A DNA stretch of 64,000 bases from Apostichopus japonicus (taxonomy: Eukaryota > Echinodermata > Holothuroidea > Aspidochirotida > Stichopodidae). This document shows positions 1 to 64,000 of the stretch, in pieces. How positions within the stretch are numbered: the first letter of the stretch is position 1; the number at the start of each line of letters is the position of its first letter. The notes beneath the pieces are model-generated. The model was not told the origin of the DNA. It did no database searches and worked only from the letters and a program-made list of their open reading frames with translations. The position numbers were made by a program, and so were the translations under genes. The stretch covers positions 7,625,001 to 7,689,000 of the forward strand of contig NC_092570.1 in assembly GCF_037975245.1 (NCBI RefSeq), given 5' to 3'.

Positions 1-733
1 ATTCAAATGTTGAAGTTCATGAATAACCATAAGCAATACAGGAAACAGTGATGCAACCAGACGAACATCATGTGACAATCTCTGGTCCACACCTAAAATT
101 TATAATTGGCCAAAATTCATATACCAGCTGTCAAACTGAAATATTCCATATTTATTAAGCTGTCTGTTCATTGGTCTGTTTATTAAATGGGTTCTCAGTA
201 TGTTTTCGTTTCGGTTATACTCTGAAAAAGGGCCATGCTAAGATCCAAACGTCAAGTCCTTTAACTTTTCATAAATTTACCCGTTCAGGCTTTCTGCAGT
301 ACATAAACAGTCTGTTAACAGTTTTTGTATTTAATCTCACTTTAAAAATTTAAAACTTGTATGGATATTGATTTAATTTCGCTAATTTTACCAGAATTCG
401 AAATCGAGAGTTTTTGCGCTTTGCAAAGTGACGGACGGTTTACATGTAATAATGTTCAAGTGCACAGTGTTTCACATTTTCCATTTTATATCAAGTGCTT
501 TAATATTGTGCTCTGCTAGGCTAGGATAAATTTGAACGAAATGTGTGAAACCTTCATCGTGTTCCTTCAAGTATGTTGCCAGGTACTTAAAATGTTGCCA
601 GATGCCTACATATATCAGCTGAGTGAATAAGAAAGAATACTGACCTTTGCATATATCCATGGGTAACAGTAGAGATGGAGAACGACATGAACCGAAACGT
701 TATTATACCAATCTCTGATTTATTCAATCTCAG
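1..733 (+). other. Intron or upstream part of ACOT9
   Basis: No exon of ACOT9 upstream of the one starting near 734 could be recognised here. In the human protein the residues just before this exon link the two hotdog domains, so the earlier exons presumably lie left of the window. Short ORFs on both strands show no family resemblance. Nothing else is seen. Confidence 0.5.
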
Positions 734-3700
734 AGTCTCGTCTTTCTCTGTGAGACGAATGCCGCCTAACTCGGTTTGGATGGAATCGACCAAACTCAAG
801 AATGCTCTGCTATGTTTTCCTCAGGTAGTATTCATACTTTTTCATTTGGGTATGAAATTGAGTGACATGCAATTTATTCATCGTAAAACCAATCTTTTTA
901 CACAGATCACTGATTCTGCCTTTTGGATTTGCAAAGGTGGAAAATGATTCCCCACAGAAAGGATCCCCTTTGAAGTGAGGCTTGCACCGACAGTTTTATT
1001 TGTTTGTTTTTTGTCACTGCTCAGCCATCAAAATAGCACCCTAATCAGCCTGTAGAACCCCACTTGGTCTTTTGTGCAATACTTTACTATTTAAAGTACC
1101 CTGTGGCCCTTCACTCATTGTTTGACCCTGGCAGTGTAAACCTATGAATGAAAGCATTGTCTCATGCCAGTTATTGTTCGCGGTATGAAAAGGAAAAATT
1201 CTTTGATTGTGATTGAAAAAGAAAAGAAAATGACGTTAACAACTAGAAATCATGCCTCAATCTAAGCTTCCTGTTTCTAGGAACTACCATGAAACTATCA
1301 TTCGTGACAGGACTGCAAAATAATTTGTTCTTCTTAGTCATCAGAATGAAAATTGGAAATATATAATGACCCAAGTTTAATGTATACCTTGGTACATCTA
1401 TTATGAAGATTCGATAGGCCTTAGTCTTGTGTTGCTATGTTTTTTCTCTCTCAAAAAAATATATATATATATCAAATAGATCTTTCTTGGGGTACCGCAT
1501 GTGTCAGGCAACAAACTGATTATAATTTGTTTGCGTTCAACTCTTTACATGGTGGGGTGAGGGTGGGGGGGGGGGCTGGGGATGTTACCATGGGAAGACA
1601 AAAACATCATCTTTTCCTGGACTGAATAGCTTCCAGCTCTTCCACAAGTATCTATTTTGGAAAGAATTAATATTTTTTATGTTCTGAAAAATGAGGTAGT
1701 CTTCTTTTCAAAGAGTCAGTGTTGATATTTTTTAAAATGTCATATTCTTTCTTCACAGGAGAGAAACATTCACAACAAAATATTTGGTGGTTACTTAATG
1801 AGGCAAGCAACAGAAATAGCCTATACAAATGCTGTCTTATTTTGGTAAGATTTGTTCCTCTTTCTTTTTTTCTATTTTTTTATTTTTTTGCTATTTCAAG
1901 TTCTGAAAAGGTAAAATCCTACTTGTATTGTCATCGTGCAAATGGTTTAAATGCCGACTTATCGGGAAAAACATGTAAGGCGAGAGAGAGAGAGACATGA
2001 TTGGCTAATGCCGGTGTGACTATGATGTAATCGTAGGGAGAAAGAACTATAGAGCATGGACAAACTTTGTTTCCAAAGATGATGAAATGACTCTTTTGGT
2101 TTAAATGCCGCCTGACATGGTGGCAGTATTGAATAATATGGCTCCGAAAAATGCTTGATTGGAGGTACTGCTCAATTGGAGAAAAAAAATTAATTTCTTT
2201 TAAGTATTTTTGACAAATCTCATCATATACCGACGATTTTAATTTACTGTCAAAGAAACAAAACAAGCAGATGAGAAAAAAAATTTGGCAATAGCAAACG
2301 TTGTAATTTACAGTAATGTATCTCTCTCTGTTTGTTTCTATACAGCAGAGGCCGAGTGTTCATCAGAGCTATAGGAAACATTCAGTTTAAGAAACCAGTG
2401 GAGATAGGTTCCGTTATATTCTACTCTTCTGAGGTTTGTAAAATTTTTGTTATTATTTCATTTCATGTCATTGTTTGCAGATTAAAGGCAATTATAAGAA
2501 CCTTCTGGGTGGCTGGAGCTGATTGCTCTGCAAAAACTGCTGGAAATTTCTGTATCTTCAGGATCAAAACCACATCCTCCGAACCTTTTGGTTATTGCAA
2601 AGATATGAATTTTTGGTTTAATTGCCATAGGCAGGCAAGTTAACCTTTTTGGTCCTGCTTGACAATATTCCGTTCATTTTACACATCTCCACATTGGAAA
2701 ATAAATTTTTCTATATAAAATTGCATTTTGATTAAATTCATACTACAGAGGACATTGATGACTAAGCGAACGTTCCAAATGTATCAGGTTTCAAGGATAA
2801 AACAACGAGAAGTTTTTTAATAGCTGTATAATAGTTTTAAAATAGTTATATTTATATATTTTTATATATTTATATATATTTTTTTATATATTTTTTATAT
2901 ATATTATTATATATTTATATATTTTATAAATTTTATAAATTTATATATTTTTTATATATTTTTATATATATTATTATATATTTTTATATTTATATATTTA
3001 TAATAGTATAAAAGTTTTATAATAGTTTTATAATAAGTTTTATAATAGTTTTAGTAATATAAAAGTCAAGGTTTTGAAGAGCATCTGCCATGATGACATC
3101 ACAGACCACCCTACTGTGTAATTCATGCCCCTTAAAAATGGTGGACGAGTCTTCTTGCATTTTTCCTCACCTTTTTTTTTTTTCTCCCTTCAGGTGGCGT
3201 TCACTGAGGACAAATTCTTACAAATCCGAGTCCACACAGAGGTTGAGGATGTCAAATCTGGGAAGAGAGACACCACAAATGTCTTTCATTTCACCATCGA
3301 GAGCGACAGTGCTCTTCCTAGGGTTATACCAAAGTCTTACGGGGGTGAGTGTCTCTCTCTCCCTATATTTTATCAGCAGTTTGGACATAATCGTGTACCA
3401 GATCTGTGAACAAAGAAAAAGTGATATATTGATGGTCAGCTGAAAATGAAAATTTCCTAAGTCTATGCCAAATTGGATTGACTCATTTGACTAGTACTGT
3501 TTTCCTTCCAAATGCTATCGAATCCCTTGCCTCTGGCAAAAATTGGTGCACTAAGCTGTTAATTATTATGAAGAAATGATCATTCATGTTCTTCTGCCCT
3601 GATTCCTGTATGCAATAAGCACATCAAAAACACGTTGCATTTTGAGATACAGTTTGAGTTTCCAACACAAATTCAAGAGTTGTAATAAAAAGTTACATTT

Positions 3701-4376
3701 CACTTGTTGATTCAGAAAGGCTGAGGGAATGTTGCAATTAATCATTTGCACACTCAAATTGGTGTAGCAGAATCGCCAAATCACTGTTGAGATTTTTTTT
3801 TTTTTTTTTTTTTGGTCACTCCTTTTTCATCACAACTTTGTCGGAATTACCAAAATATCGAAACAGTTTTTATTTATATAATTAAATCCAACTGGACACT
3901 CCTCCACTAAGCTAGAAGAAAAAGAGGACATGTCCTGGGATATCCAGGCACATGGTAACACCAACAGTATGGTGACTCCTGATGAATTCTGGCATAATTA
4001 GACCCCAGAGTGGGTCTTAGAAGTGAAAATGTTTTAATTGTTGTGTAGTGATGTAAACAATGTCAAAAAATGGAAATTGAAAGTCAGACAATTTTGACCT
4101 CAAATAGCACTGCAGTGGTTTGATTCACTTTCGTCAAGGATAGAGGTAGATATACAGCTCGGCTTTTGGGGTTGTCACTAATTGACTGCGTATTTGTTTT
4201 TTACTGATTTCATTTAGGCCTACAATTAATTTGGTTTCATTTTATGTGTTAGTTTGTAGTTTTGTTTATTAATATTTATTTCATTTTGTTTTGTCATTTT
4301 TGTTACAGAGTCTATGTTATATTTAGCTGGCAGAAGGCAATTCTTGAACTTCAGGAGCAGAAATGAAGATCTGTAG
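734..4376 (+). CDS. ACOT9: Acyl-CoA thioesterase 9-like, C-terminal exons (partial)
   Basis: ACOT9 is a mitochondrial acyl-CoA thioesterase with two hotdog domains that hydrolyses acyl-CoA to free fatty acid and CoA. Five coding exons are read: about 734-824, 1759-1844, 2346-2433, 3194-3344 and 4309-4376, the last ending in TAG at 4374-4376. Every junction has AG/GT and the phases (0, 2, 0, 1) join without a stop. The product includes RMPPNSVWMESTKLK, then ERN-HNKIFGGYLMRQA, then IQFKKPVEIGSV, then TTNVFHFT, then YGESMLYLAGRRQF. These match in order the second hotdog domain and C-terminus of vertebrate ACOT9. The KIFGGYLMR block is the hotdog helix typical of the family. The first hotdog domain and transit peptide are outside the window. 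The exact acceptor of the first exon (731-741) is uncertain. No disabling change is seen in the exons present. Confidence 0.93.
2846..3010. repeat. AT-rich low-complexity tract in ACOT9 intron
   Basis: Irregular runs built from TATATATTTTTATA-like words with almost no G or C. It lies in the intron between the exons ending at 2433 and starting at 3194. It looks like a decayed microsatellite. Confidence 0.75.
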
Positions 4377-4560
4377 CTTACTGTCTTAACTGAATCTGAG
4401 TGTTAGGTAATGCAACCTAGCCAACAGTACCAGAAATGAAGACTTACGTTCTTAACTGAATATGCACGTTAGGTAATGCAACCTAGCCAACATTACTGAC
4501 CATACAGCCATGTCTGTGTGTTAGGTAATACAACCTAGCTAACAGTACTGACCAAACAGC
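4358..4560 (+). repeat. Degenerate tandem repeat starting in the last codons of ACOT9
   Basis: The word CAGAAATGAAGA occurs at 4358, covering the last codons, and again at 4431. GTTAGGTAATGCAACCTAG recurs at 4402 and 4468, and with changes at 4520. The units are about 73, 66 and 52 bp apart, so about three diverged copies are present. The first copy contains the native stop codon; the later ones lie in the 3' untranslated region. Confidence 0.8.
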
Positions 4561-7264
4561 TTTATGTTTCTCTTCTTCTTTCAATATATTGGTGCAATGT
4601 TATCTTCTTAATCATTCTTTTGCCAGTTTCTATATTATTCTATTATCCATCTAGATTCCACCATCATGCTAAACCATGTTGATATTAACTGCACAAAATG
4701 AGCTACGTTTTTTTTTAATAATGAAAATATAACGGTCTTGAAACAGAGGCTTACATAGCTCAAAGATGGATTTTGATCCTCCCTGTATCATTTTTAATGC
4801 ACTATGTAAGAGTTAGGGGGCCTGATGTTTTACTCTTAAAATGTTCTTCTTCAGAGGCAAACTCAGGATCTACTTTATCTCTCATTTTTTATTCAGTTTT
4901 CGTTTCCATAAACCCTCGCTTTTATATGCCTGTCATAATAGTAAGCTCTGTCAGCTGTGATGTAAGCAGTTTTAAGGAATTATATTTACTTCCCCCAGTT
5001 ATCCCTCTTTCCTCCCCAGTCCCCCCACCCACCAGTTTCCCTTGACCCACAAGAAAGCACTTGGTATGAAAGATGGTAGCAATTCATCTGTTCCATTTCA
5101 TATACCTGGTTTTAATTTTCACCAGGTTTGCTCTAGTAGCTAGTGAAGTGGATCATGCGTATGCTATCAAACTTTCCTTTTCTCCCAATAACAACATGTA
5201 TCCTGATTCTTATATGCAAAGTAGGTTAAAATGTTGGTGTACAATTGTTTGTATGATAAGAGATGTTAGTAGCTACAAGTAGGCTAACTGTTATTGGTGT
5301 TGTATTGGTGCTGTATGGTGTTGCAATGTGCAAAATGGAAGCTTAGTATTACTCTCACTAATTTCATACCAAAATTTGGAAAAAGCAACTCATTCAAGCT
5401 CAGTAAATACCTTTGAAATGCACCTTGAAGTTCAGTCTGGCAATGTAGGTGCCTTTTTACTTTTTCTTTTCTTGTTTTTTGACAAATTTTGGCAAATTTC
5501 ATTGCCTTATTTATTAAATGTAGGAATTTCAATTGTCAGCTTGGTTTCGTCACAAGCACAAGAATTGTCCATTCTGTTATATATACATGTATAAGTTGAC
5601 ATCGTCTTTTATCTTTTTGAACAGTTACTGACTGTTAGTACTAATTATTTTCTACAGTACTTAATGACTACAGGATGATTTAATGACTGTATTATCTTAA
5701 AAAATAGCTGGTGGTGTCATAAAAGAGGAGGTTGGCCAAGGGGAGACATGGATAGGGGAAGTTCCCCCAAACTGTTCAGCATCCCCAAATGAAAGTAGCA
5801 ATGTTATAAAAAAAAACTGTTGCCAGCGAGATAAACAATAGTTTTACCTCTAAAGGCTCTTATTTACTCTTGTCTACCTCCAAAGTTCTGCTGAAATAAA
5901 TTCTTGAAATTAAGAAAAATAGCAAGACTTTAGGTGACTCTTTCACCTTGACCCCCTCACCAGAGGTCCGATGGCTGGCCCCCAAACCCCCTGCAGACAT
6001 GGTTGTCGGTCTTCGCTACTACTGGTGCCTCCGGCGAACCAGTTTGTGTAACCCCATCCCCACTGCCAAATGTTTTGATTAGCCCCCTCCCCACTGCCAA
6101 ATGGTGGTCGACACCACTGTGAATAATGCCTTGCATAGACTACACCTTGGAGATTTGTACGTTTTACGTTTTGTATCCCAATCCGATCCCAGGGGATTCA
6201 TTTACAGATCATTTCCGCTTCTAAGTGTACCTTTCTGTGATAGTGTTGATTACTGCAACAAATAAGTAATAGCAACGCTATGATAGATGAACCATTGGGA
6301 AGCACTATTCCTCTCATTAGAATCAGAAGATGATATTTTCACTGTAGCACTATCAGTTCGAGTTCAAGCAAGAATTGGTAGGTGAACACTGCCAGCATAG
6401 CCTGTTACTGTAGGATTTAGATTGGACTAAAGATTTATGAAAAAAATGTTCAATGGTCAAACACCCCACCCCCCCCCCCACCCTACCCCACACACACATC
6501 TCTCAATGTCAGGTATCAATTAAAAAAGAACTATTTTTTAAAGTTTGAAAAATGTGAATAATTTGATTGTAATGAATGAATATGATGTCATGTAATCTTA
6601 ACTCCGGTTTGTTCCTCTATCTTTGAATTTTTTCTGTTCTTTCTGTAAATTTCCGCTGAATGGTCATAACACTTAGAATATGGGAAGTGTGCCAGAGTTG
6701 GACACCACCATTCCCCTCCATTTTCCCCTCCCCTCTAAACCTTCACTCGAACAATAACAAGCATTGTGTACTGTTATCATCATCAAGCCCTCTGTGGGGA
6801 GATCCATGCCTGGACGATTTGGAGTAGATCCAGTGTTTGAAAAGAGAGTAGAGATGCGGCTCTTTCGTCGTGTAAGCCGACGTCATGTATTGAGGGGGCG
6901 GAAGGGGGGAGGGAGGTTCCTCTCTCCAAAAAAATGAGTTTTTGAAGTGAAATAGAACATTAGGCTGAGGTATATCATCATTTAGGGTATAAATGAGGTA
7001 TAAGTAGGTCTACATTGCTAATAACTACTTTTAAAGGCGGTTGAAAAAGAGGATGTATACTCCTTCCCCACCCCCTCCCTCCCCACCCCCGCTTGATCTC
7101 CGGCCTGCCTCACGACACGCTGAATTTAATTGTTAATTAAATGAAGAAGCGGAGATGAAAAGTTTACTTCTTCAATGCTGCCCTCATTCAAGTCCCGATT
7201 TTGTCCGTACAGCGCTTTCGTACCACTGACGTATATAAACACTAAATTTGAGTTCACTTTTCAA
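4377..7264. other. ACOT9 3' UTR and downstream DNA, no gene seen
   Basis: Contains the rest of the ACOT9 3' end, with an AATAAA at 5895 as one possible distal poly(A) signal. It also holds several C-rich patches (about 4985-5045, 6465-6500, 7065-7100). ORFs here are short, overlap on both strands and resemble nothing I know. Confidence 0.5.
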
Positions 7265-7490
7265 GCCAGCCCTCTGAACGATAGAGGTGTCGCACCACAA
7301 TTAATTGCTCCCATTGACTTACACACTACACTAGTAACTTTCCAAGGCCGCTATAGCATAGATAGAAGTTTTTCAACTGACAATATATCCTACCCACCAT
7401 ATGATAGCTGGTGGTTGGGCTATCACAGCACATTCAACTTTTGCCACCATGACCGATTACATTTTGAGCTAGAAGAGCTCAACGTTTAGC
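7265..7490. repeat. Dispersed repeat, copy 1 (related to 38690-38885)
   Basis: Shares an ordered series of words with 38690-38885: AGGTGTCG near the start, a TTTC-AA-GCC-GCTAT block, then AGATAGAA, TTTCAAC and CACC-CAT, and finally TTTTGAGCTAGA. A third, shorter relative may be at 7740-7875. Copies are strongly diverged. The 104-codon ORF across this copy is not matched by an open frame in the other copy, so it is probably chance. Confidence 0.5.
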
Positions 7491-8085
7491 ATAGTTGTTC
7501 CCCAACCCATCTGTCGCTGCGGAATCTTCTTGTTTTACCCAAGACTTTCTAAAATAACTTAAATCACTTTCAATCCTCCAGGTTTTTAGACCATCAGTAG
7601 TTTATGTCATTCTCTTCAACCTCCAAGCATCAAAAACAATGAGGATGACTCACAAAATGCTAGAATAAAATCAATACAGAGTAGGTCATATTAGGGCTAT
7701 TTTCCGACAAATGATTAATCTCTCGTGCTCTACTAGGCTAATTGTGGTGTGATACATAGATAACAGTTTTCAACTAGAACATCTTGAAACGCTATTTTGA
7801 TAGTTGATGACTTGGGCTATCATGACACAAATTTACCAATCATGGCCTTTCAGATTCAGATTGAAAGCTAGAAGCTGTAAAGATTAATAAGCATAACACT
7901 TAATATAGCCATCTCTCGTTGTGGAATGTTGCTGTTTCACCAACGAAATTCTAAACTGCCTTAAATCACCTTCAAACCTCCTAATATTAACCCTCAGTGG
8001 ATTACTTTTGTTTTATTTATTTCTCTCCAACATTCAAAGTTTTATCAAAAGTAATGAGGTAATGAGTAACTTCAAACATGCCAAA

Positions 8086-8360
<275 letters not shown>

Positions 8361-8362
<2 letters not shown>

Positions 8363-9794
8363 GCGACGTTGAAAGGACTGGATTGTCAACGAGCAATGAC
8401 CACATTGTTTTTGGCAAAATTTGTAAAACGAAATCCTTTATTTATTTTTCAATTTGCCCGATTTTTCGGGGAAATCGTTTGTTGGCCGATATGACGATGG
8501 ATCCTCGCAGTTTAAATTAACAATGCTACAAAATAACATCTTGGATAAATAAGAGGTTTAATAATCATCCAAATAATTAAATATAACACAAAGCAAATAG
8601 ACTAGTACTAAAATAGACTAGTACTCTTCTGATCGTGTAAATTAAACATTCGTCTTCCTGCTAAGAGATTTAATATTTTATACCCGCGTAACAAGATTTA
8701 ATGAGAGGGAATATCTTTATCAGTGACGAAAATCTGTGTTGAAAAATGATAAATTATTCATTTAAAAGACATGTGTGTTAATTGAACAATACGATGGCTC
8801 GAAATCCGCTAGGCTATAAATGTTGTTGTTTTAATGTTACATCTATGCTACAGGAGTGAAACCACCAGAGTTTAGGTTAGTATGCGCAGCTAAGACTGTT
8901 CTGCAATCGTCGTGTGGGAGGGGTCTTAGGGAAGGTCCCCCTTCCCCTCATTTTGGTAACTATTTGATGGTGCTTCGAGGCAAAACATTGTGCAGATTTT
9001 GAAACATATTGAAGAATTTTCAACTGCTCAGGTTGTATAGCCTATACTTTAGGTCTACATGTAATGTATATATCTATGCATTGTATAATCAAGGCGTTTG
9101 ATAGGGTGTGTGTGTGTTGTGTGAGTTTGTGTGTATTAATTTGCCTGTATTACAAGGATTATCTCTCGTATCTTTGAGAGAATTGCGGTTACAAGCCGGT
9201 TGCTATGGTGACAAAGACTGAACAAATTGCAGTCTGTGAACTTCTTCACCTTTAAGCGTACAACCGACACGTGTATAGCTTATCGAAGGATCGTCGGTAT
9301 AGTGACGTATAGTCTAAAATGGCCTTCTGTATAGCAAGTATTGTCTGAACCAGGGAGCAGGACCTACCTGAACAGATAGGCGGTATAACATAATGAGTTC
9401 GACTCGACTGATCTAGTGATAATGGCACCATATACACTGATATATACATATACATATATGCCACATATGATCACATTACCAGGTTCGATATATCGAACAA
9501 TACTGAGAATAACCTAGCGAAATACGTTGCTCCCAGTGACCTCCCACCCCCCCCCCCGTCCCCCACATCCCCTTCCATTTTCCCTTCCCCACAGACGTAT
9601 TTGACTCTCCTTGTTCTTTGATGCAGGTGTAACTACTTATCTATCTAAAATCATTTAGAGATCATTTAGTTTACAGTTAGTATTCAGCTTGCCTTTATCT
9701 TTGTATGTTTCTCAAGTACCTTCATTCGGTTGCGAAATATACTTTTCGCAACACTGAAAGACACTCGACAATGCGGCATTTCATCGTATCTAGA

Positions 9795-9795
<1 letters not shown>
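8361..9795. other. Intergenic, no gene seen
   Basis: No coding exon, RNA gene or mobile element end was recognised. There is a GT-rich stretch around 9107-9135 and a poly-C tract at 9548-9557. Confidence 0.45.

Positions 9796-9875
<80 letters not shown>
9796..9875. repeat. (AT)n microsatellite
   Basis: About 80 bp of pure AT dinucleotide. It lies downstream of the minus-strand hammerhead-like motif, as (AT)n also follows the other two copies. Confidence 0.95.
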
Positions 9876-9880
<5 letters not shown>

Positions 9881-9981
9881 ACGAAAATCCACGTTTACTC
9901 CAAAAGAAAATATTATTAGAGAAAACCAGAGAAATAAGATATGACTCATAATTGACAAATAAGGAGTAAGTTTTAGAAAAT

Positions 9982-10024
9982 ATATTGGAATTTTCGGTCC
10001 CCCTGGGACCTTCGTCAGCAATAC
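9982..10024 (-). ncRNA. Hammerhead-ribozyme-like motif, copy A
   Basis: Inverted copy of the motif described at 10050-10092, with an identical core. It lies head-to-head with copy B, so the two form a large imperfect palindrome around 10035. Confidence 0.6.
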
Positions 10025-10049
10025 TCGGCAGTCGAATGAGAAGTGCCGA

Positions 10050-10092
10050 GTATTGCTGACGAAGGTCCCAGGGGGACCGAAAATTCCAATAT
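10050..10092 (+). ncRNA. Hammerhead-ribozyme-like motif, copy B
   Basis: Read as a type I hammerhead. The stem I 5' strand GTATTG is followed by the core CTGACGA (10056-10062), which fits CUGANGA. Stem II is GGTCCC/GGGACC with loop AGG. GAAA follows at 10079-10082, then a minimal AATT stem III, then UH = TC with predicted cleavage after C10086. The stem I 3' strand CAATAT pairs with GTATTG by five Watson-Crick pairs and one G-U. One extra A sits between the core A9 and stem II; as I recall, the CChMVd plus-strand hammerhead has an extra A at the same place. Stem III has no real loop, so cleavage may need a dimer through the self-complementary AATT, as proposed for short-stem-III hammerheads of Penelope-like elements and retrozymes. 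Activity is inferred, not shown. Confidence 0.65.
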
Positions 10093-10164
10093 ATTTTCTA
10101 AAACTTACTCCTTATTTGTCAATTATATGAGTCATATCTTATTTCTCTGGTTTTCTCTAATAAT

Positions 10165-10245
<81 letters not shown>

Positions 10246-10368
10246 TCTGGTACATCGTGCTGGATGTATGTCTCCGTCGATCGTTGCCAGAATAAATGAC
10301 CTTCATAATACTATATTCATTCGACTGCCGAGTATTGCTGACGAAGGTCCCAGGGGGACCGAAAATTC
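10087..10368 (+). repeat. Retrozyme-like tandem unit between two hammerhead motifs
   Basis: The 282 bp from the predicted cleavage site of copy B to that of copy C. Order: a conserved 3' flank of the ribozyme (to about 10160), (AT)n at about 10169-10241, then a unique block at 10242-10320 starting GCATCTGGTACATCGTGCTG, then the next ribozyme. Self-cleavage at both motifs would release a 282-nt RNA. Size and layout resemble metazoan retrozymes, described as small tandem repeats with type I hammerheads. No coding capacity except repeat translation. Confidence 0.55.
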
Positions 10369-10374
10369 CAATAT
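10332..10374 (+). ncRNA. Hammerhead-ribozyme-like motif, copy C
   Basis: Same 43-nt motif as copy B with no change in the core: CTGACGA at 10338-10344, GAAA at 10361-10364, predicted cleavage after C10368. It lies in direct orientation 282 bp downstream of copy B, so the two bound one tandem unit. Confidence 0.65.
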
Positions 10375-10438
10375 ATTTTCTAAAACTTACTCCTTATTTG
10401 TCAATTATGAGTCATATCATATTTCTCTGGTTTTCTCT

Positions 10439-10442
<4 letters not shown>

Positions 10443-10535
<93 letters not shown>
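10443..10535. repeat. (AT)n microsatellite after ribozyme copy C
   Basis: About 92 bp of pure AT that joins the flank of hammerhead copy C directly to a SINE beginning GGTTTCGAACCTCTGG. It marks a junction between two repeat families. Confidence 0.95.
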
Positions 10536-10537
<2 letters not shown>

Positions 10538-10628
10538 TTTCGAACCTCTGGACATACAATCAGCGTCCATAGCCTAGGGTGTCCGCGTACAGAGCGGGAG
10601 GCCCGTGGTTCGAATCCCGGTGGAGGCT
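10536..10628 (+). repeat. tRNA-derived SINE copy with damaged A box
   Basis: Matches the SINE at 10903-11001. The tRNA-like part runs about 10562-10628 but has lost seven bases (TGGTTAG) from the D arm, breaking the A box. The B box GGTTCGAATCC is intact. Followed by TTTTTT. Confidence 0.8.
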
Positions 10629-10738
10629 GAAAGTTTTTTCACTGTTCTTGATTTTCCAACTCATTACGATTTTCATTTATATATATTCATTTGCCTTTGT
10701 CGTTTACCTCCATTGCATTAACATAAAGTCTGATCAAA

Positions 10739-11047
10739 GTATCTCTTTCGAGATCCGGCTTTAGGAATCACAAATGATTTTCGAGTTGGATAGCATCATG
10801 TTTGATCTCTAGAGTAGGGCAAAATATGTCACCAAAAACAGAACTAGTATTGTTCGATATAGGTGACAAACGCCTGCAGTGGAATTACGATCTTCCTTAC
10901 CGGTTTCGAACCTCTGGACATACAATCAGCGTCCATAGCCTAGTGGTTAGGGTGTCCGCGTACAGAGCGGGAGGCCCGTGGTTCGAATCCCGGTGGAGGC
11001 TGAAAGTTTTTTCACTGTTCTTGATTTTCCAACTCATTACGATTTTC

Positions 11048-11099
<52 letters not shown>

Positions 11100-11176
11100 G
11101 CATCTGGTATATTGTGCTGGATGTATGTCTCCGTCGATCGTTGCCAGAATAAATGACCTTCATAATACTATATTCA
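10739..11176 (+). repeat. tRNA-derived SINE composite, near-complete copy
   Basis: Order: a 5' block (10739-10927) also present at 42757-42950; a 74-nt tRNA-like body (10928-11001); a TTTTTT Pol III terminator about 6 nt downstream; a short A/T-rich linker; (AT)n at 11049-11088; and the block GCATCTGGTATATTGTGCTG (11099-11176), also found inside the hammerhead tandem unit. In the tRNA-like body the A box TAGCCTAGTGG and B box GGTTCGAATCC fit the Pol III consensus exactly. The acceptor ends pair 6 of 7, and the anticodon stem is 5 bp with a 7-nt loop holding ACA after T33. T-stem mismatches argue against a working tRNA. I read it as a SINE. Confidence 0.75.
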
Positions 11177-11359
11177 AGTGTCATCTCTCATGCATTCCAG
11201 AGGCAAGTGACGTAGATGAATGTCAAACGAACAGATCTCTAATTTACCGTAACTTCTGATCACGACGTTCGACAAGTTAGTTGACAAACTATAGGGAAGA
11301 CTTCGTATATATACAGGTGCGTATCCGGGGGGGGCGTTGGGGGCGCGCGCCCCCCGGGT

Positions 11360-11520
11360 GAGAAAAAGAGGAGAGAAAAAAAAGAGAAGAAGAAAGGAAA
11401 AAAGGGGGGAAAAAAGGAGGAGGAGAGGAAGGAAGGGAAAAGAAAATGAAGAAAGAGAGAAAAAGGAGAATAGGAGGGAGTAAAAGAAAAACGCGAAGAC
11501 ATCGGGAAGAGAAAGAGGAA
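11360..11520 (+). other. Long polypurine tract
   Basis: About 160 bases that are almost all A or G, following a G-rich palindrome (GGGGGCGCGCGCCCCC, about 11339-11354). The opposite strand gives a low-complexity Phe/Ser/Leu ORF that I do not take as a gene. Such tracts can form triplex DNA. Confidence 0.7.
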
Positions 11521-11867
11521 CAGTGACATCATTACAACGCTGAAGGGTAGCCAGTGACGGACCAATGATTTCGTAAATGTGTCACTCACCCTACCCCTTA
11601 CACCGACAACTCCATTTTTTGACGTTTCCATCTTCCTCTCTCACTAATGATCTATATATATATACTATATATGGTCTATCATAACGCGTGTGTAGAATTG
11701 TGCTATGAAACCAACTGCAGTGGCTGGTCTCGAACTCGACAGCGTCGTCGGGGAACATGACGATTTTTGGGATGGGGGCGACCGCCCGCCCCCCCCCCCC
11801 ATTCAGCATTTTTTAAATGATATCGCTAAGTAATTTCAAAATAGAAAGTGCTTAGATGCAACTTACA

Positions 11868-12060
11868 AGGCCTGGGAAGTGTCATTTCCAGCGATCTGGG
11901 AGAAATTTTTGGCCAAAATTTGCTTGTACGCTTCGCGCTAACAAATGGTCCTGGGTAGTGCCATTTCCAGCGATCTGGGAGGCATTTTCTGCCAAAATTT
12001 TCTTGTACGCTTCGCGCCAACCTATGGTGGCGCTACGCTTAGATAATTTGCCTACAGGCT
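11868..12060 (+). repeat. Dispersed family 'TACGCTTCGCGCCAAC', two half-copies
   Basis: The module is a GGGAAGTG-CATTTCC-GATCTGGGAG block, an AAATTTTCTTGTACGCTTCGCGC block, then ATGGTGGCGCTACGCTTAGATA. It occurs here as two adjacent partial copies and again at about 12660-12760, 13370-13463 and 14551-14678, all in plus orientation. In the last copy the CGCTTCGCGCCAACTCATGG part is duplicated in tandem. It appears to be the shared interior of the hAT-like elements in this cluster. Confidence 0.75.
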
Positions 12061-12443
12061 TCGCCCCTCCCTTGACAAATTCCTCGCTACGCGCCTGTTT
12101 GAATTTGTAACGCAAACAGCAGATATCACATCATATCAGTGAGCATGAAAATGGCGTTCCAGGATGAAAAGCCTCAAAACTGTCCGACTTGCCTGAAAAA
12201 ATTACCAAAAATTTTCGCGCGCGCTCAACGTGTTAATGTCAATATCATATAAGCAAGCATCGGTTATTACATCGCATGCCATCATGTACCGTACGTTCCG
12301 TTAAAATTGCGCAGTATACCGCGGGATGCTAATGTAAACAACGACATGTCTCATGTAGATGTATAATAAGCATGGAGGTCCAATTATGTCAAAACTCTCT
12401 TTTACATTAGTAATGGCGAATTAGGGGCTGCACCCCCGCCGCG

Positions 12444-12820
12444 CAGTGGCGGAGCGTCAATACGGTCATGGGGGCGGATGCCCCCCTGACGGACTCAAAT
12501 GGACTGCTGGCGCCTTTTTCAGCTCTTTACCACTTTTTACTTATTCTAGATTATTGACTTTTTTATTGCGCTCTCATTTACTTATTGACATTTGTCACAT
12601 TTTGTTGGTGTAATTTGGCGATGACACCTTATTCTTCGTTTATCTGCAAATTAGCCAGGCCCGGAAAGGGTCATTTCCGGCCATCTAGGGAGTATCTTTA
12701 CTCAAAAATTTTCTGTACGCTACGCGCCAACCAGTGGTGGCGCTCCGCTTAGATAGTGTCGAGAGCGCCCCTACAGACCATTCTCGCCCCTCCTGACCAA
12801 TACCCCTAGCTCCGCCACTG
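12444..12820. mobile_element. hAT-type MITE, 377 bp, 8-bp TSD CCGCCGCG
   Basis: Termini are CAGTGGCGGAGCG and the inverted CTAGCTCCGCCACTG. Both fit the hAT pattern (CAGTGGCG...). The 8 bp CCGCCGCG are repeated exactly at 12436-12443 and 12821-12828. No transposase coding; the interior is the TACGC-CGCGCCAACC family. It interrupts an older repeat ending CCTCCTACGCCTATG. Confidence 0.9.
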
Positions 12821-13506
12821 CCGCCGCGCCTCCTACGCCTATGTGTGTAGTATTCGGTTTCGGAAATATCTGCTATTTTTTCATTTCCTTCAACCAAGTT
12901 TTATAATAGCCGTTATAAGAGGTTTTAATATTTGTACACCAATAAATTAACTGTGTCTGAAGTTTCGAAAATTTCTGACCAACATTCTGCATCACACTTC
13001 CCTCTACTCGTGCAATTTTGACCGGTCTGTTAGGGGTTGAAGGAAGTTTTTCTATATTGGTTGTCCATAGATGAAATTTTGTACAACATTATGGGTATGT
13101 TTTGAAGTGAGTTTATTCACGAGAAATGTGAATTTTCAAATTCTGAACAAATATGGGGCTTAAAACCTTGAAAAGTGGGGCTGACGGGTGTTGTGGGCCG
13201 CGACGTAGAATCACCTACAAAAGCAAAGACCCACAGGAGATGCGATCAGGTCGAACATGATGTGTGCCGGGTTGACAATCTTCAAAAAGGTTATGGATGA
13301 AAAAAAAACTATTAGGAAATAATTGGTTCTCAGGCAAAAAGTGTACATCTGGTTGGTCATTTCAAGCCCGAGAAGTGCCGTTTCCGGTGATCTGGGGGGT
13401 ATCAAAATAAGAAATTTTCTTGTACGCTGCGCGCCAACCGATGGTGGCGCTCCGCTTAGATAGTAATTCGCGCCCCCCGGGTTTGAAAATCCTGGATACG
13501 CGCCTG

Positions 13507-13882
13507 ATATATAGGTCATCCGCTGTTATTTCCGCGATGTGTGTAAAACAGAATGCAATCGTTGATGAAAGATGCAACGAAATGATTGGGATTGCCAGTT
13601 GTAAACCGTTAACATCTCACGCGTAGCAAACATGCTCGTATTTTTCGACTATGGAAAATCGTGTCCCATAACATATCAATCGTGTTCTTTATAAGTTAGA
13701 AGTTGTATTGACATTATCGGTAAGGTTATGTATAGTTACCAACTTATTTGACCTCTTCTCGTCTATACAGTGAATGCCATCCTATTTTTGAGCACTGCGG
13801 TGCGCAAAGTTTTAGATCCACAACTTCCTATGAGTATATTTTTGGTCTGAGCCACTACCGCCCCCAACCCGACCCCATGCAC
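13507..13882. other. Between hAT-like elements, nothing recognised
   Basis: No gene, RNA or element end seen. Ends in a C-rich stretch leading into the CCATGCAC target duplication. Confidence 0.4.
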
Positions 13883-14738
13883 CATGGGCGGCGATCCTGG
13901 GGGGGAAGGGGGGATATATCCCCCATGAAAATGAGTGGAGGGGATGTAATACACCATATCCCCCACCAAATGCTAGGGATAAGAATATTTTCATGCCTAC
14001 ATTTATGATGCATCATCGTGAATGTACGGCTCTATTTTAGCTTAATTTCTCGCCTACCATAAACGCAGTGCGATCTTTTCAAATAAACCGTCTTTATAAA
14101 GCAAGAATAGTTGACTGTAGGCTTCATTGGCCCTATGTATTATTGCGCCCACGGTATTGATATAGTACATATATGCACCCTGATAGTATTCATAGGCCCT
14201 AGGCCTACACGCGTACATGTTCCCTCGAACAGCTGAGAATCTCATGTTACCAGGGTAATGCTTAATACACGTTTCACCTGGATGCCTTAGCAATCGGTAC
14301 ATAGGAATGTAACTATGTGTAATTGTGTATTGCATGTGTATAGGCCTATCATAGCCTGCATGAGGCCATTTTCTTCATCGAATAATATAAAAGAGCTCTC
14401 GAACATTCTAACGTAGCGCCTGAAACAAGATTGACAGGGGCAATTTTCCCAAAATAACACCCGAAATTAAAAAACAAAGTATTTTGGATCCTGATTATGA
14501 CATATTTCGGACATGATATCCCTATTTTAAAGTTGGGTATATGCCGCTTGGAAACCTCGGGAAGTGCCGTTTCCGGCCATCTAGAGGGTTTGTAAATCCC
14601 AAAATTTTCTGGTATACGCTTCGCGCCAACTCATGGTACGCTTCGCGCCAACTCATGGTGGCGCAACGCTTAGATAGTCAACAAGGTCATATCCCCCCCC
14701 CCCCCCGCTCCACTCGGAAGTACGAATCGCCGCCCATG
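13883..14738. mobile_element. hAT-type non-autonomous element, 856 bp, 8-bp TSD CCATGCAC
   Basis: Starts CATGGGCGGCGATCC and ends with its inverse GAATCGCCGCCCATG. The 8 bp CCATGCAC are repeated exactly at 13875-13882 and 14739-14746. The first base pair differs from the CAG start common in hAT elements, but the 8-bp duplication and GGGCGGCG terminus fit the superfamily. It holds a TACGCTTCGCGCCAAC module near its right end. No transposase is seen. Confidence 0.87.
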
Positions 14739-14746
14739 CCATGCAC

Positions 14747-16681
<1,935 letters not shown>

Positions 16682-16684
16682 TGT

Positions 16685-17457
16685 TAGTCAGGTGGCTTAG
16701 CAACTTTAACGTTACCGGCCGGACAAAAGTACCAAATTTGGCATGGAGTTTCTTTCAGACCTATCTATCGATTTTATCCGTGGAACCCACTTTATCGGTT
16801 CCGATTTTTCAAGATGGCGGCCAAAATCCAAGATGGCCGCCAGAAAAAAGGAAATGTCATATATCTGGCTGTAAAAATCGGAGATGAACAAATGAGGGGT
16901 CAATTCAGGTGTTTCCGGGGTCACTGAAACAGATGATGATCATGGCATGTTGCTTGAGTAACCCACTTCCAAGATGGCGGCCAAAATCCAAGATGGCCCC
17001 CTGAAAAAAAAGGAAATTTCATATATATTCATTCCCCAGACCCCCTGTGCTCTTTTCTGATCGGGACCATCAAACCTTCCGTCCTCAAACGTGTAAATGA
17101 AACCGGGCTAGCACCCTGACTATATGTTATGACTGGTATTCTAATTGTGTCACTTTGGTTCAGGAAGCCACATAGGACTTATTGGGGAACTTTGAGGTGT
17201 GATCGACCGTGGATAGACACTGTTGCAAAGCCCGTTATTATATGGGAGTTACGAGTGTCATGTAAGACTGATTACATTGAGTCAATATAATAGGGTAACC
17301 TGAGGGAAAACCGACCAGATGTGAATATCGACTCATTGAGAGATTTTGTACGATTGTGCACCCTTCATAAACACAACGTCAATTGTGCGAACCAAATTCG
17401 CTAAGCAGGTCACTAGGCATCTGAGGTATTTAAGTCGTTCTTTTCGAACCTGTACCC
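16685..17457 (+). repeat. Left long inverted arm of foldback copy 1
   Basis: Inverse of 27040-27782 and closely similar to 43810-44740 of copy 2, but with two AAGATGGCGG modules (16811, 16971; spacing 160 bp) instead of three. The interior end reads TTTTCGAACCTGTAC, where the CACTG element was inserted. Confidence 0.88.
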
Positions 17458-17712
17458 CACACTGTTAAAAAAATTTCTGTAAATTAACAGAAAACGATTG
17501 GAAAAAAAGTTTCCAATCGTTTCCTGTTATTTTTACAGACAATCTGTAAAAAGGAATTAACTGGAAAATAATGTTTTCTTTTTACATAGTTTTCCAGTTA
17601 AAATTTTTACAAGAATAATCTGTTAAATAGAATAACATAAAAATTCTGTTTTATTTAGCATTTTTCTCATGTATATTTAACTGAATTCTTCTGATAAAAT
17701 TACAATTTATTC

Positions 17713-18205
17713 CTGTTTGTTTACAGACAGTTTTGTTGTGTTTTACTACCAAATTCTGTCTTTTTACAAGTTTTCGATGTTAATTTACCAAATCGTCTGA
17801 TAAAATTTCAATTTTTGTCTGTTTTTTTACAGACGGTTTTACTTCTAAATTCTGTCTTTTTACAAGTTTTCGATGTTAATTTACCAAATCGTCTGATAAA
17901 ATTACAATTTTTGTCTGTTTTTTTGCAGACGGTTTTACTTCTAAATTCTGTCTTTTTACAAGTTTTCGATGTTAATTTACCAAATCGTCTGATAAAATTA
18001 CAATTTTTGTCTGTTTTTTGGCAGACGGTTTTACTCCTAAATTCTGTCTTTTTTACAGGATTTTGATGTTAATCGTTCAGTCAATTTGCTTAAATCTTCT
18101 GATAAAATTCAAATTTATGTTTTTTTTTACAGACACTTTTAACGTGTTTGTCTACCAAATCTGTCCTTTAACAATTTTTTTATGTGAATTATTAATGGTT
18201 TATCA
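17713..18205 (+). repeat. Subterminal tandem repeat, about 96-bp unit, ~4-5 copies
   Basis: The phrase CTGTTTTTTTACAGACGG recurs at about 17713, 17819, 17915, 18011 and 18112 (steps of 106, 96, 96, about 100 bp). Each unit also has AAATTCTGTCTTTTTACA and CGATGTTAATTTACC. Such tandem subterminal repeats are typical of CACTA-type ends, where transposase binds. Confidence 0.85.
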
Positions 18206-18509
18206 ATTCCATAAAGAAGAAACATAAGTGTGAAAATTTGATATTGACAATTAAAATAAATTGATGGGTTTTATCTGTCTTAGTTTACGGCAAGGTTTCT
18301 ACAAACAGAAAGTACATACTTAAGGAATACGCCAAAAATATACGGTAGAAGTACGTTGAAATGCTCATGTTTATTTTCACCCTTTATTTACACTTCTTCA
18401 TTCATCTTGGAGTGAGGTCTTCCCCAAAAACCTGCACATACAAAGGTGCTTTTAACCTATCACTTTTCACCACTTTACTAAAACTAAAAGCTTCTTAAGT
18501 AGATACTAG

Positions 18510-19490
18510 AAACACAAAAACTCAATTATAAAACAACAAGTAGAGAACTTAAACTTCAACACTGAAACAATAATTCTACTCTTCAAGATTTGAGAAAAGA
18601 CTGGTGACTGATATCACAAACTTCAGGCCAAGGCAATTACAAACCAGTTACAAAAGTCTGTATAGGAACAATAAGAGATACAGGTTTTGCAACTGTTCTC
18701 AAGAGGTGGTAAGATCACCTTACACCAAAAGCAATACATTGAAAGCTACTTCATTTGTTACTATCTTTGGTTAGGGCCAATTAAGTTGCCCAAAAAAACC
18801 ACAAACTATGTGACCCTTAATTTTACAAACTGACTGCAATTATAAACTTTCTAAATGGCATATACTGCAAAAAGCTCTTCACCGAATATTAAGCTAAAGT
18901 AAGATTTTTCATACAATAATATCTTTGTAATGTAATTATAATCATATACTATATTATGTCAGCCTCCTCACATTATTAAAAATTCTCCATAGAGTTGGTC
19001 AAGGCATGTGGCTTATGACCAACTATTCAAGAACAACTATATGATCATCTTCTGTAAATCAGTTTCAAACATTATTTTTCAACCCATGAAGTGGAAGACC
19101 CCAGTTTGGGACGACAAACACCCTGAAACTATCCCAAAGTGGGCATTTCAAATGGAAAACAATCATTAGCCAAAACCTTCATGGTAGGCTTAAGGGTTAA
19201 TTGACGTTATAAGCTTCAAACTTTCTAATTATTATTACACAACTTTCAAACATTTTCATATAAAGCTGAGCCATGATATCACGAACATGCTATCATTTCT
19301 GCAATGCAAATGTCAAAATGGAAACTAAAAACACAGAACTTAGTAAATCAACAAGGAAGTAACTTAAAGTCCAAAACTGAAACAGTAAACCTCTTTTTCA
19401 ATGTTGAAAAAAATGGTGCATGTCAATATAAACTTCAGGCCCTGTCAATTCCAAACCAGATGTCTATGAATACCAAGGCTAAAATATAAA
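18510..19490. repeat. Diverged direct duplication inside the CACTG element
   Basis: About 18510-18680 and 19310-19480 share, in order, AACAAG-AG-AACTTAAA, AACTGAAACA, TGGTG and AAACTTCAGGCC followed by CAATT-CAAACCAG. The copies are roughly 800 bp apart and clearly old. They lie in what would be the 3' UTR or downstream of the cargo gene. Confidence 0.55.
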
Positions 19491-20587
19491 TTACAGCCAG
19501 AAATGGATATTCTCACAAGTACATTAATAATTATTTGATGGAGTATTTCACTGGGGTAGGGGATGTAGAAAGGGAAAACTTGGTCTTAATGCATAGGCAG
19601 TGCAATTCCTATAGACCCTACACTACACACAGTAATAGACAAGCATACGTTAGTATAGTTTTGTGGCACTACACACTGTAATCACACTTTTTTTTAAATG
19701 AAGTAGTTTAAATAATATCACATAGTATAAACTCACCACTGAAAACGAAAAATGGCAAACATTTCACCATTTAAGGAATGGTTCAATGTGCATGAGCACT
19801 GGTATTAAAATGAACCCATTGTCCTTGTAAACATTTATACTTATTAGAAAGTTTCCTTTCGTGGCTACTGCCTTTATGCATGCTATGATCAGGAAATCCA
19901 CTGGATGAAATTTTTCTTCAATTGAATAGCACTCTAGGAAGAGGATAGAAGGGGGCACAAATTTGCAGTCAATTCTTTGGGCAATTTGAAATGTAAGGTC
20001 ACAGAAGGTGTCACATTTACTATCAAAAGTGAACTTTTAGCAGACAGGTGTAACAATATAGTGTTAGTAATAGAACTTCATATTAATCAATACTTTATAT
20101 GTCTGAATAACATGCCAACATGAATGAATAGAATTCCATAAACAAACTCTACAGTCTCATCTCCTGCTTGCTTCAAGTCCACCTTAGGTAGAAAATGTGA
20201 TGCAAAGCCCATGAAAATGCATAGATTTCAGTTCTCTTTAATTATCTAAAACAAAATTTCATCTGAAACCATTCTGCTTTAGAGGCACAGAATATGGAGA
20301 TTGGTGTGCAGATTATTTCATGTCTGTGTACTCAGTACTGATCGTAGTACATAAAAACATCATCCACCTGAACGTTCCTTACATATAAGCTGAATGTCTA
20401 TATACATGAAGGAAACACTAAGAGTGGCTAAAGGCGACATTGAGGTTCCAGCCAGAAGTAACCATCTTAACTTGATTTTGAATGAGTTGAAGAAAAACAA
20501 AAAAACAAACGTTTCTAAATGGTTCCTGTAGTAACTAAACTCGAAATAAGTCCACTGATCACCATACTACACTGTTTGATGTTTTTA

Positions 20588-23221
20588 TTACTTTGTTGAC
20601 TCATCCTTGATATGTCCCAAAAGAGACAACACTTTGGGATTTATGGCTGAGGATTTCCTACTTTTTCCTGATGTGGGTGGGTTGATTCCAACAAAGCACC
20701 TGCCAAAAAAAAAAAAGTTGATTTTTGTTACTTTTGGTGGGAATTAATATTTTCATCGTTGACCTTGACCAGTAGAAAACCATGTCTTTAAAACATTATA
20801 CTACTGAAAATGTGTTGCACATTAATTATTCACTTCACTGTTTCAGGTATAAATTAAATGGCTACTCACACTGCTTTCATATTAGTTTGTATTTATAATT
20901 ATGAAAGTCATAATGATTGTGGTCAAAACATTTTGAAGCATATTTCCTTATTCACAATTCTTTTATTACTTTTTTTTTTGAAAACAGTTGTTGTTTATAA
21001 CAGTCAATTCCACAAGAAGACTGTCCATGAAATCAATTTGGAATGTACAGTTTGAAGGATTAAAGCCTGGGTCCCATCTATACAATTCTACAAGCAGTAA
21101 ATTTTAAACAAAGTCCGACGATGAAACACAAGAATCAACTTCAAAATCGACAAAATGCAGGTGGATTGTAGTTGAAAGGAAATAGGACACTGATCTTCTT
21201 GGAGCAACGATCAGGATCGACTTTTTCAGCTGTGCATTTTGTTGCAAGTTTAATCCCAATGTTGATGGGACTAGGGCTCTACAAATAATGTCACTGCATA
21301 AATATTCTACGATCTTCAAATTAATGATGCTGTTACTATTTAACACTAAACACCTACTGCAGCAGTTCATCTAAACTGAGGTAAATAATTGTTAAGTTAG
21401 ACTATGACCAAATTTCATGTAACAGTACCTTCAATGGTATTCTACGTTGGGATCATGATCTTCTCTCTAGACAGACAAATTATGACTTACTTGTGTAACT
21501 ACTCAACTGAATTTTACACTGGTTCAAGTCTTTCCCAAGTGTTGGTAGAAAACACACTAAACAAGGAAAACACTACCATGAGTTACAACTCCAATCCCAG
21601 CTATAACCACTACTGTACAAATATTCATTCATATTCCATTAACACTTACCTCTGGATGAACTCCAATGTCACACAGCTGTCTGCAGGATACTGAATGTTT
21701 AAAACATAGTATGTGGCAAAGAGGTAGGCAAGGGCACTCTGAAAATCAGCAATAAGATGATTGACAACTACCTTGTCAACTGCGATCATATACTTCCGCC
21801 CGGCCAACAGTTTGGTTCCTGTGATATCAATATCCAAACAAAGATAAAAATGTCAATCCGAGTTTCACTTTGTCATTATTTTCCGAAATTGAATTTTTTT
21901 AGTGCTGTTACGGACTAAGAATATGTTTCCATTCTTTTACTGAAGGATTATCATGTAACATTCTCAAGAGTAGTAACTTTTTTAGGGACCTTAAAAAAGG
22001 TATGTCCATTAAACACTTAACCTAGAAACTGCACTGACAAGATCAAAAGTGAATTGCAAGCAGAACCCACTGATTTTTCACTGAATGATGCAAAGCCTAA
22101 ATCAGTGGACAACCCCTCCCCCACATTGGAAGAAAAAAATTCTCTGCCCTGCCTCTGTAAGAATAGGTATCACACCAAACAAGAGCATTGGTCATCTATC
22201 TATTGCCTTGCATCTTGGATTCTATGCAAACCTTATGCATAACTTGAAAGGCCAAATGCAATTACCCCATTCTGACTACAAACCCTCTATACTAATTCAT
22301 AAATATGTACACGTCATTCTTTTAATCTCAAAACAATGTTTCTGTTACATTTTTACCTTTACTACTGGACATTAACGTTCTGAACCAACCTGAATGAGAG
22401 ATTTGAAGGATTTAGCTGATGCTTCCAAGTAAGAGTTGGATGATTGCTTATGCCATTACACCAAACTGAGTCTAAATTACTGCCGCCAGACTGGTTTGTG
22501 GCATATTTAGAGCCACTTCCCATCATAGCCAGAAGATGTAACTTCAATAAATTCTTTCATCTAAATATCACATTATACTAAATCTTGGAAAACTGCTTCT
22601 CAGTATCTAACAAGTATCTACCACACTGAAAGCTAGTACATTTGTTCCCATGTCACATTTAGAACACTTTTGATAAGTATATACCTCTATTGCACAATTT
22701 GGAAAGGAAGACTTTGCATTTGAATTAAGAAACAGGAATTCCTACTATAGTCTGAGCCTAGCAAGGGATCAATGGTAGGAAAAGACAGGCTTGGTAAAAC
22801 AATCAGTAGTATTCAAACAAAATGTTGAGCAGGATCCAAGGGATACTTTAAATCTGATGTGCTTAAATATTGTTGATGAAAATAACAAAGCTCTGTAAAC
22901 AGAAACACCCGAAATGTACATTCAAGAAGCTTACCCGAAACAACATTCAGGGTGATGGAGAGTTCAAGCCAGAAACAGCCTCCTGATCACTGCTTGTCTC
23001 CTGGGAAAGTGAAATATGTGCAACTTGTATTTTAAAACCTGAAACTTATACAAAGTTGTCTGGTGGCAGAAATTGGATAACAATTTGATCTGGGCCCCAT
23101 TCTACAAAGAGTAACCCACAATCTTAGATTTGATTCATAGTCTATGTTTAACTTTAAATCACACTCAAGACAAAGAAAAACTCTGTATGGAACAGGGCCC
23201 TAGTTAGGATATTATATAGCA

Positions 23222-23284
<63 letters not shown>

Positions 23285-24240
23285 CAGTTAATTGTCACCT
23301 TAGTGTAGGTCAAAGTTCACTTCAGTAGCCATCATGATGGCAGTCTACATGACTACTCATTACTAAATAATGTTTAATTATTGGCCATATACAGCACAGA
23401 TTTTGACCAAGTCTGTATAAACACACTTAAAAGAACACATGTGGCATTACACCTCGAGTACACACATTGCTTTTGGCATGATCTAAGAACATATTCTGCA
23501 CCTGTGGCATAGTCAGGTTGTTGTCACTGGGCTGATCTGCAACTCTATGTAAGGTGTCCTGAAAGGCTGATCAACATAACACTACAGAGACTATAACAAT
23601 GTGACACTGAAATTTTACTTAAAATCCCCACTTTGCCATCCCTTGCTTAAAATTAGGCTTTCAACTAATCTATGGTTAGTTCAACAAGGGTGAAATTGCA
23701 CTTTTTACTGTAGTCTTCAACCTACAGTAAAACTACTGTAGCATTACTGTTAGGCCCTAAGCTTTGTTGGGTATCATAAGTTTTCAAAGCTAATGAGTAA
23801 TGTTGGCTTAAACTTAATCAACAATTCGGTTAAAAGTAGCCTATTAATATTAATAGCTTAGGCTACAGCCGCACAGGCAATAGCAAAAACCTAAGTTTTT
23901 AAACTGTATATTGGCCAAGCCTATAGGCCTAGGCTATTATTTTATTTCATCAATATCGCTCCGGACTAAGACCACCGTTAGCCACTGATGCCTAACGTTA
24001 TGCTAGGCCCTTCGTTATTCGGCCTAGCCTATAACTATAAAGCTCAGTTATCGCATCCGTTATACAAAAACATTTAACAGATTTTCCGAAACGGCAAGAA
24101 AAAGCCTTCTAAGAATTTGTTATTGATGAATAGTCAATGTTTCTACCAACTTATTTGCTAACAAAACTTGAATGAACTTCCACTACACCCACCTCAGTCG
24201 AATATTGAAGAATTCTCCTGCGTCATCAGTGAAAAGGCAG
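20588..24240 (-). CDS. Cargo gene in CACTG transposon, uncharacterised protein (partial model)
   Basis: Two exons are firm. 21650-21818 encodes a segment ending LFATYYVLNIQYP, then VTLEFIQR, with donor GTAAGT and acceptor ATATCACAG. 20588-20699 continues in phase as CFVGINP, then KSSAINPKVLSLLGHIKDE, ending in TAA at 20588-20590. I recall this pairing (YP-x-TLEFIQR-F and a C-terminal NPKVLxLL) from many uncharacterised proteins in fish and invertebrates; function unknown. Weaker upstream exon candidates are 23502-23562 (DTLHRVADQPSDNNLTMPQ, with good splice sites) and about 22931-22997. A first exon may end at 24190 before GTGGGT, with a promoter in the relatively CpG-rich DNA to 24400. The 22.9-kb exon does not yet join in frame, so the full model is unresolved. 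It lies wholly between the transposon ends, so it is cargo or a second transposon ORF. Confidence 0.55.
23226..23282. repeat. (AT)n microsatellite
   Basis: About 56 bp of AT dinucleotide in an intron of the cargo gene. Confidence 0.95.
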
Positions 24241-25285
24241 CTAGTGTTGTGTACTGCATGCTGGACGCAAGCAGTAGTAGTGTGTACGTACGTACGTGGT
24301 CGGAGTTCGGTGCGCTGTTGTATTGTACGTATAACTGAAAAAGTTTCTTGTGCACTGATACGTCAGGCCGTGGACTGTTATTTTGGCGGGAAACGTTAAT
24401 ATGCAGATGTTACACTCGTGAACCCAGGTGGAAACCGTGACCTTAGGTCACCGAGCCATTGCGAAACCACTGGACTGCATTAGGTGTGCCATACACGCTG
24501 TACGTTGTTTTCCACTCCAATGCAACCCTTAACAACATCAATCTGTCTCACCCACATGCTCGCTGTATCACGAAATCGATCGGCATTTACTCAAATTTAA
24601 ATTATTTGAAATAAAAATGCCCAAATTAAATAGAATTTTTTTCGTCTATTTAGTGCGCATTCAATGCCAATTGAAGACAGTTAATAATGATCACAATTTT
24701 TTTAAACCCCAGAGCTTCCGTGCATGGGCATCGCCCAAAGGTCCCGAAAACACATTGACTAACCTAGGGCCCGAAGCGGGTCCCTGGACCACACACCCGA
24801 GATGAGCGCATCCCATATATTGTTCAGTCAGATTGTGCTTGAAGAAACATACGATGAATTGGTCTATAAAGGGACCCTATAGTGTTGCTAATTGAAATAC
24901 TAAATATTTGTTTATTCCGTAAAAATGAAAAGTTTCTGTTTAAAAACATTTTTTTGTCGTAGTAAATACAAATTGATGGTAAAAAAAAACAGTGCGATCA
25001 TGTTATTGCAATAAAACAGATATAAGTTGTAAAATAACAGGATTTTTCAACTGTTACTTTAATTTACAGTTACTTCTGTAAAAATATTAATGATTGCAGT
25101 CAAATTTTGTTAAAAAAATAGAAAATAATTGTTTTCTAAATAAACAGAAAATATACGTTATATTACATTTTGTTTTTGTAGCAATACAAACTGTTTGTAA
25201 AAATACAGTAATTTTTGGTTAATGGGAAAAAACCGGAAATTTATGTTAAAAAAGTCTGTAAACTGACAGATATTTTTAACAGTGC

Positions 25286-26953
25286 AGGGCTACTGTTAGC
25301 GAGGATCTCCAGGAAGACTTGTTGTCTGGTATAGACAAGGCCCCCCCCCCCTCATAGTAAAACGATAGCTTGGGTTCGAATCTCTCCGTTGGTGAGCTCT
25401 GGACAGCGGTAGCAGCGATGAAGAAGGGAAAGTCCCCGGTCCCGATGGCCTCCCTGCTGAGTTCTATCGGACCTTCTGGGAGGTTCTCGGTGGGGACTTT
25501 AGAGACGTGTTCGCTACCGCTTTCCAGTTGAATTACATGACCCAAACACAAAGGGCTGGAAATATTGTTCTCCTCCCAAAGTCGGGAGACCCTTTGGACC
25601 CTAATTGGCGTACAATAACGCTGTTAAATCTGGACTACAAAATCCTGGCCAAAGCATTAGGAAATCGCTTAGCGGATGTGATGCCGGATATTGCAGGTCC
25701 TCTCCAGACTTGCGCTGTGCGAGTCCTTCGGATTGAACACAGTGTTTATTCGTTGGGTCTCGTTACTATATAAGGACGTCACGAGCATGGTCACTGTTAA
25801 CGGATTTACTTCTGGTTCCTTCCCGGTTCGAAGGGGAGTCCGTCAGGGTTGTCCCCTCTCCCCGTTGTTGTATGTTCTCTTCAGCGAAACGCTCAGTACC
25901 TCGCTGGACAGATGCTTGGGGTTTCGACCTTTCAATGTACCGGGTGTGGCTATAGTTAAATGCGTGCAATATGCCGATGACGTCACTTGTATTGTGTCGG
26001 ACCTGGTCTCCTTCAAGCCTTTATCGAAGGTTTTAGCCACCTTCCAAGAGGCTACTGGTGCCAGACTTAACAAGTCCAAGACCAAAGGGCTGCATTCAGG
26101 AAGTTGGCGCGGCCAATCCCTCCCGTTCGATGCTACTTGGTCAGATGTCATGATCAGGGTAATCGGCATCTGGCTAGGTTATGGTGCCCCGGAGGCCACC
26201 ACTTGGCCCGAGAAGGCTGATCAGGTGGAGGCAAGGCTCGACACATTCAATCGGAGGTGACTCTCCCTCCCTGGTAAGGTTACAGTTGTCAATCGTTTTA
26301 TTGTTCCTCTCCTTTGGTATCCTGGTACGGTGATCGCTGCACCAGATTATGCCTTGGTGCGATTGGAGAGGATCATTTTTTTTATTTCATTTGGGGAAAG
26401 TGCAAACCAAACCTTCTCAAAAGGACCGTTCTGTAAAAGACCCCCTTGAGCGGGTGGGCATGGTTTGGTCCACCTACCATCTTAACTGCGCTTTCTCCTT
26501 TTGAAAGGTTTTTTCGTTGCGTTGAGAATCCCTCGTTTGCCTTTTTTTGTTAGGTTCTGGGGTGGTTTTCATTTTCGCCACTACTGGCCCGGATCCTTTT
26601 CCAATAACCGGCCAAAGGCGACACGCCTTTCGGGGGTGTATACTCAGATTGGTGACTCACTTTGTAGAATCAAAGAGGAGGTTGGGCCAGATGTTCTGCT
26701 GAACGTGGCCCCCTCGGCTTGCCAAACAGCCATCTCTCCAGATGTGTGGTGTTCTGTGTGTTGTAAGTCACTAGATAGCCGTCTCCGGGACTTGGCGAGG
26801 AGGATTGCACATGGGGTCCTCATCACTAACCATTTTCGCCTTGTCAGGTGGCGATTAGGTTATGGGATTTGTCCCTGTGTGGGCTGTAAAGCCATCAGGA
26901 CTATGCAACACCTTTTGCTGGAGTGTCCCTTTGTCCGGTTGGTGTGGAAATGA
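25286..26953 (+). pseudogene. Tx1/L1-like LINE reverse transcriptase fragment, dead (foldback copy 1)
   Basis: Several frames together give ELWTAVAAMKKGKSP and PDGLPAEFYRTFWEVLGGDF, then GNIVLLPKSGDP and LLNLDYKILAKALGNRLADV. After a gap come FIRWVSLLYKDVTS, RRGVRQGCPLSPLLYVLF and CVQYADDVTCIV, then a C-terminal zinc-binding region (WRLGYGICPC-GC-T-QHLLLECP, zf-RVT type). A one-base loss sits in KSPGPDG. The stretch between LQTC and the RWVSLLY region is missing, and with it catalytic motif A (the first metal-binding Asp). YADD (motif C) is kept. No endonuclease is seen. The same frameshift and deletion occur in copy 2, so the fragment was already dead before it spread. Confidence 0.88.
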
Positions 26954-27039
26954 TGGTTTCACGCCTTCATTATTGGTGTTATTGGTTGTTATTGTTGTTG
27001 TTTTGGTTATTAGTGTTATTGGTTGACCTCAGATGACTA

Positions 27040-27782
27040 GTGACCCGACTTAGCGTGTGTTGTTCGCACAATTGACGTTGTGTTTATGAAGGGTGCACAA
27101 TCGTACAAAATCTCTCAATGAGTCGGTATTCACATCTGGTCTGTTTTCCCTCAAGTTACCCTATTATATAGTTGACTCAATGTAATCAGTCTTACATGAC
27201 ACTCGTAACTCCCATATAATAACGGGCTTTGCGACAGTGTCTATCCACGGTCGATCACACCTCAAAGTTCCCCAATAAGTCCTAAGTGGCTTTCTGAGCC
27301 AAAGTGACACAATTAGAATACCATTCATAACATATAGTCAGGGTGCTAGCCCGGTTTCATTTACACGTTTGAGGACGGAAGGTTTGATGGTCCCGATCAG
27401 AAAAAGGCACAGGGGGTCTGGGGATTGAATATATATGAAATTTCCTTTTTTTTCAGGGGGCCATCTTGGATTCTGGCCGCCATCTTGGAAGTGGGTGGCC
27501 CAAGCAACATACCATGACCATCATATGTTTCAGTGAACTCGGAAACACCTTAATTGACCTCTCTTTTGTTCATCTCCGATTTTTACAGCCAGATATATGA
27601 CATTTCCTTTTTTCTGGCGGCCATCTTGGATTTTGGCCGCCATCTTGAAAAATCGGAACCGATAAAGTGGGTTCCACGGATAAAATCGATAGATAGGTCG
27701 AAAAGAAACTCCATGCCAAATTTGGTACTTTTGTCCGGCCGGTAACGTTAAGCCTGAAAATTGTTGCTAAGCCACCTGACTA
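27040..27782 (-). repeat. Right long inverted arm of foldback copy 1
   Basis: Inverse of 16685-17457, including two ATCTTGG / GCCGCCATCTTG modules at about 27460-27490 and 27618-27650. The terminal bases are GTTGCTAAGCCACCTGACTA. Confidence 0.88.
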
Positions 27783-27785
27783 TGT

Positions 27786-30700
27786 ATTGTTTTACACAGC
27801 TAGTCTTCAATGTCAGGCACACAACAGTGTAACACTACAGCAGTCTTAAAAGCAGTGTTTTTTTATTGGTGTTTTTTTTTTAATCCTATCCAACATATCA
27901 ACATCAATTTCTTGATAAAATTCTTAGGTTTTAAATGAACAACACACTTTACTAATAGATTAGGCCAACTTTATCAAGCTACTCAGCTTTTACGGTTCGT
28001 TAGTTATTTTCGATTGCGCATGCGTAGTTGAAACCATTTTGAGATATATTTATATCTCTCAGAAAAAGGATTACTTAGCGAAAAGATATGACCATTCTTT
28101 GTTACAAACTCCATGTACTGAATATGGCCTTCATTGGTCGAAGCGTAATTAATTAGCTGCTTATATCATCATGCATCGAGAAAAAAACACATACCGTAAT
28201 TGCGAAATGGGAACTATATATAATGTTTTTGTTCATATATCGACGCCGTTTCAGTGCTTTCCCAAGATGTGTTTAAATTATCACGATTTGTTCTACTGAA
28301 CAGATATTCTTATATATGATTATTCGGTGTTCTATGATATTATTCGCTAATGCAGTAAACAAATATGCAAGTTATACTGAATTATATATGCATAGCTTTC
28401 ATTGTTTTCCTATGCGGTGATCTATATTTATAACAATAATATTAATAATAAGAAGGCTTTTACGACGCTTAAGCGACCCGCACAATTGTGGGAGAAACCC
28501 GCAAGGGCTTATGGATTACAACTAACACGTCAGGTGGCTTCCAATTCAACATTTAACGTAAAATTTGGAATCCCCTCAATGAAGAAAGTCACTTCAGATG
28601 GGAAAACCGTAGATTGCTCTTGGATGAATGCCCACCTTACACTATGTATGACCCGCCGGCCGGGTGTTCGAACCCGGAACCTCCCGATTATTAAGCCTCA
28701 TTGCTTCAAATGCCACCGCCTTCATCCCTTCATCCACAGCACCGCGATTGGCCTATTTGATGCCGTTATTAATACTATTAAATTACCGGTATATACTATT
28801 TAATATCGACATATATGCATTTATGTTTTTGATACCGGCATATAATTTTTTTATTGCGGGCACATAATGTATTTATAAAGGACATATATGCTTTTTATGT
28901 CCGCATAATTAATACCGTTCTTTAATTTGTTTAATACTGGCATATGAAGTTGCATGATGATTGGCTGAGAATTAATGCCGGTATTAAATAGAATTAATAC
29001 CGGTAATAATTTTCATTCGTACGGACATTAAATCAGCAATTATTTCCCGTTTGGCCTACCATAGGCATGCATGCCCAAAACCAATTACCAGTAAAATTCT
29101 AGCATGTAGTGCATGCGTGTACTTGAGGTGGGAATATATACGACTTTGCTGCTGCAGTGATCCCAAATGCGTTATTCTTTCGAATTTTCATTTTACGACT
29201 GTTTCGCCAAAGAGCACTTCCTTCTTTCTGAAAGTTATTTAGTTGTTTCAGTCAGTTGCAATGTTGTTACCTATTCTCATGTTATCTGAACTTCTTTATC
29301 TTGTTTACTATGTTTGCCAATTCTACAATTTCTCCCTTTCCATCTGATCAGCGATTTTTTTTTAATTTCTTTCATTAAATATTATCCGGAATTGTGATAT
29401 TTCGTTTGTCTCCGTTTAGTTTACTATATACAGTACAGTATATTATGTTAGTGTGTGCGTTATATGTATTATGTATGTATCATTTGTTTTCCAATAAGTA
29501 AAGCCCATAAACATAGTTAGCCTTCAGCATATCCTGATTACAAACTTATAGTTAAGCTGGACACTGGTTGGCAATTTTGGGAACGTCTTTTCATCATTAA
29601 TTTAATATAAAGTTTCGATATATCGGGTATAATACCTACTATACTCGCTGAATTCAAGTGGTCTCACACCTACGACTCCATTGACCATCGTCACGGTGAA
29701 GTCATTTGTTCGGGTATCGCTTATATCTGTAGGTTAAGTTGACAAGTTGGAGGAGAAAATTCTCGGTCATTTAAAGACGATTCCCTTGTATGTGATTTAT
29801 ACCGGTTCACAACAATTCTGTCAATGTTGATTGATAGCCGTACTTTTGATACCGTCTGACAAATGCGAAACTCCTTCGTTGGAGAATTTCGTATTGTTCA
29901 GTACAATTAGTGGGGGTGGGGATGGGGGGTTAATATGCTTTTGTGGTTTGTTCGATATGGGGATTCACAGGTTCCATTTAATGATTTCGATTTTTTTTTT
30001 ATTACAATTCGGTCAATACGCATATGAGTATGAAATATGATTATAAAATGCATGTAACGAAGATATAAATCCTTGCTTGTGTACTGTTTCAAAAATAAAA
30101 TTAACAAAAAGGACCTCTAAACAACGGATCTCTAATAGGCCATCAGCTGAAGCTCAAAATGTGGCTGTAAAATCAGTTTCGTTCCAGCAACACCGGGTCT
30201 AGATTTTTAATGCATTTTGGGGTAGTTTAATGCATCACAAACATTATATCAAAAGTTCTCCAAAAAATTTCCTGCAGTATTTTTGTAAGAAACCCTTGAA
30301 ATTGGGTATGTTATGTAGACATTACGTGCTACGATGCTATGTATTAGGAACACATGTGCTAACGTTAGATTTGGTACAGTGGTGCATACATACCACTCTT
30401 TTCTTGTTAAATTACGACTGATATATTTTTTTGTATAATAGTTGGGTCAGGGTTACAAGAATGGTGGAAGAGGATTCTGGTCTAAAGGTCAGTGAGGGTT
30501 GTTTTCAGGCATTACAAGTTGTGCCCCCCCCCCCTCCATTTTCGCCAAAATGGTAAAAAATCACATTTTCAACTTTGAAATATGAAATACAATTTTTGCA
30601 CATTATAACTTAAGGGTTTTAATTATAAAAATGTACCACTTTTAATAAACTCAGATATAATGCTTTGTAATAAATCAAATATTTTTAGATTTTCCCCCTA

Positions 30701-32006
30701 TGTTATGAATGCATTTCGTCTGTGCATGTATGCGTAAATATACACATATAATGAAAAGTTCCTCTCCATAATTGTTACACTCCCCATCCAAACTGTTTTA
30801 CAAATGCGACCCCCTCCCCCTCTACTTTACATGTAGCTAAATCCCTAGTTACAATGAGATGTACCAATGCCCCAAGACCAGTGAGCCATTTCTTTTGTAT
30901 AAATCAATATATAAGTTGGCACACTAAGACGTCATGGCATATCGTAGATGTGAAATAAAGTTATAGTCGGTATATATCCGTTACCTTAGTACTCTTTCTA
31001 CAGTCTCCTGCAAAACTAGGTACTTTCTCCTTGTTATTGAAACGACATGTTTATAATTCGTATTCCTGCAAAAAGAGTTTCCAAGGGAGTTAACACATAA
31101 AAGAAAAGATCGACAAGGTTTCGAATGGTATTTTGAATAATAATAGTTCTATATTCTACAAATAATATGAATAATAAAGGTGAATGGTACAAATAAGTGA
31201 ATAACGAAGACAGTTAACTTAAGCCCCAGATATAAAGAAATAATGTATCTATTAAGACTGGGTCGATACACTCAATGGTGTAGTAGAGCTGGGCCTTTGC
31301 GATGATTCAAGATACAGGTTCTTAATCAAAAGGCGCGGCGCGGAATTAATAAGTGATTAAAAGTTCATCCAAGGACAGTTGTACTAGTCTTAACAGTATC
31401 CACTTCAATTCACTGCATGGAAGTCAGATATGGTATGGAAAAGGGAAAGTCTATTCCATAGTAGAGGTGAAGATAATTAGATGAAATAAAAGTCACTAAA
31501 GACTTGAATATCCTTCAGTCAAAACTTGAACAGATGCACAGAACATATTAACAATATGAATAAAACAGGTAACGAAATGTTACGGCAAACAATAAAGAAC
31601 CGTGATATTGGAACAGGGTCAGGGGCGATGGTTCCCCAACAACAGTATATAAACCTTTGACTGGTTTCAGGACGCGGTATTTGCGTCATCGTCATCAGTA
31701 AATGTAGTTGTGAATATGCAAGAGGTAAAGCATGCCCATAACACCCTCCTCCCCCCTCCCATCCCCTCTAAAAAAAAGGTGTGATTTGAAGAAAATGTGG
31801 ATATTTATCAAAGGTGTCTGGTAGGTAGGGTAATCTACGTAAAACTACTAATAGCTAAAATGAATATATGAATAAGATCATGTTTACTGGTTCCTTTAAA
31901 CTCTGGGGAACAAAATAATGACAACATGACTTTGAAAAAGTTAACCCTCTTCACAAACTTCAAACTTGATTAAAATTTCAGACTAAGATATCGAGATTTA
32001 ACACCA
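27786..32006. other. Intergenic, no gene recognised
   Basis: Contains only short scattered ORFs, a poly-C patch at about 30523-30536 and the tRNA-like repeat at 28650-28740. Around 28780-28990 the word ATTAATACCGG and relatives recur several times as a weak local repeat. I see no supported exon. Confidence 0.45.
28650..28740 (-). repeat. tRNA-like repeat or SINE head
   Basis: On the minus strand CCGGGTTCGAACACCCGG gives a strong T-arm with a B box (GGTTCGAACAC). An upstream A box is poor, and the acceptor ends do not pair convincingly. It may be an old tRNA pseudogene or SINE. Confidence 0.4.
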
Positions 32007-33958
32007 TCACAGTTCATCCTCCAAATCATCTTCCCCTGCATCAACAATCTCAACATCTTCTTGGAAGTTGCTGCAATTTCTATATTTACATAGGTCTGTA
32101 CACGGTAGTTGTGCATTCATTCAGGAACATCTTCCTTTAAGACATTTGCCGACTCTACAGCTACTGCTGACACACTGAAGCAAAACATCTGGGTCAGGTG
32201 GCTTCGTCATCCAAGTGATTGTAAGGTCATCATTTTCAAGTTTACATCCATGTCCCTCTGGTGAGAGTGCATCAATCCTTGGCTGCAATGCCCTACTGTG
32301 AATAGCAGCCTGGTTGGTGCAGCGCTTAACATGCTGGATCAGAGCATCTTTTGTTGGTGGTAAACTCTGCTCTGAGGAGGAGATGAACAGAACACCTTGT
32401 ACCATGAAATTCGATATTTTTGAGTCTCACATTTTATGATGGGGTACCAATATAATTACAATTCAGCTAGAAATATGTTGCAAATTTCTTTAATAATTTC
32501 AATGGAAAGATTAACCTGATATTGCATCTCAAAGCGTTTAGAGAATTTTTTAATTTTCCTTGGGGGAGGACCCCCATATTCCAAAAGTCCTAGATCCACC
32601 CCTGAACACTCAATGAACCACACATTGAAGAGAGTACTTTACCTTTCAAGATCTGTATGTCTTCCTTGTCAAGAATTGTATCTAGTTTCTTCAACATAGA
32701 GAGTGGTACCTCACTTCAATGGCAACACGGTCTTTTCCTCTAATATTCATAAAATCTGGGCTCATCTTTTTCCGCTCTGCTGCTTGTCGAAGCAATACCT
32801 TAATAAAATGAAATAAAAAAAGCAAATTGTTTTGCATTTTCTGTTGATCAAAATGTAAGTTTGAACAAATAAGAACTAAGACAATTTTATTTATATACCA
32901 TGTGATCTGCTCATCTTCTATGGACAAACAAAGACACATTCAATTTTGCAAACCAGTGTCATGCAAAAAAGAATTAAAACAGGCTTTTTTTTGACAGTAC
33001 AGTACATTATCTCTTAATGTTATGGTTTAAATTATACAATGGTAGATTATATCTGTTACTAATAATAAAGGAGACAGATACTTGTTCATTTTGGTAAAGC
33101 TAGACAGGCTGACCATAAGTCCTTGCAAACCTAACCTTATTGCACCTTTGTTACACTTATTTTTCTAACTAATATAATATCTCTATCATTCAAATAAAGG
33201 GCCACAGTAAGAAAACTATGAAGCCTGTATTTAACACTTAGGCTAGTGCCCCAGATGGAGAATTTGAAACAAATTTCCGTTCCTACCACCTTATAACAAA
33301 ACAAATCAGATGACCATGCCACTAAGTAATTATATTATGTTCAGGTCCAACACTGTGCCCTTTGACTTGGATTCTATCCCTTAAGAGCTACTGATCTTGC
33401 ATTATGCAACTTCTCTTAACACTTCAACTATGCCACAGAAGTACAAGTAGAGTCGTGTAGTATGCTTAGGCTTACCTCCATCGAAAGTCTCTGCCTGCTG
33501 CAGCTTGTCCCGTTTGCAACGCCTAGTAATGTATTGTTTCTTTTCCCACATATAATAAATTGAACAGGCAATACACCAGAGCTTCTGCTTGGTTTCCTCG
33601 ATCTTTTCCGTCAATTCTTCGTTCAAAATCATATGGGGTCTCCTCTGGAACTGTCCGTTTTCTTGCAGCAATGTGCTTGCTATCAATGAACCGCCTGTAA
33701 CACTTATCGTGGAACCCCATCATACTATGCTGTTGAACACACGCTTGATCGTAGTAGGCCATGGAGTAATCAGTAGTACGGCGATATCACCGTCTCCGCC
33801 GCTGAGATTAAGCCAATCTTTAGCGCAGGAAGTAACTTTATTCCATCGTTTATTCGTCAGTGCCTTGAATGCTTCAAATTTTACAGATTCAATGTGCACT
33901 GAGCACTGTAGATTTCCGTGTGTCGGAGACTTACTAGCGCCCATGGGAGCCGCCATGT
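32007..33958 (-). pseudogene. Broken gene of an uncharacterised Cys-rich metazoan protein family
   Basis: Three blocks are read. 33958-33475 starts MAAPMGASKSPTHG and contains FHDKCYRRFIDSKHIAARK and a WCIACS region, ending at a good donor (GGTAAGC). 32799-32643 contains RQAAERKKMSPDFMNI and VAIEVRYHSLC. 32405-32007 contains LPPTKDALIQHVKRC, ITWMTKPPDPDVLLQCVSSS and CTDLCKYRNCSN, ending DDLEDEL. I recall this order from uncharacterised, possibly transposon-linked proteins in cnidarians and echinoderms with a final Cys-rich CTDLC motif. Here frames shift at least twice in the first block and once near YHSLC. The large central region is missing, and a TGA (32121-32123) stands where a Cys is expected. 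I call it a pseudogene; sequencing errors could explain part of it. Confidence 0.65.
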
Positions 33959-35776
33959 TTGCTGTTTTCTAGAAAGATTGCACACAGAACTCATGGCTCA
34001 TTGGACAATTCATATCACATGGTACAGATATCTCACTGGCGCACAACTTTTGAACGTAAAACGGCAGGTTTCTTAACATACGCAATAAAAAATATAGTTC
34101 GATCTTTCGAGCGGAATTGCAAAAAAACTGCAGGAAAGTACATGGAGAACTTTTGGATCATTAATCTTAGTTAATTTATGTATTCAATGCTGTAGAGAAA
34201 TTTTAGACCCGCAGTTGCTGGAACGAAACAAGCGAATTTCGACCTTCAGCTGATGGCCTATAAGTACGCCACACACGGGTCAGCAATTCTCCCGAAAGTC
34301 AACAAGTATATGGAACGCCAAAAGGGAGAAAATTCGTAAACAACGTCCTGATTTGTAGCAACAATTAACCATGTCAAATTCGTTACTTTGAAGATGTTAA
34401 GTTACCCCTTCACGTTCAAAAATTATCAATCACATTCTCGTCATATCCCAGGTCCCGTTATAGTTCTTCCGTTGTTGTTATCGTATAGTAACTCTGCTGA
34501 ACTTTCTCTTATTAGAATTCCAAGGCTATGTTGCTCAACTACAGCTGTTACTTTCACCGTTCCCAGCACCAAACTTGTGTATATGAGCATGCGTAGAACA
34601 TAACCACGGCACTGTAGGCCACAATTGACGAATGTTATACATGGCCGTTGTTTACAAATCACGAAGTTGTGAACGAATTTTTAGGGAACGATGTTAACGA
34701 ATTACGACCTATTTAGCGTTCCATAAACGAGTGACCTGAGGGGAGCGTTTCGGATTTAAACTTGCGTCGTGTGACATTCCGAGACTACGAGTAATTGTTT
34801 TCCGCATTGCCAATACTTGGAGATTTCCGAAACCATATTGAGTAAAGATTATCATTAATATAAATATAAGCGTATGTAAATCCCAATATGACCAGCTGTG
34901 AGAACTTTAATTATGCAAATTACTGACTAAAACAAAATGAGCACCTTTTTAAGCTAATTATGGAAGCCGCTGCATGTTAAAACCAATATGACCAGCTATA
35001 AGAACTATTAAATATGCAAGTTACGGACTAAAACAACTTGAGCACCTCTTTAAGCTAATTATGGAAGCCGCTGCAGGTAAAAAAACTGACCAATTAAATA
35101 TTATAGTTACAGGATCGGTCCCCTCATACTGTCATATGACAGGTATAGCCTATACCTTTGTTGTCCTCATATAGGTTAACTCATTAACGTTAACATTGGC
35201 ATAAGAAGCTCTCAAATAGTGCAACGACCCTATAGGGGTTGGAGGGTGAACTTCAAAATCACTTTTCTTCAAGGTGTAACCTTCAACACCAATTTCATAT
35301 TTAAGGATCACTAGTATCGCCCCCCCCCCCCCGACCCCCTCCAAATCCTAGAAAGTCAATTTCATAGTCAAGGATCACCGGTATCGCCCTCACCCACCCA
35401 ACCTCCCCCCCCCCCCTACATCAGAGCCTCTCGGAAAATGCGTTTGAAAACTTCTAGCTTCTTTTAGCCAGCGGAAATGTGGGGTCATTACTTATACTTT
35501 GTAAGGAGTGTTAAACATATATATAAAATCAATCATCGAACTTGTGTGTCAAATGTTTTGACTTTTGGCGATGTCAATCAAATATGTTTAATAAATGAAT
35601 AAATTCGAATTCCAAGCATAGTTTGAGGCGATATTGAAGGATGGTCCAAATACTATGGCCTTAAAAGTAGTAAGGTATAGGACACAAGTCTCCTGGCAAC
35701 GACAAAGCTTGACACGTGACCCTTTCTCGCTCATCATATATAAGCAGCTAAACGATATAGCTGATGCTGTCTGTCA
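33959..35776. other. Intergenic, no gene seen
   Basis: No gene was recognised. It contains the 100-bp tandem duplication at 34883-35085 and poly-C tracts at about 35321-35332 and 35407-35417. Confidence 0.45.
34883..35085 (+). repeat. Tandem duplication, about 102-bp unit x2
   Basis: CCAATATGACCAGCT...AGAACT...ATGCAA-TTAC-GACTAAAACAA...GAGCACCT-TTTAAGCTAATTATGGAAGCCGCTGCA occurs twice in direct order, at 34883-34977 and 34983-35085, with scattered differences (GTGAGAACTTT against ATAAGAACTAT). AAGCTAATTATGGAAGCCGC is identical in both. Confidence 0.9.
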
Positions 35777-35784
35777 TACATTAG

Positions 35785-36150
35785 CTAGGGCGTAGGAACC
35801 GGGGGGGGCTGGGGGGCGCCAGCCCCCCCAGTGAAAATATGGGGGCGGAAGTATCATTCCGCCCCCCACTCCGCAAGTCAGAAAACCCCTTTTTCATTTC
35901 CAAATGAGAAAAAAATCTCATTTGGAGCACCAAATTGCATTTAAGGCCAGGTGAAAATGCAAAATTCTTTACAAAATGGAGTGGGAGTTGAAGTGTGCTA
36001 TATTGCACCAAACTGCATCTGAGGCCACCTGGAAATGCAAAAAAATTCCAAAGGGGAGGGGGACACGCCCTCCCCTTAGACCCCTCCCCCAGGCCGGCCA
36101 TCAGTCTTCAGCCCCCCCCCCCCACTCAAAAGTACCTTCCTACGCCACTG
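35785..36150. mobile_element. hAT-type MITE, 366 bp, 8-bp TSD TACATTAG
   Basis: Starts CTAGGGCGTAGGAA and ends with the inverse TTCCTACGCCACTG. TACATTAG is repeated exactly at 35777-35784 and 36151-36158. Inside the left end is a strong G/C palindrome (GGGGGCTGGGGGGCGCCAGC, about 35804-35828). There is an internal repeated phrase GCACCAAA-TGCAT-T-AGGCCA at about 35927 and 36005. No transposase coding. Confidence 0.9.
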
Positions 36151-36158
36151 TACATTAG

Positions 36159-36652
36159 TAAGAAATCGTCTATATCTTCCCACGCAGATATCAGAGCAAT
36201 ATATGGCCACTGTCTCTCTATTATAGTAACAAGACTATACCTTCCTTGTCCCCTCCGCCCCCCCCCCCTCACTACAAGAGAGGACCTCTGTGTCCCTTAT
36301 ATTACATACGATAGGAGTAAAGATATTGCCACTGGCTACATCACACAGGGACACGATTGGACCATTTTCTCTCCCTCCCTCCCTCAACGACGGGCTGCAT
36401 TGTCCGTCTTCTAATATACATTAGTGTATACTGCTATCTCTGTCAATTCTTCATAGTTGAGTCACGTGCAGAGGTCATACCACATTAAAGGAAAAGAAAC
36501 AACTGGAAGGATCACCTCTACCGCTATATATAATCCCTCTATGAGTTTGTGATTCTTTTCACTTTGTGAAGTTTGACAGAATCTTCTTTCCGTCTTAAGA
36601 GGGAAGACATATTTTCATTCTCAGATTTGTGGGCGGCGTTTGTTGTTTTGTT
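36159..36652. other. Downstream of the BOK-like gene
   Basis: No gene seen. A poly-C tract at about 36257-36266 and a CTCCCTCC run at about 36371. Presumably holds part of the 3' UTR of the minus-strand BOK-like gene. Confidence 0.4.
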
Positions 36653-39604
36653 TCACTGTTCAAGATGTCGTCGAGAGGACAGGACGGCTGATTCGAAAAG
36701 TAAGACTACCATATAGAGCAGAATGAAGAACAATGACGTCACAGCCATTAGTAACACCGGGTAGTCTGTCAACCAGTGACCATGAAACGTACGGACCAAA
36801 TCACCCTGCGGATGAATATGAAACGTGAAAAAGGTTAAATATCCACATAACTAAAAAATATAACTCGGACATTTGGAATGGACGACGTCAAAAAAATTTA
36901 CCTCATGTCGTGTTTTTTTTTCGGGCGGGAAAAATGTCACTTTTTCTCTTTTTTTTCCCCGGGCATGATGATGTCTTCGGTGAGTGAGATTAAAGGTAAG
37001 CTGTATTGGGCCCAAAATATGCTAGATATTCAAATATGGTAACCTTTGAGTCAAAATTCTTAAACTGTGTTTATTACAACCTTCAAGAAACTTTTTCTCA
37101 CTGGTACATTCAGTCATCATCTTGTGTGTTCCTTGAAAATGTCTGAGAACAATTTGGAGAGTATAAAGACCCGCTCAAGGCAAGTATACTCTTTGAAAGC
37201 TTGTTGCAATTATAGCGTGCTATAATTTGGCCCGGGCCTATACTGACTACCTTTAAGCGGTCGAGTATGTCATATACGCTCAACTGTATACTACGGTAAC
37301 TCAAGTCTAATAGTAATGTCAAGTCACTATGTTACGTTTTTGTATTGATTTAGTATACACGTCCTTCAGCTCTGCCCTGCCGCCTCCCGCACCTTGAATG
37401 AAGGGTGTGAAGACTCGCGCACAAAGAAACGTCTCATGCCGGTAATCTGACCTAGTTTCGAATGAGGTGTAACAGAAGTGTGAGACACCACCATCGATCC
37501 CAGAAAATACACACACTGCTTGCTACCGTCGGTAATTAAACGCTAGTGCACAGTCAATACATATCTACAGCTACGGTCAATACAAACAACACAGTATACA
37601 TAGCAGCGAGGACATGTCAGGTCTAGATAAAAAGATAACAAGGTATCACGTTTCATTACTGTCTGCATTTTGTAGCGATAAGAAGAAAACGTCATTTGCA
37701 AGCAACAGAAGTTAACTTTTTCAGAGCGCGGCACGCGATTTGGGACGAGTCTTCATTGCCTTTAAGTTAATACTTCTTTAATACTCTCTGTGTCTAATGA
37801 AAAAAGTTTAGTTTAAGTTCAAATACTCTGACTCAGAAAACATGACAAACTTCTAGACTTCACAAAGTCTTCTTTCTTCCAAAAAAAGGAAATATTTCGT
37901 ATGATGCGACGATATTTGTAGTAGGACTTTATCGTGATTCAGCAAATCGATTATACCGCATTCCGTGTTCTTGGTTATACCCAATGAAATCGTTATTAAT
38001 TTATGCATTATATGTTATATATTTTATTATATATTTATGAGAACAATTTACATGAGTACTCAAGCAGTTGTAAGATAATTACGAGCCTATAAACTCACCC
38101 ATCCACCGTGCTGTAACATCCACGTCGCGAGATCTGTGCGGACAAACTCCTTAAAATAATTGAAGATAAACTGCATATAGACACCGTTACCTTGAAGAAG
38201 ACACTCTATGACTAAGGATGACGTCACCATATAGAGGGATATGATTCGTACCCACGTGATCTCGTCTTTAAAGATTTCCCGCGCAATGTCGTGGAATACC
38301 TCTTCCACTATGCGTTTGGATGATATTGTCACGTTGAGCTGTGACGCAATGTCTCTATATAAGTTAGGATATTGTCGATCCAATTCGTTACTGATAAGCT
38401 GAAGTTCCAAGAATATTGCGTTCGTGTTCGACTTCACCTTTTTACGAAACTTCGGATTAATGTTCGGTTTCAGCGAATTTGGAAGACGATATTGAACAAA
38501 GTCTCGGAAAAGGTTGTAAGACATTTCCACAAGTTCATCTTCTCCTTTCACGTGAGGAAGACGCAGTCCTACAACAGATGAAAGGTAAAATATATACAGT
38601 AGAAAAAAGATTCGCAACATATTGTAACTGATATATATTTCCATGGAACGCCGAAAGTGTTCACCAGGTTCATAATGGTTCACTGTATGCAGGTGTCGTA
38701 TTACAATTCATTACCCCCGTACACACCATTGGCTTATGCATGCACTAAATTAGTCACTTTCAAAGCCCGCTATCAAGCAGAGATAGAATATTTCAACCGG
38801 CATAGCCTATACCCACCGCATGAAAGCCGATTGGCTTGGCCTATACCACAAAAGTTGCAAATTTCCATATTATGATCCTTTTGAGCTAGAGAAAGAGGAG
38901 CACCTTAAGCCCATACTGAAACCCAAACCCTTCCCAATGCTCGCTTGGAATCAATATTCACAAATCTATCCCTTGAATTTCTCGAGATAGGTCTACAATT
39001 TTCAGGACTTCGCGGGAAATCGACCAGGTTTTATTCATTTCTCGTGAGTAAATATATGACTATTCGAACTGTAGGCTGAGAAATGGAGTTTCCTTTCCAA
39101 ATTCAATGACATCGGCCTAATCTTATGAGGTATACGCATCCCGTACCGTAATACAAGAGTTCTTTCCTCCCCTTCCCAAATCCCCACCCGTCCCCTCTCT
39201 CAAAAATCCACCCGTCCCCTCCCTCATCAAGGCGTTAACAATATACATTATAAGCTGCATCTATAATACCATATACTCGTCGGGCCAAGCGAAAAGGTAA
39301 AAATAATCGGACCCACCCCTATACGTGTTTATATTCAAACAGACCTGCACGCCCTGACTGATTTTTCAATAGCGTCTCCTATTACTATGGCAACCATGAA
39401 TGGCCGCCAGTCCATACCTTTATACACTTTCCACTCTAATAATTTGACTCTCTCGAAGAAATTGTTAACAATGGCTCTTCTGAGTTGATGGATCACTTTC
39501 CTAAGGTAGGCCCTCCTCGAGAGACTGTGTTTCTCACATTCTAGTTTCCTTTGAACTTTCAGAAACGCCGGCTCTTCTCTCGGATGCCGCATCTTGCCCG
39601 TCAT
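36653..39604 (-). CDS. BOK: BOK-like BCL-2 family apoptosis regulator
   Basis: BOK is a multi-domain pro-apoptotic BCL-2 protein acting at ER and mitochondrial membranes. The main exon (38568-38099) and last exon (36805-36653, stop TGA at 36653-36655) join in phase 0 at TGG|GTGAGT, inside BH2 after GGW. That is where BCL-2 family genes usually have an intron. Read in order: ELVEMSYNLFRDFVQYRL (BH4-like), ELQLISNELDRQYPNLYRDI (BH3 region), then EEVFHDIAREIFKDEITW with VRIISLYMVT (BH1). Then EFVRTDLATWMLQHGGW (BH2), and a hydrophobic anchor VLLMAVTSLFFILLYMVVLL before a short Arg-containing tail. BH1 and BH2 match BOK better than BCL2 or BAX (ITWGKVVSLY, EFVRKTLATW in human BOK). An upstream exon 39604-39418, ending G|GTATGG in phase 1, would join in frame and give about 269 residues; this N-terminal exon is less certain. 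The BH3 core has Ser-Asn where Gly-Asp is usual. Confidence 0.85.
38690..38885. repeat. Dispersed repeat, copy 2 (related to 7265-7490)
   Basis: Diverged relative of the repeat at 7265-7490, in the intron of the BOK-like gene: AGGTGTCG, then TTTCAAAGCCCGCTATCAAG, AGATAGAA, TTTCAACCGGCA, CCACCGCATGA and TTTTGAGCTAGA. Confidence 0.5.
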
Positions 39605-42600
39605 GAGAGTTCCTGTTCCTATAACAACAACAAAAAGGATAAAATTATTCTCTCAAAATTGATGCTAAAGAGCAAAATAGATACATTCGCGCCATGCAGT
39701 CAATCGCAATGTTTTTACATTATATATATAGGCATACTGCAATATTTCACTTCAGCATGACCATGTGGGACTTAATAGAATTAATTAGTGCTTATAGATA
39801 TCAATGGCCCAATCATCACAAAAATAAGGATAAACAATAAAAACCTTTATCCGATGAGAGAAACATATACAATGAACAACAGACTGCCACCCCCCCCCCC
39901 ATGTGTATTGTTATAACTCATTCATAATGGTGCAACTAACATACCGTGAAATTAATTACTTAAAACCCATATCAGCTGTAATAGAAAACAGATTCTGCCC
40001 GTTTTGATTCAAAAATTTGGTGCTTTTTGTATAAATTGAGTTTGTTATCATTTATTTTCACTAAACTAAAATAATCCCCTCCCTCCGCTCTTCCCTCCCT
40101 TCCACCCTCTTCACCCCTCCACCCCCCCCCCCTCCGCACTATTAACCGAATTTTCTTGTTAAAAATATATGATCTCTTATATACCCGCCCGCATATATTA
40201 CATCATAATAATTCACACTTTTTATACTTACATGTGTTGCAAATATTTCTTTCTACTAAGAGACAACAATCAAAGCAAATGGAATAATAGAAACATCCCC
40301 AAATTGGTGTCTTTTAATGTCAGTCTATGGCCTTATATAAACACGAAACCTTGGATATCTCTGTACCTTCCCACCTGAATTACAAATGTAAGAGAAGTGA
40401 CATTTTAGCAGCATATGAGTATCCTGAGGGCCTCACTCCGGTTCGATTAGGTCTTGATTTGTTTACAAGCAACCTGACAAACTACATAAATGTCAGCTGA
40501 GTGGGCTGAACTTTAGGCGCTAACAACCTCCAGATCTCTCAATATGAGCGTGCAGAACTTGGCAAGGAGTTGTCGTCAGTTATGGATGAAACTGCTCCCC
40601 TTAATTGCAAGCAGACGTAATCTATTAATTGCACTCCATTAAGATGGACAATCTTTGCCCAAGTTCTTTCTTATATACTCTCTCTCTCTGTTCAGGAAAA
40701 ACACGTTTTCTCTAACTTCAGGTGAATGAGGTGACGTGCCGTTGTCATGGTAACAGTTTCACTTGTGGGATTTGGGGGGATCAATTATTGAATATATCAC
40801 ACATTACCACTATGTATGTATGTATGTATTTTAGATCCTCCTGCAAGCAGGAACTCGCGAAGAGGGCCATCATTGGCTTATCAAAGCTGCAAGCTGACCG
40901 AAGTGTCTCTTAGATTCATATTTAACGTCCATGATTAATATGAATTGTCAACAACTCTGTAACTGGACGACATACAATAATCTCGTGACTCGAACTCGGG
41001 ACCTTATGATTGAAAGGCACCGGCGTTAACCACTGAGCTAACACACCGAACACTATGTAAAAAGGACATGTTAACGCTTCGATATCATCGTTTGTTCCCG
41101 CCAAAACTCATGTGCGACATTGACTTGTATGTGTACTTTGGGGTTGCAGAAAATATGTCTCTGCATGTCTCAGCCCGCCCGTATATTTTCCCGTGACTAA
41201 GTATAAGAATTACAGGATTTAATGTTAGTAGGATCCAATCATTCCTCCCCTTCAGAAATACCTAGACACCATGGCTCCCCACACGAAGAGCGGACACCCC
41301 TCCCCCATGTTTCCAGCAGACTATACAGGACAATTAGCTGCAATAGGGCACAAAAACCTGACATGGTAGATATCTTTGTTATCAACTCCCTCCCCGATCT
41401 GGGGACATTGGTGTATATAACCCATTAACCCTACACCGACTATGTCAGTGAGGGGACGCTCAAAACAACGTAACCAACCATGGAGGGTCATGTGACGTGC
41501 TCCCTTGTAGCACTCAACTCTTATAGTACTCCTTGAATGTATATTATGCAACAACTAATGTCCTGATCTCTAACACTACCAAGTTATCTGTCTCCTTGTG
41601 GCTATTGTTGGAACAAGGGCAAAATTCGTTAACATCAGCGTCAATTGTAGATTGTTGTAAATGAAGAAGTTGTTGACGATTTTTACATGGTCGTTGCTAA
41701 AAATCTTGTTCACAAATTTTACATGGTTTTTGTTGCTACAAATCTGGACGTTGTTGACGAATATTGCCTGTTTCGCGTTCCAAAGGCCACAGCCTTGGTG
41801 CCAACATTTTGCCGCAGGAGATAATCTTATCACGAGCTTCACAGTTTGTGTATAAATTTCTGTGGTTTGTGTGCTGCAACAAATCACTATTCGCACGTAC
41901 ACAATATGCGCACATGTGCCCTTCACTAATACTAACCGCCGTTTCTGTTATATTAATATTGCTTGATTAATTATTTGCTTTATTGGTAGCAATCAAAAGA
42001 CAGGTGCACGCTTGCCGAATAAACAAAAATAAACAATTTATTATAGGCCTATACGCGGGCCTCAAATTCACAACCTTTTCAAAAATGAACCGCGGGTATC
42101 GGATTTTATATATAGGCATATTCATCGGGGACAACCCTGATAATAATTATAGAAAATTATAGAGGGTCCCGTGAGGCCATATAGTGGTAACGGGCATTGG
42201 CGGGAGCACAGAACTAATAAAAAGATGGTTTGGATTTACCAACGACTCAATAACGATATAGGAAATGTAGGAATGTTTTAACAAAGCAGTGTGTATTGTC
42301 ACCCCCCCCCCCCTCCCTCACCCCCCCCCACACACACAACCGTTCCAATTATACCAATGAAATTGCTAGTCGATACACATTTTCAGTCAAAAGGACGCGG
42401 TACTATTGCGATTTCGGTGTCAGTAACCTTTCCGCCATTTTTTCCAGGTGATGTTAGGTGAACCGTGAACATCCATTATGACACCCACACCTTCAACTCA
42501 GTGTGCAATATGTATTATACTTGTATATGGATGTGTAGGCTACACAGTGGGTCTCGACAGTTCAATTGCAAAACTTAAACCTGTTGAATAAGACTAATAG

Positions 42601-42756
42601 TAGTAATATTGTTCGACCATAGAGTGAGCTAAAATTGACTCTGTACTAAATAGAGCTACGTCATTGCGATTTTAATCTGCAGTATATACTATAGGCCTAA
42701 ATGCGCGCCAGTGAATTAATCCACCTCGCTATATATCAGTGACTACCAGCTATTAT
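39605..42756. other. Upstream of the BOK-like gene, no other gene seen
   Basis: Only short ORFs. A tRNA-derived SINE head is at 40978-41048. C-rich tracts occur at about 39891-39900, 40121-40130 and 42301-42330. No promoter element was identified with confidence. Confidence 0.45.
40978..41048 (-). repeat. tRNA-derived SINE head, second family
   Basis: On the minus strand the A box TAGCTCAGTGG fits the Pol III consensus exactly, and the B box region GAGTTCGAGTC differs by one base. CTTTCAA sits where an anticodon loop would be, in a weak stem. The acceptor ends do not pair well, so it is not a working tRNA gene. Its sequence is unlike the SINE at 10928-11001, so it is a separate family. Confidence 0.6.
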
Positions 42757-42974
42757 GTATCTCTTTCGAGATCCGGCTTTAGGAATCACAAATGAGTTCT
42801 GGTTGGTTAGCATCATGTTTGATCTCTATAGAGTAAGGCAAAATATGTCACCAAAAACAGAACTATAGTATTGTTCGATACAGGTGACAAACGCCTTACA
42901 GTGGAATTACGACCTTCCTTACCGGTTTCGAACCTCTGGACATACAATCAGCGTCCATAGCCTAGTGGTTAGGT
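42757..42974 (+). repeat. SINE copy truncated into (AT)n
   Basis: Matches 10738-10950 closely, from GTATCTCTTTCGAGATCCGG to the A box CCTAGTGGTTAGG. The rest of the tRNA-like body is missing and (AT)n begins at 42976. The A/T-rich 3' linker TTTTCCAACTCATTAC resumes at 43029 after the microsatellite. Confidence 0.88.
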
Positions 42975-42975
42975 C

Positions 42976-43032
<57 letters not shown>

Positions 43033-43092
43033 CCAACTCATTACTATTTTCATTTATATATTCATTTTCATTTATTTATATATATATATTTC

Positions 43093-43146
<54 letters not shown>
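42976..43146. repeat. (AT)n microsatellites flanking the SINE linker
   Basis: Two AT runs (42976-43028 and about 43099-43146) with a TTTCATTTATAT-rich stretch between them. Confidence 0.95.
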
Positions 43147-43151
<5 letters not shown>

Positions 43152-43806
43152 CATTGGTACTCGCAGGCTTAAATATAGTGAAATGAATCCAAAGTTTAGG
43201 AAAGTCTACAGTAACTTATTTGAAAATGTATCCATGTGATCATCGGGGGAAAAAAAAGAGCCTTTCGAATCACATCCAATCTGTAAATGACAATATCAAC
43301 AAATGACAAGTGCTTTAGAACCACCTCGCTTCAAATGAAATTTAATTATTTTATATTTTCGGCACGGACGAATCTAGCGATGGGGTTGTAGCCTATACCC
43401 TTCTATACTGCTTCTTCTTTTTCTTCTTTTTATTATATATTTTTTTTAACTTTTTTTTTCTTGGCCACAAACATATACGTTCAAAACAAGGACACAATAG
43501 AAAGATAGTATTATAGACGCTCTTCGAACGCCGGTCACTGTCCTTACTTTTTACCGCTTCTTCGGTAGTATTTTCAGTATCATCTACGGAAACCTTTCTC
43601 AGCCCGGGACCCCTCTTCTGACAGGTCCATGATCCGGCACTGTATTCCATTCCGGCCCCTTCTGTTCTATTCCAAAATGACAACTTTTCAGGGCAAGTTA
43701 TATACCGTCTGTAGGCGCCATGCACAAAAGGGTTTAGTGAATTGCTTATTGCCCCCACAATGCCGTGAGCTATATGGCGGCTGTGTGTGTCCAAATGAAC
43801 AGTCGA
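43147..43806. other. Intergenic, no gene recognised
   Basis: No supported exon. A T-rich tract at about 43406-43460 gives a poly-Lys tail to a minus-strand ORF that I do not accept as a gene. Confidence 0.4.
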
Positions 43807-43935
43807 ATCTAGTCAGGTGGCTTAGCAACTTTAACGTTACCGGCCGGACAAAAGTACCAAATTTGGCATGGAGTTTCTTTTCGACCTATCTATCGATTTT
43901 ATCCGTGGAACCCACTTTATCGGTTCCGATTTTTC

Positions 43936-44290
43936 AAGATGGCGGCCAAAATCCAAGATGGCCGCCAGAAAAAAAAAAGGAAATGTCATATATCTGGCTG
44001 TAAAAATCGGAGATGAACAAATGAGGGGTCAATTCAGGTGTTTCCGGGGCCACTGAAACAGATGATGATCATGGCATGTTGCTTGAGTAACCCACTTCCA
44101 AGATGGCGGCCAAAATCCAAGATGGCCGCCAGAAAAAAAGGAAATGTCATATATCTGGCTGTAAAAATCGGAGATGAACAAATGAGGGGTCAATTAAGGT
44201 GTTTCCGAGCTCACTGAAACAGATGATGGTCATGGTATATTGCTTGGGCCACCCACTTCCAAGATGGCGGCCAGAATCCAAGATGGTCCC
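43936..44290 (+). promoter_or_regulatory. Cluster of YY1-like sites (AAGATGGCGGC) in foldback arm
   Basis: AAGATGGCGGCC occurs at 43936, 44099 and 44261, with the variant AAGATGGCCGCC at about 43955 and 44118. The inverted arm carries the same sites at about 47069-47105, 47236-47266 and 47397-47427. Copy 1 has them at 16811, 16830, 16971 and in its right arm. The word is the textbook YY1 consensus; the CAAGATGGCCG form is the YY1 site in the human L1 5' UTR. Binding here is inferred from sequence only. Confidence 0.55.
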
Positions 44291-44754
44291 CTGGAAAAAA
44301 AGGAAATTTCATATATATTCATTCCCCAGACCCCTGTGCCCTTTCTGATCGGGACCATCAAACCTTCCGTCCTCAAACGTGTAAATGAAACCGGGCTAGC
44401 ACCCTGACTATATGTTATGGCTGGTATTCTAATTGTGTCACTTTGGTTCAGGAAGCCACTTAGGACTTATTGTGGAACTTTGAGGTGTGATCGACCGTGG
44501 ATAGACACTGTCGCAAAGCCCGTTCTTATATGGGAGTTACGAGTGTCATGTAAGACTGATTACATTGAGTCAACTATATAATAGGGTAACCTGAGGGAAA
44601 ACCGACTAGATGTGAATACCGACTCATTGAGAGATTTTGTACGATTGTGCACCCTTCATAAACACAACGTCAATTGTGCGAACAACACACGCTAAGCAGG
44701 TCACTAGTCATCTGAGGTATTTAAGTAGTCTTTTCGAACCTGTACTCCAGGGCT

Positions 44755-46360
44755 ACTGTTAGCGAGGATCTCCAGGAAGACTTGTTGTCTGGTATAGCCA
44801 AGGCCCCCCCCCCCCCTCATAGTAAAACGATAGCTTGGGTTCGAATCCCTCCGTTGGTGAGCTCTGGACAGCGGTAGCAGCGATGAAGAAGGGAAAGCCC
44901 CCGGTCCCGATGGCCTCCCTGCTGAGTTCTATAGGACCTTCTGGGAGGTTCTCGGTGGGGACTTTAGAGACATGTTCGCTACCGCTTTCCAATTGAATTA
45001 CATGAGCCAAACACAGAGGGCTGGAAATATTGTTCTCCTCCCAAAGTCGGGAGACCCTTTAGACCCTAATAGGTGTGCAATAACGCTGTTAAATCGGAAC
45101 TACAAAATCCTGGCCAAAGCATTAGGAAATCGCTTAGCGGATGTGATGCCGGATATTGTAGGTCCTCTCTAGACTTGCGCTGTGCGAGTCCTTCGGATTG
45201 AACTCGAATTTACTTAACGAATTTAATTAACGAATTTACTTCTGGTCCCTTCCCGGTTCGAAGGGGAGTCCGTCAGGTTTGTCCCCTCTCCCCGTTGTTG
45301 TATGTTCTCTTCAGCGAAACGCTCAGTACCTCGCTGGACAGATGCTTGGGATTTCGGCCTTTCAATGTACCGGGTGGGGCTAGAGTTAAATGCGTGCAAT
45401 ATGCCGATGACGTCACTTGTATTGTGTCGGACCTCGTCTCCTTCAAGCCTTCATCGAAGGTTTTGGCCACCTTCCAAGAGGCTTCTGGTGCCAGACTTAA
45501 CAAGTCCAAGACCAAAGGGCTGCGTTCAGGAGGTTGGCGTGGCCAATCCCTCCCGTTCGATGCTACTTGGTCGGATGTCATGATCAGGGTAATCGGTATC
45601 TGGCTAGGTTATGGTGCCCCGGAGGCCACCACTTGGGCCGAGAAGGCTGATCAGGTGGAGGCAAGGCTCAACACATTCAATCGGAGGTGACTCTCCTTCC
45701 CTGGGAAGGTAAGTTGTCAATCGTTTTATTGTTCTTCTCCGTTGGTATCCTGGTACGGTGATCGCTGCACCAGATTATGCCTTGGTGCGATTGGAGTGGA
45801 TCATTTTTTATTTCATTAAGGGAAAGTGCAAACCAAACTTTCTCAAAAGGACCGTTCTGTAAAAGACCCCCTTGAGCGGGTGGGCATGGTTTGGTACACC
45901 TACCATCTTAACTGCGCTTTCTCCTTTTGAAAGGTTTTTTCGTTGCGTTTGAGAATCCCTTTGCCGTTTGCCTTTTTGTTAGGTTCTGGGGTGGTTTTCT
46001 TTTTCGCCACTACTGGCCCGGATCCTTTTCCAACAACCGGCTTCGGGGGTGTATACTAAGATTGGTGACTCACTTAATAGAATCAAAGAGGAGGGTGGGC
46101 CAGATGTTCTGCTGAACGTGGCCCCCTCGGCTTGCCAAACCATCATCTCTCCAGGTGTGTGGCAGTCTGTGTGTTGTAAGTCACTAGATAGCCGTCTCCT
46201 GGACTTGGCGAGGAGGATTGCACATGGGGTCCTCATCACTAACCATTTCGCCTAGTCAGGTGGCGATTAGGTTATGGGATTTGTCCCTGTAAGGGCTGTA
46301 AAGCCATCAGGACTATGCAATACCTTTTGCTGGAGTGTCCCTTTGTCCGGTTGGTGTGCC
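44755..46360 (+). pseudogene. Tx1/L1-like LINE reverse transcriptase fragment, dead (foldback copy 2)
   Basis: Same content and order as 25286-26953: PDGLPAEFYRTFWEVLGGDF, NYKILAKALGNRLADV, LLYVLFSETLSTSLDRCLGF, CVQYADDVTCIV and the C-terminal region (SACQTIISPGVW, RRIAHGVLITNHF). It shares the frameshift at KSPGPDG and the LQTC breakpoint of the motif A deletion. It has further losses: the RWVSLLYKDVTS segment is replaced by a short AATTTACTTAACGAATTT-like filler at about 45205-45240, and there is a stop after HFA at 46253-46255. Confidence 0.87.
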
Positions 46361-47563
46361 TTCATTATTGGTGTTATTGGTTGTTATTGTTGTTGTTGTT
46401 TTAGTTATTAGTGTTATTTGTTGACCTCAGATGACTAGTGACCCGACTTAGCGTGTGTTGTTCGCAGAATTGACGTTGTGTTTATGAAGGGGGGGGGGGG
46501 GGGTTGTCTATACCAGACAACAAGTCTTCCCGGAGATCCTCGCTAAAAGCAGCCCTGGAGTACAGGTTCGAAAAGAACGACCTAAATACCTCAGATAACT
46601 AGTGACCTGACTTAGCGTGTGTTGTTCGCACAATTGACGTTGTGTTTATGAAGGGTGCACAGTCGTACAAAATCCCTCAATGAGTCGGTATTCACATCTG
46701 GTCGGTTTTCCCTCAAGTTACCCTATTATATAGTTGACTCAACGTAATCAGTCTTACATGACACTCGTAACTCCCATACAATAACGGGCTTTGCGACAGT
46801 GTCTATCCACGGTCGATCACACCTCAAAGTTCCCCAATAAGTCCTAAGTGGCTTCCTGAACCAAAGTGACACAATTAGAATACCAGCCATAACATATAGT
46901 CAGGGTGCTAGCCCGGTTTCATTTACACGTTTGAGGACGGAAGGTTTGATGGTCCCGATCAGAAAAGGGCACAGGGGGTCTGGGGATTATAATATATATA
47001 TATAATATATATATAATATAATATATATAATATAATATATATATATATAATATGAAATTTCCTTTTTTTCCAGGGGGCCATCTTGGATTCTGGCCGCCAT
47101 CTTGGAAGTGGGTGGCCCAAGCAACATACCATGACCATCATCTGTTTCAGTGAGCTCGGAAAAACCTTAATTGACCCCTCATTTGTTCATCTCCGATTTT
47201 TACAGCCAGATATATGACATTTCCTTTTTTTCTAGCGGCCATCTTGGATTTTGGCCGCCATCTTGGAAGTGGGTTACTCAAGCAACATGCCATGATCATC
47301 ATCTGTTTTAGTGATCCCGGAAACACCTGAATTGACCCCTCATTTGTTCATCTCCGATTTTTACAGCCAGATATATGACATTTCCTTTTTTCTGGCGGCC
47401 ATCTTGGATTTTGGCCGCCATCTTGAAAAATCGGAACCGATAAAGTGGGTTCCACGGATAAAATCGATAGATAGGTCGAAAAGAAACTCCATGCCAAATT
47501 TGGTACTTTTGTCCGGCCGGTAACGTTAAGCCCCAAAATTGTTGCTAAGCCACCTCACTAATC

Positions 47564-50500
47564 TGACAATCAGAGACTATAAATGACACACATCTGCTGT
47601 GATTCCCATCACTGGTAAATGTCGCGTAGAACGCTATCTGTGGTAATAGTTGTAGTCACGTGACTAGCAACCGTATTAATTAGCATATATCCATGCTAAT
47701 CGGTTGTCAATATATAGATACAAGCTGCAGGTGATATCGAGCATCATACTTCTAGATATCGGCGGTGCATCCATGCATACCTATATCGCCGGTCGGTCAT
47801 TATTCATATGACGGTTGCAAGCTATTAATTGATATGCCTATTCATAATTGAACGCTACTCCCACCATTATACTCCGTGCCAAAGACGTCAAGCATGCCTA
47901 CCAAATATAGACCTACAGACTATAGTTATTGTTGATACATAGTATGTGATACACCTATAGCTAGCGACTGGTACAACTACGAAGGTAAAGGAATTTTGAA
48001 CAGCAACCCCCCCCCCCCCCCAGCCACCCTTAATTACCAATTAAGCACGTATTATTGACTTTTCAAAAATGATTATATTTCAAAGGCTCTATAAGGTTCC
48101 ACAAGAGCTACAGTAGCCAACCTCAAGAAAAGAAAGCAAACAGAGAATGAAAGGAAAGTTTATCCACAACCACCCCTCCCTCTTTACACTTCCGCCTTCA
48201 AAACGCCCCCCCCCCCCTTCAGTCTGTGCTTGTAAAAGTAAGAATTTCATTTATTTACTATGTATATTAACAGTAGCCCACACTTACCTTCACATACAGC
48301 TTTCCTTACGTTACTTATACACTGGCTGTTAGACTGATAACTTGCGAGCAAGCCCTGTAGCATAGTAGCCTATATATTTGCACTGAAAACATCAAGAACA
48401 ACAGTATTTAAGCCTGCAGACAAATCTAGCATCGGTACGTAAGGAAGTATATTTGCTATTCTTTAAAAGAAACATACCGACAATGTTAATGTATAGTGAG
48501 GCTGTATAGTGAGGCTGTATCCATCACTATGACACTATGATAATAAACATGGCAGTAGAGTTTCAGTTTCGTAAGGACGTTTTGGTCTAAGACTACAGTA
48601 CTAATCATACGGAAAGTTATACTCAGATTTCATATACTGTGCAAGGATATATAAAAGGCTATCAACACACAGTCACTTACCGTTAATATATTTAATAAGG
48701 CTGATTCCAATCTTCCTCAACAAGCCAACGAAACCTTGTCCCACTCAGCACAGAAGCTATCTCTCTCTCCACCTCTCGCTTTACGATTCCATTATGCTTT
48801 GAAGTTCCAAACTATTCCCCTGAATACCAGAAGCTTTCCTACCGCGCGTTCATTACCATTCAGTTGTTGACTGGAGTTTTACAGAACAGTATTATAGCCG
48901 TACAATACTTGAAAAGGTGGTTATCCATTGCTAGGCGTATAGCAACGAAAATTGAACAATACAGGTCGCAAGTTTACCTGTACCTATTGTCCGTATCACA
49001 ATTTGACGTCCTTCGTACGTACGATAAGTACATTTAAATTTTAACAAACGTCACTGAAGAAAAAAATCACTGGAGCTGATCAAACCAAATGTCGAAAAAG
49101 TCTCCCCTTTTCGTAAAGAGATGAAAATACGACTCTCTTTCAACATCGCAGGTTTAAATGTTCTGCAATTAACAAGGTCTACAGCTATCTTTGGAGAATC
49201 ACAGGGTAAAAAAAATCTCACTGTATAGCCGAACGTGCCTACAGCCATATAAACACAGCTCTGAAATGTGTTCACGAACAGAAAGAATTGCGTTGTTGAG
49301 AACAATGCCAATACCGAAATGTGAGGACAGATGTTATATTAGTTTCACCGCACACTTAAATATCCCATGCAGATTGTGTTCAGTGTTCGACTGGGCTAAT
49401 TATTATGGCAAGAGTCATTGTTAACATCCTTTCCCAATTTTTTTTTTTTTTATGTCAAATACCAGACTGCTTATACACTAAGCCTCTACTTCGATTTAAA
49501 AGTAATAATAAAACCGTTTCTTGATTTGCATCATTCAAAACCTGCCGTTCGTTTCCATCATCTTAATCACATAAAGTCTCGCTCACTTCAATAGCAATTC
49601 TTACAAGTTTTCGCCTTCAGGAGGTAATAATTAACACGCAAATGCCAAGGTAGCCTATAGTAACTCCAATCCATAGCTGTGCACATGTGACGTCAAACAT
49701 TTGAATTACAACTAACCGGTCTATATATATTGTATGTTTACCATCTATTCTTTCTTTTATGACAGAAGTTCGCACATAACGTTGGTCGATATGTGAGCTG
49801 GCATATTAATATTAAATATCAGTGATGACTCCCAATCCGTTGTATGAGTCAAAAAGAATATATTTATACTGGTACCAATGGAAACTGCTTTTAAAAATTT
49901 ATCACTTTCTTTGATGCGAGATTTGATACGAAGTTATTATAACGAATCTATCCCCTATCGTGGTCAAATTCCACTTCACCAGATGAACTCATGAACTGGT
50001 ATGTGTCAAGGCGGGTATACAGTTTGGTGTTAAAGATCGGCATGAGCATATTGTCCCCAATATACTAGAATTTCAAACAATAGTCACTCGTGCTCCAAAT
50101 TCCTTTCCGATACATTATTTTGACAACATTCAGCAATTTAAACATGCTAAAACTTGCAATCATGGGCCAATGACCCACAAGTTTCTGTTTTCCAGTCAAT
50201 CAATTCCCCTCAATTTTTCAGTCTTTTAGTCTGTCCGGTCTGCTAGTGTCTGAGGAATTGACGGGCACGGTCGCGCGACAGACCGTCAATTCCTCAGACA
50301 ATAGCAGACCGGACACCAAATTTGTGGATTGAGCCCCTTCCAATAGAAAATTTACGTCGGAAGCAAACACCCAGAAAAGTTTAAAATGGCAGGATGGCAA
50401 ACCGGTATAGCCTAGGACGCCGGTGATATCACGACGTTGAAACCCTGCACGGCGCTATCAGTGGAGTTCAAGGCGCGTGACAGTTTCTAGCATTCTTCAT

Positions 50501-52501
50501 TGGAACTTTCTATGTTTTCGGATGTTACACACCTAATTAGCATTTGAGGTACGTATAATTATGCACTGTATATAGCGACGTATACTGTACTTTTATTCCT
50601 GCAGAACCAAGACGGGTTGACATCACACTTACGCGCATCCTTCTAATTGCGCATCAGTCGTTATGGTTACCCGATGCATGTAAACGCTTCATAGCAAATC
50701 ATAACTTTATACTCTGCATGGAAGTGAATAAATTTGATTTTTTTTTTAAATTTTACATCTGTGACTTTATCACAAGAAATTCAACCGTATAGCGAACCGA
50801 CTATACATATGAATGTACGGTAACACTTGCAGTTTGCCTGCCCACAACATCCTGAATTCAGGCGGTTTCAATATTACCGGTTGTTATTTCTGTTCAGATA
50901 CAAAGTGATCCGGAAATAACTGATGATATACTACTAGACATGTATGTTTTCATACTGAGGTATTCAACGTATCTGACAATAGCACTGTGTGACTAAACTT
51001 CTACTTACACAACATCCATTTTCCTGCATGACTGTCAAGTTCACACAAACAACTTTCATTGTTTTATTGTAACTGACAACATCAGTGACTGGGTATACCA
51101 GGGACGCTGTCACTTATTAGGCAACCTGAAACCAGCGAAATCTCTTGAAATATATTTTGAATTGTGGTGACCCCTACCGGCAGAGTTCATATACTATTGT
51201 CGCTTTGAATGCGTGTGTATCGGCATTGTGCGGAGACTGTGTACGTGGGGGAAGTTACTATGCCAGAATTACTGAAAAGTAAATATTAATTTTGTTGCCA
51301 GTAGTGTTCGTGTGGAAACGGAATACATTGTAGTACTTTCAGCTGATAATGCTGTGCGTCCATTGATGATGGTACGGGGAGGGGTGGCGTGGGGGTGGGG
51401 AGGGGAGGGGACACCTTTGCATCCCGCACACCAAAAGCGACCCAAAGTATAAATAATCGTTAAGGCATCTCCATCCCATTGGTCAACAATATCATCAAAA
51501 CATAACCCCCAGCTATAGTCGAAATGAAGACGACTTTGAGCACTAGCCAGTATTCATCAGATGCAAAGAGCAAGCTTGATCTGCCAGGCTCATTTGAACT
51601 TTATTGTATACTGTATACCTTCTGATATTTATAAATGGTCAAGCTTAAAATGCTATCTAGAGCAAGCAGTTTTTGGCATATTCAACTTTGAATTAATGTT
51701 CCATGCTATGTACTATCCTTTTACAGTAAATTTCAATAGCTTAAAAGACGGTTAAGTTTCACATCAGTTGAGCAAGAAAATCTGGTGGTAGTAATTCACT
51801 TTTTGGCTTTCCATGTCTTACGCATTCAAGAGTCTCTGGTCGACAGATTTGTTACATAATCAAATTATATAAGCCTACCATGAATGCAAATGCCTTTGAT
51901 CATGTACAAATCAGCTGATGTACCTCCTCCTTACTACCCTCCCCCCTCCCTCCCCCAACCTATAACAATTCTTGAGTGAAAATTATTTGTATTTAGTCAA
52001 ATAATTTTCAAGCATATATATCTAAACGGTAATGTAAAAATAATTAAAAAAATGAAAAAAGCACATTTTGTCGGCCGGACCCAAGATCCACCAAATTTTA
52101 ACACTTATGTACGGTGGTATATTAGAGACATTGTAGAACTTAAAAATTCAAACTTCTACTTGATCTCACCACCTATAAGAAGGAGAAATGGAGACAAAAT
52201 GTACGACACATGGTTCTTATCTTGAGGGAGAAATATTTTGCTTTCATTCCTTACATTTGAACTAAGAAACAAACACCATCAGACCATTATAAGGTTCAAT
52301 TATTGAGAACATTACAAAGATAACTTTCCCAGAACTCTACAACAACAAAAAAAGGAACTTCATTTGCAAGGAGTCACTGTTAGTAAGTAATATTAGAGGA
52401 CTGATATCATTGTGTCCAATATGTAACATCACTCCCCCACTTGAAATGTTTAGTTTTCCTTGGGTTTTTCCCTTTCATTTTAATTTCTTACCTTAAGGGT
52501 G
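47564..52501. other. Intergenic, no gene recognised
   Basis: No exon with family resemblance was found on either strand. Notable items are poly-C tracts (about 48007-48020, 48206-48216), a G-rich run at about 51376-51410, and the perfect-looking hairpin at 50233-50314. Confidence 0.45.
50233..50314. repeat. Long hairpin: 32-bp arms, 18-nt spacer
   Basis: Left arm 50233-50264 (GTCCGGTCTGCTAGTGTCTG...) and right arm 50283-50314 are reverse complements at 31 of 32 positions. The spacer is GCACGGTCGCGCGACAGA. No target duplication was noticed next to it. Confidence 0.93.
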
Positions 52502-52618
52502 CTTGGAAAAATAAAGTCGCAATTTAAGGACGTTAATATGAACAATTTCGAGGAAGCAATAAACCTTGCGCAAGATCGTGATACGTGGCGGAGGTTAATC
52601 ACTGAGCATGTCGGATAG
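52502..52618 (+). pseudogene. C-terminal remnant of a non-LTR retrotransposon ORF2
   Basis: One open frame reads LGKIKSQFKDVNMNNFEEAI, then NLAQDRDTWRRLITEHVG, and stops with TAG at 52616-52618. The A-x-DR-x-x-WRRL pattern just before the stop is the usual C-terminus of CR1/RTE/jockey-type LINE polymerases. Nothing of the RT domain is seen upstream, so it is a 5'-truncated copy. The 26-bp minisatellite begins about 75 bp beyond it. Confidence 0.7.
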
Positions 52619-52694
52619 ACGAGACTCAACTTACTACTTACTACTAGGGTGAACACATAAATCAATGTTATGTAAATAAGAACAGTACCTAAGT

Positions 52695-55600
52695 CACTTG
52701 CACAGGAACATTACCTGTGTCACTTTCACAGGAACAGTACCTGTGTCACTTTAACAGGAACAGTACCTGTGTCCCTTTAACAGAAACAGTACCTGTGTCA
52801 CTTTAAGAGGAACAGTACCTGTGTCCCTTTAACAGAAAGAGTACCTGTGTCACTTCAAAAGGAACAGTTCCCTTGTCACTTTAACAGGAACAGTACCTGT
52901 GTCACTTTAACAGGAACAGTACCTGTGTCACTTTAACAGGAACAGTACCTGTGTCACTTTAACAGGAACAGTACCTGTGTCACTTTAACAGGAACAGTAC
53001 CTGTGTCACTTTAACAGGAACAGTACCTGTGTCACTTTAACAGGAACAGTACCTGTGTCACTTTAACAGGAACAGTACCTGTGTCACTTTAACAGGAACA
53101 GTACCTGTGTCACTTTAACCGGAACAGTACCTGTGTCACTTTAACAGGAACAGTACCTGTGTCACTTTAACAGGAACAGTACCTGTGTCACTTTAACAGG
53201 AACAGTACCTGTGTCACTTTAACAGGAACAGTACCTGTGTCACTTTAACAGGAACAGTACCTGTGTCACTTTAACAGGAACAGTATCTGTGTCACTTGCA
53301 CAGGAACATTACCTGTGTCACTTTCACAGGAACAGTACCTGTGTCACTTTAACAGGAACAGTACCTGTGTCCCTTTAACAGAAACAGTACCTGTGTCACT
53401 TTAAGAGGAACAGTACCTGTGTCCCTTTAACAGAAAGAGTACCTGTGTCACTTCAACAGGAACAGTTCCCTTGTCACTTTAACAGGAACAGTACCTGTGT
53501 CACTTTAACAGGAACAGTACCTGTGTCACTTTAACAGGAACAGTACCTGTGTCACTTTCACAGGAACAGTACCTGTGTCACTTTAACAGGAACAGTACCT
53601 GTGTCACTTTAACAGGAACAGTACCTGTGTCACTTTAACAGGAACAGTACCTGTGTCACTTTAACAGGAACAGTACCTGTGTCACTTTAACAGGAACAGT
53701 ACCTGTGTCACTTTAACCGGAACAGTACCTGTGTCACTTTAACAGGAACAGTATCTGTGTCACTTTAGCAGGAACAGTACCTGTGTCACTTTAACAGGAA
53801 CAGTATCTGTGTCACTTTAACAGGAACAGTATCTGTGTCACTTTAACAGGAACAATACCTGTGTCGCTTTAACAGGAACAGTACCTGTGTCACTTTAACA
53901 GGAACAGTACCTGTGTCCCTTTAACAGAAACAGTACCTGTGTCACTTTAAGAGGAACAGTACCTGTGTCCCTTTAACAGAAAGAGTACCTGTGTCACTTC
54001 AAAAGGAACAGTTCCCTTGTCACTTTAACAGGAACAGTACCTGTGTCACTTTAACAGGAACAGTACCTGTGTCACTTTAACAGGAACAGTACCTGTGTCA
54101 CTTTAACAGGAACAGTACCTGTGTCACTTTAACAGGAACAGTACCTGTGTCACTTTAACAGGAACAGTACCTGTGTCACTTTAACAGGAACAGTACCTGT
54201 GTCACTTTAACAGGAACAGTACCTGTGTCACTTTAACAGGAACAGTACCTGTGTCACTTTAACCGGAACAGTACCTGTGTCACTTTAACAGGAACAGTAC
54301 CTGTGTCACTTTAACAGGAACAGTACCTGTGTCACTTTAACAGGAACAGTACCTGTGTCACTTTAACAGGAACAGTACCTGTGTCACTTTAACAGGAACA
54401 GTACCTGTGTCACTTTAACAGGAACAGTATCTGTGTCACTTGCACAGGAACATTACCTGTGTCACTTTCACAGGAACAGTACCTGTGTCACTTTAACAGG
54501 AACAGTACCTGTGTCCCTTTAACAGAAACAGTACCTGTGTCACTTTAAGAGGAACAGTACCTGTGTCCCTTTAACAGAAAGAGTACCTGTGTCACTTCAA
54601 CAGGAACAGTTCCCTTGTCACTTTAACAGGAACAGTACCTGTGTCACTTTAACAGGAACAGTACCTGTGTCACTTTAACAGGAACAGTACCTGTGTCACT
54701 TTCACAGGAACAGTACCTGTGTCACTTTAACAGGAACAGTACCTGTGTCACTTTAACAGGAACAGTACCTGTGTCACTTTAACAGGAACAGTACCTGTGT
54801 CACTTTAACAGGAACAGTACCTGTGTCACTTTAACAGGAACAGTACCTGTGTCACTTTAACCGGAACAGTACCTGTGTCACTTTAACAGGAACAGTATCT
54901 GTGTCACTTTAGCAGGAACAGTACCTGTGTCACTTTAACAGGAACAGTATCTGTGTCACTTTAACAGGAACAGTATCTGTGTCACTTTAACAGGAACAAT
55001 ACCTGTGTCGCTTTAACAGGAACAGTACCTGTGTCACTTTAACAGGAACAGTACCTGTGTCCCTTTAACAGAAACAGTACCTGTGTCACTTTAAGAGGAA
55101 CAGTACCTGTGTCCCTTTAACAGAAAGAGTACCTGTGTCACTTAAACAGGAACAGTTCCCTTGTCACTTTAACAGGAACAGTACCTGTGTCACTTTAACA
55201 GGAACAGTACCTGTGTCACTTTAACAGGAACAGTACCTGTGTCACTTTAAAAGGAACAGTACCTGTGTCACTTTAACAGGAACAGTACCTGTGTCACTTT
55301 AACAGGAACAGTACCTGTGTCACTTTAACAGGAACAGTACCTGTGTCACTTTAACAGGAACAGTACCTGTGTCAGTTTAACAGGAACAGTACCTGTGTCA
55401 CTTTAGCAGGAACAGTACCTGTGTCACTTTATCAGGAACAGTATCTGTGTCACTTTAACAGGAACAGTACCTGTGTCCCTTTAACAGGAACAGTACCTGT
55501 GTCACTTTAACAGGAACAGTACCTGTGTCCCTTTAACAGGAACAGTACCTGTGTCACATTAACAGGAACTTAGTACCCTATCACTTTAACAGGAACAGTT

Positions 55601-56180
55601 CCCTTGTCACTTTAACAGGAACAGTATCTGTGTCACTTTAATAGGAAAAGTACCTGTGTCACTTTAACAGGTATAAAGAAAAAGTATAAAGCAGTTCCAT
55701 GAATTAAGGAACAGTACCTAAGTCACATTAACAGGAACAGTACCTGTGTCACTTTAACAGGAACAGTACCTATGTCACTTTAACAGGAACAGTACATGTG
55801 TCACTTTAACATGAACAGTACCTGTGTCACTTTAACAGGAACTGTACATGTGTCACTTTAACAGGAACAGTACCTGTGTCACTTTGACAGGAACAGTACC
55901 TGTGTCACTTTAACAGGAACAGTACCTGTGTCACTTTAACATGAACAGTTCCTGTGTCACTTTAACAGGAACAGTTCCTGTGTCACTTTAACAGGAACAG
56001 TACCTGTGTCACTTTAACAGGAAAAGTACCTGTGTCCCTTTAACAGGAACAGTACCTGTGTCACTTTAACAGGAACAGTACATGTCACTTCAATAAGAAC
56101 AGTACCTGTGTCACTATTACAGGAACAGTACCTGTGTCACTTTAATAGGAAAAGTACCTGTGTCACTTTAAAAGGTATAA
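52695..56180 (+). repeat. 26-bp minisatellite, about 130 copies, with higher-order structure
   Basis: Unit: AACAGGAACAGTACCTGTGT followed by CACTTT. Copies are contiguous and mostly exact from 52695 to about 55560, then degrade. Marked variants (GCACAGGAACATTACC; CCCTTTAACAGAAACAG; AGAAAGAGTACC; GTTCCCTTG) recur in blocks. CCCTTTAACAGAAACAG starts at 52773, 53371, 53917, 54515 and 55061, so steps are 598, 546, 598, 546 bp (23 and 21 units). A 1,144-bp, 44-unit block is therefore repeated about 2.3 times. Within the unit ACAGG and CCTGT can pair across a 7-nt loop. All frames hit TAA because 26 is not a multiple of 3, so it is non-coding. Confidence 0.97.
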
Positions 56181-56498
56181 AGAAAAAAGTATAAAGCAGT
56201 TCCATGAATTAAGTTATTCTGAAAGTCGTCATTACTTTGCAATACTTGATCCGTTCAGACAACTGTCCACTTTAATAGGTATACAAAGTTAAAGTTGTAT
56301 GTTTGTTGAGTTACATCATACCCAAACTCCTCATTCGTTATTGCTACTCCACTCACACAACTGATCAAGTTTTCCATTCCATGAATCGGGAGAAACTTCA
56401 AATGTTTCAGATATTTTTTGGGGGGTATCCTCATTAAATGATGAAGATAGATTCTCTCTCCATTTTCCTCTCGGAAGGTATTTTCTCCATTATCTGCA

Positions 56499-63935
<7,437 letters not shown>

Positions 63936-64000
63936 CTTAGAGCAGAAGAAGAGATGAGAATAGAACAACATTTGGGATTATTTTCAATGGGACCGAGGGA

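Follow-up and report, generated by a model that had tools for sequence, protein, structure and literature searches.

The window, a stretch of 64,000 nucleotides of Apostichopus japonicus DNA on the contig that we call C10, carries three copies of a hammerhead-like motif (HHR), each lying in a pLTR remnant of a Penelope-like element (PLE). In order along the window, the features of the locus are as follows.

9873..10039, minus strand: pLTR A, its 3′ end leftward, with a PLE tail at 9911-9873
9982..10024, minus strand: HHR copy A, core 10018-9987, spanning stem I to stem I (pattern match)
10040..10164, plus strand: pLTR B, head to head with A, no tail, terminus CTCTAATAAT
10050..10092, plus strand: HHR copy B, predicted cut after C10086 (pattern match and MFE fold)
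10165..10243, no strand: (TA)n flank of B (read from the sequence)
10241..10319, plus strand: host segment X, between B and C; its sole other match is 11098-11176
10317..10444, plus strand: pLTR C, 5′-truncated, no tail
10332..10374, plus strand: HHR copy C, predicted cut after C10368 (pattern match)
10445..10535, no strand: (TA)n flank of C (read from the sequence)

The 43-nt motif has the same letters in all three copies and consists, in order, of GTATTG (stem I), CTGACGA (core), an extra A, GGTCCC, AGG and GGGACC (a 6-bp stem II and its loop), GAA, AATT, C17 and CAATAT (the other side of stem I). Copies B and C are contained in an 83-nt perfect direct repeat at an offset of 282 bp, and A and B form perfect inverted arms, each of 83 nt, that a 13-nt spacer separates. 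When the core and stem II were searched as a pattern with at most one mismatch, the window gave three matches and 100 dinucleotide-preserving shuffles gave none. A sequence-only reading of this DNA had proposed three hammerhead-like copies with identical cores, two direct at 282 bp and one inverted, with a 6-bp stem II, an extra A after A9, a stem III of AATT, a stem I of GTATTG and CAATAT and a cut site at C10086; the pattern search confirms the copies, the repeat arms confirm their arrangement, and the details of the motif are correct as it gave them.

That reading had also pointed to a scan of the genome by pattern or by hammerhead model. Across the 671.6-Mb assembly, a 32-nt pattern with at most three mismatches matched at 270 + 257 (527) places and its reversed control at 0 + 0, whereas the Rfam hammerhead models, which were run on the window, were silent, with no match at the gathering score across the whole window and none even up to E = 10 in 9500-11100. 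The Rfam hammerhead models expect a stem III. By eye, no loop for tertiary contacts between stems I and II is visible in the motif.

Elsewhere in the window, a tRNA-Cys-like, SINE-looking repeat occupies 10536-10686 and 10902-11059 in two copies that are 95.6% alike, with pieces near 42757-43067. Frames at 25396-26260 and 45202-45690 look LINE-reverse-transcriptase-like by eye (GVRQ-CPLSPLLY, YADD), and an open frame at 17698-18066 is an in-frame tandem repeat of ~30 residues per unit.

The arms 9910-10039 and 10317-10446 are 99% alike, and the window copies A, B and C are family P remnants without an ORF (family P is described below). A and B are one head-to-head, extremely truncated insertion within a (TA)n tract; they stand back to back with only the short spacer between their arms, so this insertion lacks the ORF. 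C is a further 5′-truncated pLTR past 79 bp of host DNA, which it joins through about three shared bases (judged by eye). The 79-bp segment X has two genome matches, the site in the window and 11098-11176, 857 bp away, match counts for X being lower bounds where repeats occur. A PLE-free paralogue of (TA)n and X at 11048-11176 agrees with 10191-10319 at 96.9%; as X there follows (TA)n without a PLE, this suggests that the (TA)n predates the insertion.

The direct pair could also be read as a retrozyme, a non-coding 282-nt unit that B and C would cut out and that would be circularised and spread, and its length lies within the ~170-400 nt of the animal retrozyme RNAs described in PMC7229834. 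However, host DNA makes up 79 of the 282 bp and has that single other match in the genome, and a segment found at only two places means that the B-C unit is not a replicating family. The 282-bp spacing is accidental, because local host DNA separates B and C, and the tandem is two neighbouring pLTRs and not a spreading unit. The family P motif also adjoins PLE frames, and the retrozyme-like family of this genome differs in its core and lacks the extra A; we consider a retrozyme very unlikely here. Of the two layouts that had been suggested from the sequence, the Penelope-type terminal repeat is upheld by open reverse-transcriptase frames and a tail, and the retrozyme falls with the 79-bp host segment.

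Family P as a Penelope-like element

We interpret the motifs as minimal type I hammerhead ribozymes, with predicted cleavage, in the pLTRs of an endonuclease-type PLE, family P, and put the probability of this interpretation at roughly 0.86. A full copy of family P has the order pLTR(HHR)-ORF-pLTR(HHR), with direct HHR spacings of 3145, 3146 and 3150 bp at loci L009, L031 and L034, respectively, and the motif flanks open reverse-transcriptase frames in pLTR position with a PLE-type tail (L009, L019, L031). At L009, an 817-aa frame that matches Pfam RVT_1 (E 9.6e-14) ends at 6513 and an HHR core begins at 6654 on the same strand; in the minus-strand copy of this locus the second direct HHR, 3145 bp upstream, reads into the ORF start, which lies in a different frame from the 817-aa frame. 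L031 has a single 1029-aa frame that extends from the HHR region past the first M, with 978 aa from that M on.

Many of the family P copies listed consist of a minus-strand and then a plus-strand motif, with cores 31 to 4858 bp apart in the fetched loci. The inverted cores enclose frames of 817 aa (twice, head to head) in L009 and of 836 and 728 aa in L019, and shorter ones of 488 and 440 aa in L012 and 522 aa in L020. L009 and L019 are head-to-head PLE pairs, with both reverse-transcriptase frames open, inside kilobase-long inverted repeats.

A DNA transposon with terminal inverted repeats, which the minus-then-plus layout could also indicate, was ruled out by the reverse-transcriptase frames inside and by the tail at one end.

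In the window, A and B together fold into a single hairpin (-152.4 kcal/mol) in which both motifs would be hidden, a point against the ribozyme interpretation. A palindrome with perfect 83-bp arms might also be a foldback element or a microRNA-like hairpin gene. Rfam does return mir-3913 and mir-2001, both under the gathering score (71.2 of 100 and 37.2 of 74), and the widely varying distance between the arm cores of other copies, several of which enclose PLE frames, argues against a foldback element or hairpin gene, which we find scarcely credible. The reading as a PLE is followed below.

We assign family P to the endonuclease-type PLEs because its anatomy is that of the Adineta vaga Penelope elements and of the Anolis element PAc. 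Its protein gave no Pfam match to GIY-YIG up to E = 10, and GIY-YIG was assigned in P by alignment to the protein of the related family U (46% identity over residues 117-806 of P) and by reading the motif by eye; the proteins of families R, Q and U score 24.6, 24.1 and 22.6 bits, all reaching the Pfam cut-off of 22.6. A PDB sequence search returned no match up to E 0.01. As described for Pen2a and other A. vaga Penelope families, P has a single ORF, two direct pLTRs and an inverted one (PMC3846280). The A. vaga elements have a 31-bp tail on one inverted pLTR, and their pLTR extends over 12 codons, or 22 with the tail (PMC3846280); in P it covers the first 12 codons, or 25 with the tail (our own count), and the ends of P lie in (TA)n. 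Family P further resembles PAc, a Poseidon element of Anolis carolinensis, in its HHR at the pLTR-ORF junction and in AT-rich targets, but the ORF of PAc begins at stem II, upstream of the cut (PMC11167929), whereas the first in-frame AUG of P is 38 nt downstream of the predicted cut.

Tails and (TA)n at the element ends

The 75 family P hits form 29 clusters of at least two copies, together with 12 single copies. Both ends could be scored in 25 of the clusters; one more had an end cut off, and three had outer ends on the same strand. Wherever two outward inverted ends were scored, the tail was present on exactly one of them (25/25 clusters of family P and 6/6 pairs of family Q, or 31/31 together), but these loci were selected for looking like pairs, so the rule says nothing about single copies, of which six in family P have the tail and six have none. 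The L009 cluster (C1:335862-342231) is among the three with same-strand outer ends, a diverged fourth hit being outermost; its inverted ends at 335862 (tail) and 341653 (none) obey the rule and were left out of the count. Two loci, C10:9280994 and C10:9425648, may represent a single insertion that a segmental duplication has copied.

When the ends were recounted by genome coordinates, the 75 hits comprised 40 with a tail, 32 without, two that lacked a recognisable end and one that was cut off. Four of the 40 tailed hits read on into the ORF, as internal 5′ pLTRs, and were removed. Among the 68 ends scored, 66 abut (TA)n, taken as at least 10 nt of alternating TA within the first 40 nt (34/36 tailed and 32/32 tail-less); the other two, C1:5995015 and C1:6000431, have a flank in common and may be internal as well. 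The family Q ends inspected by eye have no (TA)n in the 25 nt examined.

The strict one-tail discordance suggests that each insertion uses each reverse-transcriptase start site once. The rule is a sharp constraint on how both target strands are primed. The tail has been described as optional on one inverted pLTR (PMC3846280) and, in the account of PAc, as the stretch between two internal reverse-transcriptase start sites, the start site observed in vitro being the same for both strands (PMC11167929).

Four families and a self-complementary stem III

Four PLE families in this genome have the motif, namely P and the following three.

Family Q, L089-L091: found by motif search; PLE frame of 795 aa in L089
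Family R, L070, L093 and L094: found by motif search; PLE
Family U, L079 and L080: found via protein homology to P (47%); core and stem II searched only afterwards

The family Q motif has 1964 + 1920 matches at up to three mismatches, and several of the 96 matches of family R carry stop-free frames of 933 to 983 aa. Protein identities are 46% for P-U, 38% for P-R, 39% for U-R, 46% for Q-R, 38% for Q-U and 35% for Q-P. A looser pattern (CTGANGAAG, gap, CGAAA, YC) gave 1512 + 1803 matches, compared with 77 + 70 for its reversed control, these counts (like those for a pattern with no extra A, below) including double matches of single sites via variable gaps; P, Q and R were the three main sequences among the first 100 places listed. 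A class of looser-pattern matches without stem II, CTGACGAAGTGGTCCGAAAGTTC (L071, L072), was set aside, as was L078. In family U (L079 and L080), the base preceding the predicted cut is U (AUAU-U), where P, Q and R have C.

We aligned 11 copies of the four families, hand-picked from the fetched loci with diverged ones preferred. The core elements of a hammerhead, CTGA-N-GAAG and C-GAAA, are invariant in all 11, the core having also formed part of the search pattern for P, Q and R. All 11 copies likewise have the extra A after A9, where a hammerhead has nothing between A9 and pair 10.1; the looser pattern demanded the extra A, C-GAAA and YC, so its presence in P, Q and R is partly by construction, and U alone, which was reached through protein homology, escapes this bias. 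The core insertion of a viroid hammerhead is reportedly an A at this very place. That hammerhead, with its one-nucleotide insertion, is described as weakly active (PMC11014351).

Stem III reads AATT in P, ACGT in Q, AGCT in R and ATAT in U; these make up the complete set of self-complementary 4-mers with A first and T last, each used by one family. Apart from YC (T or C at 16.1, C at 17), stems I and III played no part in the searches by which Q, R and U were found. One copy cannot close such a stem III, because a self-complementary 4-mer leaves no loop, whereas two copies can. In the proposed stems I, II and III, 90.4% of the 136 cells pair, compared with 25.4-41.6% for registers slid by one to three columns, and 40 cells are changed on both sides, a number that none of 500 shuffles reached (mean 13.0). 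The inner pair of stem III occurs as all four Watson-Crick types and is paired in 11/11 rows. Neither the pairs with a change on both sides (164 of 500) nor the further pair types (334 of 500) exceed the shuffles, and two of the five covariation measures therefore fail; as the rows within a family are kin, the independent evidence amounts to four families.

Covarying stems are what a putative dimer-acting ribozyme would predict, and the simplest reading of a self-complementary stem III in four families would be selection for a dimer. The view that a stem III reduced to AATT favours a dimer, put forward in the sequence-only reading, is supported by this comparison across families.

Folded without constraints, the motif on its own forms stems I and II in each of the four families, and a dimer with a shared stem III is lower in energy than the monomer in P (-21.0 against -13.4 kcal/mol), Q (-21.3 against -11.5 kcal/mol) and R (-16.1 against -8.4 kcal/mol) and no better in U (-4.4 against -4.6 kcal/mol). 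Since the dimer is two strands and the monomer one, only the pattern of these energies is informative; the best two-strand fold in P, Q and R is a longer duplex and not the dimer that shares stem III.

The motif might instead be kept as a DNA or RNA hairpin that serves the PLE protein for binding or priming, with the hammerhead itself inactive. Its position about 100-150 nt from both ends of the family P element would suit such a role, and the Anolis protein is described as needing sequence near the ORF start (PMC11167929). In the same account, HHR mutants left insertion unaffected and no reads ended at the cut, which speaks against a necessary role for the HHR. A mere hairpin would, however, leave unexplained the conserved CTGANGA and GAAA, the covarying stem I and the self-complementary stem III across four families, and we regard an inactive binding site as unlikely.

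A possible dimer mechanism and its known relatives

The sequence itself shows the position, strand, spacing, open frames, tails, targets and covariation of the motif; the mechanism is inferred. If the motifs act as ribozymes, two HHR copies, in one RNA or in two, would pair through AAUU to form a double hammerhead that cuts after C17. A cut would leave a 38-nt leader ahead of the first AUG, and cutting at both copies would release a ~3.15-kb unit RNA in which 38 nt separate the 5′ end from the ORF. By analogy with the Anolis PLE ribozyme, which cut only in the presence of the PLE protein (PMC11167929), the PLE protein may help two copies to meet; the Anolis protein is predicted to be a dimer (PMC11167929), which fits a protein that brings two HHR copies together. 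A tail at the 3′ end would require a template with the ORF start directly behind a pLTR, either a tandem transcript or a circle, and a single unit that had been cut and closed could give a circle with such a pLTR-to-ORF-start junction.

These steps can be joined in one model, in which the stem III 4-mer serves as a family password that allows a double hammerhead with its own kind only, the PLE protein acts as chaperone, the cut RNA is circular, and both reverse-transcriptase start sites are used once per insertion, one per target strand. We offer the joint model tentatively and think it doubtful as a whole. The role of the hammerhead in Penelope elements is called unknown in a review (PMC7761336). 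This one genome has four PLE families with long open frames and differing stem III 4-mers, alongside a canonical retrozyme-like family, and the dimer model and specificity between families could thereby be tested by two base changes.

The family P motif belongs to a known set of minimal PLE hammerheads, and dimer-acting ones have already been published (Cervera and de la Pena 2014; Lunse, Weinberg and Breaker 2017; cited in PMC7761336 and PMC6155905). As those reports are cited, the likeness extends to a type I HHR in the pLTRs, a stem III that is nearly absent and a proposed dimer. What the present data contribute is the comparison of four families within one genome and the one-tail rule. Hammerheads with a self-complementary stem III and a loop III, and core insertions at other positions, are described in PMC3088659; as far as that description goes, it includes neither an insertion after A9 nor several families from a single genome, unlike P, Q, R and U.

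Animal retrozymes have type I HHRs, as in P, with a weak stem III in amphibians, and are described as non-autonomous, with RNAs of ~170-400 nt, whereas P is a coding element (PMC7229834). The same source reports retrozymes co-existing with PLEs in one genome in mussels, other invertebrates and the axolotl. The retrozyme-like sequence here, family T (L084-L088), has CTGATGA, GTCC, CAAAA, GGAC, GAA, ACCGGT and C in succession, a canonical type I hammerhead with a stem III of ACCGGT and no extra A. A pattern with no extra A had 306 + 344 matches, compared with 157 + 90 for the control, and family T was recognised by eye as a repeated hammerhead-like sequence among the 100 places listed out of 650. 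In five loci hand-picked as close pairs, the tandem copies of L084-L086 are 327-341 bp apart, and spacings of 212, 239 and 114 bp also occur. In several family T copies, a tRNA-like box B (GGTTCGATTC) is seen by eye just upstream of the HHR.
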